DNA of 64,000 nt from assembly GCA_031292275.1 (NCBI GenBank), contig JARLHL010000027.1, forward strand, positions 1-64,000. The letters run 5' to 3'. Of this stretch, positions 1-64,000 are shown one piece after another. The translations under genes were made by a program, and so were the position numbers. The stretch comes from Desulfocapsaceae bacterium. GTDB lineage: Bacteria > Desulfobacterota > Desulfobulbia > Desulfobulbales > Desulfocapsaceae. The notes under the pieces were generated by a model. That model searched no databases and was not told where the DNA came from. It was given only the letters and a program-made list of their open reading frames with translations. Positions within the stretch are counted from its first letter, which is position 1, and the number at the start of each line of letters is the position of its first letter.

Positions 1-192
1 CCCAACCGGTGAAGAAATGTGAATTTTCGAGGTCCCCGCAAAATCGGATTTGGCTGGAGTATGTTTGACGCCATCACAATCCACCCCAGGCGAGGTCGGA
101 GGTTTGAGTAAGACAAGAAGGGACAAAAAATGATACCGGAGGCGGCCTCCCCGGCTCTCCTGCGCCGCAAAGGTCTTCCGTGGCTGTTGCCA
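1..192. other. Non-coding window edge downstream of the ClC gene
   Basis: No gene is supported here. The ClC gene ends at 193 reading leftwards, and the only recognisable structure is a terminator-like hairpin at 124-154. The left edge is cut by the window, so a gene ending further left cannot be excluded. Confidence 0.5.
124..154 (-). terminator. Putative rho-independent terminator of the ClC/dgt pair
   Basis: Read on the minus strand, a GC-rich stem (GGAGG/CCTCC at 138-150, extendable outward) is followed a few bases later by a run of six T (A run at 125-130 on the plus strand). It lies about 40 bases past the stop of the ClC gene. The bases between stem and T run are not ideal, hence moderate confidence. 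Confidence 0.45.
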
Positions 193-1974
193 TTAGTCTC
201 CGCAGATCATCCTGAAGGATTCTGCCTGCTCGCTTATGCCTTTCTTGAGTGCCTCATGGTTGTAGGCGGTGATGACATCGCGACGTTTCAGCATGCCAAC
301 CACCCATTTGTTTTCCAAGTCTTCGACAACCGGGATCTCTTCAATATCCTTCAGGTGAAAGAGCTCCATGGCGGTAAACAGTGTATCGTCCGGGGTGAGT
401 GTGATTACGTTTTTGCTGCAGATTGCCCCAACCAGGTAGCAGACCCTGTCCTCCTTTTCCTTGTGCAGCAGATTTTTAATATCCTGCATAGAGACAATAC
501 CGGTCATTTTGCCGGAATCATCGACAACCGGGAAGTAGAATCCGCTCTTTGCCAAACGGAAAATCTCAAGAAGCTGGTTAATGTTGGCGCGTTCACTCAC
601 GAAGTCGACATCCTCAGTCATGGCCGCACCTACGCGCAGGGATTTCATGATGGCAACTTCCCGACCTTCATGGATATTGATTCCTTCTTTTGTGAAATCA
701 ACTGTATCGATTGAATCAGCATATATTTTCTTTGCCACGATCGTGCCGATGATGGCGGAGAGCATAATGGGCACGATGATCTGATAATTCCCTGTCATTT
801 CAAAAAGAAGGAAGATTGCAGTCATTGGTGCGTGGATGGATGCGGCCAGAAAGGCCCCGATGCCCACCGTTGCATATGCCCCGGGATCGGCTGTCATGCT
901 CGGGAATATGCCGTGGACGATATAACCGTATGTCGCGCCGATCATCGCGCCGATAAACAGGGCAGGGGCGAACACGCCGCCTGAGCCCCCCGAGCCCAGG
1001 GTGACGGCTGTGGCCAGGATCTTCAGAAAGATGAGGACAAAGAGAATCCAGGGGACTCCGCCGCTGTGCAGGACATCCTGAATGAAATCATACCTGTCCC
1101 CCATGACTTGGGGAAAGCCGATGCCGATAAAGCCGACCAGCAGGGCACCGGCTATGGGCTTGAGCTGCGGGTGGATGCTGAAGCCTGCATACTTGTCTCT
1201 GATAAAGTAGAAAATACGTGTATTTAAAACTGCAATAGCTCCGATTATAACTGCCATCACTACATAGAGGGGGATCTCGACATAGGCATTGACCATGTGG
1301 TAGCTGGGAATGCTGAAAGCCGGATGTTCTCCGAAATAGGCCCTGGTCACGACGGTGGACAAGGCGGAGGCGACGACCAGGGCAGCGAATGATGAGATTT
1401 CATAGGTGCCCAGAAGGACGATCTCAGAGGCAAAAAAAATCCCGGCTATGGGTGCGTTGAACATCCCGGCAACGCCTCCGGCGCATCCTGCGGCAATATA
1501 GACCTTCATGCGATTACCGGAGACCCGGAAAATCTGTCCCACCTGGGATCCCATGGCCCCTCCTATCTGGGCGATGGGGCCTTCGACGCCTGCCGAGTTG
1601 CCAGTACCGATGGTCAGGGCGGTGGAAAGAATTTTTAAAATGATGGTCCTGGCCTTGATAACCCCTCCCTCAAGGTTGACCTTGCGCAGGAATTTTGTGA
1701 AACCGTAGCCGTTGATTTCGCCGGGGAAGAGGAGTGACAAGGGGATGAGAAGAAGCATCCCGGCTGCAGGAATCAATGGCAGAAAGATCAGGTGCAATCC
1801 CCCCTTGTCGATGCCGAAAAACGATGAGCCACCGTCAAAAATATACCTGTGGACCAGGCTGACGGTTGACCGAAAAACGATATTCAGGGTTCCGGCTGCA
1901 AGTCCGATGAAGGTGGCGATGGCGATCATCCGGGTGTTTTCACCGGGGATGAGTCTTTGTAGGCTTATTTTCAT
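193..1974 (-). CDS. ClC-family chloride channel/antiporter with C-terminal CBS pair
   Basis: 593 aa integral membrane protein of the ClC family, which moves chloride (channel or Cl-/H+ antiport) across the inner membrane. The selectivity-filter signatures are visible: GVEGP at about 129-133, with the glutamate at 131 in the place of the gating glutamate, and GVFAP in the later GSGGSGGVFAP segment. About 400 residues of hydrophobic helices are followed by two CBS domains (about 445-593), which in this family sense adenine nucleotides and regulate gating. The start ATG overlaps the stop of dgt by four bases (ATGA, 1971-1974), so the two genes are translationally coupled. Function as channel versus exchanger cannot be decided from sequence reading alone. 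Confidence 0.93.
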   Translation of the reverse strand: MKISLQRLIPGENTRMIAIATFIGLAAGTLNIVFRSTVSLVHRYIFDGGSSFFGIDKGGLHLIFLPLIPAAGMLLLIPLSLLFPGEINGYGFTKFLRKVNLEGGVIKARTIILKILSTALTIGTGNSAGVEGPIAQIGGAMGSQVGQIFRVSGNRMKVYIAAGCAGGVAGMFNAPIAGIFFASEIVLLGTYEISSFAALVVASALSTVVTRAYFGEHPAFSIPSYHMVNAYVEIPLYVVMAVIIGAIAVLNTRIFYFIRDKYAGFSIHPQLKPIAGALLVGFIGIGFPQVMGDRYDFIQDVLHSGGVPWILFVLIFLKILATAVTLGSGGSGGVFAPALFIGAMIGATYGYIVHGIFPSMTADPGAYATVGIGAFLAASIHAPMTAIFLLFEMTGNYQIIVPIMLSAIIGTIVAKKIYADSIDTVDFTKEGINIHEGREVAIMKSLRVGAAMTEDVDFVSERANINQLLEIFRLAKSGFYFPVVDDSGKMTGIVSMQDIKNLLHKEKEDRVCYLVGAICSKNVITLTPDDTLFTAMELFHLKDIEEIPVVEDLENKWVVGMLKRRDVITAYNHEALKKGISEQAESFRMICGD

Positions 1975-3167
1975 GTATTTTCGGGTATGGTGCAGCCAAC
2001 TGCGGCTGCCTGGTTGAGAAAAAAATCATCGGTCATGCCGGCAATATAGTCCCGAACAATGGCCTCAGGTGTTTGATCGCCGCTGGATGCTTCCATTTTT
2101 TTCCTGATCAGGTCGATCTGGGGAAGGCATGTGTCTGCGCTTCCGCTCAGCTGATGGGTCAGAGAGACGAACAGTCTTTCATAGCATTCCCTGATACGGG
2201 GTGCGGATTTTTTGGTCAGAGGGTTGAGGTAGATCTTTTCGTAGTTAAACGCTTTTAATTTCTGCAGGGCGGCTGCAACATCTTCGCTGTAGCCGATATG
2301 ATCCCTGCTGTCAGAAGTCGGGGTGCCTGGCGGGGTCACGCTGCTGTTGGTAATCAGGTCCGTTACCAGAGTGTAGACGATTGAGCCGTTGGTCTCGCCC
2401 AGAATGGTTCTGCATTCTGCGGGAATGTCGGATCGTCTGATCAGGTCGAGGGTGATAGCATCTTCAATGTCCCTGCCGATATAGGCCGCCGTGTCTGCAA
2501 GTTTGACTACGCAGCCTTCAAGGGTCATGTTGGTCAAAACGCAGGAGGGATCACCCTCTTTACGGGCGATTTTCGTGTCCAGGTCGTCAAAATTACCGCC
2601 GGGCATGGCGGTTAAGGCGCGGCTGTGGGTCTCGCCGTCATGACAGAGGATTCCGTCCAGCGTCTGCAGGGATAAATTCCAGCCCGTGCCTTTTCTTTCC
2701 AGGCGGTCGAGAAAATGAACCGACTGTACATTATGCAGAAATGGAGGGAGGCCGTGCTGCACGCAAAGCTCTGAGAGGAATGTCTCTCCGTCATGTCCGA
2801 AAGGAGGATGGCCAATGTCGTGGCCAAGGGCAATGGCTTCAATGAGATCCTCGTTGAGGGAAAGAAACCTGCCAATGGTCCTAGCTATGCGGGAAACCAG
2901 TTGTACATGCAGCCCCCTGTGGGTGATATGGTCGTTGTCTACCAGGCAGAATACCTGGGTCTTGTCTATGTACCGGGTATAGGCCTTTGAATGGAGAATC
3001 CGGTCCGCGTCGAGGGCAAAATTCTGACGATAACCTGGTCGAGTCTCCGGGACTCGTCGCAGAGCTGCGCCGCTGGGGGTAGCCGATGGCGACAATCTTT
3101 CTGCTTCGTCAGTGTTTAATCTTTCAAGCAGGGGGAGGAGAGAGAAGAGGTGGTGATGCCCTGGCAT
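1971..3167 (-). CDS. dgt: Deoxyguanosinetriphosphate triphosphohydrolase-like protein (HD domain)
   Basis: 398 aa HD-superfamily enzyme of the dGTPase family, which hydrolyses dGTP (or other dNTPs) to the deoxynucleoside and tripolyphosphate and so tunes dNTP pools. Metal ligands are seen in THRGLHV (His83) and the long HD motif GHDIGHPPFGHDGE (about 115-128). The RxxHTRY-like segment after ILHSKAYTRYIDKTQV is also typical. The start at 3167 has an AAGGA ribosome-binding site six bases upstream. Length fits the shorter, non-E. coli type of the family. It is the first gene of a two-gene minus-strand unit with the ClC channel; no functional link between the two is known to me. Confidence 0.92.
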   Translation of the reverse strand: MPGHHHLFSLLPLLERLNTDEAERLSPSATPSGAALRRVPETRPGYRQNFALDADRILHSKAYTRYIDKTQVFCLVDNDHITHRGLHVQLVSRIARTIGRFLSLNEDLIEAIALGHDIGHPPFGHDGETFLSELCVQHGLPPFLHNVQSVHFLDRLERKGTGWNLSLQTLDGILCHDGETHSRALTAMPGGNFDDLDTKIARKEGDPSCVLTNMTLEGCVVKLADTAAYIGRDIEDAITLDLIRRSDIPAECRTILGETNGSIVYTLVTDLITNSSVTPPGTPTSDSRDHIGYSEDVAAALQKLKAFNYEKIYLNPLTKKSAPRIRECYERLFVSLTHQLSGSADTCLPQIDLIRKKMEASSGDQTPEAIVRDYIAGMTDDFFLNQAAAVGCTIPENT

Positions 3168-3236
3168 TGTATTCCTTACTGAAGAGACCAGAAAAAAATC
3201 AAAGGATCAACGATGATTATGCTGAAGACATGATAC

Positions 3237-3378
3237 CTCATTTACGAAAAAATGCATCTGTCGGCTTGATGCGGGGATTATTTTCTGAGATCAGGGCAAT
3301 ACGCAGAGTGTGCTACGGCTGCAGGTTTTGTCTCTGGATTATTTTTATCCTCAGAAGACGTTGTCCTTCGTAAATGAG
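3237..3378. mobile_element. MITE-like element with 12-bp terminal inverted repeats
   Basis: CTCATTTACGAA at 3237-3248 is the exact reverse complement of TTCGTAAATGAG at 3367-3378, enclosing 118 bases. Inside lies a second inverted pair, TTCTGAG (3283-3289) and CTCAGAA (3350-3356), so the whole segment can fold as one long interrupted hairpin. No transposase ORF fits in 142 bases and I see no clear target-site duplication. It may be a non-autonomous insertion element or a structured RNA; the sequence alone does not tell. Confidence 0.4.
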
Positions 3379-3482
3379 AGGGGATTTTGAACATCGAATA
3401 ACATTTTTAATATGTAATATATTTTATATTAAAACGTAATGTTAATGATAATATCCTTTCAATTTGATGTATTCAAAATAGT

Positions 3483-3653
3483 ATGAATAGTAACAGCTGT
3501 AGCGCAAATCCTGTGGCGGATATCCTTTCTCATTGCAAATCCATGGCTTATTGTGTAAATATTGACTGCAAGTGCAGATTTGCCAGGCAAAAACGGAAAA
3601 ATAAGGGAAAATTTGGGCCTGGCGGATTTCATTGCCAACAGCCTGAAGAGTAA
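3483..3653 (+). CDS. Possible small cysteine-rich protein, 56 aa
   Basis: An ATG-initiated frame of 56 codons ends in TAA and encodes six cysteines (positions 6, 18, 24, 29, 31, 51) followed by a strongly basic stretch (residues 35-43, ARQKRKNKG) and an acidic end. It is preceded by a very AT-rich promoter-like region (3385-3480) and followed 15 bases after the stop by a short perfect hairpin and a T run (3669-3694), the layout of a monocistronic transcript. Against it: no Shine-Dalgarno sequence is visible before the ATG. I recognise no family. The cysteine spacing would suit metal binding, but this is a guess. Confidence 0.38.
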   Translation: MNSNSCSANPVADILSHCKSMAYCVNIDCKCRFARQKRKNKGKFGPGGFHCQQPEE

Positions 3654-3668
3654 GAATTTGTGCTACAC

Positions 3669-3694
3669 CTGACTGGTCAGAATTTCTTTTTTTT
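3669..3694 (+). terminator. Short hairpin plus T run after the small cysteine-rich ORF
   Basis: The perfect palindrome CTGACTGGTCAG (3669-3680) is followed by AATTTC and a run of eight T. The stem is only five base pairs with a tiny loop, so this is a weak terminator candidate. Its position directly after the small ORF is the main support. Confidence 0.35.
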
Positions 3695-3750
3695 CTGGAT
3701 CAAAATTTGATTTACCCTTGCTATTTCCTGTTACTTAATTTAAATAGTAT

Positions 3751-4178
3751 TTATGTGCATACGTTATAAATACCACATTGTAGTAACCCGACGGGCTTTT
3801 TGTCCTACATTGCAGGATGCGCTGGATGGGTGCTTTGTGTCGGTGTTAAATGCACACGCTAGGGATGTAAAATTGCGGTAATTGACGTAGGTGCTAATGC
3901 TTGATCGCGCCTGCCGGGCTTGGAATGGGTTGGTTCGTGAATGTTATGTGCATACGCCAGAAATACCACAATGTAGTAATCGTATAAACAACAGGTGTGC
4001 GGTGCTGTGGCGGTTGTGTCAAGAGGTTTTTGTTTGTCGTCGTTATGTGCATACGCTACAAATACCACAAAGTGGTATTTGTCTTGATGGCCAATTGATG
4101 CGGTGTGGTATGCAGGTTGGATAACGGAGAAGTGCGCCATTGTTATGTGCATAGTGTCAAAATACTACAATGTCGTAT
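3751..4178. repeat. Array of five interspersed 36-bp hairpin repeats
   Basis: Copies lie at 3751-3786, 3846-3881 (degenerate, about 23 of 36 positions shared), 3944-3979, 4043-4078 and 4143-4178, so start-to-start distances are 95, 98, 99 and 100 bases. Each good copy begins with TTATGTGCATA and ends with a dyad of the form TACYACA-N-TGTRGTA. In copy 3 the dyad grows into perfect 11-bp arms, ACAAATACCAC and GTGGTATTTGT, around AAA. In copy 4 the arms are different bases but still pair over about 13 positions with one mismatch. The 59-64 bp between copies are unlike one another and G/T-rich. This fits a set of protein-binding or DNA/RNA-hairpin sites, not a CRISPR array. No gene in the window explains it. 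Confidence 0.75.
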
Positions 4179-4370
4179 TCTGGCACTTAGAGAGAAAGCG
4201 CCTCAAAATTCAATTGCTGGACTGCTTGTGGAGATAAGCTGATTGCGATGAATGGCTGATTGTCGCTGCGTGAAATTGTGGGGAGGTTCGGCGATATATG
4301 GCTGACGGCATGGGTTGCTTGTGGAATGCCGGCTTATCGTGCAGATGGAGTGCTTGGTAGTGCAAACATG

Positions 4371-4391
4371 CTTTTCAGGTTTTCTGAAAAG
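4371..4391 (+). other. Perfect 8-bp hairpin in the leader of the Hdr cluster
   Basis: CTTTTCAG (4371-4378) and CTGAAAAG (4384-4391) pair around a GTTTT loop, 47 bases before the GTG start of the first hdr gene. No U run follows, so it is not a normal terminator; it could be a leader-RNA element or an operator. Confidence 0.4.
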
Positions 4392-4438
4392 CGATTTCCT
4401 ATTGCCTGTGGGTTTTGCAGTCTTTCAGGAGGACGGTT

Positions 4439-6721
4439 GTGACGAAAAACAGTATCAACCCGAATTTGTACGGCGAAGTCAAGCGACTTGGGGCTAGAGA
4501 CATGGAGGCCTGTATGCAGTGCGGCAACTGTGCGGCTGCATGTCCTCTGTCTGCAGGGGAAAATACATTTCCTCGGAAAATATACCGGTATCTCCAACTC
4601 GGTCTGCGGGATAAATTATTGGAATCGCCCGAGCCATGGCTTTGCTACTACTGCGGTGACTGTAATACCGACTGCCCGCGAGGGGCTGAACCTGCTGAGA
4701 CCATGATGGCTGCACGCCGCTGGCTGATGACCCAATATGACTGGACCGGGCTTGCAGCACGATTTTATACCTCGCCTGTGCAGCAGGTGGGAGCCTTCCT
4801 GGCTATTGCTCTTTTTGTTATTTCACTCTTCATGATCTTTCACGGACCGGTTGTCACCGACCGCGTAGAACTCAATACCTTTGCTCCGGTCCACTGGGTA
4901 CATCTTGGTGACCAGATCATGATCGGCTTTGTCTTCGTGATGTTGTTTTCCAATGCCGTGAATATGTATTTCGGCATCATGCAGGGGACGAAGATCCCGC
5001 TGCGTCTCTACGTGACCCAGGCTCCTGTTTTCATCATCAACTATTTCACTCAAAAAAGATGGAGAAAGTGCGGCACAGGTCCCGGCAGTGCCTGGTGGCG
5101 GCATCTGTTCCTGTTCTCAGGCTGGGTTGCGATGGAAGTCCTGGTGATGGTGTACCTGACTGCTTTTCAGACTGATATCGTACGCCCGTTCTGGCATCCG
5201 ACGCGGTTGTTCGGCTATTACGCCACCATTGCCCTGATGGTCGCCTCCACCAGTATGCTGCACAGTCGCTGGTTTAAGAAAGAGGCTAAATTACACCGGT
5301 ATTCTGATTTTACCGATATGTTTTTTCTGGTGCTGATCTGGACGATCGCCGTTACCGGTATCATGGTCCATATTTGCCGTCTGGCCGGACTTCCCCGGAT
5401 GACCTACACAATTTATGTGATTCATGTGGGGATCTGCGTGGGGATGCTCTGCATGATGCTGCCTTTCGGTAAACTCTCCCACCTGATGTACAGGCCGCTG
5501 GCCATCTTCCTGACAACCTTGAAGGCAAAGGCTCAGCGTGATTCAAAGACAGATATTGCCACCATAAAGCAGTTGGCCGGCGAGACCTTTCAGACCTGTA
5601 TGCAGTGCGGGACCTGCACCGGCAGTTGCCCCGTAGGCGAGATTTCTGCCTACAGCCCTCGGATGATAATCCGCAATATCGGGTTGAACCGGACCTCTGA
5701 TGTCTCTGTTGATGAGGCCTCATGGGGCTGTGCGACCTGCAACAGCTGCGTCGAGCACTGCCCTCGAGGTATTGGTATCCTGGAACTGATCAAATCCGTA
5801 CGGCGGCAGGTCGTCGGCTCCGGGCTTCTGCCGAGGCAGTTCACTCATCCTGTCAAGAGCCTGAAGAGGGAAGGAAATCCTTGGGGCGGAAAGAGAGAAA
5901 ACCGGCAGAATTGGGCCAAGGGCGCTGTTCTTCCTGACTATATCAAGGAACAGCATGAATACTGCCTCTTCACCTGCTGTACTACGGCCTTTGATACAAG
6001 TGCCGGCAAGAATGGTCAGGCGGCTGGGCTTGCTCTGCTGAAGGTGCTGGAGAAGGCGGGGGTATCCTACGGGTCGCTGGGTACCAGGGAAAGCTGTTGC
6101 GGTGATTTTGCTGATAAAATAGGGTCTGCGGATGTGGCGGCCGATCTGGCCGCGAAAAATACCCAGATGTTTCAGGAGGCGGGCGTCTCCAAGATTCTTG
6201 CCGTGTCACCGCACTGCCTGAATACCTTCAGCAGGAACTACGATGGTCTCAAAGCGATTGCCGTTGAACATTATACGGAGCTGCTGGACAGGCTCATCCT
6301 GAATGGTCGTCTTGCTCCCGTCAACCGGCTTGATCTGAAGGTGACGTATCATGATCCCTGCTATCTCGGCAGGCATAGTGCTATTTACGATGCGCCGCGA
6401 CGTATCCTTGCCTCTATTCCGGGCCTGGTCCTGGAGGAGATGCAGAATATCAGGGAGCGGAGCTTCTGTTGTGGAGGAGGTGGTGGCGGACCATGGAAGG
6501 ATGGGGCCACCAAAGAGAGTCTCGGAGAAATTCGCATTAAAGAGGCCATGCGAACGGGAGCAGAGGTGATAGCTACTGCCTGCCCGTACTGCATCCGCAT
6601 GCTCAATGATGCTGTAGGGAAACTAGGTGTTGGAAACAAGATTAAAGTCCAGGATATAACGGAACTGCTTCTGCATGCGGTAGAAAAGTCGGATATATCG
6701 GGCAAAACTGGAAATAAATAA
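4439..6721 (+). CDS. QmoC-like membrane anchor fused to HdrD-like FeS/CCG reductase
   Basis: About 760 aa. Domain order: HdrC-like bis-[4Fe-4S] (CMQCGNCAAACP near 25, CYYCGDCNTDCP near 71), six hydrophobic segments (about 115-350) of NarI/QmoC type, a second bis-[4Fe-4S] module (CMQCGTCTGSCP near 386, CATCNSCVEHCP near 432), then two CCG domains (from about 508 and 637) as in HdrB/HdrD. Known relatives move electrons between the quinone pool and soluble FeS/flavin partners; here the cytoplasmic partner is presumably the HdrA/MvhD proteins encoded next. The start is taken as GTG at 4439 because AGGAGG lies six bases upstream; an in-frame TTG at 4415 has no such site. In the first CCG domain the final CxxC is SPHC, so one cluster-ligating cysteine is missing; the second CCG domain is intact. 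Confidence 0.85.
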   Translation: MTKNSINPNLYGEVKRLGARDMEACMQCGNCAAACPLSAGENTFPRKIYRYLQLGLRDKLLESPEPWLCYYCGDCNTDCPRGAEPAETMMAARRWLMTQYDWTGLAARFYTSPVQQVGAFLAIALFVISLFMIFHGPVVTDRVELNTFAPVHWVHLGDQIMIGFVFVMLFSNAVNMYFGIMQGTKIPLRLYVTQAPVFIINYFTQKRWRKCGTGPGSAWWRHLFLFSGWVAMEVLVMVYLTAFQTDIVRPFWHPTRLFGYYATIALMVASTSMLHSRWFKKEAKLHRYSDFTDMFFLVLIWTIAVTGIMVHICRLAGLPRMTYTIYVIHVGICVGMLCMMLPFGKLSHLMYRPLAIFLTTLKAKAQRDSKTDIATIKQLAGETFQTCMQCGTCTGSCPVGEISAYSPRMIIRNIGLNRTSDVSVDEASWGCATCNSCVEHCPRGIGILELIKSVRRQVVGSGLLPRQFTHPVKSLKREGNPWGGKRENRQNWAKGAVLPDYIKEQHEYCLFTCCTTAFDTSAGKNGQAAGLALLKVLEKAGVSYGSLGTRESCCGDFADKIGSADVAADLAAKNTQMFQEAGVSKILAVSPHCLNTFSRNYDGLKAIAVEHYTELLDRLILNGRLAPVNRLDLKVTYHDPCYLGRHSAIYDAPRRILASIPGLVLEEMQNIRERSFCCGGGGGGPWKDGATKESLGEIRIKEAMRTGAEVIATACPYCIRMLNDAVGKLGVGNKIKVQDITELLLHAVEKSDISGKTGNK

Positions 6722-6747
6722 TATGAGCTTTTCTCAGGAGGACCGTC

Positions 6748-9700
6748 ATGTCTGAGCGAATCGGATTTTTCATTTGCCACTGCGGGATTAACATTGCCTA
6801 TAGGGTCAGGGTGAAAGAGGTAGCTGATTATGCTGCTACCTTCCCGGGAGTGGTAGTTTCAAAGGATTACCTGTTCATGTGTTCTGATCCCGGACAGGAT
6901 CTTATTGAAAAAGAAATTAAAAACAGTGACCTGACGCGTGTGGTTGTGGCTTCATGTTCGCCGCGTATGCATGAGAAGACCTTCCGGGCTGCCTGCCAGA
7001 GGGCAGGTTTGAATCCCTATCGAGCTTTTCATATGGTCAGTGTCCGTGAGCATGGATCATGGGTAACGGAAAATGAGGATGAGGCGACCGCCAAGGCGAT
7101 CATCATCGTCAGGGCCGGTCTCATGCGTGTGACCAATCAGAATGCGCTTACCCCGAGCCAGTTCTCCGTCAACCCCAATACCCTGGTCGTTGGCGGCGGT
7201 ATTGCCGGCATGCAGGCGGCTCTGGATATCGCAAGCTCCGGAAACAGGGCCTATCTTGTGGAGCGGCAGCCAACGGTTGGCGGCCATATGCTCCAGTATG
7301 ACAAGACCTTCCCGACCCTTGACTGTGCGGCCTGTATCGGTACGCCGAAGATGGTGGCCGTGGGACAGGACAAGAATGTAACCTTGATGACCAATACCGA
7401 AGTTGAGAGTGTCAACGGCTTCATCGGCAACTTCAAGGTCAATGTCAATCAGCTCTCCCGTTATGTAAAGTCCAACTGTACCGGCTGCGGCGACTGTGCA
7501 AAGGTCTGCCCTGTTGAAGCCCCCAATGAGTGGGATGTCGGGACCAAGATGCGCAAGGCCATCTATATCTCCTTCCCGCAGGCGGTTCCGGTGCGTTATG
7601 CCATCGAGAAGAAGGATCGCGGCCCCTGTGTGCAGACCTGTCCTGCCGGTATTAATATTCAGGGCTTTGTCGCTTTGATCAAGGTAGGGAAATATGAGGA
7701 AGCTCTGAGAGTGATCATGGAGAAGATGCCCCTGCCGGGTACGCTTGGCCGGATCTGCCCTGCTCCCTGTGAGTCCCAGTGCCGGAGGCAGGAAGTCGAA
7801 TCCCCGCTTGCCATCTGTCAGCTCAAGCGGTTTGCAGCTGATCAGGTGGACTGGGAAAAGCTGTATGTTCCCACAGTTGAAATAAAGAATGAAAGCGAGA
7901 AGGTCGCAATTATCGGAGCCGGCCCTGCGGGACTCTCCGCCGCCTATTTCCTGGCCAAGAAGGGCTATCATCCGACCATCTTTGAGAAGGCTCCTTTTGC
8001 TGGCGGTATGCTCCGTTTCGGTATTCCCGACTACCGTCTGCCGCCTGCGGTACTCGATCAGGAGATCAACTATATAAAAAGGATGGGTGTGGATATCCAG
8101 CTGGGCGTCTCCATGGGTAAAGACCGCCCGGTCTCAAGTCTCTTCAATGAGGGTTTCAAGGCTGTCTATTTGGCCGCCGGTGCCCAGAAGAGCCGTAAGA
8201 TGAACATCGAGAACGAGGATGCCGATGGGGTTATGCACGGCATCGATTATCTCGGTCAGCTGAACCTGAAGAATCCGGTCAAGACCGGCAGGAAGGTTGT
8301 CGTGGTCGGTGGCGGCGACGTGGCCATCGATGCGGCCCGTGAGGCTTTGCGTCAGGGTGCCTCTCAGGTGACCATGGTCTATCGGCGGAGCAGATCCGAG
8401 ATGCCCGCGGTAAAGCATGAGATCCAGGCTGCCGAGGAAGAGGGTATCAAGCTTGAGCTGCTGGTCAACCCCATCGCTGTCCTTACCGAAGGCGGCAAGG
8501 TCACCGGCCTGCGCTGTATCAAGATGGAGCTTGGAGAGCCCGATGAATCCGGCAGGAGAAGGCCGGTTCCGGTTGCCGGTTCAGAGTTTGATCTCGAATG
8601 TGATATGATGATCCCGGCCATCGGCCAGCAGGTCAACACCAGCTTCCTTGAAGGGACTGAGGGGGTCGAACTGACACGCTGGGGGACGGTTGCGGCTGAC
8701 GCCGTCACCTTCCAGACCAGTTTTCCCGGCATATTTGCCGGAGGTGATATGTTTACTGGCCCGTCCATCGCTGTTGAGGCCGTGGCTGCCGGCCAGGAGG
8801 CTGCCATCTCCATCGAGAAGTATCTGCTGGGAGAGGAGCTTGCTGAAAATAGGCCAGTAAAACCGAAGGGTTCGGATTGGAAGGCGATACCGAAGAAGGT
8901 CGTGGTTACTCCCCGTGCCAAGATGCCTGTTCTTCCTGTTGGCGACCGGGTCGGCAACTATAAGGAGGTCGAGCTCGGCTTCACAGAGGAAGAGGCCCGG
9001 AAAGAGGCCAGCCGATGCGTCGACTGCGGTGCTTGCTGCGAGTGTAAACTCTGCGTTGATCAGTGCAAGGCAGAGGCCATCGATCATGACATGACCGATA
9101 AGAGGGAAACCATTGATGTCGGCTCCATCATCATCGCCACCGGATTTGATCCGATGAATCCCTCCAAGATGACCCAGTACGGGTACGGGTCATATAGAAA
9201 TGTCTTCACCAATATTGAGTTCGAGCGGCTTTCCAATGCTACGGGACCAACCTCCGGCAAGCTCCTGAAACGCGATATGCAGGATCCGATGAAGTTCACC
9301 ACTGCCCCCAAAAGCGTCGCCATCCTGCACTGTATCGGCAGCCGGGACGTGAATCACCATGAATACTGCTCCCGTACCTGCTGCATGTACGCCCTCAAGT
9401 ATGCGCATCTGCTGAAGGACAAATGCGGTCATGATACTGAAATCTATAATTTCTATATCGATATGCGCTGCTTCGGCAAGGGCTACGAAGAGTTTTATAA
9501 AAAGGTCCAGTCCGAGGGCGTAAGGATGATCCGCGGCAAAGCGGGCTCCATTACTGAGGACGCCAACGGCATCCTGACTGTCAAGGGCGAGGATACACTT
9601 TCCAACCGCCTGGTCGAAATCCAGGTTGAGATGGTCATTCTCTGTACGGCCATGGAGGCACGGCCCAATGCCGATGAGGTCATGAGGAAGTTCGGCATTG

Positions 9701-10122
9701 GTATCGGTGCAGACGGATTTTTCCAGGAAGAGCATCCGAAACTTGCCCCGGTTTCCACTCCGACCAGCGGTGTTTTCCTGGCCGGAGCCTGTCAGGGGCC
9801 GAAGGATATTCCGGATACCGTTGCTCAGGCCAAGGGTGCCGCGGCAGAGTGTCTGGCGCTGAGTTCTGCAGGCAAGGTTGAAGTTCCGCCTATGATATCG
9901 AGCATCGACCCGGATGTCTGTGTCGGCTGTCAGCTTTGTATCGGACTCTGTCCCTATTCGGCCATCGAGTTTAACACGTTTGCCGGAATCAGTGAGGTCA
10001 ATAGTGCAATCTGTAAAGGATGCGGAAGTTGTGCCGGCGCCTGCCCAAGCGGTGCCCCCAAGGTCAGACACTTTACGGATAAACAAATATTTGCGGAAAT
10101 TGATGGGATTTTACTTAACTAA
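6748..10122 (+). CDS. HdrA-like flavoprotein with inserted GltD/NfnB-type NAD(P)H domain
   Basis: 1124 aa. The N-terminal part is HdrA-like: CHCG motif near 10, FAD-binding GGGIAGMQAA near 147, LDCAACIGTPKM near 190 and a [4Fe-4S] motif. At about residue 290 the HdrA fold is interrupted by a glutamate-synthase-small-subunit/NfnB-like module: CVQTCPAGINIQGF, FAD motif GAGPAGLSAAY near 388, NAD(P) motif GGGDVAIDAAR near 518, and GIFAGGDM near 661. HdrA sequence resumes near 756 (CVDCGACCECKLCVDQC), with HCIGSRD near 861 and two C-terminal [4Fe-4S] ferredoxin motifs (1055-1100). HdrA carries the FAD of flavin-based electron bifurcation in known complexes; the insert suggests NAD(P)H as an electron donor or acceptor (inference). 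AGGAGG sits six bases before the ATG. Confidence 0.88.
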   Translation: MSERIGFFICHCGINIAYRVRVKEVADYAATFPGVVVSKDYLFMCSDPGQDLIEKEIKNSDLTRVVVASCSPRMHEKTFRAACQRAGLNPYRAFHMVSVREHGSWVTENEDEATAKAIIIVRAGLMRVTNQNALTPSQFSVNPNTLVVGGGIAGMQAALDIASSGNRAYLVERQPTVGGHMLQYDKTFPTLDCAACIGTPKMVAVGQDKNVTLMTNTEVESVNGFIGNFKVNVNQLSRYVKSNCTGCGDCAKVCPVEAPNEWDVGTKMRKAIYISFPQAVPVRYAIEKKDRGPCVQTCPAGINIQGFVALIKVGKYEEALRVIMEKMPLPGTLGRICPAPCESQCRRQEVESPLAICQLKRFAADQVDWEKLYVPTVEIKNESEKVAIIGAGPAGLSAAYFLAKKGYHPTIFEKAPFAGGMLRFGIPDYRLPPAVLDQEINYIKRMGVDIQLGVSMGKDRPVSSLFNEGFKAVYLAAGAQKSRKMNIENEDADGVMHGIDYLGQLNLKNPVKTGRKVVVVGGGDVAIDAAREALRQGASQVTMVYRRSRSEMPAVKHEIQAAEEEGIKLELLVNPIAVLTEGGKVTGLRCIKMELGEPDESGRRRPVPVAGSEFDLECDMMIPAIGQQVNTSFLEGTEGVELTRWGTVAADAVTFQTSFPGIFAGGDMFTGPSIAVEAVAAGQEAAISIEKYLLGEELAENRPVKPKGSDWKAIPKKVVVTPRAKMPVLPVGDRVGNYKEVELGFTEEEARKEASRCVDCGACCECKLCVDQCKAEAIDHDMTDKRETIDVGSIIIATGFDPMNPSKMTQYGYGSYRNVFTNIEFERLSNATGPTSGKLLKRDMQDPMKFTTAPKSVAILHCIGSRDVNHHEYCSRTCCMYALKYAHLLKDKCGHDTEIYNFYIDMRCFGKGYEEFYKKVQSEGVRMIRGKAGSITEDANGILTVKGEDTLSNRLVEIQVEMVILCTAMEARPNADEVMRKFGIGIGADGFFQEEHPKLAPVSTPTSGVFLAGACQGPKDIPDTVAQAKGAAAECLALSSAGKVEVPPMISSIDPDVCVGCQLCIGLCPYSAIEFNTFAGISEVNSAICKGCGSCAGACPSGAPKVRHFTDKQIFAEIDGILLN

Positions 10123-10133
10123 GGAGTTATGCG

Positions 10134-10562
10134 ATGAGCGAGTTTGAACCCAAAATAGTAGCGTTTTTTTGTAACTGGTGCACATTTACAGCAGCAGATC
10201 TTGCTGGTACATCCCGTCTTTCGTACCCGCCCAACATCAAGATCATCAGGGTTATGTGCAGTGGCATGGTTGACCCGAAGTATGTCCTAAAGGCCTTCCT
10301 CAACGGTGCCGACGGTGTTTTGATCGGCGGTTGCTGGCCTGGAGACTGCCATTACATCAACGGCAACCTGAAGGCTCGCCGGCGGGTGGCGCTGGTCACG
10401 GAACTGTTGAAACAATATGGCATAGGTGAAGAGCGTTTCTGGCTTCGATGGATCGCTGCCAGTGAAGGAAATATGCTGAAGGAAGTTGCAGACGAAATGA
10501 CTGCGAAACTAAAACAACTTGGACCAAGCCCCCTGCAGAACAAGGGTCAAATGGCAGTTTGA
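10134..10562 (+). CDS. mvhD: MvhD-type hydrogenase delta-subunit-like [2Fe-2S] protein
   Basis: 142 aa, full length for MvhD/FlpD. In methanogens this small [2Fe-2S] protein passes electrons from hydrogenase or formate dehydrogenase to HdrA. Cysteines are at 13 and 16 (CNWC), 42 (MCSGM), 67 and 72 (GGCWPGDCHY), the usual pattern. Cys13 is a true cysteine codon; in some organisms selenocysteine is used in this family, but no TGA is needed here. The start follows AAGGAG, which overlaps the stop of the preceding hdrA gene, indicating coupling. No MvhAG hydrogenase subunits are in the window, so its partner is probably the adjacent FrhB-like or HdrA-GltD protein. Confidence 0.9.
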   Translation: MSEFEPKIVAFFCNWCTFTAADLAGTSRLSYPPNIKIIRVMCSGMVDPKYVLKAFLNGADGVLIGGCWPGDCHYINGNLKARRRVALVTELLKQYGIGEERFWLRWIAASEGNMLKEVADEMTAKLKQLGPSPLQNKGQMAV

Positions 10563-10582
10563 AGACACGGAGATGACAGAAA

Positions 10583-11713
10583 ATGGCTAAATTCGCAAAA
10601 TTGTCTTTTAAAAAAGACGAATTGAATAAAGAACTGTCCGGATTTTTCAAAGGTATAATGGAAAACGGTGCGGTCGATGCTGTCCTTGCTCCTATGGCGC
10701 AGGGTAAAAAAGGGAATCGACTGACGCTGGTTACCTCTGCTGCCAATATCGGACAGATAGATCCTTTTGCCCCCATAGCTGCAGTGAGCGGTGCTAAGAT
10801 CGCGTCCTCACTCACCTCACGGCCCTCCGGTCGCAAGGTCGCCATGGTCCTTCGCCCCTGTGAGATTCGGGCAGTTGTTGAACTGGTCAAGCTGAAACAG
10901 GTAAATCTTGATGATGTCGTCATGATCGGGATGGACTGTCTTGGCCGTTATGAAAATACTGATTTCGCCAAATTTCAGGAGCAGGGCGGGACATCTGAGT
11001 CCTTTCTTGAGAATGCCCAGGCCGGTAAGACCGCAATGGCTGACTGTGATATCATTGGCGCATGCAAGATCTGCGAATTCCCAACGGCTGATAATGTGGA
11101 TATGCGCCTTTGCGTCATTGGCGCCGACGAGGGCAGTGTTTTCGTCGAGGCAGTGACAAATAAAGGCGAAGAAGCCCTGGGGAAATCCGGGCTGAAGGCA
11201 GGTGGTGTGCCAGCCGGACGTGGCGAGGCTGTGAAGAAGCTGGTTGCAACCCGTACCGAGGCCAGAGATAAAAAATTTGCTGAGTTCCGGGCTGAGACCA
11301 ATACTTTTGAGGCCCTCAGCGACAAACTTTCGGCCTGCATCAACTGCTACAATTGTCGTGTTGCCTGCCCGGTCTGCTATTGTAAGGAATGTGTGTTTAT
11401 TACAGACACTTTCCGCCATACAGGCGAGCAGTTCATGATGTGGGCGGACAAGGATGGCATGTTGAAAATGCCCAATGACACCCTCTTCTATCACCTGACC
11501 CGTATTACGCATATGAGCCTTTTCTGTGTTGGTTGCGGTCAGTGTACGAGTGCATGCCCGAACGATATTGATCTGATGCCTCTTTTCAGAACATCAGCCG
11601 ATAAAACTCAGGCCCGATTCAATTATCAGGCAGGACGATCAGTCGATGAAGAACAGCCGATGGCTGGATTTAAATCGGATGAGCTGGTTGAAGTGACTGG
11701 TCAAGTCAAATAG
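10583..11713 (+). CDS. FrhB/FdhB-like iron-sulfur flavoprotein
   Basis: 376 aa protein resembling the beta subunits of coenzyme F420 hydrogenase, F420-linked formate dehydrogenase and related flavin/FeS oxidoreductases. It has a cysteine-bearing central region (GACKICEFPTADNVD near 155) and two ferredoxin-type cysteine groups near the C-terminus: CINCYNCRVACPVCYC at about 251 and CVGCGQCTSACP at about 313. FrhB-type proteins hold FAD and exchange electrons with F420, NAD(P)H or ferredoxin. In this cluster, without a catalytic hydrogenase or formate dehydrogenase subunit, it is a candidate electron-entry module. GGAG lies ten bases before the ATG; its stop TAG overlaps the ribosome-binding site of the next gene. 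The real electron carrier cannot be read from the sequence. Confidence 0.8.
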   Translation: MAKFAKLSFKKDELNKELSGFFKGIMENGAVDAVLAPMAQGKKGNRLTLVTSAANIGQIDPFAPIAAVSGAKIASSLTSRPSGRKVAMVLRPCEIRAVVELVKLKQVNLDDVVMIGMDCLGRYENTDFAKFQEQGGTSESFLENAQAGKTAMADCDIIGACKICEFPTADNVDMRLCVIGADEGSVFVEAVTNKGEEALGKSGLKAGGVPAGRGEAVKKLVATRTEARDKKFAEFRAETNTFEALSDKLSACINCYNCRVACPVCYCKECVFITDTFRHTGEQFMMWADKDGMLKMPNDTLFYHLTRITHMSLFCVGCGQCTSACPNDIDLMPLFRTSADKTQARFNYQAGRSVDEEQPMAGFKSDELVEVTGQVK

Positions 11714-11723
11714 GAGCGATATC

Positions 11724-14700
11724 ATGGCAGAAACGAAGCCGACAGGCACAGTCCTCGTGGCTGGTGCCGGCATTTCTGGTATCAAGGCGGCCATTGAGTT
11801 AGCAGAAGCAGGGTATAAGGTTCTGCTGGCGGATGCCTCTACCCAGATTGGTGGTATCCTGGCAAAACTTGATTACCAATTTCCGACAGATCATTGCGGC
11901 ATGTGCAGGATGCTGCCCATGGTGGGCCGCGAGTATGCTTCGCAGTACTGTATGCGAAAGAGCCTGTTTCATGAAAATATTGAGATCATGCCGTTTACGG
12001 AGATCACTTCTGTCCAGGGCGATGCTGGAAACTACAAGGTTGAGCTCTTGAAAAAGGCTCGTCTGGTTGATCCTGCGGTCTGTAACGAGATGGGAGAGTG
12101 TATTGACGTCTGTCCAGTTGAAGTCGCGGATGAATTCAACCATGGTCTGACCATGAGGAAGGCCATCTATCAGGCTGTTCCCCATAATACCCCGAAATTG
12201 CTTCTCATTGATAAACAGGCCTGTACCCGTTGCGGCGAATGCGTCAAGGTGTGTACCACCAATGCAATCAATCTCGATGCCCAGGACGAAGCAGAGACCA
12301 GAGAGGTTCACTCCATCATCCTGGCCTCTGGGGTGAAGCTGTATAACACCCGCGAGTTCGAGGATGCCAAATCCTATACAGTATCTCCGGATGTTGTCTC
12401 TTCTCTGGCCTTTGAGCGGATGATGAGCGGTTCTGGTACCTATAAAGGTGATGTTATCAGGCGACCGTCAGACGGAAAGCCTGCGAAGAACATTGCCTGG
12501 ATCCAGTGTATGGGATCCAGGAACAGACGGCAGAAGCGAGACTACTGTTCTTCCATCTGCTGCATGTTTGCCCTGAAAGAGGCCGTGCTTGCCAAAGAAC
12601 ACGGCGGGCCGGATGTTGATACCACTATCTTTTATATGGATATGCGGACTTTCGGCAAGGGCTTTCAGCAGTACCGTGACAAGGCGGTGGAGGAGCATGG
12701 AGTCAAGCTTATCCGTTGCCGGGTCCAGGGCGTTATGCTCAACCCAGATGGCAGTCTGCAGATGCGTTATTTCGATCCCGACACCAACGAGTTTTTCGTA
12801 AAGGATTACGACCTGGTTGTAATGTCGACGGGTCAGATCCCCTTTGAGACCCATAAGAAGTGGGCGGAACTGATGAATGCCTCTCTGGATTCCCGCGGTC
12901 TCATTGCCACTGAGCAGTACAGTAAGATTAAAGTCGCCGGTAAGCCCGGTCTCTTTATCTGCGGTTCTCTGATGGGACTCACGGATGTCAGCGAGGCCAT
13001 GTCCAGCGGTATTGCCGCAGCGGGAGAGGCCACCAGTTTCCTCACCACTCTCGGGGTGGATACCCTGAAAGAGGAGGAGATTCCCGAGCCAACGGCCCGT
13101 GAGCGGGAAATGCCCAAGGTCGCCGTTGCCGTTTGCAAATGCGGGGAAAAGCCTGGTGCAGAAGGAATCGATTACGAGATTCTGAGCAAAGAACTGCAGG
13201 GCGTCGGCGCGGTTGGCGAGGTCCATGTCATTGAATCGATCTGTAAGGCGGACGGTGAAGCTGCGACTCTTGACATCCTTGCCAAGACCACATGCAATCG
13301 TCTGCTGATCGGGGCCTGTCAGCCCTTGATGTACCGGCAGAAGCTGAAGAATGTCGCCCGGAAGGCAGGATTTCACTCCTCTCTGGTCGAGGTCTTTGAT
13401 CTCTTCGGAATTGCCAGAAAGGGTATGATTGAACCGTCCACCGGGGATTGGACCAGGCGTGCTGCCAGGGAGGTGAAGGCTGATATCGAAAAGCTGAAAT
13501 ATAAACCTGCCCTATATGTCAAAACCCTGCCGATCAACCAGACCGCCCTGGTTGTAGGTGGCGGCATCGGCGGCATGCAGGCTGCCCTGTCGCTGGCCGG
13601 AAAAGGTGTCCCTGTCCATCTTGTCGAAAAGGATGCGCATCTGGGCGGATATCTCGGTAATCATGTCGAGGCTACGGTTGACGGAATGGCTCCAATGGCC
13701 CTGGCCAATGATATGAAGCTGAAAGTATTTGAGAATAAAAACATAACGGTGCATCTCAACAGCGAGGTTGAGAAGACCGTTGGCAACCTTGGCACCTTCG
13801 AATCAAAGCTGCGCCTGAAAGATAGTGATGAGCGTACGTATGTCCACCATGGTGCTGTCATCATGGCCACCGGCGGGCATGAAGGGGCGACAACCGAATA
13901 CGGTTATGGTAGTGCTGACTCGGTGTTGACCCAGGGTGCATTGAAGAAGGGGCTTGCCAGTGGTGATATCGATGTCAGCGGGGTCGAGAATGTCGTAATG
14001 ATCCAGTGCGTCGGTTCCCGGCAGAAGGGAGGACGGCCGTACTGCAGCCGTATCTGCTGTATGTGGGCAATTGCCAACGCTTTGAAGATTAAAGAGAAGA
14101 ACCCGGAGGCACGGGTCTTCATCCTCTATCGCGATGTGATGTCGTACGGTTTTAACGAGCAGTATTACACCAAGGCCAGGGCCGCGGGAATAATTTTCAT
14201 GAATTACAACCTGGAGAGTAAACCTCAGATGGAAATGGTCGAGGGAAAACCGGTCGTGAAATTTATGGATACCGTACTGAATACGGAGATTGAACTGCCT
14301 GCTGATCTCCTGGTTCTGTCTACGGGTGTTGACCCGGAAGAGTCGAACCATGATCTTGCCAATGCCTTCGGCATATCGCTCACTGAAGACGGTTTCCTGG
14401 CCGAGGCCGATTCGAAATGGCGTCCCATCGAATTCCAGAAAGTCGGCCTGTATCTGGCCGGCACCGCCCATTCGCCCATGCCGCTGAAGAGCGTGATCAT
14501 GCAGGCAGAAGCGGCAGCCCATAAGGCCTATACCTATTTGTCCGGCCGCGAGGTCCATACGGCCAGTGTTACATCTATGGTCAAGGATGCCCTCTGTATC
14601 CGCTGCCAGAGATGTGTGAATATTTGTCCGTATGGGGCGAGGTCGTACAACGAGGTTGACAAGTGCATTACCGTTGATGCTGCTGCCTGCCAGGCCTGCG

Positions 14701-14822
14701 GCATGTGCGCTGTTGAGTGCCAGAACAATGCGGCTGAGGTCACGGGATGGAGTGACAAACAGTTGATGGCTGTCATCGATGCCAAGCTTATGGACGATCT
14801 TTTCTCATCAACTGTGGAATAA
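11724..14822 (+). CDS. Tandem (double) HdrA-like flavoprotein
   Basis: 1032 aa, made of two HdrA-like halves. First half: FAD motif GAGISGIKAAIELA near 14, DHCGMCRMLPMVG near 56, [4Fe-4S] ligands at about 117-135 and 168-185, and IQCMGSRNRRQKRDYC near 259. A linker with CKCGEKPG near 466 resembles the N-terminal CxCG region of HdrA. The second half repeats the FAD motif (GGGIGGMQAALSLA near 607) and IQCVGSRQKGGRPYC near 759, and ends with two ferredoxin motifs (CIRCQRCVNICP near 957, CQACGMCAVECQ near 989). Two HdrA units in one chain mimic the HdrA dimer. It starts 10 bases after the FrhB-like gene, with AGGAG overlapping the preceding stop, and is followed at once by hdrC. Confidence 0.87.
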   Translation: MAETKPTGTVLVAGAGISGIKAAIELAEAGYKVLLADASTQIGGILAKLDYQFPTDHCGMCRMLPMVGREYASQYCMRKSLFHENIEIMPFTEITSVQGDAGNYKVELLKKARLVDPAVCNEMGECIDVCPVEVADEFNHGLTMRKAIYQAVPHNTPKLLLIDKQACTRCGECVKVCTTNAINLDAQDEAETREVHSIILASGVKLYNTREFEDAKSYTVSPDVVSSLAFERMMSGSGTYKGDVIRRPSDGKPAKNIAWIQCMGSRNRRQKRDYCSSICCMFALKEAVLAKEHGGPDVDTTIFYMDMRTFGKGFQQYRDKAVEEHGVKLIRCRVQGVMLNPDGSLQMRYFDPDTNEFFVKDYDLVVMSTGQIPFETHKKWAELMNASLDSRGLIATEQYSKIKVAGKPGLFICGSLMGLTDVSEAMSSGIAAAGEATSFLTTLGVDTLKEEEIPEPTAREREMPKVAVAVCKCGEKPGAEGIDYEILSKELQGVGAVGEVHVIESICKADGEAATLDILAKTTCNRLLIGACQPLMYRQKLKNVARKAGFHSSLVEVFDLFGIARKGMIEPSTGDWTRRAAREVKADIEKLKYKPALYVKTLPINQTALVVGGGIGGMQAALSLAGKGVPVHLVEKDAHLGGYLGNHVEATVDGMAPMALANDMKLKVFENKNITVHLNSEVEKTVGNLGTFESKLRLKDSDERTYVHHGAVIMATGGHEGATTEYGYGSADSVLTQGALKKGLASGDIDVSGVENVVMIQCVGSRQKGGRPYCSRICCMWAIANALKIKEKNPEARVFILYRDVMSYGFNEQYYTKARAAGIIFMNYNLESKPQMEMVEGKPVVKFMDTVLNTEIELPADLLVLSTGVDPEESNHDLANAFGISLTEDGFLAEADSKWRPIEFQKVGLYLAGTAHSPMPLKSVIMQAEAAAHKAYTYLSGREVHTASVTSMVKDALCIRCQRCVNICPYGARSYNEVDKCITVDAAACQACGMCAVECQNNAAEVTGWSDKQLMAVIDAKLMDDLFSSTVE

Positions 14823-14834
14823 GGGGTGATCATT

Positions 14835-15335
14835 ATGGATCTTAAAGGATCAATCAAAGATTTATGGAAAGATATTTATAATACAGGTGATCTCCATCAC
14901 TGCTTCAACTGCAGCACATGTCTGTCCGGATGTCCTGCCTCTCATGGAGATCCGCCGCTTCTGGTCAGAAATCTGGCCCGAAAGGTTATCCTGGGGCTTG
15001 AAGAGCAGCTCCTTGATGATGATACGCCATGGGCGTGCGTCTCCTGTTCTAAATGCGAGGAGATGTGCCCGATGGATGTCAAACCCTTCGAGATGATACT
15101 GGCCATCAGGCAGTGGCAGAGCGCCAACGATGAGACCAGGGTGCCGCCCTCAATCGTCGAGATCTACAAGAGGGGGTATACCCAGGCTGTCGGTGTGAAT
15201 ACGGAATTACGCGAGGCCTTGGGCCTGCCGCCGTTGAAGACAATAACCAACAATCCTGAACAATTGGAATTGTTTCGTGAAATGCTCATGAAGACACCGG
15301 TAGTCAGTGCCAATGACTATATGTTCGGTGGATGA
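14835..15335 (+). CDS. hdrC: HdrC-like bis-[4Fe-4S] subunit
   Basis: 166 aa. Two classic cysteine groups are seen: CFNCSTCLSGCP near 23 and CVSCSKCEEMCP near 68, each followed by a proline, as in HdrC of heterodisulfide reductase. HdrC relays electrons from HdrA to the HdrB active site. The ATG at 14835 is chosen because AAGGGG lies eight bases before it; a GTG nine bases upstream is in frame but too close to that site. The gene begins 12 bases after the tandem hdrA stop. Confidence 0.9.
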   Translation: MDLKGSIKDLWKDIYNTGDLHHCFNCSTCLSGCPASHGDPPLLVRNLARKVILGLEEQLLDDDTPWACVSCSKCEEMCPMDVKPFEMILAIRQWQSANDETRVPPSIVEIYKRGYTQAVGVNTELREALGLPPLKTITNNPEQLELFREMLMKTPVVSANDYMFGG

Positions 15336-15391
15336 AAAAAGCGATTCTCCGCCGGAACTGGTTGTTTTTCTTCACGATCATTCATGAACAG

Positions 15392-15434
15392 TGAAAATGA
15401 TCGGTCGGCGCTTCGCTTTGAGCGATCATTTTCA
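15392..15434 (+). other. 12-bp-stem hairpin between hdrC and hdrB
   Basis: TGAAAATGATCG (15392-15403) pairs perfectly with CGATCATTTTCA (15423-15434) around a 19-base loop. It sits 56 bases after hdrC and 19 bases before hdrB, inside the operon, with no T run. This is a candidate mRNA-stability or processing element that would let hdrB be expressed at a level different from the upstream genes; that role is inference. Confidence 0.6.
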
Positions 15435-15453
15435 TACACATGAGGAATAAGAA

Positions 15454-16341
15454 ATGGAATTATGTCTTTTTCTGGGGTGTAATACCCCAGCTGTCCGACC
15501 GGATGTGGAGCGGGCAATAAGGGCGACCATGCCTGTTCTGGGCATAGATCTGCTAGATGCCGACAATTATGTCTGCTGTCCTGCCTTTGGCGCCTTTCCG
15601 TCAACCGATGACGGATCCTGGCTGGCTACGAGCGGATGGAATCTCTCCATCGCGGAGGAGAAGGGTTGCGATTTTATGGTTCAGTGCGGCTCTTGCTACA
15701 GTTCATTGCGCATGGGCCGCGAACATATCATGCATCATGCGGAAAAACGGGCCAAGGTCAATGAGTTGCTGGAGCCGACCGGGCGCCAGGTTACCGGGAA
15801 ATCAAAGGTGCGCCATGTCTCTGAAGTCCTGTATAAAGAAGTTGGGACTGAGACTATCACCTCATTGCTGAAGAAAAGCCTCAAAGGCCTCCATGGTATT
15901 GTGCAGTACCCCTGCCATACCCTGTATCCCAGTGAGGTGGTGGGCTTCGAGGAATCTGCCAGGGCTCCTAAAGGCATGCGAGAGCTGGTGGAGGCCCTGG
16001 GCGCCACCGTTGACAGCTACAGCCGTGAGTTGCAGTGCTGCGGCGGAGCCGGCGGATTTATGAAGAGCACCCCCGAGCAGGCCATTGAATTTGCCAAGAC
16101 CAAATTCGATGCCATCCTCGCAGAGACTCAAGCTGACTTTATTGCAGTCTCCTGTATCACCTGTTTGATGCATCTGGAAAATGTCCAGAATACCTTGAAT
16201 AAAAGGGTAGGAGAGGAGCGATATAAAATACCAGTCTTTGACTACAACCAGCTGCTTGCTCTCTGTCTGGGTTTCGATCCCAAAGAGGTTGCCTCAATCT
16301 GTAATGTACCGCGGGATTCTGTCTTGAGTCGCATAGCTTAG
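15454..16341 (+). CDS. hdrB: HdrB-like subunit with two complete CCG domains
   Basis: 295 aa. HdrB holds the non-cubane [4Fe-4S] clusters that reduce disulfides such as CoM-S-S-CoB in methanogens; in bacteria the substrate is generally unknown. Both signature sets are intact: C9, C41-C42, C78 and C81 (31 and 35 residues apart), and C154, C195-C196, C234 and C237. This contrasts with the first gene of the cluster, whose first CCG domain lost a ligand. GAGG lies eight bases before the ATG. It is the last gene of the Hdr cluster; the physiological disulfide or other acceptor cannot be predicted from sequence. Confidence 0.92.
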   Translation: MELCLFLGCNTPAVRPDVERAIRATMPVLGIDLLDADNYVCCPAFGAFPSTDDGSWLATSGWNLSIAEEKGCDFMVQCGSCYSSLRMGREHIMHHAEKRAKVNELLEPTGRQVTGKSKVRHVSEVLYKEVGTETITSLLKKSLKGLHGIVQYPCHTLYPSEVVGFEESARAPKGMRELVEALGATVDSYSRELQCCGGAGGFMKSTPEQAIEFAKTKFDAILAETQADFIAVSCITCLMHLENVQNTLNKRVGEERYKIPVFDYNQLLALCLGFDPKEVASICNVPRDSVLSRIA

Positions 16342-16410
16342 CCTGAATCCAGGCAGGTTCTGGATGACTGCCGCCGCGCTGATTCCCCGGCTCAACTGCC
16401 TGAAGGTTTT

Positions 16411-16455
16411 GACTCGCCATTGGCCTCCGTATGAAACGGAATCTTATGGTGAGTC
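16411..16455. other. Nested hairpin after the Hdr cluster
   Basis: GACTCGCCAT (16411-16420) pairs with ATGGTGAGTC (16446-16455) with one G-T pair, and inside it TCCGT/ACGGA (16426-16440) form a second stem around ATGAA. It lies between hdrB and the rubrerythrin-like gene, 70 bases after the hdrB stop. Without a T run it is not a clear terminator; it may mark the operon end or a cis-acting leader of the next gene. Confidence 0.5.
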
Positions 16456-16541
16456 AGGCCTTGGGGGAATGGATAGTCTGTCTCGGTTTGGATCAGGCCT
16501 TCAAATATACTGAACTACCACCACTTCAGGGAGATTTCTTC

Positions 16542-17003
16542 ATGAATTTTAAGTCTGTTGATGAAATATTGGAGTTTGCAGTAGGGAAAGAAAAGGAGGC
16601 GGTAGCCTTCTATAATGAGTTGAGCAAGAAGGAATCTTCTGCGGCCCTGGCAAAGACCTTTAAGGAACTTGCGCAGGAGGAGGCAAAACACGTAAAACTT
16701 CTAACAAATATTTCAAAGAATAAAAATGTTATCGCCTCCTATGAATTGAAAAAGATCACTGATCTGAAAATCAGTGATTATCTCACCGAAAAGGAATATA
16801 CCGAAGGCATGCCGATGCAGGATATTCTCGTGCTCTCCATGAAGCGTGAAGAGATGGCCGTGAAACTCTACAACGATCTTGCCATGTCGTCTTCAGACGA
16901 TGAATCTATTAAGCTTTTTAAGTTATTGGCCCAGGAAGAGGCCAAACACAAACTCTTCTTCGAGCGCCTGTACGACGACGACCTGGCTGGCCAGGGGAAT
17001 TAA
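16542..17003 (+). CDS. Rubrerythrin/ferritin-like diiron protein without rubredoxin domain
   Basis: 153 aa four-helix-bundle protein of the rubrerythrin/erythrin type. Two helix pairs repeat the metal-binding pattern: E-K-EAVAFYNELS then AQEEAKHVKLL in the first half, and KREEMAVKLYNDLA then AQEEAKHKLFFERL in the second. Such diiron proteins reduce hydrogen peroxide or store iron in anaerobes. There is no C-terminal rubredoxin-like FeCys4 motif, so electrons must come from a separate donor. The start at 16542 is preferred because AGGGAGA lies seven bases before it and the family motif begins directly after; an in-frame ATG at 16431 lies inside the hairpin region. A terminator follows at 17072-17097. 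Confidence 0.9.
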   Translation: MNFKSVDEILEFAVGKEKEAVAFYNELSKKESSAALAKTFKELAQEEAKHVKLLTNISKNKNVIASYELKKITDLKISDYLTEKEYTEGMPMQDILVLSMKREEMAVKLYNDLAMSSSDDESIKLFKLLAQEEAKHKLFFERLYDDDLAGQGN

Positions 17004-17024
17004 ATCGTCCCTCTCTCGTAATGC

Positions 17025-17072
17025 GTCAGGTCTTGAGCTCTTAAGTGAGAAGAACTCACTGCAAGACCTGAC
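17025..17072. other. Compound hairpin downstream of the diiron protein
   Basis: GTCAGGTCTTG (17025-17035) and CAAGACCTGAC (17062-17072) pair perfectly over 11 bp and enclose an inner stem AGTGAG/CTCACT (17044-17060). It lies just before the terminator hairpin, 22 bases after the stop codon, and probably protects the 3' end of the transcript. Confidence 0.6.
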
Positions 17073-17097
17073 TGCATCCCCGCCCCATGCAGTTTTT
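17072..17097 (+). terminator. Rho-independent terminator after the rubrerythrin-like gene
   Basis: CTGCAT (17072-17077) and ATGCAG (17087-17092) form a stem around a C-rich loop, followed immediately by TTTTT. It separates the diiron protein from the selenoprotein gene. Confidence 0.7.
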
Positions 17098-17143
17098 CTG
17101 CGCCCCACATTTTTTGTCTGCTGGAAATTCATTACAGAGTGTG

Positions 17144-17149
17144 TATAAT
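17144..17149 (+). promoter_or_regulatory. Putative -10 box of the selW-like gene
   Basis: A perfect TATAAT preceded by TGTG lies 72 bases upstream of the selenoprotein ATG and just past the preceding terminator. A weak -35 (TGGAAA, 16 bases upstream) can be proposed. Confidence 0.4.
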
Positions 17150-17220
17150 AATGCCCGAAGCAGTTGGAGGAAAAACTCGGGGTTCAGGCGGTGATCTCTT
17201 GCCTTTATGTGGTGGCGGAA

Positions 17221-17460
17221 ATGAAGATAACTATAGAATATTGTACGCAGTGAAACTATAAGCCCCGGGCTTCCGGTCTGGAAGCGGAGTTGGCAGAAAA
17301 ACTTGAGGCGCAGGTGACGCTGATTCCTTCCTCGGGTGGGGTCTTCGAGGTGGTGGTGAATGAGAAAAATATTTTCTCAAAGAAAAATTTAAAACGATTT
17401 CCCAATGAGGGTGAGGTTGTACAACTTATCCGGCAAATGGTAGACAGCAAACAGGATTAA
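17221..17460 (+). CDS. SelW/Rdx-family selenoprotein (in-frame TGA = selenocysteine)
   Basis: Reading from ATG 17221 to TAA 17458-17460 through one TGA (17251-17253) gives a 79-aa protein starting MKITIEYCTQ-U-NYKPRA. This is the CxxU redox motif (Cys8, Sec11) plus following NY of the SelW/Rdx thioredoxin-like family, and the length fits. The rest (ELAEKLEAQVTLIPSSGGVF, then NEGEVVQLIRQMV) matches the usual SelW layout: the GGxFEV strand and a final helix. A bacterial SECIS hairpin follows the TGA. Such proteins are thought to act in thiol redox chemistry; the exact role is unknown. Initiation at 17221 is based on the family N-terminus; the ribosome-binding site (GGTGGCGG) is poor. Its stop overlaps the stop of the convergent dtxR-like gene. 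Ordinary gene callers would miss or truncate this gene. Confidence 0.9.
17254..17291 (+). promoter_or_regulatory. Bacterial SECIS element
   Basis: Directly after the TGA, GCTTCC (17269-17274) and GGAAGC (17280-17285) form a perfect 6-bp apical stem closing a GGTCT loop (17275-17279). The loop begins 22 bases after the TGA. A GGU-containing apical loop at this distance is the SelB-binding feature of bacterial SECIS elements such as that of E. coli fdhF. Confidence 0.88.
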
Positions 17461-17963
17461 AGGTTCTCTCCGTCAGAATTGCGGCAGTGCGCCACACATT
17501 CCTCGCAATTGATTTGCGTCTTTCCCAAGGCATGGAAACTGGCAAAACCCTCAATCAGCCGGTCGCCTCCTCGGGGACAGACCTGGAGGAATTCGATGAA
17601 ATTGATCATCCGTGAGATGACTTCAGGGGGCGCTGCATGTTCAATCCGGCAGGCCCCTTCTTCTGCGGTATCGTTATCGATGGACAGAATCTCTATGAAG
17701 AAACGTTTCAGGGCGTTATGGCGGAAGATCACATCCTCGGCTGCCTTCTTTCCCTTCTCCGTCATCGTAATTGCCTCGTAGGGGGCATAATTAATCAACT
17801 CTTTATGAGAAAGAGCGCGGAGGGCTTCCGTCACCGAGGCTCGGCTGACCCCCAGTCGCATGGCTATATCCTTGCTTCTTGCTACAAGTTTTTCCTCAAC
17901 AATATGATAAATTGCCTCAATATAATCTTCCAGGCTGGCGCTGAGCTTGGCTCTTTTGATCAT
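17457..17963 (-). CDS. DtxR/MntR-family metal-dependent transcriptional regulator
   Basis: 168 aa. The N-terminal winged helix (SLEDYIEAIYHIVEE, then SKDIAMRLGVSRASVTEALRALSHKELI) is the DtxR/IdeR/MntR DNA-binding domain, followed by the metal-binding and dimerisation helix region (FFIEILSIDNDTAEEGACRIEHAAPPEVISRMI). The C-terminus carries CPRGGDR and CEECVAHC, additional cysteines seen in some anaerobe members; there is no SH3-like third domain. It would repress iron or manganese uptake genes when the metal is bound. It is convergent with the selenoprotein gene; the two stop codons share the tetranucleotide TTAA at 17457-17460. Confidence 0.9.
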   Translation of the reverse strand: MIKRAKLSASLEDYIEAIYHIVEEKLVARSKDIAMRLGVSRASVTEALRALSHKELINYAPYEAITMTEKGKKAAEDVIFRHNALKRFFIEILSIDNDTAEEGACRIEHAAPPEVISRMINFIEFLQVCPRGGDRLIEGFASFHALGKTQINCEECVAHCRNSDGENL

Positions 17964-18066
17964 GATGTTGTTGACTCAAATTGAATAGGGAGAGATTGGG
18001 GATGAGAGTGTAGTGACCTTAGGTTGACAGGGCTTTTCGCCTTGGTTTTCGTCATTTATGATAAAA

Positions 18067-18099
18067 CCCTTTTCCTGGCGAGTCAAGTCAGGAAAGGGG
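18067..18099. other. Inverted repeat upstream of recN
   Basis: CCCTTTTCCTG (18067-18077) pairs with CAGGAAAGGGG (18089-18099) with one G-T pair, in the divergent dtxR-recN spacer, 27 bases before recN. It could be an operator or a leader hairpin; no LexA-type box was recognised. Confidence 0.4.
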
Positions 18100-18125
18100 A
18101 ATAGGGTTCCTTTGAAGAAAAACAC

Positions 18126-19814
18126 ATGCTTTGTGAACTGAAAGTTGAAAATCTGGCCTTGATCGAGTTGCTGCAACTGCAGTTTGGTGCCTCCGGCAAC
18201 ACAGCGCAACTCATTGTTATGACAGGTGAGACAGGGGCTGGGAAGTCCATCATGCTCCGGGCGATACATCTCCTTACCGGCGCCAGGGCTTCAACCGACT
18301 GGATTCGCAACGGAGCGGACAACTGCTCTGTCGAGGCCCTGTTTGAAATTCGTCCGGAACATACGGCTCTGCGGGAAATCCTCCGGGAAAGCGATCTGGG
18401 GGATGAGACCACGGTAATCATCAGGCGTGTCCTGCAGGCAAACGGCCGCAGCCGCCTCTATGTTAATGGATCTCTGGCCACCGCCAAGATGGTGGCCGAT
18501 CTGACCGACAATCTCCTGAGCATTGCCAGCCAGCACGATCACCAGCAGCTTCTGCAGCCTTCGCTGCATCTCGATTTTCTGGATAGTGTGGGTGAGCTGG
18601 GAGAGCAAGTACGGGAATTTTCGGGGGCGTATGCTGTCTGGCAAGTCAAGAAAGGGGAATTGGACGATCTGCACAGACAAGAGAAGGACAAGGAAAAGAG
18701 AAAGGACCTCCTGCGTTTCCAGGTCGATGAGATCCGGGATGCCATGCTTGAAGTCGGGGAAGATGAGGCCCTGGAGACGGAAAAGAAGCGCCTGAAGAAT
18801 TTGGATCTGCTCATCAAGTTGAGCCATGAAAGCTCCCGGTTTCTCTCCACCGGGGTGATAGAGGGGCTGGTCAAGATCCGGAAAAATATGGAACAGGTAG
18901 CCAGTCTCGATCCGGCGGCGGGAAAGCTGGCCGAGGATCTGACCGGATATACGTATCAGGCGGAGGATCTGGTGGCCGAACTCAGGCACTATTGCAACTC
19001 CCTGGAAAGCGATCCATTGCGGCTGGATCAGGTCAGCTTCCGGATCGATCTGCTCCGGCAGCTCAAACGGAAATACGGCGAGACCATTGCGGCCATCCTG
19101 GCTTTTGCCGAAGAGGCTCAGCAAGAGCTGGAGATCCTTGAAAATCTGGATATCAAAATGGATGGTTTGGCCAAGGAGGTGGCCGGACTTGCGGCGAAAC
19201 TCATGGCGATGGCCCGGGACCTCTCTGAAAAGCGCAGACAGGCGGCCGGGAATCTGGAGAAGGCTATGGGAGAGGAGCTTGCCTCCCTGGCATTCAATCA
19301 GGCGGTTTTTCAGGTCCGGTGGCAGGAAATTGAGAACGACATCTCCCAGATCAGGGCCAGCGGTTGGGACCGGATCGAATTCTTCTTTACGGCCAACCCT
19401 GGAGAGCCGTCCCGTCCCCTGGCCAAGGTCGCTTCGGGCGGGGAGCTGTCTCGTCTGATGCTGGCCCTGAAATGTCTGCTTGCCAAGCGGGATATGGTGG
19501 AAACGGTGATCTTTGACGAAGTGGACGCCGGTATCGGCGGCGAGGCCGCAGAGGCTGTGGCCCGGAAGATCCAGGAGCTGGCCGGACACCATCAGGTCTT
19601 CTGCATCACCCATCTTCCGCAGATTGCGGCCCGGGGTACAGACCATTTCCTGGTTGTGAAGAACGTCGTCGAGGGGCGCAGTCAGTCGTCGTTTTCTCAG
19701 CTTTCTCGTGAGGAGCGGGTCGGGGAACTGGCCAGGATGCTTGCCGGGGCCTCGGTCTCGACCAAGACCTATGCCTGGGCCCAGGAACTGCTCGATAAAG
19801 GAGCAGGCCGATAA
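18126..19814 (+). CDS. recN: DNA repair ATPase RecN
   Basis: 562 aa SMC-like protein that acts early in recombinational repair of double-strand breaks. Walker A is GETGAGKS at 34-41, the ABC signature ASGGELSRLMLALK is near 436, and Walker B VIFDEVDAGIGGEAAEAV near 461. Between them lie long coiled-coil arms (about 160-350) with charged heptads. QHDHQQLL near 138 is a family landmark. The length is normal. The stop TAA overlaps the ATG of the next gene by one base. No LexA box was recognised, so SOS control is not shown. Confidence 0.96.
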   Translation: MLCELKVENLALIELLQLQFGASGNTAQLIVMTGETGAGKSIMLRAIHLLTGARASTDWIRNGADNCSVEALFEIRPEHTALREILRESDLGDETTVIIRRVLQANGRSRLYVNGSLATAKMVADLTDNLLSIASQHDHQQLLQPSLHLDFLDSVGELGEQVREFSGAYAVWQVKKGELDDLHRQEKDKEKRKDLLRFQVDEIRDAMLEVGEDEALETEKKRLKNLDLLIKLSHESSRFLSTGVIEGLVKIRKNMEQVASLDPAAGKLAEDLTGYTYQAEDLVAELRHYCNSLESDPLRLDQVSFRIDLLRQLKRKYGETIAAILAFAEEAQQELEILENLDIKMDGLAKEVAGLAAKLMAMARDLSEKRRQAAGNLEKAMGEELASLAFNQAVFQVRWQEIENDISQIRASGWDRIEFFFTANPGEPSRPLAKVASGGELSRLMLALKCLLAKRDMVETVIFDEVDAGIGGEAAEAVARKIQELAGHHQVFCITHLPQIAARGTDHFLVVKNVVEGRSQSSFSQLSREERVGELARMLAGASVSTKTYAWAQELLDKGAGR

Positions 19815-20857
19815 TGGTGTCTGCATTGGGCCTGTTTTCCGGTGGGCTGGACTCGATCCTCGCCTGCCGACTTGTGGCCGCTCAGGGGATTGCAGTGAAG
19901 GCGATTAAATTCGTCACCCCTTTTTTTGGTTACGAGGTCTTGGCTGATCCTGATCAATACCGGCAGGAGATGCTGCAAAAATACGGCATTGACGTTATTG
20001 TCAAGGATGTAAGCGTCGAGTATCTGCACCTCCTGCGCAACCCCGCCCATGGCTTTGGGAAAAATTTCAACCCCTGTATCGATTGCAAGATTTTCATGTT
20101 CAGCCGGGCCAGGGAGATGATGACGGCGCTAGGTGCCTCTTTTCTGATCACAGGCGAGGTCGTAGGCCAGCGCCCGATGTCCCAGCGCCGCGACACCTTG
20201 AATGTGATAGAACGCGACTCGGGCAGCCGTTCCATCCTGCTGCGCCCGCTCTCGGCGAAGCTCATGCGGGAGACGGAGGCGGAACTGAAAGGCCTTGTAG
20301 ACCGGGAAAGGCTGCTGGATTTCAGCGGTCGCGGCCGCTCGCGACAAATTGCGCTGGCCCGGGAGATGGGGATAACCGATTTCCCGGCGCCGGCCGGCGG
20401 CTGTATTCTTGCCGACCCCATTCTCAGCCGCAGGGTGGCCCGGATCTATACGGGAGATTTTTTTATTCCATTAGAAGATGTCAGCCCCCTTGATGTCATG
20501 CTCTTTCTGGTGGGGAGACAGTTTCGTTTGCCCGGAGGCGGATGGTTGATCGTGGGGCGCGACGAGCAGGAGAACCAGAGGCTTGCCGGCCTCTGCGGCG
20601 AATCGGACCTGCTGCTTGCGATGCAAAGTCGTCCGGGACCGACTGCGGTCCTCCGGCGTCCCGCTTCTCTCTGCGCTGATAGGTTGACCGATGACCTGCA
20701 GATTGCCGCTGCGCTGGTGGTCCGCTATGGTAAAAAAATCCCGGCCGGATCCCGGAGGAGTGAGGTGGTTATCCTCTCCGCTGCGGGGAAGAAGATCCTT
20801 ATGGTGGATCCTTTGCCCGAAAATATGCTGTCGGCTCTCCAGCAGTCGTATTCCTGA
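19814..20857 (+). CDS. PP-loop tRNA-thiolation-like protein (MnmA/ThiI-like)
   Basis: 347 aa. The N-terminal PP-loop SGGLDS (9-14) activates a substrate with ATP by adenylation. Cysteines in NPCIDCK (88 and 91) and PAGGCILADP (about 196) fit the catalytic/persulfide positions of tRNA 2-thiouridine or 4-thiouridine synthases. The C-terminal 110 residues form an additional domain, probably an RNA-binding or NFACT-R-like fold seen in Desulfobacterota members. The exact tRNA position modified is not predictable. The ATG overlaps the recN stop (TAATG), so the pair is translationally coupled, though no mechanistic link to RecN is evident. Confidence 0.78.
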   Translation: MVSALGLFSGGLDSILACRLVAAQGIAVKAIKFVTPFFGYEVLADPDQYRQEMLQKYGIDVIVKDVSVEYLHLLRNPAHGFGKNFNPCIDCKIFMFSRAREMMTALGASFLITGEVVGQRPMSQRRDTLNVIERDSGSRSILLRPLSAKLMRETEAELKGLVDRERLLDFSGRGRSRQIALAREMGITDFPAPAGGCILADPILSRRVARIYTGDFFIPLEDVSPLDVMLFLVGRQFRLPGGGWLIVGRDEQENQRLAGLCGESDLLLAMQSRPGPTAVLRRPASLCADRLTDDLQIAAALVVRYGKKIPAGSRRSEVVILSAAGKKILMVDPLPENMLSALQQSYS

Positions 20858-20877
20858 CGGAAAACTTCCTGGCCGGG

Positions 20878-22140
20878 TTATGCTTCCTCCTGGTATGCCG
20901 ATTTTCGCGGGAGAGTAATCGTCACCTCAGTTCCGCCTGAGGCAATCGTGCTGATCACCAGCTCCCCCTGATGGAGGTCGATGGCCTTTTGGGCCAGGCT
21001 GAGCCCGAGGCCAGTGCCGTAGACCTTGGTGGTAAAGAAGGGTTCGGTCACCCGTTTTTTATGCACCACATGGATTCCTTCTCCAGAGTCCCTGATTGTG
21101 ATCATGACATTGGTTTCGGATTGTCTGATGGTGATTCCCAGGGTGCCGCCGTCAAGCATGGCTTCCAGGCCATTCTTGATTATATGAACCAGGGCAAGAT
21201 AGATCTGTTCCTGGTCGATGAAGAGTTCGGAGATCGGGCCATCGACAGTCAAGGTGGCCCTGACCGCGAAATGGTCAAAATCCGACTGCAGCAGAGCAAT
21301 GACCCGCTCGACTAATTGGACGGGGTCCGAGAGTTTTGGCGCCAGCTCGACGCGCCGGGTAAAATCAAAGAGATTACGGAGGATCTTTTCCAGGCGTTCC
21401 GCTTCCTTGGCGATAACCTCGAGGAAAAGCTGAGGATCGGCAGGGGGTTTTTTCAAGAGTCTTCTGGCAAGTCCCCCGATAGACAGGACCGGGTTCCTGA
21501 TTTCATGATAGACCTGCGCTGATATCTGTCCCAGGGCTGCCGAGCGTTCCGCTTCGACCAGCAATTCCTTATCCCGGTTGGCATCGGCGTTGAGTCTGCT
21601 CAAATGATCCTTTTGCCGCAATTCCATGCTGACATCGGTTAGATAGCCTGGAGACAGGCAGATTCCGTCGTGAGCAAAGGTGGTGATTGAGGCCCAGTCC
21701 TTCAGCCACAGGACCCTCCTGTCCGGCAACTGTACCTTGTACACGGCCTCCATGGCGCCGGTCCTGCCGGTTTTTTCACGCAGGATCTGCTTTTGGCTGT
21801 CAAGCTCTTTTCCGGTGAGCACCAGCTCTTTTATGATCGGCGTTTCTCCGGTGTTATTATACTCGCGCCGGTCAAGAATAGCCGCGCAGAAGGCATCTGC
21901 TATTGCCTCTGGCCCGCAATTGAAGAGTGAGAGGAAGCGTTTGCTGACATATTCGTACCAGATTCCGGGGCGGTCGAGACGCCAGGCGGAGATGTACGGC
22001 ATGATGGGGATATTGATCTGATCGAAGGAAAAGCAGGCGGTCATCTGTTCCCGGACCTTGTGTTTCAAGGCATCGCTGTAGTCTTCCAGAAGGATCCTGC
22101 CGCAGTAGGTGTTGAAATCGTTTTCCGGAGTGTTGACCAT
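20878..22140 (-). CDS. Sensor histidine kinase with PAS-like sensory part
   Basis: 420 aa, predicted soluble, with no convincing membrane helix. A PAS-like sensory region (about 40-180) is followed by a HisKA dimerisation helix with phospho-accepting His near 212 (YHEIRNPVLSIGG), the N box (HIIKNGLEAM), the G1/G2 boxes (DSGEGI, GTGLGLSLAQKAI) and a typical C-terminal ATPase end. It would autophosphorylate and pass phosphate to a response regulator not encoded beside it, so it is an orphan. It is convergent with the PP-loop gene (20 bases apart). Confidence 0.9.
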   Translation of the reverse strand: MVNTPENDFNTYCGRILLEDYSDALKHKVREQMTACFSFDQINIPIMPYISAWRLDRPGIWYEYVSKRFLSLFNCGPEAIADAFCAAILDRREYNNTGETPIIKELVLTGKELDSQKQILREKTGRTGAMEAVYKVQLPDRRVLWLKDWASITTFAHDGICLSPGYLTDVSMELRQKDHLSRLNADANRDKELLVEAERSAALGQISAQVYHEIRNPVLSIGGLARRLLKKPPADPQLFLEVIAKEAERLEKILRNLFDFTRRVELAPKLSDPVQLVERVIALLQSDFDHFAVRATLTVDGPISELFIDQEQIYLALVHIIKNGLEAMLDGGTLGITIRQSETNVMITIRDSGEGIHVVHKKRVTEPFFTTKVYGTGLGLSLAQKAIDLHQGELVISTIASGGTEVTITLPRKSAYQEEA

Positions 22141-22411
22141 GTTGATTTCCCGAAGAAGGTGCTGTGGGATTTGCTTACGGCTGTCTTGGCGTACTATTCC
22201 TCTTACCGATCATTTGCGGTGATGTCTGCCATAGAATTTGTGCAATATGGACGCTGGCCGGGACGTGAAAGGGGGCCCGGAGTAAAATCTGCATGTCCAA
22301 AACACCCTGTTTGACTTTCCGGAGCTGTTGGTATTATATCCTGCAATAATCGGAAATACAATGCAATGCAGGACGTCGGCGGTCCCATCCGTCGCCTTTT
22401 GCAGGCTCCGG

Positions 22412-23446
22412 TCAGCCGGAGAAGATATCCTCTACGGCCTGGAGATAATCCCGCTCAGAGGTCGCTTTTTTTATTTTTTTCAGGATTTTCTGTTTTTCGG
22501 GAAAGGAGGCGATCAGGTAGAGCCAGAGCTGTTTCATCCTCCCCAGCAGATGTCCCGGCCCTGAGAGCCGCAGACGATATTCCTGGTAGAGATCACAGTG
22601 AAATTCCGCCAGCTTTTTCAGTCTGTCCCGGGTGGGGGCAGTCTTCTCTCTGATCGCCATTGCCAGAAAGGGATCGGCTAGCACGCCGCGGCCGATCATC
22701 CAGCGGTGCACCCACGGAAAACGCGCCCTCAGATCGGTAAATATTTCGGCGGTGGTAATATCGCCATTATAGGCAAGCTCGTGGGTGGTGTGATCGCGGC
22801 ACAGGGCAAAGCCATCCAGGTCAACCCCGCCATTGTAGAGCTGCCTTCCCAGGCGGGCATGGACAATTATCTCTGTAAGAGGGAAGTCTTCGAGCATGGG
22901 CAGCAGGGTCAGGATTTCCTGGGACTGATGATAGCCCAGCCGTGTCTTGATGGAGAGTCGGGCCTTGATTCTGGGGATAATCTTTTCCAACAGGGAAACA
23001 ATGGTCTCAGGATAGGGAAGAATCCCCGAACCTCGCTTCTTGCCGGCAACCATCGGGACCGGGCAGCCCAGATTCCAGTTGATCTCGGTATAGCCCAGGT
23101 CCTGCAGGCGGGTGGTGATGGTGATAAAATCCTCCGCATCGGTATTGAGCAGCTGGGGAATGACGGGTAGGCCGGGATTGTTTTCCGGCAGCACGTCGGT
23201 GAACCATTTTTCCTTAGCAGTACAGTGGCGCTGCGGGTTGATGAATGGGGCTATGGCAGCATCGAAGCCACCGAAATGCTGATAGAAAACTTTCCGGTAC
23301 AGGGAGTCGGTGATCCCCTGGAGCGGGGCAAGGTAGACAAAGGGTGTTTCGGGATGCAAGGGATTCATCTGATCGAATGGGGTTACATGCCCTGAGCCGG
23401 CAGGGGGCATGTGCAGATTGCGAATTCTGTGAGAAGAAGTACCCAT
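22412..23446 (-). CDS. dus: tRNA-dihydrouridine synthase family protein
   Basis: 344 aa FMN-dependent TIM-barrel enzyme that reduces uridine to dihydrouridine in tRNA. Family landmarks are VYLAPLQGITDSLYR near 38, EINWNLGCPVPMVAGKKRGSG (the N-GCP loop and catalytic-region cysteine), KTRLGYH, IVHARLGRQLY and GRGVLADPFL. The pattern is nearer the DusC/DusB-like branch. The start is uncertain: the frame opens at 23446, but ATG codons at 23410 and 23368 are also possible, and none has a strong ribosome-binding site. A small hairpin (22406-22421) overlaps the stop codon. It is divergent from the CCA-adding enzyme gene, a neighbour also acting on tRNA. Confidence 0.88.
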   Translation of the reverse strand: MGTSSHRIRNLHMPPAGSGHVTPFDQMNPLHPETPFVYLAPLQGITDSLYRKVFYQHFGGFDAAIAPFINPQRHCTAKEKWFTDVLPENNPGLPVIPQLLNTDAEDFITITTRLQDLGYTEINWNLGCPVPMVAGKKRGSGILPYPETIVSLLEKIIPRIKARLSIKTRLGYHQSQEILTLLPMLEDFPLTEIIVHARLGRQLYNGGVDLDGFALCRDHTTHELAYNGDITTAEIFTDLRARFPWVHRWMIGRGVLADPFLAMAIREKTAPTRDRLKKLAEFHCDLYQEYRLRLSGPGHLLGRMKQLWLYLIASFPEKQKILKKIKKATSERDYLQAVEDIFSG

Positions 23447-23512
23447 ATGGGGGACGATATGCTATGCTGAGTAGCTCCGAGCCTGAAGCAAAAAAGAAAA
23501 ACTATAATCGAG

Positions 23513-25030
23513 ATGGATAAAAAAAGAAAGAATCCTGCCGGGGGGGTGAAATCCTTCGGGGCCAGACTCCAGCGGTATCCGCAGGAGCTGGTCAAGGCCC
23601 TGCTGGGACTTTCAGCCCCCTGTGGCGGCCAGCTGTACCTGGCGGGAGGAACTGTGCGTGACTGGTTGCTGGGACGGCCGGCAGGCGATCTCGATTTTGT
23701 CGTACGGTCCGGAGCGGAGGCATGCTGCCGGCTCCTGCAGTCGGCATTGGGCGGGGGTACCCTTGTCCCCCTGAGCGGAAAGGGAGATGATGCGGCCCGG
23801 CTGGTATGGAAGGGCTTGACTCTTGATGTATCGGGCTTTCGCGGGGGCGCGCAGGGGCTTGAAGACGATCTTCGCCTGCGGGATTTTACCGTCAATGCCA
23901 TGGCTGTCAGCCTCGCAGACCTTATGGATGAGGCAGGCGGGGGCAGCCTGATCGATCCGACGGGGGGGCTGGCTGATCTCCAGACGGGAAGGCTGCAGGT
24001 CTGTGACCGGGCCTTTGTCGACGATCCGCTGCGGATGCTGCGTGGCTATCGGCTGCGGGCGGTGCTGGGCCTTGCATTCAGCGACGCAACTCAGGGAGCG
24101 ATCCTGGCCTGCAGCCATCTGATCGCTGAGGTCGCAGCAGAGCGCATCAATCACGAACTGGATCTGATTATTGCATCGGACCAGGCCTATGGGGCGTTTG
24201 AGGGCATGGCGGAATCAGGGATTCTCTGGCATATTATCCCTGAGTTGCGGCCGGGGCTCGGGGTGCAACAGCCCGGTTTCCACCATCTGGATGTCTTTCA
24301 CCACTGCCTGGCCGCCCTGGAAGGGATGGAGGAAGTTCTTCAACAACCGGGGCGATTCTTTCCCGGCAGGGAAGAGACGCTTTCCGGATATATTGCCGCT
24401 CCGGGGATGAGGAAAAAACTCAAATGGTCGGCGCTGCTGCATGATATGGGGAAGCCCCTTGTCAAAGGGGAACATCCCCAGCAGAAAGGCCGGGTGACGT
24501 TTTATAATCACGATCGCATCGGCAGGGACCTCCTCTTGGAGGTTGCACGTCGCCTGAAGTGGAGCAAAGAGGTGAGCGGCACCGTGGGGAGCCTGATTGA
24601 GCTGCACATGCACCCCTTTCATCTCTGCAATGTCCGACGGACTGCGGCGCTCAGTGCGAGAGCCTGCCTGAAGATATGGAAAAAGGCCGGGGACGATCTG
24701 CCGGGCCTTTTTCTGCTGGCCATGGCCGACAGCCTGTCCTGCAGGGGAAAACTGAAGCCGGCGGGAATGGAGGAGGATCTGGCGGCGCTCTTCGAGGAGT
24801 TGCAGCAGACCATCGACAGAGTGGTCAGGCCGGCACTATCCGGGCCGAGGCTTATAACCGGCAAGGATCTCAAAGAGCGATTCAACCTCTCGCCGGGACC
24901 CGTCTTCGCTACCATCCTGACAGGCTTGGAACTGGCCATGGTCGAGGGGCATGTCCATGACCGGGAGGAGGCCATCGAGTGGGTTAGGCGATATCTCAGG
25001 CAGGAAGGAACAGGCGGGGAGAGGCTCTGA
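23513..25030 (+). CDS. cca: CCA tRNA nucleotidyltransferase / poly(A) polymerase family with HD domain
   Basis: 505 aa class II nucleotidyltransferase. The head domain shows LYLAGGTVRDWLLGRPAGDLDFVV (about 42-65) with the catalytic DLD aspartates, and RDFTVNAMAVSLAD. The neck RNA-binding region DDPLRMLRGYRLRA follows, and an HD phosphohydrolase domain (LHDMGKPLVKGEH, then HDRIGRDLL) occupies the second half. It adds or repairs the CCA end of tRNAs; a poly(A) polymerase role is the alternative. The start has no strong ribosome-binding site. Confidence 0.9.
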   Translation: MDKKRKNPAGGVKSFGARLQRYPQELVKALLGLSAPCGGQLYLAGGTVRDWLLGRPAGDLDFVVRSGAEACCRLLQSALGGGTLVPLSGKGDDAARLVWKGLTLDVSGFRGGAQGLEDDLRLRDFTVNAMAVSLADLMDEAGGGSLIDPTGGLADLQTGRLQVCDRAFVDDPLRMLRGYRLRAVLGLAFSDATQGAILACSHLIAEVAAERINHELDLIIASDQAYGAFEGMAESGILWHIIPELRPGLGVQQPGFHHLDVFHHCLAALEGMEEVLQQPGRFFPGREETLSGYIAAPGMRKKLKWSALLHDMGKPLVKGEHPQQKGRVTFYNHDRIGRDLLLEVARRLKWSKEVSGTVGSLIELHMHPFHLCNVRRTAALSARACLKIWKKAGDDLPGLFLLAMADSLSCRGKLKPAGMEEDLAALFEELQQTIDRVVRPALSGPRLITGKDLKERFNLSPGPVFATILTGLELAMVEGHVHDREEAIEWVRRYLRQEGTGGERL

Positions 25031-25085
25031 ACGGCGGAGACTTTTCTGATTTCGGCTTGTCAAAGAAAAATAAATGGACTAAAAC

Positions 25086-25715
25086 GTGCGCAAAGTAAGA
25101 GATTATTATTTTAACAAGGCAAAAAAGGAGAAGTATCCGGCCCGCTCTATTTATAAGCTGGAAGAGGTTCAGAAGAAGTATCGCTTCCTGCGTCCGGGGG
25201 ATTCGGTGCTTGATCTGGGCTGTCATCCCGGGAGTTGGTCGCTCTACGCCTCGGAGGAGGTGGGGAAGCGGGGCGTCGTCGTCGGCGTTGATCTCCAGGA
25301 GACCGCGGGCGCACCGCGGCCTGAGGGCGCGGAAATCCATTGGTTGTGCCAGGATATCATGGATCCCGAAATGATAACCATGGTGCGGAAATTCAGACCG
25401 GCCTTCAAGGTGCTGATCTCGGATCTGGCCCCGAAGACCACCGGCAACCGCTGGGCCGACCATCAGCAGTCGCTGCATCTGGTCCGGCGCACTTTGGCGC
25501 TGGCCGGGATCCTCCTCCATGAGGGCGGCCATTATATCTGCAAGATCTTCCAGGGAGAAGACTTCCCCGAATTCGTCCAGGAGGTCAAGGAGCTGTTTGA
25601 GACTGTCAAGGTCATCAAGCCGAAAAGTTCAAGGACCGAGAGCCGGGAAGTCTTCGTGCTGGGGATGGGATACAGAAAATCCCAGGATTCTCAAAGGCCG
25701 GTTGAGCAGTCTTAA
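25086..25715 (+). CDS. rlmE: 23S rRNA 2'-O-methyltransferase RlmE (FtsJ)
   Basis: 209 aa SAM-dependent methyltransferase that methylates the ribose of U2552 in the 23S rRNA A loop. The SAM-binding motif is VLDLGCHPGSWSLYA near 39; the K-D-K-E catalytic set is visible as the N-terminal KAKKEKYPARS lysine, ISDLAPKTTG, YICKIFQGED and SRTESREVF. It starts at GTG (25086); full length for the family. Confidence 0.94.
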   Translation: MRKVRDYYFNKAKKEKYPARSIYKLEEVQKKYRFLRPGDSVLDLGCHPGSWSLYASEEVGKRGVVVGVDLQETAGAPRPEGAEIHWLCQDIMDPEMITMVRKFRPAFKVLISDLAPKTTGNRWADHQQSLHLVRRTLALAGILLHEGGHYICKIFQGEDFPEFVQEVKELFETVKVIKPKSSRTESREVFVLGMGYRKSQDSQRPVEQS

Positions 25716-25799
25716 TTGATGCTGCGCCGAAACGGCTGAATCATAATGCAAGAGGACCCGCTGGCCTATATTTTTTAAAAATTCCAACAGGTAAAGGAT

Positions 25800-26549
25800 A
25801 TGTCAGGACATTCGAAATGGTCAACGATCAAGAGGAAAAAAGGCGCGATTGATGCCAAGAGAGGAAAGATTTTTACACGGTTGATCAAGGAAATCACCGT
25901 GGCGGCCCGGTCGGGTGGAGGTGATCCCGACGGTAATCCTCGTCTGCGTTCGGCCATTATTACTGCCAAGACCGAGAATATGCCCAAGGAGAATATTGCC
26001 CGGGCCATCAAGAAGGGAACGGGTGAGATTGCGGGAGAGATCTATGAGGAGATCCTCTATGAGGGATACGGGCCGGGCGGTGTGGCCGTTCTTGTCGAGT
26101 GTATGACCGACAACAGGAACAGGACCGTCGCCGATATCCGTCATTATTTTGCCAAAAGTAACGGTAACTTGGGCGAGTCGGGCTGCGTGGCCTGGATGTT
26201 CGACAAAAAGGGGCAGATCCTGGTTGACAAGAAGGGCCTGACCGAGGAAGAGGTCATGGAACTGGCCCTGGAGGCCGGGGCCGAGGATGTGGTCGAAGAG
26301 GAGAACGAGTTCCAGGTCTTCACGACCCCGGAGAGCTTTGACGAAGTTAGGGAGGTCCTGGAGAAGGCCGGTGTCAAGACCCTGGAGGCCTCAGTGTCGA
26401 GGATCCCGAAGAACACTGTCGAGGTGACCGAGGAAAAACCAGCCAAGGCCCTGTTGAAGCTGCTGGAAAGCCTGGAAGATCACGATGATGTCCAGAACGT
26501 GCATGCCAATTTCGACATCGACGACGAGTTGATGGAAAAGCTTTCGTAG
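25800..26549 (+). CDS. yebC: YebC/PmpR-family protein
   Basis: 249 aa, with the invariant beginning [28 protein letters not shown] (split here: [14 protein letters not shown], then [14 protein letters not shown]) and the [19 protein letters not shown] segment. Family members bind DNA as transcription regulators, and some promote translation of proline-rich stretches. AAAGGA sits just upstream. It lies directly before ruvCAB, a common order in bacteria, which hints at a shared operon. Confidence 0.95.
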
Positions 26550-26634
26550 AAGAGCCCCTTCTCCCAAACGGCGGCATCAAGGATGATTGTAATGGCAAAA
26601 GGCCTGGCTTCAGCCGGAAAGAGGGAAGAATGAT

Positions 26635-27138
26635 GTGCCTCAGCGAGGGCGGCTGACTCTCATTATGGAGCGTATTCTCGGTATAGACCCCGGCTCCAGG
26701 ATAACCGGCTACGGGGTGATTGATGCCGCCGGGGGCCGGTTGCGTTTCGTTGCCTGCGGGGTGATCCGGACCACACCGAATTTTCCTTTTGCCAACCGGC
26801 TCAACGAGATCTTTGACGGGATCAACGAAGTGGTGCAGCTGCACGGGCCGGAAGTGGCGGCAGTGGAGGATATCTTTTTGTCCAATAACCCCCGCTCGGC
26901 CCTGAAACTCGGCCAGGCTCGGGGGGCGGCCATTGTCGCTGCCATGCAGAACGGTCTGGCTGTCCGGGATTATTCCGCCAGGCTGATTAAACAGGCTGTG
27001 GTCGGATACGGTCAGGCGGAGAAGGCTCAGGTCCAGCATATGGTCCGGGTCCTGCTGGGCCTGTCGGCTGCTCCCAGTGCCGATGCAGCGGACGCGCTGG
27101 CGGTGGCCATTTGTCACGCCAATACCTTACGGATATGA
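26635..27138 (+). CDS. ruvC: Holliday junction resolvase RuvC
   Basis: 167 aa endonuclease that cuts Holliday junctions. The acidic residues are in ILGIDPGSRITGYGVI (Asp18 from this start), AAVEDIF and SADAADALAVAICH, the D-E-D-D set of RuvC. Start choice: GTG at 26635 has GAGGGA eight bases upstream; the conserved family start would be ATG 26665 (MERILGIDPG), which has no well-spaced site. Either gives a functional enzyme. ruvA follows within eight bases. Confidence 0.94.
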   Translation: MPQRGRLTLIMERILGIDPGSRITGYGVIDAAGGRLRFVACGVIRTTPNFPFANRLNEIFDGINEVVQLHGPEVAAVEDIFLSNNPRSALKLGQARGAAIVAAMQNGLAVRDYSARLIKQAVVGYGQAEKAQVQHMVRVLLGLSAAPSADAADALAVAICHANTLRI

Positions 27139-27145
27139 AGAGGCC

Positions 27146-27769
27146 ATGATAGCGACGCTTTCAGGAAAGGTGCTGCTCAAGGGAGCGGACAGGGTTGTCA
27201 TTGATGTGGCCGGGGTCGGTTATGAGGTCTTCCTGTCCGCCGACGGGATTTCCCGGCTGCCCGACAGGAATGAGGAGACTTTCCTGCATATTCATACCCA
27301 TGTCAGGGAAGATGCGATCCTTCTTTACGGGTTTATTGATGAGGCGGAAAAAGAGATGTTCCTGATCCTGAAGACTGTCTCCGGCATCGGTCCCAAGCTT
27401 GCCCTGGCCATCCTCTCCGGGATGCGGGTGGGTGAACTGAGTGCTGCCATCGTCACCCAGGACGTGAAGCGCCTGACCGGCCTGCCGGGAGTGGGGAAGC
27501 GGACTGCAGAGCGCCTCTGCGTTGAGCTCAAGGAGAAGGTCGGACATCTGGGGACCATGGAGGAGGGCGGCATCAGGCCTACAGTGAGCATGACGGCCTC
27601 TGCGGGGTCACTGGTTGCCGATGCGCTGTCGGTGTTCTCCAACCTGGGCTATCCTGATCCGGTGGCCAGACAGGCGCTGACGGCGGTAAAACGGCGGGTT
27701 GGCGACGAGCGTTTCGCGGCCCTGCATCTGGAAGAGCTAATTAAAGAAGGATTGCGGGCATTGGCATGA
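27146..27769 (+). CDS. ruvA: Holliday junction branch migration protein RuvA
   Basis: 207 aa. It begins [20 protein letters not shown], with the OB-fold, the helix-hairpin-helix pair ([33 protein letters not shown]) and a C-terminal RuvB-binding helix domain ([11 protein letters not shown]). It binds the junction and loads RuvB. The start at 27146 follows AGAGG closely; the ATG is the family start. The stop overlaps the ruvB start (ATGA). Confidence 0.95.
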
Positions 27770-28827
27770 TACAGGAAGAGGATATCGGTGCAGAGGACCG
27801 GCTGGTCAATCCGGAGCCTATTGCCCGTGAAAAGGCAAGCGATAACGCCCTGCGTCCCAGGAGGCTTGCCGAGTATATCGGTCAGGAACAGGTGCGCAAG
27901 AGTCTGGAGATCTTCATCCAGGCGGCCAGAGGACGCGGTGAACCGCTGGATCATGTGCTTTTTCACGGTTTTCCGGGGCTCGGTAAGACCACACTTTCCT
28001 ACATTATAGCAAATGAGATGGGGGCGGGTATCAAGGTCACCTCCGGGCCGGTTATCGAGCGGCAGGGAGATCTGGCCGCTATTCTTACCGGACTGCAGGA
28101 GGGGGATGTCCTTTTTATCGATGAAATCCATAGGTTGAATCATGTCGTCGAGGAGATTCTCTACCCGGCCATGGAGGATTTCCAACTGGATTTGATCATC
28201 GGTCAGGGGCCGGGGGCGCGATCGATCAAGATGGACCTTCCTCGTTTCACATTGGTTGGCGCCACTACCCGCACGGGTCTGCTGACTCCGCCTCTGCGGG
28301 ACAGGTTTGGTGTTATCCTGCGCCTGGAATTTTATTCCCCTGAAGAGCTGGTGACCATTGTCCAGCGTTCGGCGGCTATCCTGGGACTGCCCATCGACCA
28401 GTCCGGGGCCCTGGAACTCGGCAGGAGGTCGCGAGGCACTCCCCGGATAGCCAACCGGCTGCTCCGCCGCGTCCGTGACTTTGCCCAGGTGGGAGGGCAT
28501 GCAGTGGTCGACCGGCATGTCGCCGATGCCGCCCTGAACATGCTGGGGGTTGATCAGTTTGGCCTGGATGAGATGGATCGGCGGATTATGCTGACCATCA
28601 TCGATAAATTCAGCGGCGGCCCCATTGGTCTGGAGACCCTGGCAACGGTGGTCTGCGAGGAGAAAAACACCCTGGAGGACGTCTACGAGCCTTTTCTGAT
28701 CCAATCGGGTTTTTTGAGCCGGACTCCGCGCGGACGGGTTGCCACCCCTCGGGGCTATGAGCATTTCGGTCGGAAGATCAAGGCCGGAGCAGAGAGGCAG
28801 CCGTCGCTCTTTGACGATCCGGAGTAA
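27766..28827 (+). CDS. ruvB: Holliday junction DNA helicase RuvB
   Basis: 353 aa AAA+ motor that drives branch migration with RuvA. Walker [16 protein letters not shown], Walker [10 protein letters not shown], sensor 1 [19 protein letters not shown] and the arginine-finger region are present, as is the C-terminal winged helix ([19 protein letters not shown]). ATGA overlap with ruvA. Confidence 0.97.
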
Positions 28828-28918
28828 GGATTGGCAGCAGTGTGGGGAGATATTCCCATCCCTGCATATCCCGATGTCATCCTTTTGTTATGATTATTTG
28901 CCTGAGGAGAAAAGGAAC

Positions 28919-29755
28919 ATGAAAAAAAAGAATATCCAGGATTTCCTGGCCATGAAAAAGGCGCAAGAGAAGATCACGGTCCTTACCGCCTATGATGCCT
29001 CCATTGCCGGACTTCTGCATGCGTGTGATGTGGATGTCCTTCTGGTTGGCGATTCGTTGGGTAATGTGGTGCTGGGCTACGACTCCACGGTACCGGTGAC
29101 CATGGAAGAGATGCTCCACCATGCCTCTGCGGTCCGGCGGGGGGCTCCGGGGGCCTTTGTGGTGGGGGATATGCCCTTTGGGTCCTATCAGAGTGCGCCG
29201 CGGGATGCGATCCTCAACGCCACCAGATTCCTGAAGGAGGCCGGCTGCGATGCAGTGAAACTGGAGGGCGGACTCGAAATTTGCGATACCGTCCGGGCCA
29301 TGGTCCGGGCAGGGATATCGGTGATGGGGCATATCGGCCTGACCCCGCAGACCGCCATGCAGCTGGGAGGCTACAAGGTCCAGGGCCGGGACGTCGAATC
29401 GGCACGCCGGCTTCTGGCCGAGGCCAAGGGCCTGGCGGAGGCAGGGGCCTTCTCCATGGTTTTGGAATGCGTCCCCTCGCAGCTTGCTGAGATCATAACA
29501 GAATCTGTGTCAGTTCCGACCATAGGCATCGGCGCCGGCCCTCACTGCGACGGCCAGGTTCTCGTCATCAACGATCTGCTGGGGATGTTTGATAAATACA
29601 CCCCGAGTTTCGTCAAGGTTTATACCAATCTGGCCCCGATCATGAAGGAGAGCATCGCCCGGTTCAATGCCGAGGTCAGGAGCGGGACCTATCCGGATGC
29701 GACCCATAGTTTTTCTACCCAGACGGATCTGAGAACAATTGTGAAAGACTCTTGA
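28919..29755 (+). CDS. panB: 3-methyl-2-oxobutanoate hydroxymethyltransferase (PanB)
   Basis: 278 aa enzyme making ketopantoate from alpha-ketoisovalerate and methylenetetrahydrofolate, the first committed step of pantothenate and CoA synthesis. Signatures: VLTAYDASIAGLL, VDVLLVGDSLGNVVLGYDST (Mg-binding Asp), VGDMPFGSYQ, AVKLEGG, MGHIGLTPQ and VPTIGIGAGPHCDGQVLV. The ATG at 28919 follows GAGGAGAAAAGGA. A strong terminator follows the stop. It is the only pantothenate gene in the window. Confidence 0.96.
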   Translation: MKKKNIQDFLAMKKAQEKITVLTAYDASIAGLLHACDVDVLLVGDSLGNVVLGYDSTVPVTMEEMLHHASAVRRGAPGAFVVGDMPFGSYQSAPRDAILNATRFLKEAGCDAVKLEGGLEICDTVRAMVRAGISVMGHIGLTPQTAMQLGGYKVQGRDVESARRLLAEAKGLAEAGAFSMVLECVPSQLAEIITESVSVPTIGIGAGPHCDGQVLVINDLLGMFDKYTPSFVKVYTNLAPIMKESIARFNAEVRSGTYPDATHSFSTQTDLRTIVKDS

Positions 29756-29795
29756 AATTGCCCTGATTCCTGATTCAAGCCGCTGTTTTCCAGTC

Positions 29796-29831
29796 AAGGG
29801 GTTGATGCCTGCATCAGCCCCTTTCCGTTTT
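29796..29831 (+). terminator. Rho-independent terminator of panB
   Basis: AAGGGGTTGATGC (29796-29808) and GCATCAGCCCCTT (29811-29823) form a 13-bp stem with a single G-T pair and a very tight loop, followed by a T-rich tail to 29832. Confidence 0.85.
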
Positions 29832-30104
29832 TAGATTTCCCTTTTCGTTTTCTCTTTCCACGGGGTGGTTTTTCTGCTTCAGGGCTTTTTGCCGCAGTCA
29901 TCCCACTTCACTCCCCCGCAGTCAGATTCCTCCCTGTCTGTCCGGTCTGCGGCGTCCTGGCGCCTGTGTCCCTATATACATTCTAAGCCCAAAATATCTC
30001 ACATTTTATTGTCGCTCTTGCTGTGATTTCCGTCCTGATGATTGCAGTCAGCTCTTCGTCCGGAAATCGGAAGTATTTCCTGAGATGTACATTCTGTTTT
30101 TTCC

Positions 30105-30132
30105 TTGACTTGTTTGGATATATTAGTATAAA
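30105..30132 (+). promoter_or_regulatory. Sigma70-type promoter of the dcw cluster
   Basis: TTGACT (30105-30110) and TATAAA (30127-30132) are 16 bases apart. Transcription would start within the MraZ repeats, so MraZ bound there would block the polymerase. Confidence 0.6.
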
Positions 30133-30176
30133 TGGAAAATATGGGATGAAATGGGATCTAATGGGGTGGTGTGGGG
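30132..30176 (+). promoter_or_regulatory. MraZ operator: five TGGRR repeats at 10-bp spacing
   Basis: TGGAA (30132), TGGGA (30142), TGGGA (30152), TGGGG (30162) and TGGGG (30172) recur exactly every 10 bases. MraZ proteins of other bacteria bind direct TGGGN repeats separated by five bases upstream of their own gene, so autoregulation of the whole cluster is expected. The last repeat also serves as the ribosome-binding region of mraZ, so bound MraZ would cover it. Confidence 0.88.
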
Positions 30177-30180
30177 AATA

Positions 30181-30639
30181 ATGAGCCGAAGGTTCCGGAG
30201 CAAATACGATCATACGATCGACGAGAAGGGACGCCTGAGTTTTCCCAGTCGTTTCCGGGAAGTCCTGCGCCAATATGAATCAGAGGTCCTCATCGTCATT
30301 CCGTGGTGGGATAATCATCTCCGTGCCTATCCCCTTTCCGAGTGGGAAAATATTGAGGACAAATTGAAGGCTGAGGATAGAGAACAGCCGGAAGATCTGG
30401 ATAAGATTATCAGATATTTTGAGTCCGAAAGCATAGAGTGTGTCTTGGATAAACAGGGACGCATCCTGCTTCCGCCTGGTCTGCGTGCCGAGCTTGGATT
30501 GAAAAAAGATATTGTTCTTATCGGAATGATTGATCGTGTAGAGATCTGGGACAAGGATGCCTGGAATGCAGAGCGCCAGGTTGGTCGTGAACAGTTTGGA
30601 GAGCACAAAGAGAGCATCAGGAAGATGGGTATCATCTGA
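30181..30639 (+). CDS. mraZ: Transcriptional regulator MraZ
   Basis: 152 aa with two SpoVT/AbrB-like swapped-hairpin domains (RSKYDHTIDEKGRLSFPSRF near 7, and IECVLDKQGRILLPPGLR near 85). It represses the dcw operon through the repeats directly upstream. The start is ATG 30181 (MSRRFRSKYDH), the family start; an in-frame ATG at 30151 would overlap the operator and is rejected. The stop TGA overlaps the rsmH ATG. Confidence 0.95.
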   Translation: MSRRFRSKYDHTIDEKGRLSFPSRFREVLRQYESEVLIVIPWWDNHLRAYPLSEWENIEDKLKAEDREQPEDLDKIIRYFESESIECVLDKQGRILLPPGLRAELGLKKDIVLIGMIDRVEIWDKDAWNAERQVGREQFGEHKESIRKMGII

Positions 30640-31541
30640 TGAAGGACGGGATCCGGCCGGAGCAAATACACCGTTCCGTCCTTCTTCAGGAAACCATGGA
30701 TTTTCTCTCTCTTCGTCCGGGTGGCGTTTATGTGGACGGCACCATGGGTCTTGGCGGTCATACCCAGGCAATCCTGGAGCGGACAGCACCGGATGGACGT
30801 GTGATTGCCTTCGAATGGGATGAGCAAGCCATCGCCCTCAGCAGGCTTCGTCTGCAGGAATATACCGGGCGACTGGTCATTGTCAGGCGTAATTTTGCCG
30901 AGATAGCGGCCGGCCTGGATGTATTGAATGTGAGCAAGGTTGACGGGATCCTGATTGATATCGGCCTCTCGTCGCTGCAACTGGAGAGTGGGGATCGAGG
31001 CTTCAGCTTCCAGCGCGACGAGCCTCTTGACATGCGGATGGATACCCGCAGGGCAGTCAGTGCGGCCTCCATCATCGCCACTTCCACCGAGGCTGAGCTT
31101 GCCGATATTTTTTTTTACTACGGTGAAGAGCAGCAGGCCAGACCTATAGCGGCGCAGATCGTCAAGGCCAGGAAGGAAGAGGAGATACGGACATCTGCAC
31201 AGCTGGCAGCCATTGTTGTCCGGGCGGTGCCGAGACGTTTCCATCCCAAGAAGATTCATATGGCCACCAAGGTCTTTCAGGCCCTTCGTATTGCGGTGAA
31301 TGCGGAGTTGGAGAATCTCTCAACCATTCTCGATGACGCCGTGCCCCTGTTAAAGCCCGGAGCCCGGTTTTGTGTGATTTCCTTTCATTCGTTAGAAGAT
31401 CGGATCGTTAAAATAAAATTTAATAAAAATAAATCTTTAAAGGTGGTAACTGCCAAGCCGGTTATGCCTGCGGCAGAGGAGGTCGGGGGCAATCCCCGGT
31501 CCCGCAGCGCCAGGTTACGGGTTGCAGAAAAAAGAGGATAA
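30639..31541 (+). CDS. rsmH: 16S rRNA (cytosine-1402-N4)-methyltransferase RsmH
   Basis: 300 aa. The SAM motif VDGTMGLGGHTQAILE and the conserved HRSVLLQETMDFLSL, DGILIDIGLSSLQL, RDEPLDMRMD and CVISFHSLEDRIVK segments identify RsmH (MraW), which methylates C1402 of 16S rRNA. Normal length, one-base overlap (TGATG) with mraZ. Confidence 0.96.
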   Translation: MKDGIRPEQIHRSVLLQETMDFLSLRPGGVYVDGTMGLGGHTQAILERTAPDGRVIAFEWDEQAIALSRLRLQEYTGRLVIVRRNFAEIAAGLDVLNVSKVDGILIDIGLSSLQLESGDRGFSFQRDEPLDMRMDTRRAVSAASIIATSTEAELADIFFYYGEEQQARPIAAQIVKARKEEEIRTSAQLAAIVVRAVPRRFHPKKIHMATKVFQALRIAVNAELENLSTILDDAVPLLKPGARFCVISFHSLEDRIVKIKFNKNKSLKVVTAKPVMPAAEEVGGNPRSRSARLRVAEKRG

Positions 31542-31559
31542 CAGTCAAGGAGGGGGAAA

Positions 31560-31928
31560 ATGAATTTTCATAATTCTACGCAATCATTATATAGGCCGAT
31601 GTCTCATGCCAGATTCAGGCAGCAGACGCTGCGGAGACCAAAGACTTTTTCCTGGGCCGGCGATCGGCTTCTGTGGATTTCAATCGGGAAAATTCTGCTT
31701 GTCCTCTGTCCTCTGGTGCTGGTGGTGAATCTCTGGCTCGCCTCGTCCTTCAATACCCTTGACGCCTCGGTTAAAGAGATTGAGAATGCCCGCCATGAAC
31801 TCATGGATAAGCAGATCAAGTTGCGGGCACAGCGGGCACAGCTCTATTCACCCGAGCACATACGCCTGATGGCGGCTGAAAAATTTTCGCTTCGGGTTCC
31901 CGAAAAAGACCAGGTCAAATTATTTTAA
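31560..31928 (+). CDS. ftsL: Cell division protein FtsL-like
   Basis: 122 aa bitopic protein: a basic cytoplasmic N-terminus (about 1-37), one hydrophobic helix (ILLVLCPLVLVVNLWLASSF), then a coiled-coil-forming periplasmic part (ASVKEIENARHELMDKQIKL) and the typical end motif with LYSPEHIRLMAAEKFSL. FtsL forms a complex with FtsB and FtsQ in the divisome. Called by size, topology and position between rsmH and ftsI; sequence conservation in this family is low. AAGGAGG sits upstream of the ATG. Confidence 0.85.
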   Translation: MNFHNSTQSLYRPMSHARFRQQTLRRPKTFSWAGDRLLWISIGKILLVLCPLVLVVNLWLASSFNTLDASVKEIENARHELMDKQIKLRAQRAQLYSPEHIRLMAAEKFSLRVPEKDQVKLF

Positions 31929-31940
31929 TGAAGGGCTTCC

Positions 31941-33890
31941 ATGGCCAAGAAATCACGTCTGCGAACACAGAAGAGCAAAGGACGCAGGCTGGTTCTGGCC
32001 ATGTTCTTCGTATTTCTTGCCATTTCAGGCTACTGGCTTTTGGCGAACAAAATCCAGATAGCAGACTACGTTCATACCATATTCCGGACGGGAAGGGACG
32101 CATCCGAGGCTGACGCTATCACCCGAGGGGTGATCTATGACCGGAATCTCAAAGAGCTTGCGGTTTCAATGGACAGGGTCTCGGTATATGCCACTGTTCG
32201 GGAACTGGAGTCGCTCAATGAAGCCGCCATGCGGCTTGCTCCGGCCTTAAACAGAAGCGAGGATAGCCTGTTGGAAAAATTAAAGGGCAGTTCTCTTCAG
32301 GTATGGCTGGCTGAAAACATAACCCAGGAAGAAGAAGATGCGGTCCTGCGCCTGAATATGAAGGGAATACTTCTGCACAAGGAGAAGGTCAGGTATTATC
32401 CTATGAAGGAGAAGGCTTCTCATTTCCTTGGCTATGCAGAAAACCAAATGGGTCTTTCGGGGGTTGAATATACGTACAACCTGTGGTTGAATCAATACGG
32501 TGCCGCTTCCCATCGCAATCGAAAAACGGCCGGTCAGGCAGGCGATGCTGCAAATGATCCGGCCAGTCACAACCTTATCCTCACCGTCGACCTCAAGATT
32601 CAGGATATCCTGGAGAAATACATTACGGATATTGGTTCAGCCCGCGAAGGAATGCGTCTCGGGGCGATGATCATGGAGGCGAAGACCGGCAATATCATAG
32701 GCTGCGTGAATTATCCTTCCTATGACCCCAACCACTTTCGCGAATATAAAAAAGTCGTTCTTGACAATATTTTTGTCGAGCCCGTTGCAATTCCCGGAAC
32801 AGTCAGGTCCTTCCTCGTCGATGTCGCATCCTTGCAGGCCGATGAGAAGAAGGAGGGGGATGTCCTTCCCTGGAGCATCAGTGCAAATGCTGCCAGCTTT
32901 GGCAGTGAGATTCGTTTTTGGGACAAACTGGGTTTCAATGACAATACCCGCGTCGATTTTATTGCTGAAAATGATAAGCCTCAAAAAATACAGATGCTTA
33001 CCCAGGATCTTGGGAGTGCCCGGAACAACAACACCGTTCCGGCCGTGGCGACGCCTCTGCAGATCCTGACTGCTGTCACTCGCATACTCAATGGCGGTTT
33101 GAAGATCTCTCCTCATATGGTGGATGCAGAGAAAAATCCCAGGGTCTCTCCGATCATCAGGAATACCGGGGAAAGGATAGTCCGCGAAGCGGTTTCCGGC
33201 GAGGCGCAGAACCTCTTTGCCGCCATGACCCAGGGAGGACCGCTCTCATCAGGAACCCAGGTGGGTGAAGGGCTGGCCTTTACCGCAAACGCCGCAGGCA
33301 ACGATTATCGGCGAAACCAAATCCTGATCACAGTGATTCCTGCAAAAGGATCAGAGCTGGTAATCATGATTGTGGCCGATTATGGGGGACTTGATCCCGC
33401 CGGGGCAGGGAGGGCTGGGGTAGCCGACCTGGTGTCGCCCGGGATGAAGATGATCTATCCCATCGTCACCCTGCAGCAGGTCTTGAGCAATCTCTCTGAC
33501 ATGATGACGGCCGAAGAAAAGGAAAAGATGAACTATCAGGCGCCGCAATCCGCTAAGAGCAACACCCCCAAAACGGTAGAACAGCAGGATGTGATGGCTC
33601 CTGCCACGATGCCTGATTTGACGGGCTTGAGTCTTCGTAAAAGTCTGCGTCTGGTCAAGGGGCTGCCCCTTGATGTCCATGTTCAGGGCAGCGGTCGAGT
33701 GATTGCCCAGTCTCCTGCTGCCGGGGCAGTTCTCGCTGACATTAAGGAGTGCACGATAACCCTCCAGCCCAAGGTCAATAAGAACAAGCCTGGCAAGGAG
33801 TTTGTCAAGGCCGGTAAAAAACCTGAGACGGGCAGTGCCAATGAAAGCAAAGGGAGTGAGAACAAAGGGAATGAGACCAAAAAACGATAA
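31941..33890 (+). CDS. ftsI: FtsI/PBP3-like protein with degenerate transpeptidase motifs and PASTA domain
   Basis: 649 aa in the ftsI position: basic N-terminus, one TM helix (about 18-36), a PBP dimerisation region, a transpeptidase-like domain (about 215-520), then a PASTA domain (PDLTGLSLRKSLRLVKGLPL near 555) and a low-complexity lysine/asparagine-rich tail. The catalytic signatures are broken. The expected PGSTxK block reads IPGTVRSFLV near 285, with no SxxK serine or lysine. The KTGT block reads GEGLAFTANAAG near 445, with no KTG. Only SAN remains of the SxN motif (WSISANAASFG). Flanking landmarks are still recognisable (LGFNDNTRVDF, then VATPLQILTAVTRILNGG), so this is an intact but probably non-catalytic homologue rather than a frameshifted gene. 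If so, septal crosslinking must come from another PBP. Confidence 0.88.
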   Translation: MAKKSRLRTQKSKGRRLVLAMFFVFLAISGYWLLANKIQIADYVHTIFRTGRDASEADAITRGVIYDRNLKELAVSMDRVSVYATVRELESLNEAAMRLAPALNRSEDSLLEKLKGSSLQVWLAENITQEEEDAVLRLNMKGILLHKEKVRYYPMKEKASHFLGYAENQMGLSGVEYTYNLWLNQYGAASHRNRKTAGQAGDAANDPASHNLILTVDLKIQDILEKYITDIGSAREGMRLGAMIMEAKTGNIIGCVNYPSYDPNHFREYKKVVLDNIFVEPVAIPGTVRSFLVDVASLQADEKKEGDVLPWSISANAASFGSEIRFWDKLGFNDNTRVDFIAENDKPQKIQMLTQDLGSARNNNTVPAVATPLQILTAVTRILNGGLKISPHMVDAEKNPRVSPIIRNTGERIVREAVSGEAQNLFAAMTQGGPLSSGTQVGEGLAFTANAAGNDYRRNQILITVIPAKGSELVIMIVADYGGLDPAGAGRAGVADLVSPGMKMIYPIVTLQQVLSNLSDMMTAEEKEKMNYQAPQSAKSNTPKTVEQQDVMAPATMPDLTGLSLRKSLRLVKGLPLDVHVQGSGRVIAQSPAAGAVLADIKECTITLQPKVNKNKPGKEFVKAGKKPETGSANESKGSENKGNETKKR

Positions 33891-36800
33891 TCCGGAAATT
33901 GTCGGGTCGGCTGACGTGCTCCGCAGCCGAAGTCTTGCCGAACTGCTTGACGGGTTGACGTATTCTAGCCTCTCAGCCGTGCCGGCCTCGCAGGTGCAGG
34001 TCTCGGATGTGACGTGCGATTCCCGGCATGCCGGTCCTTCAAGCCTTTTTGTCGCTCTGGCCGGAACCAAAACCGATGGACATCAGTATTGCGGACAGGC
34101 CATTGCCCAGGGCTGCGCCGCCATCCTCATTGAAGAGGGAAAGGCTGATCCCGTTCTTTTGTCTTCTCCGTCCGTCTGCCTGATAGGTGTTCAAGACAGC
34201 CGGCGGGCCTATGCCTGGATAGCTGCAAATTTCTTCGATCATCCTGCCGGTGATATGAAATTCATAGGCATTACCGGGACCAACGGCAAGACGACCATCA
34301 CATATCTGCTCGAGCACATCCTCAATCAGGCGGGCCTGCCAGTCGGCGTCATTGGAACGGTGAATTACAGATATACCACTGCCACCGGGAAAATCGAGGC
34401 GGCAGCCCCGTTTACCACTCCTGAACCCCTTATCCTGCAGGGGCTGTTGCGGGCAATGGCTGATGCCGGCGTGCGATACGTGCTGATGGAGGCCTCCTCC
34501 CATGCACTCTCGCAACATCGTCTGGGCGATATCAGATTCGATGTCGCCGCCTTTACCAATCTCTCTCGTGACCATCTCGACTATCATGCCGATATGGAGA
34601 CGTATTTCGCTGTAAAAACACGTCTTTTCACTGATTATCTAAAAAATGACGGCAAGGCCGTGATTACCTGCTGCGGCGGGCAGTGGCAGCAACGACTGGT
34701 CGAGCTTTGTGCAAACAGAGGAATTGAAACAGTACGGGTCGGTGCGGGGCAGGAGGCAGAGGTCAGAATTGTGACGGCAGACAGCAGACGTGACGGTACT
34801 GAACTTGTCCTGGCAACCGCAACGGGAAACCTGAACATTGCATCCCCTCTGGTTGGCGGATTCAACGTGGAAAATATCCTGACGACCCTGGGCCTCTGCC
34901 GGGCCATGGGGCTGAACCTTCGTGAAGCCGGGCGCTCGCTGGCAACCACCCATGGGGCCCCCGGCCGTCTGCAGCCTGTCTCTGCCGGGCCTGATGATGA
35001 CTCCCGCCCCGATGTCTTTATCGATTACGCCCATACACCGGATGCCCTGCGCCAGGTCCTGACGACCCTGACGGCCTTGCCGCACGGAAACCTCATTTGC
35101 GTCTTCGGTTGCGGGGGTGACCGGGACCGGGGTAAAAGGCCTGTCATGGGAGCCATTGCCGCTGCAATGAGTGATGTGGTCATCGTGACTGACGATAACC
35201 CGCGCACCGAGTCTTCCGATCAGATTATTGCGCAGATTCTGCCGGGCCTGCAGGAGTCCGGGCTTGGGCAGAGGGATATTGCCTGGCTGGGCCTGCGGCA
35301 GAGCGACGCCCGGGGCTATCTGGTCCTGCCTTGCCGTGAAGAGGCCATTGCCGTCGCCATCAAGACTGCCGGACCTGACGATATCATCCTTATAGCTGGG
35401 AAGGGGCATGAAAAATATCAGATAGGTCCCGGCGGGAAGCGGTTCTTTGATGACTCTCTGGAGGCGCAGGAGGCCCTGATCGCCTGGAACTGCACCAGCA
35501 TGGCCCAGGCCCTTGCCGGGACCTTTGCTGGACACGAGCCGGTTTCCTCCTTCAACGCAGTTTCGACGGACAGCCGTTCCCTGGCTGCAGGAGACATCTT
35601 CGTGGCCCTTAAGGGGGAGAATTTCGATGCTCATGATTTCCTTGCGCAGGTAATCGCCGCCCGTGCGGGATGTCTGGTGATTTCCAAAGCTGATACCCTG
35701 GAAAACACTGCGGAGATTCCCCGGTTTCTCGTTCAGGATACCCAGGTGGCTCTGGGAAATCTGGCCGGGTTTCGCCGCCGTCTTTTGCGGCAGATCAGCC
35801 GGCCTCTTGTCATCGGCATTACCGGCAGCTGCGGCAAGACAACTGTCAAGGAGATGACCGCTGCAATTCTACAGCGGCAATGGCCTGACGGGCCGGAGAC
35901 TCCAACAGAAAGAGTGATCAAGACCCAAGGGAATTTCAATAACTTAATCGGTCTTCCCTTGTCTCTGTTGCCTCTCGGGGTGAAGCACAGGGCCGCGATA
36001 TTGGAGATGGGGATGAATCATCCCGGTGAGATCGCTCAACTGGTGCGTATTGCCGATCCGGATATCTGCTGCATTGTCGGCATTCATGCCGCCCATCTGG
36101 AGGGCCTGCAGTCTGTGGCAGGGGTCGCTGCAGCCAAGGAGGAACTCTTCGCCGGGGCGGGCGAGGGCGCAATCCTGGCGATAAACCTGGACGATGCCTA
36201 CGTGCGGGCCATGGCCGACAGATACAGCCAGAAAAAGATTACCTACAGCGCCACTGGGAAAGGACGCGCCCAGCAGGGTCCGGACCTGTGGGCTTCGGAC
36301 GTCACGACTTCCCGGGCTGCAACTGTTTCCTATGTCCTGCATGGCAGAGGAGAGGAGATCCCGGTCAGCCTTCAGGCGCCCGGAGCCCACAATGTCGGCA
36401 ACAGCCTTGCCGCCGCCGCCATCGCTCTGGCTGCGGGCTGCTCCCTGCAGACCATTGCCGCAGGTCTGGAGGATTTTCGGCCCGGGGACAAGAGGATGGT
36501 GATCCTGGAGTCCGGGGCCGGCTATTCCTTGATAAATGACACGTATAACGCCAATCCGGGTTCCATGGCAGCGGGGCTGGCCACCCTGAATCAGGTGGCA
36601 GCGGGCACCACCATGGCCATCCTTGGGGATATGCTTGAGTTGGGCGAGGCCAGTCGGTCCTTGCATCAACAGATTGGGCGTGTCGCCGCTGAACAGGGTA
36701 TAAGCTTTCTGGCCCTCTTCGGCCTGTTTGCTGATGCTGTAAGGGACGGGGCGGTGGAGGCTGGAATGTCCCCGGAGAAGATTCGGGTTTTCACGGCCAA

Positions 36801-36933
36801 GGATGCGATTGCAGCTTGGGTGCAGGAACTGGGGGAAGAGGGGGCGTTGAAGAAGGGGGACTGGATTTTAATCAAGGCCTCCAGAGGTTTGAGATTTGAA
36901 ACTATTGTGCAGCAGTTGGCAGTTAGCTCTTGA
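33871..36933 (+). CDS. murE/murF: MurE-MurF fusion (mDAP-adding and D-Ala-D-Ala-adding ligase)
   Basis: About 1020 aa joining two consecutive cytoplasmic Mur ligases. MurE half: substrate-binding N-terminal domain with DVTCDSRHAGPSSLFVALAG, P-loop GITGTNGKTTITYL near 134, HGAPGRLQ, and the DDNPRTE signature near 440 typical of meso-diaminopimelate ligases. MurF half begins near 540 (VSTDSRSLAAGDIFVALKGE), with P-loop GITGSCGKTTVKEM near 648, TQGNFNNLIGLPLSLL, LEMGMNHPGEIAQL and NDTYNANPGSM. The two activities turn UDP-MurNAc-L-Ala-D-Glu into the pentapeptide. The start is set at ATG 33871, overlapping the ftsI end by 20 bases; ATG 33841 and TTG 33802 are in frame but less likely. No linker beyond a short connection is seen. 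Confidence 0.93.
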   Translation: MRPKNDNPEIVGSADVLRSRSLAELLDGLTYSSLSAVPASQVQVSDVTCDSRHAGPSSLFVALAGTKTDGHQYCGQAIAQGCAAILIEEGKADPVLLSSPSVCLIGVQDSRRAYAWIAANFFDHPAGDMKFIGITGTNGKTTITYLLEHILNQAGLPVGVIGTVNYRYTTATGKIEAAAPFTTPEPLILQGLLRAMADAGVRYVLMEASSHALSQHRLGDIRFDVAAFTNLSRDHLDYHADMETYFAVKTRLFTDYLKNDGKAVITCCGGQWQQRLVELCANRGIETVRVGAGQEAEVRIVTADSRRDGTELVLATATGNLNIASPLVGGFNVENILTTLGLCRAMGLNLREAGRSLATTHGAPGRLQPVSAGPDDDSRPDVFIDYAHTPDALRQVLTTLTALPHGNLICVFGCGGDRDRGKRPVMGAIAAAMSDVVIVTDDNPRTESSDQIIAQILPGLQESGLGQRDIAWLGLRQSDARGYLVLPCREEAIAVAIKTAGPDDIILIAGKGHEKYQIGPGGKRFFDDSLEAQEALIAWNCTSMAQALAGTFAGHEPVSSFNAVSTDSRSLAAGDIFVALKGENFDAHDFLAQVIAARAGCLVISKADTLENTAEIPRFLVQDTQVALGNLAGFRRRLLRQISRPLVIGITGSCGKTTVKEMTAAILQRQWPDGPETPTERVIKTQGNFNNLIGLPLSLLPLGVKHRAAILEMGMNHPGEIAQLVRIADPDICCIVGIHAAHLEGLQSVAGVAAAKEELFAGAGEGAILAINLDDAYVRAMADRYSQKKITYSATGKGRAQQGPDLWASDVTTSRAATVSYVLHGRGEEIPVSLQAPGAHNVGNSLAAAAIALAAGCSLQTIAAGLEDFRPGDKRMVILESGAGYSLINDTYNANPGSMAAGLATLNQVAAGTTMAILGDMLELGEASRSLHQQIGRVAAEQGISFLALFGLFADAVRDGAVEAGMSPEKIRVFTAKDAIAAWVQELGEEGALKKGDWILIKASRGLRFETIVQQLAVSS

Positions 36934-37251
36934 GAATTTGGTGGCGAACCGGTAAAAAACCGCATCCCCAAATTTCACGATTCCTGCAATGCGGTCGAAG
37001 TGGACTATGCATTTGTGCCATTGGCTGTCCTGCGTGAGAGTGAGAGAAGGATCTACGGTCATTTTCGAGGTGTTCAGACGGCATTCTCACAGGTGAATAT
37101 CTCCATCTACACCAGCACGGCCCGACCGGACTGGCCGGACCGCAACGAAACATAAAAGCTTATCGCTTCAGTAAGGCAGGGCCGCTGCTCCCGGGGCGTT
37201 TTCATATAAATGAAGGGCTGAGGCAATTTCCTGAGGCTACGGTTGTAAATT
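36934..37251. other. 318-base gap inside the otherwise tightly packed dcw cluster
   Basis: Between murE/murF and mraY the cluster opens by 318 bases, whereas its other junctions are mostly short or overlapping. The murE/murF frame stays open for 73 codons after its TGA (36931-36933), encoding a protein-like but unrecognised stretch that ends at TAA near 37153. No good start or ribosome-binding site was found for it. A -10-like TATAAA near 37206 could serve mraY. It may be a remnant of a lost gene or a promoter region. Confidence 0.4.
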
Positions 37252-38331
37252 ATGCTGTATTATTTCCTCTATCCGCTGCATACACATTTTATAGGGTTTA
37301 ATGTATTCCGGTACATCACCTTCCGGAGTATCGGCGGGGCGGTGACTGCCTTTCTGGTGATGCTGATTCTGGGACCTGTGTTTATTCGGGCCATGCAGCG
37401 TTTTCAGATAGGACAGGTGGTCCGCGATGACGGGCCCCAGAGCCATCTGAAAAAGCAGGGAGTCCCAACTATGGGCGGGCTTCTGATCATTTTTGCCATC
37501 AGCCTGTCGACCCTCCTCTGGGCTCGCCTGGGCGGACCGCTGATCTGGCTTGCACTCTTCATCCTGCTTTTTTACGGTTTGATCGGCTCTTATGACGATT
37601 ATCGCAAAATCAGGAAAAAGAACAGCAAGGGCTTGAGCGCCCGCGGAAAGCTGGTCTGCCAGATCTTCGGAGCGACGGTGGTCGGACTGTACCTGTACGT
37701 CCATCCCGGTTTTAACGGGCACCTGAATATTCCGTTTTTTAAGAATATGAATCTGGATCTGGGCTGGTTCTACATCATCTTTGCCGTCGTGGTGATTATC
37801 GGCGCCTCCAACGCCGTGAACCTGACTGATGGTCTGGATGGTCTTGCGGCCGGGCCGACTGTGATAACGGCTGCTGTCTACCTGATTTTTTCCTATCTGG
37901 CCGGTAATGTGGTGATGTCGGAGTACCTGCAGATCGTTTATGTGGCCGGCAGTGGAGAACTGGCGGTTTTCTGCGGCACCATCGTCGGCGGCTGTCTCGG
38001 CTTTCTCTGGTTCAATGCCTATCCGGCCCAGGTCTTCATGGGCGATGTGGGCTCGCTGGCGCTGGGCGGTTCGCTGGGCGCGGTGGCGATTATCATCAAG
38101 CAGGAGATATTGCTGACCATCGTTGGCGGCATTTTCGTGATGGAGGCCATTTCAGTGATCATACAGGTCGGTTATTTTAAAATGACCAAGGGGAAACGCA
38201 TCTTTCTGATGGCCCCCTTTCACCATCATTTTGAGAAGCAGGGCTGGCACGAGACGAAAGTCGTCGTCCGGTTCTGGATCGTATCAATCATTCTGGGGCT
38301 GTTTGCGTTGGCAACCTTGAAATTACGCTGA
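37252..38331 (+). CDS. mraY: Phospho-N-acetylmuramoyl-pentapeptide-transferase MraY
   Basis: 359 aa polytopic membrane enzyme that makes lipid I from UDP-MurNAc-pentapeptide and undecaprenyl phosphate. Signatures: MLYYFLYPL start, HLKKQGVPTMGGLLI, YGLIGSYDDYRKIRKK, NAVNLTDGLDGLAAGP (catalytic Asp), AYPAQVFMGDVGSLALGG and the MAPFHHHFEKQGWHETKVVVRFW end. The stop overlaps the murD ATG (TGATG). Confidence 0.97.
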   Translation: MLYYFLYPLHTHFIGFNVFRYITFRSIGGAVTAFLVMLILGPVFIRAMQRFQIGQVVRDDGPQSHLKKQGVPTMGGLLIIFAISLSTLLWARLGGPLIWLALFILLFYGLIGSYDDYRKIRKKNSKGLSARGKLVCQIFGATVVGLYLYVHPGFNGHLNIPFFKNMNLDLGWFYIIFAVVVIIGASNAVNLTDGLDGLAAGPTVITAAVYLIFSYLAGNVVMSEYLQIVYVAGSGELAVFCGTIVGGCLGFLWFNAYPAQVFMGDVGSLALGGSLGAVAIIIKQEILLTIVGGIFVMEAISVIIQVGYFKMTKGKRIFLMAPFHHHFEKQGWHETKVVVRFWIVSIILGLFALATLKLR

Positions 38332-39713
38332 TGTTGAAAAACGACCGGATTCGCAAAGGGATGCATGTGGTGGTCATGGGACTCGGAATCTCGGGCAGGG
38401 CGGCAGTCCGTTATCTGCTCGGCTGCGGTGCCCGGGTCTCGGTCTCCGATGCCAGAGACCGTGCGAAGATGAAGAAGGAGGACCTGGATTTTCTCGAGAC
38501 ATCCGGGGTCAGCCTGGAAAGCGGCGGGCATAGTATCGATTTGCTGGGCCAGGCCGATATGATTATGCTGAGTCCCGGGATTCCTTTTGATCTGCCGGTG
38601 CTGCAGGAGGTGAAAAAACGCCGGATCCCGGTGTTGGGTGAGCTTGCCATCGCCGGTCCTGCCCTTGATGCCCGGGTGATCGCGATCACCGGCACCAACG
38701 GCAAGACCACGGTCACTTCGCTTATCGGTGAACTGCTGCAGCAGGCGGGAAAAAAGGTCTTTGTCGGCGGCAATATCGGCGTTCCGCTCTTTGAACACCT
38801 CGTAAACGGCAAGGCCGTGGATGCGGTGGTTCTGGAGGTCTCGAGTTTTCAGTTGGAGACGGCGGATTCCTTCAGGCCCGATGTGGCCCTGCTTTTGAAT
38901 ATAACTCCTGACCATCTGGACCGTCATGGTGACATGGATGGCTATGCCGCGGCCAAGAAACGGATATTCCTGCATCAGCGCCCGGGTGACACCGCCATTC
39001 TGGGAGGGGACGATCCTCTCTGCCGGAAAATGGCCGCTGAACTCAAACAGCCCTCCCTCTTTTTCGGGCAGGGGAGCGATTGCCAAGCCAGGACCGGCCA
39101 GGATGCCGTTGTCCTCAATCTGGACGGGGCCGAGGAGATTTATCCTCTGGCGGGTACGGAGCTTGCCGGCAATACCGGGGTGCTGAACAGCGCCGCGGCG
39201 ATCCTGGCAGTACGTGCCGTCGGCTGCCGGCCTGAGGATATCCGCAAGGGGCTGGCCCGCTTTAAGCCCGGACCGCATCGCCTGGCCAGGGTCGGGGAGA
39301 TTGATGGGGTCTGCTTTTATGATGATTCCAAGGCCACCAATACCGGAGCCGTCCTCAGTGCCTTGAGACAGTTGGACGGCAATATTGTGCTGATAGCCGG
39401 CGGCAGGGACAAAGGCGACAATTACAGCCTGCTGCGTGAGGCCGTAATCGAAAAGGTGCGTAAACTGGTTCTGATCGGTGAGGCGGCGGACAAGATCGCC
39501 GCCGCTCTGCAGGAAACGGTGCCCATCTGCTACGCCGCTTCCATGGATGAGGCGGTGGAGATGGCTGCCCAGGGGGCCTGGCCCGGTGACAGCGTGCTGA
39601 TGTCCCCGGCCTGCTCGAGTTTCGATATGTTTGATAATTACGGACACAGGGGCAGAGTCTTCACCCAGGCGGTGCAGAGGCTGAAGGGCCTCCGGGGGGA
39701 GCTGCCGCGATGA
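38331..39713 (+). CDS. murD: UDP-N-acetylmuramoyl-L-alanine--D-glutamate ligase MurD
   Basis: 460 aa Mur ligase adding D-glutamate. Motifs: VVMGLGISGRAAVRYL near 14, P-loop ITGTNGKTTVTSLIGEL near 121, EVSSFQLETAD, NITPDHLDRHGDMDGY, FKPGPHRLARVGEIDGV and YDDSKATNTGAVLSAL. Full length. Its TGA overlaps the murG ATG directly (ATGA), which leaves no room for ftsW, normally located here. Confidence 0.96.
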   Translation: MLKNDRIRKGMHVVVMGLGISGRAAVRYLLGCGARVSVSDARDRAKMKKEDLDFLETSGVSLESGGHSIDLLGQADMIMLSPGIPFDLPVLQEVKKRRIPVLGELAIAGPALDARVIAITGTNGKTTVTSLIGELLQQAGKKVFVGGNIGVPLFEHLVNGKAVDAVVLEVSSFQLETADSFRPDVALLLNITPDHLDRHGDMDGYAAAKKRIFLHQRPGDTAILGGDDPLCRKMAAELKQPSLFFGQGSDCQARTGQDAVVLNLDGAEEIYPLAGTELAGNTGVLNSAAAILAVRAVGCRPEDIRKGLARFKPGPHRLARVGEIDGVCFYDDSKATNTGAVLSALRQLDGNIVLIAGGRDKGDNYSLLREAVIEKVRKLVLIGEAADKIAAALQETVPICYAASMDEAVEMAAQGAWPGDSVLMSPACSSFDMFDNYGHRGRVFTQAVQRLKGLRGELPR

Positions 39714-40810
39714 CCGGCCGCCCCATACGCTTGCTCCTGACCGGCGGCGGCACCGGAGGACATCTGTTCCCGGGGATTGCAGCGGCAGAGGCGCTCTGCC
39801 GCAGGCGGCCAGGCAGCGAGGTGATGTTCATTGGCACCCGACGGAAGATCGACAGATCCAGTCTTGCCCCGTACCGGTTTGTGATAAAAACCATCCATTG
39901 CCGCGGGATAAAAGGACAAAATATTATGTCCCTCCTAAAGGCCGCAGCTGTGCTGCCCCTCTCCTTTTTCGAGGCGGCATGGCATATCCTGCGGTTCAAG
40001 CCGGATCTGGTCCTGGGGGTGGGAGGATATGTGACCGGCCCGGTGGTGGCCATGGCCCGGCTCCTAGGCAAACCCACGGTGATCCATGAACAGAACGCAG
40101 TGCCTGGGCTGGCCAACAGAAAGCTGGGTGGGCTGGCGGACAGAATCTGCCTGTCCATACCGGAGAGCAGGACATATTTTCCGGCAGGCAAGGCGGTTCT
40201 GACCGGCAACCCGGTGCGCAGCCAGATCCTTGCCCTTGCCCGGGCCCCGCAGGAAGGCGGCACGGAAACGACTGTGATGGTCCTTGGCGGTAGCCAGGGG
40301 GCTCATCGGGTCAATGAGCTGGCGACGGAGGCCATTGTCAGGTATAAAAGGGATGCTGCCGGTGATTTAAAGGTCATTCACCAGACAGGGGCAGCCGATG
40401 AGCAGTGGGTAAAAGACCGGTACGAGTCTGCGGGGGTCAGGGCCCTGGTGGGGGCCTTCTTCACCGATATGGCTGCCCTCTACGCCCAGGCCGACCTGCT
40501 GATCTCCAGGGCGGGGGCCACGACGCTGGCAGAGCTGGCCGTGCTCGGCAAGCCTGCGATCCTGATACCCTACCCCTATGCCGCTGATAACCATCAGGAG
40601 AAAAATGGCCGGCTATACGTTCAGGGCGGCGGGGCAGTGATGCTGGTGGAGAAGGATCTGACCGAGGGAAGTCTGACTGCGGCCCTCGGGCTCCTGGCGG
40701 CAGATCCTGGCAGACGGGAAGAAATGGCCGGGAAAATGAAGGCGCTCGCCTATCCGCAGGCGGCTGAGGCGATTGTTGATGTCTGCCTGCAGATCCTGGC
40801 GGAGTCCTAG
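39710..40810 (+). CDS. murG: UDP-N-acetylglucosamine transferase MurG
   Basis: 366 aa membrane-associated glycosyltransferase forming lipid II from lipid I. N-terminal GGGTGGHLFPGIAAAEAL near 10, GVGGYVTGPVVAMARLLGKP, IHEQNAVPGLANR, VLGGSQGAHRVNELA and ADLLISRAGATTLAELAVLGKPAILIPYPYAADNHQ are the family landmarks (shown in parts, all in order). ATGA overlap with murD. Confidence 0.96.
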   Translation: MTGRPIRLLLTGGGTGGHLFPGIAAAEALCRRRPGSEVMFIGTRRKIDRSSLAPYRFVIKTIHCRGIKGQNIMSLLKAAAVLPLSFFEAAWHILRFKPDLVLGVGGYVTGPVVAMARLLGKPTVIHEQNAVPGLANRKLGGLADRICLSIPESRTYFPAGKAVLTGNPVRSQILALARAPQEGGTETTVMVLGGSQGAHRVNELATEAIVRYKRDAAGDLKVIHQTGAADEQWVKDRYESAGVRALVGAFFTDMAALYAQADLLISRAGATTLAELAVLGKPAILIPYPYAADNHQEKNGRLYVQGGGAVMLVEKDLTEGSLTAALGLLAADPGRREEMAGKMKALAYPQAAEAIVDVCLQILAES

Positions 40811-40847
40811 GCGGTCTGGACAGGTATTTTGAGTTGAGAAACATCAA

Positions 40848-42239
40848 ATGTATAAAAAAAACAAGCATATCCACTTCGTCGGTATCGGTGGAATCGGGAT
40901 GAGCGGCATTGCCGAACTCCTGCTCAATCTGGGCTATAAGGTTTCCGGATCCGATCTCCATGCCTCGTCCATAACCGCCAATCTCGCCGCCTTAGGCGGC
41001 AGGATCCATACCGGACACAAGGGGGAGTGGATTGAGGGTGCTGAAGTTGTGGTCACCTCTTCGGCGATCTCTTCGGATAATCCCGAGGTTGTGGCGGCCA
41101 GGGAGAAGAATATCCCGGTGATCCAGCGGGCTGAGATGCTGGCCGAGTTGATGCGGATGAAGAAGTTCGGCATTGCCGTGGCCGGTAGCCATGGCAAGAC
41201 TTCGACTACCTCCATGATCAGCTGGATGCTGTCCAGGGCAGGTCTTGACCCCACCATCGTGGTTGGCGGCAAGGTGGACAGCCTGGGCGGCAATGCGAAG
41301 CTGGGCATGGGGGAGTTCCTGGTGGCCGAGGCCGACGAGAGCGACGGTTCCTTTCTGAAGCTGTCGCCGGTCCTGGAGATCGTCACCAATATCGATCTGG
41401 AGCACCTGGACTATTATCGGGACCTCGAACAGATCAAATCGACCTTCCTGGAGTTCATCGACAAGGTGCCCTTCTACGGTGCGGCCATCCTCTGCCTCGA
41501 CGATGTAAACATCATCGACATCCTGCCCCGGATCAGGAAGAGGGTCATTACCTACGGTCTGACCAGTCAGGCGGATATTTATGCCGAACAGGTCGGTTTT
41601 GAGAACGGGCGGGTACATTTCACAGTCAAGAGTCAGGGCGAGGTCCTGGGGGAGGTCGGGATCACCCGGCCGGGCCGGCATAATGTCTATAACTCCCTGG
41701 CGGTGATCTGCGCGGGCCGGGAACTGGAGATTCCCTTCCCGGTGATCAAGGAGTCCCTGGAGAGCTTTGCCGGTGTCCAGCGGCGGCTGCAGGTCAAGGG
41801 CGAGGTGGACGGGATAACGGTGATTGATGATTACGGCCACCATCCCACCGAGATCAAGGCGACTCTGGATGCCGTAAAGCAGGGATGGCCGGAAAGACGG
41901 CTGGTCGTGCTCTTTCAGCCTCACCGTTATACCAGGACCCAGGGCCTGTTCAAGGAATTCCTGACGGCCTTTCATCAGGCCGATTTCCTTGTATTAACTG
42001 AGATCTATGCTGCAAACGAAAAGCCCATCGACGGCATCAGCGCCGAAGGCCTGCTGAACGAGATCAAAATGCACGGCCAGCGCCATACTCACTTTGTCCG
42101 CGAGGTGAAGGACCTGACCGGCGAGATTCTGCCGATGCTGAAGAGCGGAGACCTGGTGATTACCCTGGGCGCCGGCAATATCGTCACCGTGGGAGATCAG
42201 CTGCTTGAGGCGCTGCGGTGCAAGACATCCTCTTGCTGA
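40848..42239 (+). CDS. murC: UDP-N-acetylmuramate--L-alanine ligase MurC
   Basis: 463 aa, the first Mur ligase, adding L-alanine. Motifs: [17 protein letters not shown] near 8, P-loop [18 protein letters not shown] near 111, [57 protein letters not shown] and [12 protein letters not shown]. Complete. It follows murG after 37 bases. Confidence 0.97.
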
Positions 42240-42249
42240 GTGCGTATTG

Positions 42250-43182
42250 ATGAAGGCCATGGAGAGGCCCATCCGGGAAGCGTTGAGCCGACTTGTAGCC
42301 AAACCGGTGCAGTGGGACTGCCCCCTGAGCGGTTATACTTCCTTTGCCATCGGCGGCCCTGCCCAGGCATTGATAAGCGTGGAGGACAATCGGGAACTGT
42401 TGGCAGTGCTCGATTGCATCAATGCCAACGGTCTGCAGTGGCGGATCATCGGCAAGGGGACTAATCTCCTTGCAGCCGATGCGGGTTTTGCCGGCGTCAT
42501 TCTGATGCTGGGGCAGGGCTTCAAGGATATTCACCGCTGCGATGAACGCAGCGGTGGGGCTGTGACCGTCGCGGCCGGAGGCGGCTGCGGGCTGACCAGG
42601 CTTTCCGGCTGGTGCATTGATCAGGGTCTCTCGGGATTGGAATTCGCCTACGGTATCCCCGGTACAGTCGGCGGGGCGGTGGTTATGAACGCCGGGGCCT
42701 GGGGAGAGGAACTGGCGGAGGTTCTTTCCGCCGTGACGGTGGTCACGCAGCAGGGTCTGCGAAGGATCCAACGGCAGCAGATGCACTTTTCCTACCGCTG
42801 CTGGCGGGATCATCAGGATCAAGGGTGTGCGCAGATCGTGGTCGGGATAGAGGTCCGGCTGGTTCCGGCGGATCCCGATGCCGTACGGAAGCGATGTTCT
42901 GAGCTTTTGCAGAAACGCAGCGACAGGCAACCTAAAGGCCTGCCCAACGCCGGATCATTTTTCAAAAACCCCGGCGATAACAGTGCCGGCCGGCTCATTG
43001 AGAAGAGCGGCTGCAAGGGGATGCGGGTCGGCGGAGCGATGGTGTCGCCGGTACATGCCAATTTTTTTGTCAATACGGGTGGGGCAAAGGCTGCAGATGT
43101 GATGGAACTTATGGGCAGAGTTCAAAAAAAGGTGCAGCAGGAATGTGGCGTTCTCCTTGAGCCGGAGGTCCATTTTATATGA
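42250..43182 (+). CDS. murB: UDP-N-acetylenolpyruvoylglucosamine reductase MurB
   Basis: 310 aa flavoenzyme that reduces UDP-GlcNAc-enolpyruvate to UDP-MurNAc. Landmarks: PLSGYTSFAIGGPAQALI, GKGTNLLAADAGFAGVI, LEFAYGIPGTVGGAVVMNAGAWG, PNAGSFFKNPGDNSAGRLIE (catalytic Ser) and a final LEPEVHFI (catalytic Glu). The FAD-binding Tyr-loop form is the shorter type. The start is ATG 42250, 10 bases past murC, with only weak ribosome-binding sequence. No ddl gene follows, unlike many dcw clusters. Confidence 0.95.
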   Translation: MKAMERPIREALSRLVAKPVQWDCPLSGYTSFAIGGPAQALISVEDNRELLAVLDCINANGLQWRIIGKGTNLLAADAGFAGVILMLGQGFKDIHRCDERSGGAVTVAAGGGCGLTRLSGWCIDQGLSGLEFAYGIPGTVGGAVVMNAGAWGEELAEVLSAVTVVTQQGLRRIQRQQMHFSYRCWRDHQDQGCAQIVVGIEVRLVPADPDAVRKRCSELLQKRSDRQPKGLPNAGSFFKNPGDNSAGRLIEKSGCKGMRVGGAMVSPVHANFFVNTGGAKAADVMELMGRVQKKVQQECGVLLEPEVHFI

Positions 43183-44189
43183 AAATTGTAAAAAGAATTT
43201 TCAACAAAATCAGGTTCGGTCGCCCCTTTGCATCGAAGAAGAAAGGACGCCAGGTCTTTCGGCCCCGGACTGTAACCAAACAGACCTACAGCTCTTTTCA
43301 GCAGAAAAATTCGCCGTCTCGGCTCAAGCGCATGCTGAAACGGATTGGCGGGATTTTCACCCGCATGAAGACAGTGGAGACTCCGGGCAGAAGCCCCCGC
43401 CAGCGTACTCGGAATGCCTCCGTTTTCACCGCCTGCCTGATCGTCCTTGGGCTTGTGGCGCTCGTGTTTATGAGCCGGGGCTGGGTTGCCAGCTTTTTCT
43501 CCGGGGTTGAATACTTTGAGGTTCAGGACAATGTCGTCATCGACGGCTGCCGTGTGACAACGCCGGCTGAAATTCGTGAACTGGGCGAGATCAGATACCA
43601 TACCAATCTCTTCACCATCAACGAGGGGAAGCTGGCGGCAATTCTGGGCAGACACCCGTGGATCAGTGAGGTGACGGTCGACCGGATCTGGCCGAACAAG
43701 CTGCAGATTCATGTGGTCGAACACGTCCCCGAGGCCCTTATCCTGCAGGGAGATGCAGGCAGGGAACAGCTGTTTTACATGGATAACCGTGGTGTGCCTT
43801 TTATTGCAGTCAGGCAGGGCCAGGATCTGGATTTTCCGGTCGTAACAGGTATCGGCAATTTTCCGGAGCCTGATAAAAGGAAGGAAATACTCGCTGATGT
43901 CCTGCATTTCCTGAAGCTGGTGAAGACAAATAATCCGAATCTGCCGGCTCAGTCGATTTCAGAGATCCACCTGGATAAGACTGAAGGAATAGTGGTGTAT
44001 CTTGTTGATTATCCCTTTCCGATTTTTTTCGGAACAGGCGGTGTCGGAAAGAAATACAAACAGTTGCAAGATGTACTGGGAGTTTTGTATAAACACAGAA
44101 AGGACGGAATGCAGATCTCTCAGGTAGAATATATACGGATGGATTATTTGACCAATAAAGTGCTTGTCGCACAAAGCGGACCGGGTTGA
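43179..44189 (+). CDS. ftsQ: Cell division protein FtsQ
   Basis: 336 aa: a long basic cytoplasmic N-terminus (about 1-80), one TM helix (TACLIVLGLVALVFMSRGWV), a POTRA domain beginning FEVQDNVVIDGCRVTTPAEI with LFTINEGKLAAILGRHPWIS and VDRIWPNKLQIHVVEHVPEA, then the FtsQ-type beta domain with LFYMDNRGVPF. It links FtsL and other periplasmic divisome proteins. ATGA overlap with murB. The cytoplasmic part is longer than in E. coli. Confidence 0.93.
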   Translation: MKIVKRIFNKIRFGRPFASKKKGRQVFRPRTVTKQTYSSFQQKNSPSRLKRMLKRIGGIFTRMKTVETPGRSPRQRTRNASVFTACLIVLGLVALVFMSRGWVASFFSGVEYFEVQDNVVIDGCRVTTPAEIRELGEIRYHTNLFTINEGKLAAILGRHPWISEVTVDRIWPNKLQIHVVEHVPEALILQGDAGREQLFYMDNRGVPFIAVRQGQDLDFPVVTGIGNFPEPDKRKEILADVLHFLKLVKTNNPNLPAQSISEIHLDKTEGIVVYLVDYPFPIFFGTGGVGKKYKQLQDVLGVLYKHRKDGMQISQVEYIRMDYLTNKVLVAQSGPG

Positions 44190-44194
44190 CAGGA

Positions 44195-45451
44195 ATGGAA
44201 GACAATTACGATTTGGAGCCGATGGAAAAGGAGGCCAAGGTCGATAAAGAGGCGGGTGATCTTATCGTCGGTCTTGACATTGGTACAACCAAGATCTGCT
44301 GTGTGGTCGGAGAGGCCTTTACGGACGGGATTGATATAATCGGAGTCGGCATTGCGCCCTCACTCGGCTTGAAAAAAGGCGTAGTGGTCAACATTGAGAG
44401 CACCGTCAATTCGATCCAGCAGGCCGTGAGGATTGCCGAGGACAAGGCCGGCTGCAATCTTCGTTATGTGCATGTGGGCATCGCCGGCAACCATGTCAAG
44501 GGCTTCAACAGTCCGGGGATACTGGCGATCAACGGCCGCGAGATCAAACAGGCCGATATCAATGAAGTCATTAATGCCGCCAGGACGGTAAAGATCTCAG
44601 AAAATCAGCAGATTATTCATGTGATGCCCCAGGAGTACATGGTGGACGACCATACCGGCATCCAAAATCCCCTGGGAATGACAGGGGTCCGGCTGGTCAC
44701 CAACGTCCATATCGTCACCGCTGACAACGGGGCGGTGCATAACCTGGTTACCTGCTGCAATAAGGCCGGCCTTGAAGTGGCCGACATGGTCCTTGAGTCC
44801 ATCGCCTCCGCCCACGCGGTCCTGAGTCCCGACGAGATGGAGTTGGGAGTGGCCCTGCTGGACATCGGCGGCGGCACTACCGATCTGGCGGTCTTCTGCG
44901 ACGGCACGATCCGGCATACCTGCGAACTGGGGCTCGGCGGCCATAATCTGACCAATGATCTGTCGGTGGGGCTGCGCACTCCGCTGCAGGAGGCCGAGCG
45001 CCTGAAAGAGGATTACGGCAGTGCCATCGCCTCGGTCATCAAGCCCAACCATGTGGTCGACGTGCCGACCGTGGGTGACAGGGAGCCGCGCAAGATCACC
45101 CAGAAGGTCTTGGGAGATATCATTCAGGCCAGGATAGTCGAGATCCTGGAGATGGTGAACAAGGAGTTGATGATATCGGGGCTGAAAAACCGGATCAACG
45201 GCGGGGTTGTGATCACCGGCGGAACGGCACTCCTTGCCAACATTGTTGACCTTGCAGAACAGATCTTTGACCTGCCTGTCAGGCTCGGTTATCCATCGGG
45301 CGTGGGCGGAGCCATTGACGATGTGAATACCCCTCGCTGCACCACCGCGGTGGGGCTGGTTCTCTATGGGCAGAAAAATCATTATGACAGAAAATATCAT
45401 GATATGTCGATGTATAAAAGAGTGAAGGGCTGGTTGAAAAAAATCATGTGA
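44195..45451 (+). CDS. ftsA: Cell division protein FtsA
   Basis: About 418 aa actin-like ATPase anchoring FtsZ to the membrane. Phosphate-1 VGLDIGTTKICCVVGE, phosphate-2 LLDIGGGTTDLAVFCDG, the SHS2 domain between them, adenosine motif GGVVITGGTALLANI and the C-terminal amphipathic helix SMYKRVKGWLKKIM are all present. The start is set at ATG 44195, with AGGA directly before it; TTG 44186 (overlapping the ftsQ stop) and ATG 44222 (after TTGGAG) are alternatives. Confidence 0.96.
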   Translation: MEDNYDLEPMEKEAKVDKEAGDLIVGLDIGTTKICCVVGEAFTDGIDIIGVGIAPSLGLKKGVVVNIESTVNSIQQAVRIAEDKAGCNLRYVHVGIAGNHVKGFNSPGILAINGREIKQADINEVINAARTVKISENQQIIHVMPQEYMVDDHTGIQNPLGMTGVRLVTNVHIVTADNGAVHNLVTCCNKAGLEVADMVLESIASAHAVLSPDEMELGVALLDIGGGTTDLAVFCDGTIRHTCELGLGGHNLTNDLSVGLRTPLQEAERLKEDYGSAIASVIKPNHVVDVPTVGDREPRKITQKVLGDIIQARIVEILEMVNKELMISGLKNRINGGVVITGGTALLANIVDLAEQIFDLPVRLGYPSGVGGAIDDVNTPRCTTAVGLVLYGQKNHYDRKYHDMSMYKRVKGWLKKIM

Positions 45452-45486
45452 TTAGAGACTTTTTTATTTATGTGTTGCTCGGCAGA

Positions 45487-45495
45487 TGATATAAT
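45487..45495 (+). promoter_or_regulatory. Extended -10 promoter before ftsZ
   Basis: TG-A-TATAAT (TGnTATAAT) lies 70 bases upstream of the ftsZ start, with no good -35, as is usual for extended -10 promoters. It would give ftsZ its own transcript in addition to operon read-through. Confidence 0.5.
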
Positions 45496-45564
45496 TTTCA
45501 TACGCTTGAAAGGCAGGGAGATTATGTTGCCGGTTCCATCTTACGTACTACTCAGGGGGGTTAT

Positions 45565-46785
45565 ATGCCGTTCAGAATGGCAGAGTCGGAAGGCGTCGCA
45601 AAGGTCAAGGTCATAGGTGTCGGCGGCGGTGGCGGGAATGCTATTAACACCATGGTTGCCAGCAAGCTCCAAGGCGTTGAGTTTATTGTGGCGAATACGG
45701 ACAAGCAGGCCCTTGAACAGTCTCAAGCCGATATCTGTCTGCAGATCGGTCCCGGTATCACCAAAGGGCTGGGAGCAGGCGCAGACCCGGAGATCGGCGC
45801 TCAGGCGGCCAATGAATCCATTGAAGAGCTGAAGAAGATACTTAAGGGGTCCGATATGGTCTTCGTCACCGCCGGTCTCGGCGGCGGGACGGGGACGGGG
45901 GCTGCACCGGTGGTGGCTAAGCTGAGTAAAGAGCTGGGGGCCCTGACCGTGGCCGTCGTTACCAAGCCCTTCAGCTTCGAGGGTAAATACCGGATGCGCA
46001 ATGCCGAAAACGGCTGGGAAGAGCTGCAGAAATATGCCGATACCATTATCACCGTTCCCAATGACCGGCTCCTGTCTTTAATGCAGAAGAACAGCAGGCT
46101 TGCCGATATGCTGTGCATGGCGGATCATGTTCTGCTGCAGGCGGTAAAGGGCATCACCGATCTCATCAATGTCCCGGGGCTGATCAATGCCGATTTTGCC
46201 GATCTCCGCACCGTGATGAAGGAAGTCGGGCCTGCCATCATGGGATCGGGGATCGCGGTCGGCGAAAACAGGGCCACCGAGGCCGCCAAACGGGCCATTG
46301 ACAACCAGCTTCTTGAGGATATCGGCATTGACGGCGCCCGCGGTCTGCTCATCAATATCTCGGCGACCTCCGAGAGTTTCACCATGGCCGAGTTCATGGA
46401 GGCCTCAGCTCTGATTCAGGGCAAGGTTGATGATGATGCCAAGGTGGTGATCGGCGCCCTCTACGACGAGACCCTGGGCGACGAGTTGCATGTGACCGTT
46501 ATCGCCACCGGCGTGGGGGATGTGGCGACCAAGAACAAGACCATTGCCCAGGTCAATGATCTGCCCAAGCAGAAAGATGATTTTGATGTCAACGGTCAGG
46601 GATTGACGCCCGCGCGGGTCAATCCCAAGCCTCGGGTCACTATCCTGCCGGGTTCAAATTTTGATTCCTTCGAGAATATAGGCGCTACAAGCGGAATCGA
46701 CTCTATCCGTAACGGCCTGGAGAGGACGAGCTGGAATGAGGATCTGCTTGAAACGCCTACCTATCTCAGGAAGAAGGCCAACTAA
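45565..46785 (+). CDS. ftsZ: Cell division GTPase FtsZ
   Basis: 406 aa tubulin-like GTPase that forms the Z ring. Nucleotide motifs VIGVGGGGGNAINTM, the G-box GLGGGTGTGAAPVVA, the NADFADLRTVM T7 loop and the C-terminal conserved peptide ETPTYLRKKAN (FtsA/ZipA-binding tail) are present. A strong GGGGGG-type ribosome-binding site precedes the ATG. It closes the dcw cluster. Confidence 0.98.
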   Translation: MPFRMAESEGVAKVKVIGVGGGGGNAINTMVASKLQGVEFIVANTDKQALEQSQADICLQIGPGITKGLGAGADPEIGAQAANESIEELKKILKGSDMVFVTAGLGGGTGTGAAPVVAKLSKELGALTVAVVTKPFSFEGKYRMRNAENGWEELQKYADTIITVPNDRLLSLMQKNSRLADMLCMADHVLLQAVKGITDLINVPGLINADFADLRTVMKEVGPAIMGSGIAVGENRATEAAKRAIDNQLLEDIGIDGARGLLINISATSESFTMAEFMEASALIQGKVDDDAKVVIGALYDETLGDELHVTVIATGVGDVATKNKTIAQVNDLPKQKDDFDVNGQGLTPARVNPKPRVTILPGSNFDSFENIGATSGIDSIRNGLERTSWNEDLLETPTYLRKKAN

Positions 46786-46813
46786 GCATTCAACCCGCTA
46801 GCAGGAGAAGGGA

Positions 46814-48598
46814 ATCAGAAGGCAGAAACAACACGCCAATGCGCCCGGCCGGCACGCTCTTCTCGACCAGGAAACAGGCAGCTACCAGAAGAAGTGGACG
46901 GGGCTCTTGCCCGTTGCGCTGGTTTATCCCAACTCCTATGCGGTCGGGATGTCCAACCTCGGCTTTCAGCTGGTCTACTCGCTGATCAGCGAAGACGAGT
47001 CGTTTGTCTGTGAGCGGTTTTTCCTGCCATCAGAGGGCGAACCTTTTCGCTCGCTGGAGTCGGGGCGGATGCTGACGGATTTTCCGCTGGTCTTTTTTTC
47101 CCTGAGCTTTGAGCACGATTATCTGCATCTTGTTCACCTTCTCCTCACCTCCCGGATTGCTCCCCTCGCAGCAGACAGACCATCACAAATAGGCCCGGGG
47201 CGTCCGCTGGTGGTCTGTGGCGGGGTGGCGACCTTCATGAATCCGGAGCCCCTTGCACCTTTTATCGACCTCTTCATTATCGGTGAGGCTGAAGTCGTAC
47301 TGGGAGACCTTCTCGAGCTGCTCCGGAGTACAATAGACGGCGGGGAGCGCGAGACTGTCCTGCGTACGATCATGCTCTCACTGCCAGGTTGTTACGCCCC
47401 GGCCTTTTACACTCCCCGCTATGATAACGGAGGGCGGTTTATTGGCAACGAGGCGGCGCCCGACCTGCCGAAACGGATCAGGAAGGTGATGCTCTCCTCC
47501 TGCGGTACGGCCGCTCATTCCCAGGTGCTGACGCCCGTTGCGGAATTTTCGGACCTGTATCTCACCGAACTTGGACGCGGCTGCTCCCGGGGGTGCCGAT
47601 TTTGTGCCGCCGGTTATATTTATCGTCCTCCCCGCCTCTGGGATCGGGATCAGGTGATTGCCGGCCTGGCTGAAAGGCCGGAGAGGATCAGACGGATCGG
47701 CCTGCTGGGTATGGAGATGGCGGGGCCGGAGACGCTTGCCGATATCTCGGGATATCTGCGCGACAACGGCTGTTCTCTCTCTTTTTCTTCGCTTCGGGCT
47801 GACAGGATTTCCGATTCCCTGCTGGAACTGCTGGCCGCAAGCAATCTCAAAAGTGTCGCCATCGCCCCTGACGGGGCCTCGGAGAGGCTGCGGCGGGTGA
47901 TCAACAAGGGGCTGACTGAGGATGACCTGCTGCGGGCTGCGGAACGCCTGGTCAAGGCCGGACTCAGCAAGCTCAAACTCTATCTGATGATCGGTCTGCC
48001 TTCGGAGACGCTGGATGACCTGCAGGAGATGCTTGACTTCATAGGTAGGCTGAAAGAGCGGATCATGCCGGTGGGCCGCGGCCGCGGCAGGCTCTGCGAG
48101 ATCAGCCTGTCGGTCAACTGTTTCACTCCAAAGCCCTGGACGCCTTTTCAGTTTCATCCTTTCGGCATCAGCGAACAGCTGGCCCCGGGGGAAACTCGAA
48201 CGGGAGCAGAGGCCTTACGTCAATTGAAGAAAAAAATTACCTTCCTGCGCAAGGGCCTGGCCGGCCGGGCCAATGTCCATTTCCATTGCGAGAGTCCGGA
48301 CAAGGTGTTCTTTCAGGCGGTCCTGGCCCGCGGTGACCGCAGGCTGGCCCCGGTGCTCCTGGACATGGCCCGGGAAATGATCCCCTGGAACCAGGCTATG
48401 AAGAGCAGGGGGTTGAGTCCGGAGACCTTTGCCGTCTGCGGCCATGGGCAGGACGATGTCTTTCCCTGGTACATCATTGATCACGGTATTGAGCACGGCT
48501 TCCTCTGGAGGGAATATCTGAAATCATTCCGGGCAGAGGCAACCAGACCCTGTGAGCCGGAACGCTGCCGTCTTTGTGGAGTGTGTCATGACAGATGA
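46814..48598 (+). CDS. B12-binding-like radical SAM protein, probable AUC start
   Basis: About 594 aa. An N-terminal cobalamin-binding-like Rossmann region (VALVYPNSYAVGMSNLGFQL, GGVATFMNPEP, DLFIIGEAE) precedes the radical SAM domain with the cluster motif GCSRGCRFCAAGY (CxxxCxxC) near 256 and a C-terminal part ending in CEPERCRLCGVC. It would use SAM to start a radical reaction; the substrate is unknown. The reading frame is open from 46802 and its early residues (GRHALLDQETGSYQKKWTGLL) look conserved. Yet no ATG, GTG or TTG occurs before TTG 46907, which lies inside that region. The best-placed initiator is ATC at 46814, six bases after AGGAG (46803-46807). If AUC is not used, TTG 46907 would be the start. 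Confidence 0.82.
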   Translation: MRRQKQHANAPGRHALLDQETGSYQKKWTGLLPVALVYPNSYAVGMSNLGFQLVYSLISEDESFVCERFFLPSEGEPFRSLESGRMLTDFPLVFFSLSFEHDYLHLVHLLLTSRIAPLAADRPSQIGPGRPLVVCGGVATFMNPEPLAPFIDLFIIGEAEVVLGDLLELLRSTIDGGERETVLRTIMLSLPGCYAPAFYTPRYDNGGRFIGNEAAPDLPKRIRKVMLSSCGTAAHSQVLTPVAEFSDLYLTELGRGCSRGCRFCAAGYIYRPPRLWDRDQVIAGLAERPERIRRIGLLGMEMAGPETLADISGYLRDNGCSLSFSSLRADRISDSLLELLAASNLKSVAIAPDGASERLRRVINKGLTEDDLLRAAERLVKAGLSKLKLYLMIGLPSETLDDLQEMLDFIGRLKERIMPVGRGRGRLCEISLSVNCFTPKPWTPFQFHPFGISEQLAPGETRTGAEALRQLKKKITFLRKGLAGRANVHFHCESPDKVFFQAVLARGDRRLAPVLLDMAREMIPWNQAMKSRGLSPETFAVCGHGQDDVFPWYIIDHGIEHGFLWREYLKSFRAEATRPCEPERCRLCGVCHDR

Positions 48599-50048
48599 AA
48601 ATGAGCCGCAGAAGGTGCTCGACGCGATCCGGCAGCAGAAGATCCAGTCCGGACTTCAGCCCTTCAAGCTCGTAAAATATTTCTCTTTTTCCAGTCTTGG
48701 GGTGTTTTTGATCTTTACGTTGTTTCTGTCCTGGCTCATCTCCAATCATACCCGGAAGATCATGCTGGATCAGACTGAAGACTATTCCCTTCTCCTGGCG
48801 GAAAACCTGAATCAGCAGGTTTTTAGAAGGTTTGTTATTCCCGCAGTGGTACGTTACGGGCGGATTGCGCTGAGCAATCCCGAACAGTTTGAAATTCTTG
48901 ATCGGATTGTTAGGGGTTTCACTCAGGGCCTGAATATCAAATCGGTGACTATCTTCGACTCCAAGGTCAACGTGATCTCCTACTCGACCGAGGAAGATCT
49001 GGTCGGCAAGACGGGCGTCGGAGGAGTGGAATATCAGAAATCCCTGGCCGGCGAGACCAATTCCAAGCTGATCACCCATGGCTCCATTGCCAGTCTTCTG
49101 CCGGGCACCGGTCAGATCAACTGTATATTGCGTACCTATATACCCTTCAGACAGGTTCGCGAGAACGGCGAGCCTGGCGAGGTGATCATGGGGGTCATCG
49201 AGATCGAGAAGGACCTGTCCAAGGATTATGCCGCCGTCATCAATCTTCAGGGCCGTATTATTGTGGTTTCCGGAATGGTGATGGCGGTGCTCTTTCTGGT
49301 CCTGCGGACCATCGTGGCCAGGGGCAGCGAAATTATGGAAAGGAGGACCATGGAGCGTCTGCGCCTGGAGGAGAAGCTGAATCAGTCGGAGAGGCTTGCC
49401 CATCTGGGCTCCATGGTGGCCACGGTATCCCACGAGATAAAAAGTCCTCTGGGGATAGTCAGGAGTACGGCGGAGATCCTGGAAAAGCGGATTGCCAAGG
49501 TTGCGCCCGGCAATGAGCATCTGGCTAAGATCATTGTCGACGAGACTATCCGACTCAATGGCATCGTCATGGAATTTCTCGATTTCGCCAGGCCGCAGAA
49601 GATTAAGAAGGTGCAGACGAATATCAATGATGTCGTCAATAAGGGCCTGAGTTTCATCGAAGCCCAGATGATCCAGCAGAAGATCGCTCTGAGGACCGAT
49701 CTCTGTCTGGATCCGGCGCTGGCCGAAGTGGACCCCGAACTCCTCTACCGGGCCCTCCTGAATATCCTGGTCAACGGTCTGCAGGCGATGAAGGCCGACG
49801 GGCTTCTCTCCGTACAGACCAAGAAGGCCAGTGCCGGAACCGGTGTCATCATCAGTATCAGCGATAACGGCATCGGCATGTCGGAGCGGAAGATCGAACA
49901 TATATTCAAACCTTTTTTCACCGACAAGCATAAGGGGACGGGGCTGGGGCTTGCGATCACCCAGAATATCATTGAAAACCATGACGGTCAGATAACAGTG
50001 CAGAGCAAGGAAAATGAAGGAACAACCTTTCGGATCATCCTCCCCTGA
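48588..50048 (+). CDS. Membrane sensor histidine kinase
   Basis: 486 aa. TM helix at about 32-52, a periplasmic sensory domain (about 55-222) of single-CHASE/PDC type, a second TM helix (about 224-244), a short HAMP-like linker, HisKA with phospho-acceptor His near 282 ([19 protein letters not shown]), N box [13 protein letters not shown]1 [15 protein letters not shown] and G2 [16 protein letters not shown]. The start ATG 48588 follows GGAG by six bases and overlaps the upstream gene end. No response regulator is adjacent. The FetAB-like transporter genes follow and overlap it, so it may report on their substrate. Confidence 0.92.
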
Positions 50049-50703
50049 TTCCTCCCTTCTGGCGGTGGACGGGCTTTGCTATCTTGAAAACGGCCCCTAT
50101 TCCCTGACCGTAGGCGTACGGGAGTGCGTCGGTCTGTCCGGCCAGTCCGGGGTCGGCAAAAGCCAGCTGCTGAAGTCCATTGTCGATCTTATCGCCCATA
50201 CCGGGGAGGTGTACCTTGACGGCGCAGCATGCAGCGAGATACCGGCACCGCAATGGCGAAGGCAGGTGGGCCTGCTGCCCGCGGACTCCTCCTGGTGGTT
50301 CGATACGGTGGACCGGCACTTTACCGACCCCCGGCACCGTTTTCTCTCCTGCGGTTGGCTGGAGCAGCTTGGGTTTCCTGCCGACGTCGTCTCCTGGCAG
50401 GTGAGCCGCCTATCCACCGGTGAGCGCCAGAGGCTGGCCCTGCTTCGGGCCCTGGTCAATGAACCGCGGGTCCTGTTGCTTGACGAGCCCACTTCCGGGC
50501 TCGATCCGGTGTACACTGAACGTTTTGAGCATATCGTCTTTGCCTATATGCAGGAGAAGGGTGCGGCATTGCTCTGGGTCACTCATGATGCAGAACAATT
50601 GATGCGGGTGGCGGATCGGGCATATATCGTTGAAAAAAATGGGCTGCGGGCCAGATCCGGCGGCGGGCGGGATGGCGCGGTTCGGGGAGCGGGGGGACGA
50701 TGA
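50014..50703 (+). CDS. fetA: ABC transporter ATP-binding protein, FetA-like
   Basis: 229 aa. Walker [14 protein letters not shown]-loop region near 90, signature [16 protein letters not shown], Walker [14 protein letters not shown] and the switch H (WVTHDAEQL) are complete. Together with the next gene it forms the FetAB pair, which exports iron in E. coli. It starts within the end of the sensor kinase gene. The C-terminal residues after the switch are glycine- and arginine-rich and probably unstructured. Confidence 0.85.
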
Positions 50704-50704
50704 T

Positions 50705-51505
50705 ATGGATGTGATCAGCCTCAGTGTCGCGGATCTGTCCATCGCCGCCTTTCTGCTGATCCTGCTGGCCCTGGCCAGCTTTCGGCTGCAGCTCGGTCTG
50801 GAAACGAGAATGCTGACCGGCGGTCTGCGAATGATCATCCAGCTGCTGCTCATCGGACAGGTCCTGCGTTTTCTCTTCACCGACGCCGCCCCTCTGTGGA
50901 TCGGTTGCATGCTGGTCGTCATGCTGTCCGTGGCGGCGCGCGAGGTCCGGGCCAGGCAGAGACGCCGGCTCAATGGGATCACCGGGTATTGGATCGGCAT
51001 GTTTTCCATGTTTATCTCTTCCTTTACCGTTACTTTCATGGCCCTGACGGTGATGATCCAGGTCCGCCCCTGGTATACCCCCCAATATGCAATCCCGCTG
51101 CTCGGCATGGTGCTCGGGAATACTATGACCGGTATCGCGCTGGCCTCTGACCGACTGACCAGCCAACTCTATGATCAACGCAATATGGTGGAGCAGCGTC
51201 TGGTGCTGGGGCAGAGCTGGCGGGAGGCCAGCAGCGATATCAGAAGGGATTGCATGCGTACGGGCATGGTGCCGATCATCAACTCCATGGCTGCTGCGGG
51301 CATTGTCAGCCTGCCGGGGATGATGACCGGTCAGATATTGGGCGGGACGCCGCCTGTTGAGGCTGTCAAGTATCAGATATTGATTATGTTTCTGATTGCT
51401 GCCGGTACAGGATTCGGCGTTATTTGCTCGATCTGGATGACCAGCCGCAAGCTCTTCGACAGCCGAGACAGGCTCTGTCTTGACCGGTTGATTTCCAAAA
51501 AATGA
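50705..51505 (+). CDS. fetB: ABC transporter permease, FetB family
   Basis: 266 aa with about six to seven hydrophobic helices and the family signatures ALASFRLQLGLETRMLTGGL, RMIIQLLLIGQVL, GMVLGNTMTGIALASDRL and MVPIINSMAAAGIVSLPGMMTG with QILGGTPPVEAVKYQ. The start is ATG 50705 (MDVISLS), after a GGGGGGA site; upstream in-frame ATG codons lie inside fetA. With FetA it would form a metal (iron) exporter; substrate not proven here. Confidence 0.88.
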   Translation: MDVISLSVADLSIAAFLLILLALASFRLQLGLETRMLTGGLRMIIQLLLIGQVLRFLFTDAAPLWIGCMLVVMLSVAAREVRARQRRRLNGITGYWIGMFSMFISSFTVTFMALTVMIQVRPWYTPQYAIPLLGMVLGNTMTGIALASDRLTSQLYDQRNMVEQRLVLGQSWREASSDIRRDCMRTGMVPIINSMAAAGIVSLPGMMTGQILGGTPPVEAVKYQILIMFLIAAGTGFGVICSIWMTSRKLFDSRDRLCLDRLISKK

Positions 51506-51514
51506 GAGATTGAA

Positions 51515-51540
51515 CAGGCCGCCACGCCTGATTCGGCCTG
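51515..51540. other. Hairpin between fetB and the CoA-disulfide reductase
   Basis: CAGGCCG (51515-51521) and CGGCCTG (51534-51540) form a 7-bp GC-rich stem just after fetB, without a T run; possibly a transcript end. Confidence 0.4.
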
Positions 51541-51645
51541 AGGATGGAATTCAGATTCTGACAATCGCCCTTGCACTGGCTGGCAGAGGATGTATTGTGC
51601 ATATAATTATAACCGTGAAAACGTTTTTCATAAGAGGAGAATATC

Positions 51646-53367
51646 ATGGGAAAGAAAATTGTTATAGTGGGCGGAGTGGCGGCCGGACCGAAGGCCGCCT
51701 GCAGGGTTAAACGGCTGCTGCCGGATGCCGAGGTTACGATTATCGATCAGGATAACCTGATCTCCTATGGCGGCTGCGGCATTCCCTATTATGTGTCGGG
51801 GGATGTTGCTGACGATTCGGCATTGCGTTCCACCAGTTTTCATGTGGTACGGGATGAAAATTATTTCCAAAATTTTAAAGGTATTAAGACCCTGACCTCA
51901 ACGGAGGTCCTGTCGATTGACCGGGCCCGGAAGACCATTGAGGCCCGCAATGGACTCACCGGCAGCACGGGGACTATTGCCTACGACACCCTGATGCTGG
52001 CCACCGGCAGCAGACCGAACATCCTGCCGATCCCGGGTGTCGACCTCGACGGCGTGTTCACCGTCAGCAATCTGCATAAGGCCATTGCCATCAAGGAGCG
52101 GATTGCCAAAGGGCAGGTGGGAAAGGCGGTGGTCATAGGCGGCGGCGCCATCGGCATTGAGATGGCCGAGGCCTTTACCGATCTCTGGGGGGTCGAGACG
52201 ACGCTCATCGAGTTCCAGTCGCAGCTCCTGCCGAAGATTGTCGACTGGCCCATGGCCGCGGTGCTCTGCAAACATCTTCGCGACAAGAATGTCACGGTCC
52301 ACCTGCAGGAGGGCGCCACCGAGATATTGGGCCGGGACGGCCGGGTTGTGGGGGTTCGAACCAAGACGCGGGATCTTGAGGCCGACCTGGTCATTATGGC
52401 CACCGGCGTCAGACCCCGTTCAGAACTGGCGCAGCAGGCGGGGCTGCAGGTCTCAAAAAGCGGGGGCATCGTCGTCAACCAGCGGATGCAGACCAGCGAC
52501 CCGGACATCTATGCTGCCGGTGACTGTGTTGAAATTCCTCATCTGCTCACCGGGAGGAGTTTCTATGCGCCTTTGGGCTCGCTGGCCAACCGGGAGGGCC
52601 GGGTGGCCGGCGACAATATGGCCGGCATCCCCACCACCTTCACCGGCGGGGTCGGCAGCTTCATCATGAAGGCCTTCGATGTGTGCATCGCCGCCACCGG
52701 ACTCAGCCTGGAGACGGCCAGGGCCGAGGGCTATGATGCCGATGTCTCGCTGACGGCCCCGGCTGACCGTGCCCATTTCTTCCCGTCGCAGGGAATCGTC
52801 TGCTGCATGATGGTCTTCGACCGGAGGACCAGGAAGGTCCTGGGGCTCCAGGCCGTAGGTCCGATGAACGATTCCATTTCCGCCCGGATTGACGCTGCCG
52901 CCGCCTATCTGACCAAGGGCGCCGATATCGATGATTTTGCCAATCTGGAAATGGCCTATGCACCCCCCTTTTCATCGGCCATCGACACCATCAATGCTGC
53001 CGCCTATGTGGCCGGGAATATCTGCGACGGACGTCTGCGGACCATTGATCTGGGCCAGTTCCTGGAATGGATGGACGACCTCTCCCGGCATCCTGACTGG
53101 ATTGTTCTTGATGTCAGACATCCGCAGCAGGCGGCCCCCTTCGTCGAGAAGTTCGGCAAGGGTTTGTGGCTGTCCCTCCCCGACAGTGAGATTCGGCAGC
53201 GCTATCAGGAACTCCCGCAGGATAAGAATATGATCATCTTCTGTAATGCCGGCAGCAGATCCTATGAGGTCCAGGTGTTTCTTGATTCCATAGGGGTGAA
53301 GAACAATATCGTCTTAAGCGGAGGGTTTAACGTGTTGAAACGGATGGGCGCCAGCTGGCTGCCATAA
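51646..53367 (+). CDS. CoA-disulfide reductase / NADH-dependent oxidoreductase with rhodanese domain
   Basis: 573 aa. FAD motif IVIVGGVAAGPKAACR, the single active cysteine in SYGGCGIPYYV (Cys44), NAD(P) motif VVIGGGAIGIEMAEAF and the AAGDC motif belong to the CoA-disulfide reductase/Npsr family of the pyridine nucleotide-disulfide oxidoreductases. A C-terminal rhodanese domain (about 480-573) keeps its catalytic Cys near 532 (IIFCNAGSRSYE). Such fusions reduce CoA persulfide or polysulfide, fitting a sulfur-metabolising anaerobe. AGAGGAG precedes the ATG. Confidence 0.9.
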   Translation: MGKKIVIVGGVAAGPKAACRVKRLLPDAEVTIIDQDNLISYGGCGIPYYVSGDVADDSALRSTSFHVVRDENYFQNFKGIKTLTSTEVLSIDRARKTIEARNGLTGSTGTIAYDTLMLATGSRPNILPIPGVDLDGVFTVSNLHKAIAIKERIAKGQVGKAVVIGGGAIGIEMAEAFTDLWGVETTLIEFQSQLLPKIVDWPMAAVLCKHLRDKNVTVHLQEGATEILGRDGRVVGVRTKTRDLEADLVIMATGVRPRSELAQQAGLQVSKSGGIVVNQRMQTSDPDIYAAGDCVEIPHLLTGRSFYAPLGSLANREGRVAGDNMAGIPTTFTGGVGSFIMKAFDVCIAATGLSLETARAEGYDADVSLTAPADRAHFFPSQGIVCCMMVFDRRTRKVLGLQAVGPMNDSISARIDAAAAYLTKGADIDDFANLEMAYAPPFSSAIDTINAAAYVAGNICDGRLRTIDLGQFLEWMDDLSRHPDWIVLDVRHPQQAAPFVEKFGKGLWLSLPDSEIRQRYQELPQDKNMIIFCNAGSRSYEVQVFLDSIGVKNNIVLSGGFNVLKRMGASWLP

Positions 53368-53432
53368 TTTGCAGGCGGGGCTTAATTGTTGATTCCTGCG
53401 TAAATTTATACGACTCCGTGTAGACAAAACGC

Positions 53433-53475
53433 AACTCCTCGTGATAGAGTGTTACGTATTGCGAGGAGTTTTTTT
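53433..53475 (+). terminator. Rho-independent terminator after the CoA-disulfide reductase
   Basis: AACTCCTCG (53433-53441) pairs with CGAGGAGTT (53462-53470) around a 20-base loop, followed at once by TTTTTC. Confidence 0.75.
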
Positions 53476-53505
53476 CAATTCCCCTATTAAATGAGGTGTC
53501 CGTCC

Positions 53506-55125
53506 ATGGTAGTGCTGAATACCACGCATATGGTTGAAGAGATTCAGGAAAATATTAAGACCCGTGATGCCATCAAGGCTCGGATTGTTCTTTCGCATAT
53601 AGGACAAGTTGATAAAACCATTCAGAACAGGCTGGTTTATGAGCTCCTACGCGGAGACATGGAATTTACATCGCCGCTCTTGCTCTTCCTGCTGACGGAG
53701 TACTCTGACGTCACCGATACCATGCCGGTTATTCGGGAGACCCTGCTTTCCAATCTCCTCGCCTATCCGGAGATGCTCCTCAAGTTCCTTGATTCGCCTG
53801 CGATCAAAAACAAGGGCTATCTGGTCCAGGTCGCAGGTGAGCTGCGTATGGAGGAGGCAACGCCGATCTTGATCAGGTTGGTGGCCGAATCTACCATGGA
53901 ACACGATATTCTGCAGATTATTGAGACCCTGGGACAGATTGGCGACCCGCAGGCCATCAATACCCTGACGGATTTTCTCTATGCGGCCAATCGCGATCTG
54001 ATTATGGCTGCGGTGCAGTCTCTGGGGATGGTGGGGACGCCCACGGCCATGCATCGGCTGGCGGAACGGATGGGGACGGATAACGAGCTTGATTTTCTTA
54101 TTCTGTCGATCTTTGCCCAGGTTCAGGATCAGGTGTCCCTGGACAAATTGAACGATACTCTCCGCTCTCACTATGCCCACATGCGCACCTATGCCAAGAA
54201 GGAACTCTTTAACATTGGTCCGAAGGCGGTGCCCAATCTGATCCAGAACCTGCTGCACAATGACCCCGATTTTCTGATCCATACCCTCAATATTTTAGGA
54301 GACATTGGTGATGAGTCTGCCATTAATCCGATCCGGAAGCTGCTGGCCAACGAGCCTAAAGATGCCAATGTCCGCTTTGCTGCCTACGAGGCCCTGGCCC
54401 TGCTGCCGTTGAAAAAGGGCGCTTACACCCTGACGGCCGGCCTGACGGATAAGGAAGATCATGTCTGTGTTGCAGCGGCGAGGGCAATTGATCAGAATTA
54501 TTCGGAGATACTCGCTGCCGGAATAAAAAATCTTCTGCGGAACAGGGACGACGATGCCCGCCATATAGCCAAGATCATCGTCAACGCCCAGGTCGACAAG
54601 ATCTTTCTCAGTTTGGCAGCAGATGAGGTCTTCCAGGAGATGGCGCTCATCTATCTGCCCCATGCCCACAAGGACATCAGGGACCATTACCATCGTCTGC
54701 TTTTTGAAAAGGGTTTTTCCGACTTTGCCTATAAGATCAGCGGGGAGGAGAAGGAGATCGCCAAACCCAAGGTGGTGGCTGTTGATGATTCAAGGATGAT
54801 TCTGAATATCTATAAGGCAACCCTGCACGAGCTGGGTTTTGATCCGGTACTCTTTGAGTTTCCTGCCTCGGCCATGGAATGGCTGCTGCAGGAAAGGCCT
54901 GCCATGGTGCTGACCGATCTCAACATGCCGGACATCACTGGTGTCCAGTTGACCGAGAACCTGCGAAAAACCTATTCATCCGCAGAGTTGCCGGTGATCA
55001 TGGTGACCACCCAGAATGAGGCCCAGGACAATGAGGCGGCGATGAAGGCCGGGGTCAACAAGATCATCAATAAGCCGTTCAACGCCCAGTCCCTCAAGGC
55101 GGCTATGGATGAATTCCTGCATTGA
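53506..55125 (+). CDS. HEAT-repeat protein with C-terminal receiver domain
   Basis: 539 aa. The first ~410 residues are alpha-helical repeats of HEAT type (e.g. ILQIIETLGQIGDPQAINTL, ILGDIGDESAINPIRKLL), a protein-interaction scaffold. The last ~120 form a CheY-like receiver: acidic pocket VAVDDSRMI near 425, phosphorylatable Asp near 471 (VLTDLNMPDITG), switch Thr (VTTQNEA) and Lys in INKPFNAQ. There is no output domain of a usual kind, so phosphorylation may alter binding by the repeats. Start at ATG 53506, with GAGG nine bases upstream; ATG 53491 overlaps that site. The 3' end overlaps the convergent PHP gene by about 23 bases. Confidence 0.85.
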   Translation: MVVLNTTHMVEEIQENIKTRDAIKARIVLSHIGQVDKTIQNRLVYELLRGDMEFTSPLLLFLLTEYSDVTDTMPVIRETLLSNLLAYPEMLLKFLDSPAIKNKGYLVQVAGELRMEEATPILIRLVAESTMEHDILQIIETLGQIGDPQAINTLTDFLYAANRDLIMAAVQSLGMVGTPTAMHRLAERMGTDNELDFLILSIFAQVQDQVSLDKLNDTLRSHYAHMRTYAKKELFNIGPKAVPNLIQNLLHNDPDFLIHTLNILGDIGDESAINPIRKLLANEPKDANVRFAAYEALALLPLKKGAYTLTAGLTDKEDHVCVAAARAIDQNYSEILAAGIKNLLRNRDDDARHIAKIIVNAQVDKIFLSLAADEVFQEMALIYLPHAHKDIRDHYHRLLFEKGFSDFAYKISGEEKEIAKPKVVAVDDSRMILNIYKATLHELGFDPVLFEFPASAMEWLLQERPAMVLTDLNMPDITGVQLTENLRKTYSSAELPVIMVTTQNEAQDNEAAMKAGVNKIINKPFNAQSLKAAMDEFLH

Positions 55126-55906
55126 GGAGATCCGGCAGTCTGTCAAAATACCTGCCGACATCTTCGGGGCGGTGAGCATCTGAAGATGCGAGCAGGGGGA
55201 TGGCTCTGGCAATGGCCATCTCTACGATCGGGGCGGCCGGGAAGGCTTCGCCCCGGATGTCCAGGCCCGATGTGTTGATCTCAAGGCACATGCCCCGCGC
55301 CTTGACCGCATCCAGAAGACATTCGATTTTGGCCACATGGCTTTCGGAAACCTGCAGATCGGGCACATAGCGCAGTCCTGCATCCAGGTGGCAGAGGATG
55401 GTTCCCGGCAGAACGTGTACCGCCTCAATAAGTGTATCGAAGTACCGGTGCAGAAGCTGATCGGAGCCTGCCTGGAGAATGGCCTCAATATTGGATCCTT
55501 TGCGGCTGACCAGATTCAGGTGGCGGGCAAGGCCGGGCTGCCGGCAGTAATGGTAGGATACGCCGATCTGGTCCCAGTGTCTTTTTTCAAGCCTCTGCAG
55601 CAGCTGGTCCTTCTCGTCCGGGTTGTAGCCCAGCTCCACACCAAGACCTATGTCCAGACGGTTGCTGTATTTTTTTCGCAGCCGTTCCCCCTCCCTGAAA
55701 TAAGTGTCGAAATCCTCGTCTGAAAGCCAGGTCGTCTGAAAATAATTGACGCCGCATTCCATGTGTTCAAGAAAGACCAGTTGTTGCAGACCCCTGGCAA
55801 TGGCCGCGCGCACGTAGTCCTCCATTGCGCCGACAGCATGATGGCAGAGGGACGTGTGAACATGGTGGTCTCTCCGGATATCAATTGATACGGGCTGTCT
55901 GTTCAT
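55103..55906 (-). CDS. PHP-domain phosphoesterase (histidinol-phosphatase-like)
   Basis: 267 aa. The PHP metal-binding residues are visible in RDHHVHTSLCHHA, EHMECG, GVELGY and LASSDAHRPEDVG. This is the fold of HisK-type histidinol-phosphate phosphatases (eighth step of histidine synthesis), but PHP proteins also include other phosphoesterases, so substrate is uncertain. The ATG at 55906 is preferred to TTG 55918. It runs convergent to the HEAT/receiver gene. Confidence 0.85.
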   Translation of the reverse strand: MNRQPVSIDIRRDHHVHTSLCHHAVGAMEDYVRAAIARGLQQLVFLEHMECGVNYFQTTWLSDEDFDTYFREGERLRKKYSNRLDIGLGVELGYNPDEKDQLLQRLEKRHWDQIGVSYHYCRQPGLARHLNLVSRKGSNIEAILQAGSDQLLHRYFDTLIEAVHVLPGTILCHLDAGLRYVPDLQVSESHVAKIECLLDAVKARGMCLEINTSGLDIRGEAFPAAPIVEMAIARAIPLLASSDAHRPEDVGRYFDRLPDLLNAGIHP

Positions 55907-55984
55907 GTCCAGCGGCAAAGGAGAACCAGATTCGGAAAACCGGTCAGGGGAGAAAGCAGGATGTCGGTCCGGCAGGGGGGAAAA

Positions 55985-56179
55985 TCAGGCATTTCCCCGG
56001 GGAAAGAAGTGGAGAACCCCATCAATGGCAGAGGTATCACAGACATGTCCCATCTCCAGTTCAAGATCAATATATTCCTCTATCCCGTCAATGCGCAAAG
56101 AGAGCGCAGGACCATTGGGCAGGTGATAAATAATGGTATTGACACTTGTTAAGTCAATGGGGGACGTAAGCAATTTCAT
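55985..56179 (-). CDS. Small conserved-looking protein of unknown function, 64 aa
   Basis: From ATG 56179 (MKLLTSPIDLTSVNTIIYHL) to TGA at 55985 this frame reads like a real small protein: balanced codon use, alternating hydrophobic strands (IIYHLPNGPALSLRIDG) and an acidic helix (EEYIDLELEMGHV). An AAAGG site lies eight bases before the ATG; an in-frame ATG at 56197 or 56215 is possible. It lies 78 bases upstream of the PHP gene in the same direction, so they may be cotranscribed. I recognise no family. Confidence 0.48.
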   Translation of the reverse strand: MKLLTSPIDLTSVNTIIYHLPNGPALSLRIDGIEEYIDLELEMGHVCDTSAIDGVLHFFPRGNA

Positions 56180-56388
56180 TCGAAATACCTTTTTCATAAA
56201 ACGGAAACCAAGCATTCAGTATACCGGAAAATCGGCAATAACTGAGGAGAACATATACGGTCTTTAAGGTCAAACTGCAAGGGTTATCATCAATGTCGAT
56301 TATTATGCCCTTTTGGGCGGTGTATCAGTGATTCTGTCTGCGGTTTCCCGGCAGCAGGCACTTTAGGCCGAAATGAGGGGAAATGGAT

Positions 56389-56417
56389 TTGACACCTGCT
56401 CTGGAGATGTATAATAT
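56389..56417 (+). promoter_or_regulatory. Sigma70 promoter of the YkgJ-type gene
   Basis: A perfect TTGACA (56389-56394) is followed by TATAAT (56410-56415, 15-base spacer) or the overlapping TAATAT (17-base spacer). Confidence 0.65.
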
Positions 56418-56491
56418 GTGGAATTCCCCGGCTCAATTATCTCCATAATTGATACCCTTTTGCAGATCATAATTAACAACCAGGTGAAGTG

Positions 56492-57445
56492 ATGAGTGAA
56501 GACAAGATGTCTGGAAAAGAAAAGACACTTTTTGGCCAAGAGCGAAACCCGTCGAATATTGTTCCCACAAAGTTAACCCTCGACAGCCGGTTGAAATTTC
56601 GCTGCCATCCCGGTGTATCCTGTTTCACTGCCTGTTGCGGTGGCATCAAGATAATCCTGACTCCCTATGACATTCTGCAGCTGATCAAACGGCTGGGGAT
56701 ACCCGCCCATGAATTTCTGCATACGTATACCCATCCGACCTACCTGGAAAAAACAGATATGCCGGGTGTTATGATCAAACTGAATGAAGAGGATAAGAAG
56801 TGTCCGTTCGTCACCCCGGCTGGCTGTACCGTCTACACAGACCGCCCTACGGCCTGCCGGTACTATCCTGTAGGCATGGCTGACTTTCACGAAGGGGGGA
56901 CCAGGGACGGCGATGAGGATGCTGCCAAGACGGCCACCGAAGATAAATTCTTCTTCATCGTCAAAGAAGACCACTGCAAGGGGTTTGACGAGGACAAGGA
57001 GTGGACGATCAGGGAATGGCGGGCGGACCAGGGGGTTGATGTCCGGGATGAAATGAACAAGGAGTGGCTGCGTCTGGTGATGCGGCGGAAATCCTTCGGG
57101 CATCAGGCAACCTTGTCCGACCAGGCCAAGCGGATGTTCTTCATGGCTTCCACGGACCTTGCCCACTTCAGGCGCTTTATCTTCGAGAGTTCCTTCCTCG
57201 ATACCTATGAAATCGATCAGGAGACCATCGACAAAATCCGGGAGGATGATGTGGAGCTGATGCTCTTCTCGTTTAAATACCTGGCGGCTACCCTTTTCGG
57301 GGCCCAGGGGATAAAGATTAAAGACGGGAAGGTGCAGGAAAAGATCAAACAGATCAAAGCGCGTCAGGATGAGTCTGTGACCAAGTCCATTCAGGAATAT
57401 GAAGAGCTCATGGCCGCTCGCGGGCAGCAGAAGAAGGGCGAATAG
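56492..57445 (+). CDS. YkgJ-family cysteine-cluster protein
   Basis: 317 aa. The cysteine pattern FRCHPGVSCFTACCGGIKI near 36, then KKCPFVTPAGCTVYTDRP and TACRYYPVG, is that of the zinc/iron-chelating YkgJ-type domain (CxnCxxxCC ... C ... C ... RPxxCRxYP). Members probably bind an FeS cluster or zinc; function is generally unknown. The C-terminal ~130 residues are a charged helical extension ending in a lysine/glutamine-rich tail. ATG 56492 follows AGGTGA. It stands alone between its own promoter and a terminator. Confidence 0.85.
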   Translation: MSEDKMSGKEKTLFGQERNPSNIVPTKLTLDSRLKFRCHPGVSCFTACCGGIKIILTPYDILQLIKRLGIPAHEFLHTYTHPTYLEKTDMPGVMIKLNEEDKKCPFVTPAGCTVYTDRPTACRYYPVGMADFHEGGTRDGDEDAAKTATEDKFFFIVKEDHCKGFDEDKEWTIREWRADQGVDVRDEMNKEWLRLVMRRKSFGHQATLSDQAKRMFFMASTDLAHFRRFIFESSFLDTYEIDQETIDKIREDDVELMLFSFKYLAATLFGAQGIKIKDGKVQEKIKQIKARQDESVTKSIQEYEELMAARGQQKKGE

Positions 57446-57486
57446 AAGAAAGGGTTCGATTGCCCGTCATTGAGACGGATGAAATG

Positions 57487-57524
57487 AAAAAGGCTGCGAG
57501 GATCATCCCTCACAGCCTTTTTTT
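57487..57524. terminator. Bidirectional terminator between the YkgJ gene and PFOR
   Basis: AAAAAGGCTG-C-GAGG (57487-57501) pairs with CCTC-A-CAGCCTTTTTTT (57508-57524), leaving A and T runs on both sides, so it can end both convergent genes. Confidence 0.8.
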
Positions 57525-57535
57525 GTTCCGTTGCC

Positions 57536-57568
57536 AGCTCCCCTTGCGCGTAAAACCCAAGGGGAGCT
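57536..57568 (-). terminator. Second hairpin at the 3' end of PFOR
   Basis: AGCTCCCCTTG (57536-57546) and CAAGGGGAGCT (57558-57568) are perfect 11-bp arms around an 11-base loop, 17 bases past the PFOR stop on the minus strand. No T run follows directly; it probably protects the mRNA end ahead of the bidirectional terminator. Confidence 0.6.
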
Positions 57569-57584
57569 TAGGTAGGCGTGCTTG

Positions 57585-60500
57585 CTATTTGGTCTCCGGC
57601 TCCAGGGCCTGTGCGCGGCCCTTCAGGAACTTCCAGGACTTGAGAACGTCCTTCTGGGAGAGTTCCATCAGTTTGTCGGCATGCTCAGGATTGACCCGCT
57701 TCAGCATCCGATAGCGGTTTTCACCCATTGCATACTCATTAAAGCTGATGGTGGGCTCCTTGGAGTCGATGGTCAGAGGGTTCTTGCCCTCGTCATCCAA
57801 CTCGGGATTGTATCTGTACAGCGGCCAGTGACCGCACTGGACGGCCTTGGTCTGCTGCTCGAAACCGTTTTCCATATTAATGCCGTGATTGATACAGTGC
57901 GCATAGGCAATAATCAGGGACGGTCCGTCATAGGCCTCGGCTTCGGCGATGGCCTTGATGGCCTGGGCCGGATTGGCACCCAGAGCGATCTTGGCTACAT
58001 AGACATTGCCGTAGGTGGCAAAGATCATGCCCATGTCCTTCTTCGGCATCTTTTTACCGCTGGCTGCAAACTGAGCGGTTGCTGCCCGGGGGGTGGACTT
58101 GGACATCTGGCCGCCGGTGTTGGAGTATACCTCGGTGTCGAGAACCAGGACGTTGACATTCTGTCCGGAGGCCAGGACGTGGTCAAGACCGCCGTATCCG
58201 ATGTCATAGGCCCAGCCGTCACCGCCGATGATCCAGACGGATTTTTTCACAATATAGTCGGCCACATTGATAAGCCGTTTGGCGATGATGTTCTTACTGG
58301 CTGCCAATACCTCTTTCAGGGCAGCGACACGACCGCGCTGGGCCTCTATCTCAGTTTGAGTCTTCTGGCTGGCCTTGAGAATTTCGTCGGCCATTGCCGC
58401 AGCGACGATATTCTCTTTCACGGCCAGGTTGATAAGCTCGATTGCCTGAGAGGCGAGTTTGTCAACGGAGGCGCGCATACCAAGACCAAATTCGGCATTG
58501 TCCTCGAACAGGGAGTTGGCCCAGGAGGGTCCACGTCCGTCCTGACGTTTGCAGTAGGGGGTGGTCGGCAGGTTGCCGCCGTAGATGGATGAACATCCGG
58601 TGGCATTGGCTGCAAGCATCCTGTCGCCGAAGAGCTGTGAGATCAGCTTCACATACGGGGTCTCGCCGCAGCCTGAGCAGGCGCCGGAGAACTCGAAAAG
58701 CGGACGTATCAGCTGGCTTCCCTTGATGGTGGCAGGATTGATCTCTGCCGGATCCATCTCGGGCAGGCCCAGGAAGAAGGAGACATTCTTAGACTGGACC
58801 GTACGGATTTCCTCACTGTTGCTGACCATCTCCAGGGCCTTGGTCTTGGCCGGACAGACCTTGGCGCACAGGGTGCAGCCGCAGCAGTCTTCAGTGAAGA
58901 CCTGAACCATAAACTTCGAACCCTTGAAGTTCTTGCCGACCGCCTCTTTGGACTTAAAGGCCTCCGGCGCGCCGGCCAGATCTGCTGCTATCTTGATCCG
59001 GATGGCGGCATGGGGGCAGACCAGCGAGCACTGACCACACTGAATGCAGTTGTCCGGGATCCAGTTGGGAACGGAGACCGCGATATTACGTTTTTCATAC
59101 TGGGTGGTGGCGGTGGGCCAGGTGCCGTCCACAGGGATCTGCGAGATCTTCAGCGTGTCACCCTTACCTTCAATGATCTTGGCGGTGACTTCTTTGACGA
59201 AGTCCGGGGCATCCTCGGGGACAGTCGGAGGGATCAGATGTCCGTCGGATGAACTGCCAAGCTTGACCTGCACGATGTTCTTGATGGCGGCATCAACGGC
59301 GCCATAGTTCATGTCGACGACCTTGTCACCCTTCTTGCCGTAGGTCTTGTAGATGGCTTTCTTGATGGCGGCGATGGCCTCTTCCTGGGTGAGGATGCCT
59401 GAGATCATGAAGAACGCGGTCTGCATGATCATATTGATACGGGCGCCGAGTCCCAGGGCCAGGCCCAGGGAGATGGCATCGATAATATAGAACTTGGCGT
59501 TCTTGGTCATCAGGTCCTTCTGCACCCTGCCCGGCAGCTTGCTCCAGATGGTATCCTTGTCGAAGCTTGTGGTCAGCAGGAAGGTTCCGCCATTCTCCAG
59601 GTTGCAGAGCATGTCGTACTGGTCAAGGAAGGTGAAGTTGTGGCAGGCGATGAAGTTTGCCTTATTGATCAGATAAGGGGCTACAACCGGGTTCTTGCCA
59701 AAACGGAGATGGCTGGTGGTGATGGACCCCGATTTCTTGGAGTCATAGACAAAATACCCCTGAGCCGAGTTGTCCGTCTCGGTGCCGATGATCTTGATAG
59801 TGTTCTTGTTGGCGCCGACGGTGCCGTCAGAACCGAGACCATAGAACATGGCGCGATATACGTCAGATCCTTCGATGTTGAAGGAGGCATCATAATCAAG
59901 GCTGGAGAAGGTGACGTCGTCGTGAGGACCGACGCAGAACTTGTTTTTCGGGGCCATTGCAGCCATGTTGTCGAAGACAGCCTTGGCCATTGCCGGGGTG
60001 AACTCGGCGGAACCCAAGCCGTAACGGCCGGACAGGATCATCGGCATATAGGCGGAACTGTTGGCCTCGACGGCCTCGCCGATGGCGGCGCGGACGTCCA
60101 GATAGAGAGGCTCGCCAGGTGCACCCGGCTCTTTGGTCCGGTCAAGCACGGTGATTCTTTCGACGGTGGACGGCAGGGCGTTGACCATGGCCTTGCAGTC
60201 GAACGGACGATACAGGCGGACGATAACCAGGCCCACCTTTTTGCCCTGGGCGGCCAGGTAGTCAATGGTGGCGCTGATTACCTCACAGCCGGAGGCCATC
60301 ATGACGACGACATCAGTTGCATCCGGGGCACCGTGGTAATCGAAGAGATGGTATTGACGGCCTGTCAGGGCCGCAAACTTGTCCATGGTCTCCTGGATGA
60401 TCGAGGGTACCGCGCTGTAGAATTTATTGACGGTCTCACGGCCAGAGAAGTAGATGTCCGGATTCTGGGCGGTACCGCGGATGGTCGGACGGTCCGGGGT

Positions 60501-61124
60501 CATGGCCCGCTGTCTGTGGGCGACGACAAGATCCTCGTCGATCATTTCCCGCATATCGTCAAAGGAGATCTCCTCAACCTTCTGGATCTCGTGTGAGGTC
60601 CGGAAACCGTCAAAGAAGTGGACGAAGGGGACGCGGGATTTCAGTGAGGACTGGGTGGAGATCAGGGCCATATCCATACATTCCTGAACGTTCTGGGCGC
60701 AAAGCATACCCCAGCCGGTCTGTCTGGCGGCATAGATGTCGCCGTGGTCTCCGAAGATTGAGAGACCCTGGCAGGCAATGGCGCGAGCCGTTACATGGAA
60801 GACCGTGGGGGTCAGTTCACCGGCGATCTTGTACATGTTGGGGATCATCAGCAGAAGACCCTGGGAGGCGGTGAAAGTTGTACAGAGAGAACCTGTGGAA
60901 AGAGATCCGTGAATCGAGCCGGCAACACCTGCTTCGGACTGCATCTGGGTTACAACCGGGATGGAACCCCAGATGTTTTCCTGCATAACCGCAGCCTTGG
61001 AATCTGCCTCTGCCGCCATCGGTGAGGATGGCGTGATGGGATAAATTGTTATAACTTCGCTGGTGGCATAGGCGACATGGGTACAGGCCTGGTTGCCATC
61101 GATGGTGACCATTTTTCGCGACAT
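57585..61124 (-). CDS. nifJ: Pyruvate:ferredoxin (flavodoxin) oxidoreductase
   Basis: 1179 aa single-chain PFOR, which oxidises pyruvate to acetyl-CoA and CO2 and reduces ferredoxin. Domain I begins DGNQACTHVAYATSEVITIYP with the substrate-binding ITPSSPMAAEAD; the CoA-binding and linker region follows. Two [4Fe-4S] motifs are at CIQCGQCSLVCP (about 692) and CCGCTLCAKVCP (about 746), a further cluster cysteine in ACSGCGETPYVK (about 815), and the TPP domain carries GDGWAYDIGYGGLDHVL and NTGGQMSKSTP. AAGGAG precedes the ATG. It supplies the low-potential electrons that the Hdr cluster could use. Confidence 0.97.
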   Translation of the reverse strand: MSRKMVTIDGNQACTHVAYATSEVITIYPITPSSPMAAEADSKAAVMQENIWGSIPVVTQMQSEAGVAGSIHGSLSTGSLCTTFTASQGLLLMIPNMYKIAGELTPTVFHVTARAIACQGLSIFGDHGDIYAARQTGWGMLCAQNVQECMDMALISTQSSLKSRVPFVHFFDGFRTSHEIQKVEEISFDDMREMIDEDLVVAHRQRAMTPDRPTIRGTAQNPDIYFSGRETVNKFYSAVPSIIQETMDKFAALTGRQYHLFDYHGAPDATDVVVMMASGCEVISATIDYLAAQGKKVGLVIVRLYRPFDCKAMVNALPSTVERITVLDRTKEPGAPGEPLYLDVRAAIGEAVEANSSAYMPMILSGRYGLGSAEFTPAMAKAVFDNMAAMAPKNKFCVGPHDDVTFSSLDYDASFNIEGSDVYRAMFYGLGSDGTVGANKNTIKIIGTETDNSAQGYFVYDSKKSGSITTSHLRFGKNPVVAPYLINKANFIACHNFTFLDQYDMLCNLENGGTFLLTTSFDKDTIWSKLPGRVQKDLMTKNAKFYIIDAISLGLALGLGARINMIMQTAFFMISGILTQEEAIAAIKKAIYKTYGKKGDKVVDMNYGAVDAAIKNIVQVKLGSSSDGHLIPPTVPEDAPDFVKEVTAKIIEGKGDTLKISQIPVDGTWPTATTQYEKRNIAVSVPNWIPDNCIQCGQCSLVCPHAAIRIKIAADLAGAPEAFKSKEAVGKNFKGSKFMVQVFTEDCCGCTLCAKVCPAKTKALEMVSNSEEIRTVQSKNVSFFLGLPEMDPAEINPATIKGSQLIRPLFEFSGACSGCGETPYVKLISQLFGDRMLAANATGCSSIYGGNLPTTPYCKRQDGRGPSWANSLFEDNAEFGLGMRASVDKLASQAIELINLAVKENIVAAAMADEILKASQKTQTEIEAQRGRVAALKEVLAASKNIIAKRLINVADYIVKKSVWIIGGDGWAYDIGYGGLDHVLASGQNVNVLVLDTEVYSNTGGQMSKSTPRAATAQFAASGKKMPKKDMGMIFATYGNVYVAKIALGANPAQAIKAIAEAEAYDGPSLIIAYAHCINHGINMENGFEQQTKAVQCGHWPLYRYNPELDDEGKNPLTIDSKEPTISFNEYAMGENRYRMLKRVNPEHADKLMELSQKDVLKSWKFLKGRAQALEPETK

Positions 61125-62073
61125 GGTGTTCTCCTTGGTAAGTTGTTGTAATTAAACGTTATTGCATTCGTTGCATGGCGTTTTTTTTTGTGAATGTTGC
61201 TCTCGGGAAGTAATGGATGAAGGTTCAGTGCTGCGTGTGTAAAGGGGGGATTTTATGTATTTCTGCCTTGAGGCGCCGGCCTGAACCGACGCGGCATCCC
61301 CGGCTGAAACAATGAGACTGAAAGGACCTCCGTTGAAAAAATGACATCACGCCTGAAAAGACAAGAACGAAAAAAGGGGAGTCGTGCGTGATTCTGCGTT
61401 GAATGGGGGCTGTGAGGCTTTCGTGTCCATTTAACATTGTTACTGCCTGTTCATTTTCTTGAGGATTAACCAGTCAACAACAACTACAATTACAATTGTA
61501 TCTACAATACGTTGCTGTGCTCTCAGTCTAAAAAAACTGTTACTCTTTCATCCCGGGAATAAAATCTCGTTTTTACTCATGCACTGCTGTAATCCAATGA
61601 AAAAACTACGAAAAAATAATTAACAGAAAAAAATGACATAATGCAAAAGAACATTGTTATCCTTCCCGTTTTATGCAAAGCCCTTTAATTTGTCAAGAGA
61701 AAACTCTGCAGGATCTCAGCAATCATTTCTTGCGGTGATTGCCCGTGCTTTGAAGAGGCAAAAGGCAGACCCTGCAGCCGCTCATCAACACCCCTGCCCC
61801 TGGAAATGCGAATTGTGTCGGGACGGGAGGTACAGCCTGTCAGCGGACCTGCGGGAAAGGATGGTTGATTCTGCAATTTCCGAATGCTGTCGATTTCAAG
61901 TGAAGAGTTTCTTAATATAGAATATTCTGCATGCCAGTGCAAGATTTGAAATTATTTGGAAGTATAGATGGTTAGGAAGCCGTATGGGACTGAGAAAATT
62001 TTTATTCAGTATAATCTGCTCATTGTTTGACTGACCGCCAGATATACATTGCGGAAGTCCGAAAGAAAAGTTG
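61125..62073. other. 950-base AT-rich spacer between PFOR and pabBC
   Basis: Divergent promoter region for PFOR (minus) and pabBC (plus). Around 61471-61510 TACAAT recurs three times, one within the perfect palindrome TACAATTGTA (61491-61500), a possible regulator site. An 88-codon open frame at 61654-61920 with a CPWKCELC motif starts with TTG and has no ribosome-binding site; I do not call it. No RNA gene was recognised. Confidence 0.5.
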
Positions 62074-63984
62074 ATGAAAACCATCTCTGATAAGATCCTG
62101 GCCAGAGTGCTTAATTTCCTGTCGAACCAGGAGGCATTTGTATTCCTGGATACGGCAAGACCCGGCTCTGAAAACGCCGTCTCAATGCTCTTTCTCCATC
62201 CTGTACAGAGGCTGCGCTGCCGCCAGGGTGAAGATGCCGACAGTTTTTTGAAAAAAATAGAGAAATTTCAGCGTGACGGATATTATGTCTCCGGCTGGAT
62301 AAGCTATGAATTCGGCTATCTGTTTGAAGATCCCCTGCGCGCGCTTCTCTGTCGTCCAGGCGACCGGGGGGCCCTGCTCGCTGATCTCGGCGTGTTTCAG
62401 GACAGATATACGTTTGATCATCTCTCAGGTCTCACGGACTTTCCCGGGCTTGATACGGACAGTTCCCCGATTTTGACCCATGACCTGACCCATGTCCGGC
62501 CCTCTCAGGATCAGGGGGAGTATTTGGAAGCCATTCGGAGGATCCTCGAATATATAAAGGCCGGCGATACCTATCAGGTCAATTATACTCTGAAGCTGCT
62601 CTTTGAGTTTTCAGGATCCCCCGAACACCTCTACAGTGTCTTGCGCCGCAACCAGTCGGTCTCCTACGGGGCCTATATCAACTGGGGCGATGAGCGGATC
62701 CTGTCCTTTTCCCCGGAGCTTTTTTTCAGAAAGGGACCGGATTTCGTGGTGGTCCGGCCGATGAAGGGCACCATGAAGAGGGGCAGGACACTTCCGGAGG
62801 ACCGGGACAGGCGCGGCGCCCTGGCCGGCGACATCAAAAATCGCAGCGAGAACGTGATGATCGTCGATCTCCTGCGCAATGACCTGGGGCGGCTCATGCA
62901 TCTGACCGACCGGGGCGAGGTAGGTGTCAGATCGCTCTTTGACGTGGAGGTGTACGAGTCCCTGCTGCAGATGACCTCGACTATAGAGGCCAGGACCAAC
63001 GGGGAATCCCTGGCCCGAATCCCGCTGCCGGATTTTTTCAAGGCCCTTTTCCCCTGCGGGTCAGTGACCGGGGCGCCGAAGATCCGGACCATGCAGATCA
63101 TCAATGAGCTGGAGACGGATCGGCGCGGGGTCTATACCGGAGCCATAGGCTATTGGGGACCCGGGGGTGATGCGGTATTCAGTGTCCCCATCCGGACGGT
63201 GGTTATCCGCGGCAATCAAGGGGAAATGGGAATCGGGTCGGGGATTGTCTCCGATTCCGTTCCGGAGCAGGAGTGGCAGGAATGTCTTTTGAAAGGCCGT
63301 TTCCTGACCAGACCTGCCCCGGAGTTTGAGCTTATCGAGACCATGCTGCATCATCCGGAGCGTGGTTACCTCTTTCTGGATGAGCACCTGCAGAGACTCG
63401 AGGACTCCGCCTCCTACTTTCTCTTCAGCTGGGATCCCGCTGCTGTCAGGGAACGGCTGCTGGCAGAGGGCCGCTGCTTCAATGAGCAATGTATGCGGGT
63501 TCGGTGCCGTCTGGCAAAGGATGGTGTCATTACTCTCAGCTCGATGCCCTGTGATCCGCCGGCCGATCTTCGTCTGCCCCTGCAGGCTGCAGCAGAGACA
63601 TTGCCGCGGATTGGCTTTTCCGCGACCAGAACAGAGGAGCAGTCGCCCTGGCTGTACCATAAGACCACGCAGCGGACGCTCTATGACCGGGAACTGGCGG
63701 CGGCGCGGCAGAACGGCCTCTTCGATGTCTGTTTTTGCAATGGCGCAGGCGAGGTGACAGAGGGATGCATCACCAATATTATTCTCTTGAAGGATGGGAT
63801 CTATTATACGCCGCCAGTCCGCTGCGGTCTGCTGGCGGGGGTCATGCGCGGCAGGTTGCTGCGTGACCGGCAGAGACCCCTGGTGGAGAGGATTGTCACC
63901 ATGGAGGATGTCAGGGCTGCCGATGCCCTCTTCCTGTGCAATTCCGTCCGGGGAGTCGTTCAGGTCCGGCTTGCCGAGGCCTGA
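62074..63984 (+). CDS. pabB/pabC: PabB-PabC fusion (aminodeoxychorismate synthase component I + lyase)
   Basis: 636 aa. N-terminal chorismate-binding PabB domain (about 1-430): DTYQVNYTLKLLFEF, RPMKGTMKRG (the lysine of the PIKGT motif, here PMKGT), SENVMIVDLLRNDLGR, CGSVTGAPKIRTMQII and IGSGIVSDSVPEQEW. C-terminal class IV aminotransferase/lyase (about 435-636): ETMLHHPERGYLFLDEHLQRL, catalytic Lys in YHKTTQRTLYD, and GEVTEGCITNI. It makes 4-aminobenzoate for folate from chorismate, needing a glutaminase (PabA), which is not in the window. Start ATG 62074 preferred to TTG 62071. Confidence 0.94.
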   Translation: MKTISDKILARVLNFLSNQEAFVFLDTARPGSENAVSMLFLHPVQRLRCRQGEDADSFLKKIEKFQRDGYYVSGWISYEFGYLFEDPLRALLCRPGDRGALLADLGVFQDRYTFDHLSGLTDFPGLDTDSSPILTHDLTHVRPSQDQGEYLEAIRRILEYIKAGDTYQVNYTLKLLFEFSGSPEHLYSVLRRNQSVSYGAYINWGDERILSFSPELFFRKGPDFVVVRPMKGTMKRGRTLPEDRDRRGALAGDIKNRSENVMIVDLLRNDLGRLMHLTDRGEVGVRSLFDVEVYESLLQMTSTIEARTNGESLARIPLPDFFKALFPCGSVTGAPKIRTMQIINELETDRRGVYTGAIGYWGPGGDAVFSVPIRTVVIRGNQGEMGIGSGIVSDSVPEQEWQECLLKGRFLTRPAPEFELIETMLHHPERGYLFLDEHLQRLEDSASYFLFSWDPAAVRERLLAEGRCFNEQCMRVRCRLAKDGVITLSSMPCDPPADLRLPLQAAAETLPRIGFSATRTEEQSPWLYHKTTQRTLYDRELAAARQNGLFDVCFCNGAGEVTEGCITNIILLKDGIYYTPPVRCGLLAGVMRGRLLRDRQRPLVERIVTMEDVRAADALFLCNSVRGVVQVRLAEA

Positions 63985-64000
63985 GTCGGACGGGGGAAGG

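Follow-up and report, generated by a model that had tools for sequence, protein, structure and literature searches.

The locus at 17221-17460 raises the question of whether an in-frame TGA ends a truncated reading frame or is read as selenocysteine (Sec) within an intact gene. It lies on the forward strand of the window, that is, the whole 64,000-nucleotide stretch of Desulfocapsaceae DNA that was analyzed. The frame opens with ATG at 17221, meets TGA as codon 11 (17251-17253), and closes with TAA at 17458-17460; read through the TGA, it gives a protein of 79 aa (MKITIEYCTQUNYKPRASGLEAELAEKLEAQVTLIPSSGGVFEVVVNEKNIFSKKNLKRFPNEGEVVQLIRQMVDSKQD). Translation thus confirmed the Cys8-xx-Sec11-Asn-Tyr motif and the run to the TAA that a first-pass annotation of this DNA had proposed. 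Under table 11, no forward-strand open reading frame of at least 60 aa was found at 17221-17460, so a naive gene caller would miss the gene, also as anticipated. An antisense frame of 64 aa occupies 17256-17450 (−), and a gene caller might annotate this frame instead of the selenoprotein. No strong Shine-Dalgarno sequence is evident directly upstream of the ATG at 17221. On the sequence evidence set out below, we estimate a probability of about 97% that 17221-17460 is a functional SelW-like selenoprotein gene (Rdx family, thioredoxin-like fold) of an anaerobe whose gene content points to a Desulfobacterota-like lineage.

Family membership was examined using profile searches in which U was entered as C. 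The read-through protein matched Pfam Rdx (PF10262) at 81.9 bits (3.8e-23; cut-off 22.6), NF041051, "SelT/SelW/SelH family (seleno)protein", at 102.8 bits (8.4e-30; cut-off 88), and TIGR02174 at 67.6 bits (8.9e-19; cut-off 34.2), with each profile covered nearly end to end. All of these scores exceed the curated cut-offs, which bears out the SelW/Rdx assignment made earlier. The CxxU motif formed by Cys8 and the predicted Sec11 sits near the N-terminus, and the TGA position aligns with Cys in structurally solved homologues such as 2fa8 (Atu0228, YCTQCNW) and 3dex (YCTQCRW). A thioredoxin-like fold is implied by homology to the solved Rdx structures. The novelty suggested by the earlier description of the gene as "hidden" was overstated, as this is a standard and long-known family of bacterial selenoproteins (PMC1794560, PMC1088965, PMC2398784) that is represented by a curated NCBI model.

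Cys forms within the family, both the solved homologues and three genes in the phylum sample described here, make a change from TGT or TGC to TGA conceivable, in which case the locus would be a decayed Cys-form rdx gene and the TGA a real stop, arising from pseudogenization or sequencing error. Conservation among relatives argues against this. A SelW-like homologue was found in 156 of 193 related genomes, and every homologue spanning the motif, among the matches listed (about 150 genomes), has an internal TGA; the sole stop-free match listed starts at residue 14, past the motif. Direct inspection of the Sec codon in 46 distinct sequences returned the same codon in all. Within a phylum sample of 297 genomes, 42 of which have Rdx genes, the TGA is present in 39 of the 42, and the remaining three carry TGT (Cys) there. 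The frame beyond the TGA and the hairpin discussed below are likewise conserved, and the Sec machinery is complete. With the TGA and the downstream frame conserved, a pseudogene or sequencing error was rejected and is, in our estimation, exceedingly improbable. The only relative among the general genome contigs searched belongs to a Neomarinimicrobiota MAG and is of the TGA form, and no relatives were found in viral contigs.

The first-pass annotation had predicted that the organism carries selA, selB, selC, and selD. All four were found in the genome to which the window belongs, which is 4.14 Mb in size and 99.98% complete and encodes a tRNA-Sec (selC) with anticodon TCA (UCA in the RNA), SelB (1.6e-110), SelA (1.5e-189), and two SelD proteins. 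One selD (L020:1483-2532; G000:C2) lacks a TGA and has Cys in its N-terminal GGCSAK motif, while the second (L021:1477-2529; G000:C64) has a near-N-terminal in-frame TGA in the corresponding region (RTCGUAAK), which predicts at least one further selenoprotein in the genome. By eye, the Cys-form selD adjoins a cysteine-desulfurase-like frame. When the entire window was scanned for further CxxU/UxxC frames containing a TGA, some 50 candidates emerged, which appear by eye to be out-of-frame noise. Two findings named in advance as grounds for abandoning a selenoprotein, the absence of selB/selC and a lack of homologues with Cys at the TGA codon, were thus not encountered. The same genes bear on the possibility that the TGA is decoded as another amino acid through a code change to Trp or Gly. 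A read-through frame alone cannot reveal the inserted residue, but adjacent genes read normally under table 11, selC with its TCA anticodon is accompanied by selA, selB, and selD, Cys is the residue aligned in homologues without the TGA, and a SECIS-type hairpin follows the TGA. A changed genetic code was rejected on the conservation and the Sec machinery, and we assign it a negligible probability.

The selenoprotein reading further predicts an RNA element after the TGA. The candidate bacterial SECIS apical stem-loop (GCTTCC / GGTCT / GGAAGC) spans 17269-17285 (+), with 17269-17274 paired with 17280-17285 around the loop GGTCT at 17275-17279. Counted from the TGA, the stem begins after 15 nt and the loop after 21 nt; the 6-bp stem and the loop had been described exactly, but the distance given, 22 bases, fits the loop and not the stem. 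Its location directly after the UGA and its small apical loop with a G agree with the published description of bacterial SECIS elements (PMC1088965). On its own, the hairpin is weak evidence. The two strands of the 64-kb window contain 2436 TGAs, of which 23% are followed by a hairpin with a 6-bp stem under permissive criteria; just 11 (0.45%) combine six Watson-Crick pairs with a 5-nt loop that has a G early on. The RNA fold suggested as a check showed that the hairpin folds in isolation, though its energy is ordinary relative to shuffles (z 0.46), a single-sequence z-score being uninformative here. No Rfam SECIS family gave a match at the gathering threshold or at E up to 10, which is unsurprising given that bacterial SECIS elements are variable. 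The only Rfam match, to manA at 8.7 bits, was dismissed as chance.

Taken across homologues, the protein match through the TGA lies far beyond chance, as do the stem's conservation and covariation. In a codon-level test of 46 distinct homologue sequences, the inner five stem pairs are intact in 40, compared with a mean of 33 when codons were exchanged between sequences encoding the same amino acid (none of 5000 shuffles reached 40) and a mean of 4 of the 46 with random synonymous codons; as the homologues are mutually related, the shuffle counts here and below should not be read as strict probabilities. A G falls within the first two loop bases in 46/46 homologues. Roughly half of the homologues do not form the outermost stem pair. 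The covariation score over 23 diverse sequences is 0.302, against 0.127 after shuffling (0/500 as high) and 0.03 to 0.16 (at most 0.163) at slid positions in the same 23 sequences. Nine sequences have CG in place of UA at the third stem pair, and four have GC in place of UA at the fourth; in homologue L057, the substitution at the fourth pair replaces both encoded amino acids (Ser by Ala, Glu by Ala) with pairing kept. These compensatory changes, together with the excess over the synonymous-codon controls, indicate that the stem is selected as RNA, a structure conserved beyond coding constraint. Of the three TGT-form Rdx genes, two show no comparable hairpin at this position, and the third, which is G+C-rich, folds anyway.

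We propose that SelB and Sec-tRNA(UCA) would bind the hairpin 15 nt past the UGA, with Sec inserted at residue 11 rather than translation terminating there. Cys8-x-x-Sec11 would then form the selenenylsulfide/selenol-thiol centre of a small redox protein, whose partner is probably a small thiol or of the thioredoxin type.

Gene order offers one mildly unusual extra, a conserved tail-to-tail neighbour of the DtxR family. This DtxR/MntR-family metal-dependent repressor gene (17457-17963, −; Pfam Fe_dep_repress and Fe_dep_repr_C) is convergent with selW, their stop codons overlapping, and recN (18126-19814, +) lies beyond it and is divergent from it. Rubrerythrin-like and heterodisulfide-reductase-like genes lie upstream of selW. 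Adjoining recN, a frame at 19814-20857 (+) encodes a ThiI-like domain fused to an NFACT-R_2 RNA-binding domain. Across the loci of 29 relatives, some of them cut by contig ends, 24 have a DtxR homologue tail to tail with selW and 25 have RecN nearby, a pattern that could mean that the Sec-form Rdx protein has a role tied to metal sensing rather than general thiol redox, as an addition to the selenoprotein reading. However, convergent genes share no promoter, the relatives all belong to one order so that inherited gene order suffices, recN is directly next without a DtxR match in three loci, and a literature search for SelW and DtxR together found no paper linking the two. We consider a metal-sensing role unlikely, and a functional link between the conserved SelW-DtxR-family pairing (with recN) and metal or oxidative-stress control a shade less likely still; if true, such a link would give bacterial SelW a role.

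The gene is not novel; it is a well-supported, ordinary further copy of a selenoprotein catalogued in related anaerobes. SelW-like was among the bacterial selenoprotein families catalogued in 2006, with carriers including Desulfotalea psychrophila and Geobacter sulfurreducens (Deltaproteobacteria), and the authors noted that Cys homologues are very scarce or absent in organisms that use Sec (PMC1794560). It is the most abundant selenoprotein family of the Sargasso Sea set (Sargasso Sea/GOS sources: PMC1088965, PMC2398784), and its bacterial function has been called unclear, although the presence of CxxU suggests a redox role (PMC1088965). Our analysis corrects an annotation, as a gene caller stopping at the TGA loses the SelW-like gene, and adds one clean SECIS example with covariation support. 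The biology repeats that of known selenoproteins of sulfate-reducing-type bacteria.

Set beside the known bacterial SelW-like proteins (PF10262, NF041051, TIGR02174), the window gene is alike in its length, its CxxU motif, a profile match along the full length, a SECIS closely following the UGA, and a Sec form that predominates over the Cys form, with no material difference other than the species. The SECIS loop of E. coli fdhF is GGUCU. The window element resembles the fdhF type in that loop and in having a stem-loop soon after the UGA, whereas its loop starts 21 nt past the UGA and many relatives have AGUUU, AGGCU, or AGUCU instead. The Cys-form Rdx proteins Atu0228 (PDB 2fa8) and SAV_2001 (PDB 3dex) are homologous to the window protein over 74 to 78 residues and differ in having CxxC, with Cys where the window protein has its predicted Sec.

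Follow-up and report, generated by a model that had tools for sequence, protein, structure and literature searches.

A conserved FtsI without catalytic motifs and the absence of ftsW in the Desulfobulbales

The dcw cluster and its FtsI

The window, a stretch of 64,000 nucleotides from a Desulfocapsaceae genome, carries a dcw cluster in which an open ftsI frame is flanked by ftsL and murE-murF (Table 1). In addition to FtsL, the divisome proteins FtsQ, FtsA and FtsZ are encoded in the cluster, and murD and murG follow each other directly. The genes murE and murF form a single frame of 1043 aa (33802-36933), a fusion that is common to several complete relatives.

Table 1 Features of the dcw cluster in the window and, in the last two rows, of the dcw loci of lineages f35 and f65 (locus:position)
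Feature	Position	Strand	Evidence
FtsI orthologue encoded in the dcw cluster, catalytically dead, 649 aa	31941..33890	+	ORF; Pfam; nearest solved structures by sequence and fold
N-terminal membrane anchor helix, aa 15-35	31983..32045	+	AlphaFold secondary structure (H15-35)
PBP dimerisation (pedestal) domain, RGxIYDR...LAVS conserved	32121..32447	+	Pfam PF03717, E-value 9e-12
Former SxxK site, PGTVRS, aa 285-290	32793..32810	+	Aligned column: S/K in each of 20 intact FtsI, no fixed residue in 70 dead FtsI
Former KTG strand, EGLAFTAN, aa 443-450	33267..33290	+	Aligned column: KTG in 20/20 intact FtsI, gaps or variable residues in 70 dead FtsI
PASTA domain, most conserved part of the dead FtsI	33609..33755	+	Pfam PF03793; 52/52 aligned orthologues
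ftsL, retained partner of FtsI	31560..31928	+	ORF between rsmH and ftsI; matched as FtsL in other loci
murD-murG junction, 4-nt overlap at the place of ftsW in intact-FtsI lineages	39710..39713	+	ORFs; SEDS counts 12/12 (intact FtsI), 0/41 (dead FtsI)
ftsQ-ftsA-ftsZ, remaining dcw divisome genes kept	43179..46785	+	ORFs; blast annotation of relatives
Reduced FtsI, f35/f65	L212:8576, L213:8595, L214:8280, L215:7684	-	
Polytopic protein of about 268 aa, f35/f65	L212:2588, L213:2610, L214:2195, L215:1654	-	

When the FtsI sequence was compared with Pfam, PBP_dimer and PASTA domains were found together with a weak transpeptidase match that begins only at profile position 124. The nearest solved proteins by sequence are FtsI/PBP3 of E. 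coli and Pseudomonas and SpoVD. The AlphaFold model (mean pLDDT 78.7) resembles SpoVD and PBP3 structures over its length (E-values down to 9e-28 in the fold comparison) and indicates a protein that has retained the fold and lost the active site. The ftsL-ftsI-murE position, the single membrane anchor, the dimerisation domain and the transpeptidase fold are all shared with FtsI/PBP3 of E. coli and P. aeruginosa and with SpoVD, and mark the protein as an FtsI orthologue by descent; its PASTA domain is common to SpoVD-like FtsI. Unlike these enzymes, it has neither SxxK nor KTG, its catalytic core is shortened and an FtsW partner is lacking.

A sequence-only reading of this locus had reported PGTVRS in place of PGSTxK and AFT in place of KTG, in an open frame with the surrounding PBP landmarks kept. 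Both replacements and the open frame were confirmed. As for the landmarks, the anchor, the dimerisation domain, the PASTA domain and the fold are indeed kept, but in comparison with an intact FtsI about 36 residues of the catalytic core, located between the SxxK site and the next segment, 'LGFN', are missing. No intact SxxK or KTG was found elsewhere in the frame. A SAN triplet lies near the SxN site; it is not conserved in the two congeners, where SGR and SGG were read, and the segment is shortened and its alignment uncertain. Within the dimerisation region, R62, D67, R68, G142, R151, G164, G171-G174 and E176 are invariant among 52 orthologues.

FtsI across the Desulfobulbales

The two motifs were absent from all 58 loci read at genus, family and order level. 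An ftsL-ftsI-murE orthologue without either of them was present in both congeners, in the other members of the family and in the 14 further families of the order that were sampled. A scan of named genomes, with a family-level alignment as the query, placed the family with Desulfocapsa, Desulfofustis, Desulfopila and Desulfoprunum and identified the order as Desulfobulbales, to which Desulfogranum also belongs. SxxK and KTG were missing at the site in 55 of 55 named Desulfobulbales loci, whereas the non-Desulfobulbales matches in the same scan keep PGSxxK and KTG. The same catalytic death is seen in each readable FtsI orthologue of the order (15 families). Sequencing error was ruled out as the source of the motif loss, as the congeners and all readable relatives also lack the motifs.

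Seventy dead FtsI sequences were also aligned jointly with 20 intact ones from other bacteria of several phyla. The serine, the lysine and KTG are present in 20 of 20 intact sequences, and in the dead ones these columns contain gaps or freely varying residues, the column mapping being approximate in their shortened region. Mean column identity in the stretch from SxxK to KTG is 0.235 for dead FtsI versus 0.495 for the intact set, which spans several phyla. The dimerisation domain is hardly affected (0.386 versus 0.425) and the PASTA domain has the higher value in dead FtsI (0.421 versus 0.373). Judged by these identities, constraint on the dead FtsI has shifted away from the SxxK-KTG stretch. 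The membrane and juxtamembrane part has an identity of 0.21 in dead and 0.27 in intact FtsI; this lower conservation is consistent with a lost contact to FtsW and gives no hint of a new partner.

The dN/dS ratio across relatives had been proposed as a check on the locus. In close pairs, omega is 0.06-0.27 over the whole gene and 0.07-0.34 when only the dead transpeptidase part is considered, so the dead FtsI is under purifying selection. A pseudogene is expected to have an omega near 1 or broken frames; here omega is low and the frames are open order-wide. A local pseudogene was ruled out by this low omega and by the clade-wide motif loss. The earlier proposal of a divisome pseudoenzyme is well supported by the clade-wide motif loss, the purifying selection and the retained fold.

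In one genome consisting of a single contig (G017, locus L073), ftsI is split into two overlapping frames. It is because murB and murE-murF are likewise broken into two frames in this genome that the split was read as residual sequencing error rather than gene decay, as the pattern suggests.

SEDS genes and the extent of the losses

Among the named loci, a SEDS gene lies between murD and murG in every locus with an intact FtsI (12 of 12) and in none of the 41 loci with a dead FtsI. Exactly one SEDS gene was detected in 152 of 160 genomes of the order, and in most of the phylum's other families there are two. The eight exceptions comprise three genomes without a match, four contaminated assemblies and one split gene. 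Genomes with more than one SEDS match were not counted as carrying additional genes: G244, G210, G242 and G299 have 5-8 % contamination, and in G047 one gene is split between frames.

In the SEDS tree, the dcw-linked FtsW proteins are separated from the others with 100/100 support. The single SEDS protein of each dead lineage tested groups with RodA and its gene adjoins a PBP2 gene; wherever the tree or the neighbour was checked, the sole SEDS protein is assigned to RodA. Nearly all PBP2s encoded next to RodA match both motif patterns (one is without a match to each). In the genome of the window, the SEDS protein and PBP2 score above the NCBIfam equivalog thresholds of RodA and PBP2, respectively. 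A count of the class B PBPs, also proposed for this genome at the outset, found with profile PF00905 only PBP2, the class A PBPs and the dead FtsI; neither a second FtsI in this search nor an FtsW in the SEDS count (one gene) was found in the genome. The sequence-only reading considered a single protein and overlooked that these genomes also lack ftsW. The entire FtsW-FtsI synthase, and not just its crosslinking half, is therefore gone, in at least one order and several deep lineages.

A dead FtsI at the same dcw place was also observed in further one-SEDS lineages of the phylum (f66, f72, f75, f76 and f28). In some lineages the dead FtsI has 440-560 aa. The transpeptidase domain is largely gone from the 440-aa version of f40 and from the FtsI stub of about 330 aa in f39. 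In an RpoB tree, rooted by midpoint and with a support of only 85-92 at its deep nodes, the dead lineages group with the Desulfobulbales to one side of the intact ones, except for one independent lineage. This topology fits a single ancestral loss across the Desulfobulbales and the related deep lineages.

The independent lineage consists of f35 and f65, which were placed well inside the intact side of the tree (98/96). Their FtsI, of 248-329 aa, is composed of a membrane anchor, a linker and a PASTA domain, and is still found at ftsL-ftsI-murE. A polytopic protein of about 268 aa is encoded between murD and murG, exactly in the slot of the lost ftsW. The match of these proteins to the FtsW profile is weak and short (hhalign probability 2 %, E-value 0.023), and they may be either a remnant of FtsW or an unrelated replacement. 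Given the placement of f35/f65 inside the intact side, at least two losses of the FtsW-FtsI pair seem to have taken place.

Septal wall synthesis and the proposed role of the dead FtsI

Because ftsW is lost and FtsI is dead, the cells have to rely on other enzymes for the division wall. At least two transglycosylase-domain proteins were found in 58 of 58 relatives. In the genome of the window, class A PBPs are represented by a PBP1b homologue that carries UB2H along with transglycosylase and transpeptidase domains, by a PBP1C-like protein and by a PBP1a-like protein of 1118 residues. A serine-lysine site and KTG are present in the sequence of each. A class A PBP of about 1100 aa, in which the transpeptidase domain is split by a long insert, occurs in nearly every genome of the order (L005:82-3435) and is a candidate septal synthase. 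On the side of the divisome, an FtsB/DivIC-family protein was found in 38 of 38 genomes.

FtsW-FtsI has been described as universally conserved among walled bacteria and essential to their septal wall synthesis, with exceptions known from C. difficile and further clostridia (PMC10693644, PMC12539705). C. difficile divides by the class A protein PBP1 in place of FtsW-FtsI (PMC10693644, PMC12539705), and its class B protein PBP3 influences septum synthesis non-catalytically (PMC12539705). As in C. difficile, there is no functional vegetative FtsW-FtsI pair in the genomes studied here, and class A PBPs and RodA-PBP2, which serves elongation in C. difficile, are retained. However, the dcw-encoded SEDS and class B proteins of C. 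difficile (SpoVE and SpoVD) are catalytically competent and have been repurposed for sporulation, whereas in these diderm bacteria ftsW is deleted and the dcw FtsI is dead yet conserved. FtsI transpeptidase catalysis is also dispensable in B. subtilis (PBP2B) and S. aureus (PBP1) (PMC12539705; PMC10693644). In these species too, what makes the class B PBP essential is a non-catalytic function, but the wild-type protein is an active enzyme that activates FtsW, while the natural protein described here is inactive and has no FtsW. In E. coli, PBP1b is recruited by FtsI (PMC12539705).

We propose that the ancestor of the Desulfobulbales and several related deep lineages retired the septal polymerase-crosslinker pair. 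In this process ftsW would have been deleted from the murD-murG interval, and FtsI would have lost the acyl-serine, both catalytic lysines and part of the active-site core, being kept for the divisome job of its membrane anchor, dimerisation domain and PASTA domain. The dead FtsI would most likely bind FtsQLB and, at midcell, retain or activate another synthase. Class A PBPs (the UB2H-type PBP1b homologue and the PBP1a-like protein of about 1100 residues) would then produce the septal wall, possibly aided by the single RodA-PBP2 pair. The proposal of the first reading that FtsI may be a scaffold while another PBP crosslinks septal murein is plausible. We consider it probable that FtsI survives as a non-catalytic divisome scaffold and that class A PBPs and/or RodA-PBP2 build the septal wall. 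The best-supported model is one in which the dead FtsI would link FtsQLB to a class A PBP. Against it, FtsI has been found in contact with a class A PBP only in other species, and the presence of class A PBPs is weak evidence because they are common among bacteria.

A different division of labour has to be considered, in which RodA-PBP2 makes both sidewall and septum, the dead FtsI is an adaptor that brings or activates RodA in the stead of FtsW, and the class A PBPs are accessory. In known complexes it is through the PBP dimerisation domain that SEDS proteins are contacted, and this domain is still conserved in the dead FtsI (0.39 versus 0.43). Moreover, RodA is the sole SEDS gene and its PBP2 partner retains SxxK and KTG. 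However, C. difficile, the nearest case that has been studied, uses RodA-PBP2 for elongation only and divides by means of a class A PBP, and the membrane and juxtamembrane region of the dead FtsI is poorly conserved. We regard septum synthesis by RodA-PBP2 as rather unlikely.

If FtsI were instead a functionless vestige decaying at lineage-specific speeds, one would expect a graded erosion such as that observed from full-length dead proteins (Desulfobulbales) through forms of 440-560 aa and 330-aa stubs (f39) to anchor plus PASTA (f35/f65), and the split ftsI frame of G017 could be counted in the same sense. Decay is nevertheless improbable, since the frames are open, omega is well below 1 in all close pairs with the dead transpeptidase part included, PASTA and PBP_dimer are both present in 52 of 52 orthologues, and the same dcw position is kept across 15 families and other lineages. 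The retained fold, on the other hand, might suggest a protein that is still enzymatic by means of different catalytic residues. Between aa 265 and 555, however, the 52 orthologues share no invariant polar residue, and the active-site core is shortened; such an activity is very unlikely.

Returning to the non-catalytic scaffold, a more specific version can be put forward tentatively. The dead FtsI may have turned into a PASTA-carrying hub connecting FtsQLB with a class A PBP (or with RodA), the supposedly near-universal synthase being replaced in a clade of at least the Desulfobulbales and several deep lineages. The independent lineage would have made the same move with an anchor-plus-PASTA protein and a polytopic protein in the ftsW slot.

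Parts of this gene loss have been reported from few genomes. According to a study of cable bacteria, four Desulfobulbaceae genomes lack ftsW, ftsN and zipA, and FtsI was listed there with the proteins that are brought to the division plane (PMC7873302). In addition, ftsW was described as lost from the dcw cluster of Thermodesulfobacteria (PMC8871954). FtsI is treated as present in these two studies, and its death, the link between the two losses and their extent are absent from them. No published report of the dead FtsI was found in our search, which is a limited negative as subscription journals were mostly outside its coverage. New here are FtsI as a conserved pseudoenzyme, its death accompanying the loss of ftsW, the extent of both, and a second independent case.

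Whole orders of diderm bacteria divide without FtsW-FtsI and retain a naturally dead FtsI, among them the sulfur-metabolising Desulfobulbales with cultured species of Desulfoprunum, Desulfofustis, Desulfogranum and Desulfopila. The scaffold role of FtsI would be separable from catalysis in nature, and it becomes testable which enzymes can form a septum without the standard pair. Division in these bacteria is predicted to be resistant to FtsI-selective beta-lactams and sensitive to inhibitors of class A PBPs.

One genome (G075, locus L163) has an intact FtsI-FtsW pair in its dcw cluster; RodA and PBP2 were not found in it (one SEDS protein and one class B PBP). It is either a mirror image of the dead-FtsI case or the result of an assembly gap.
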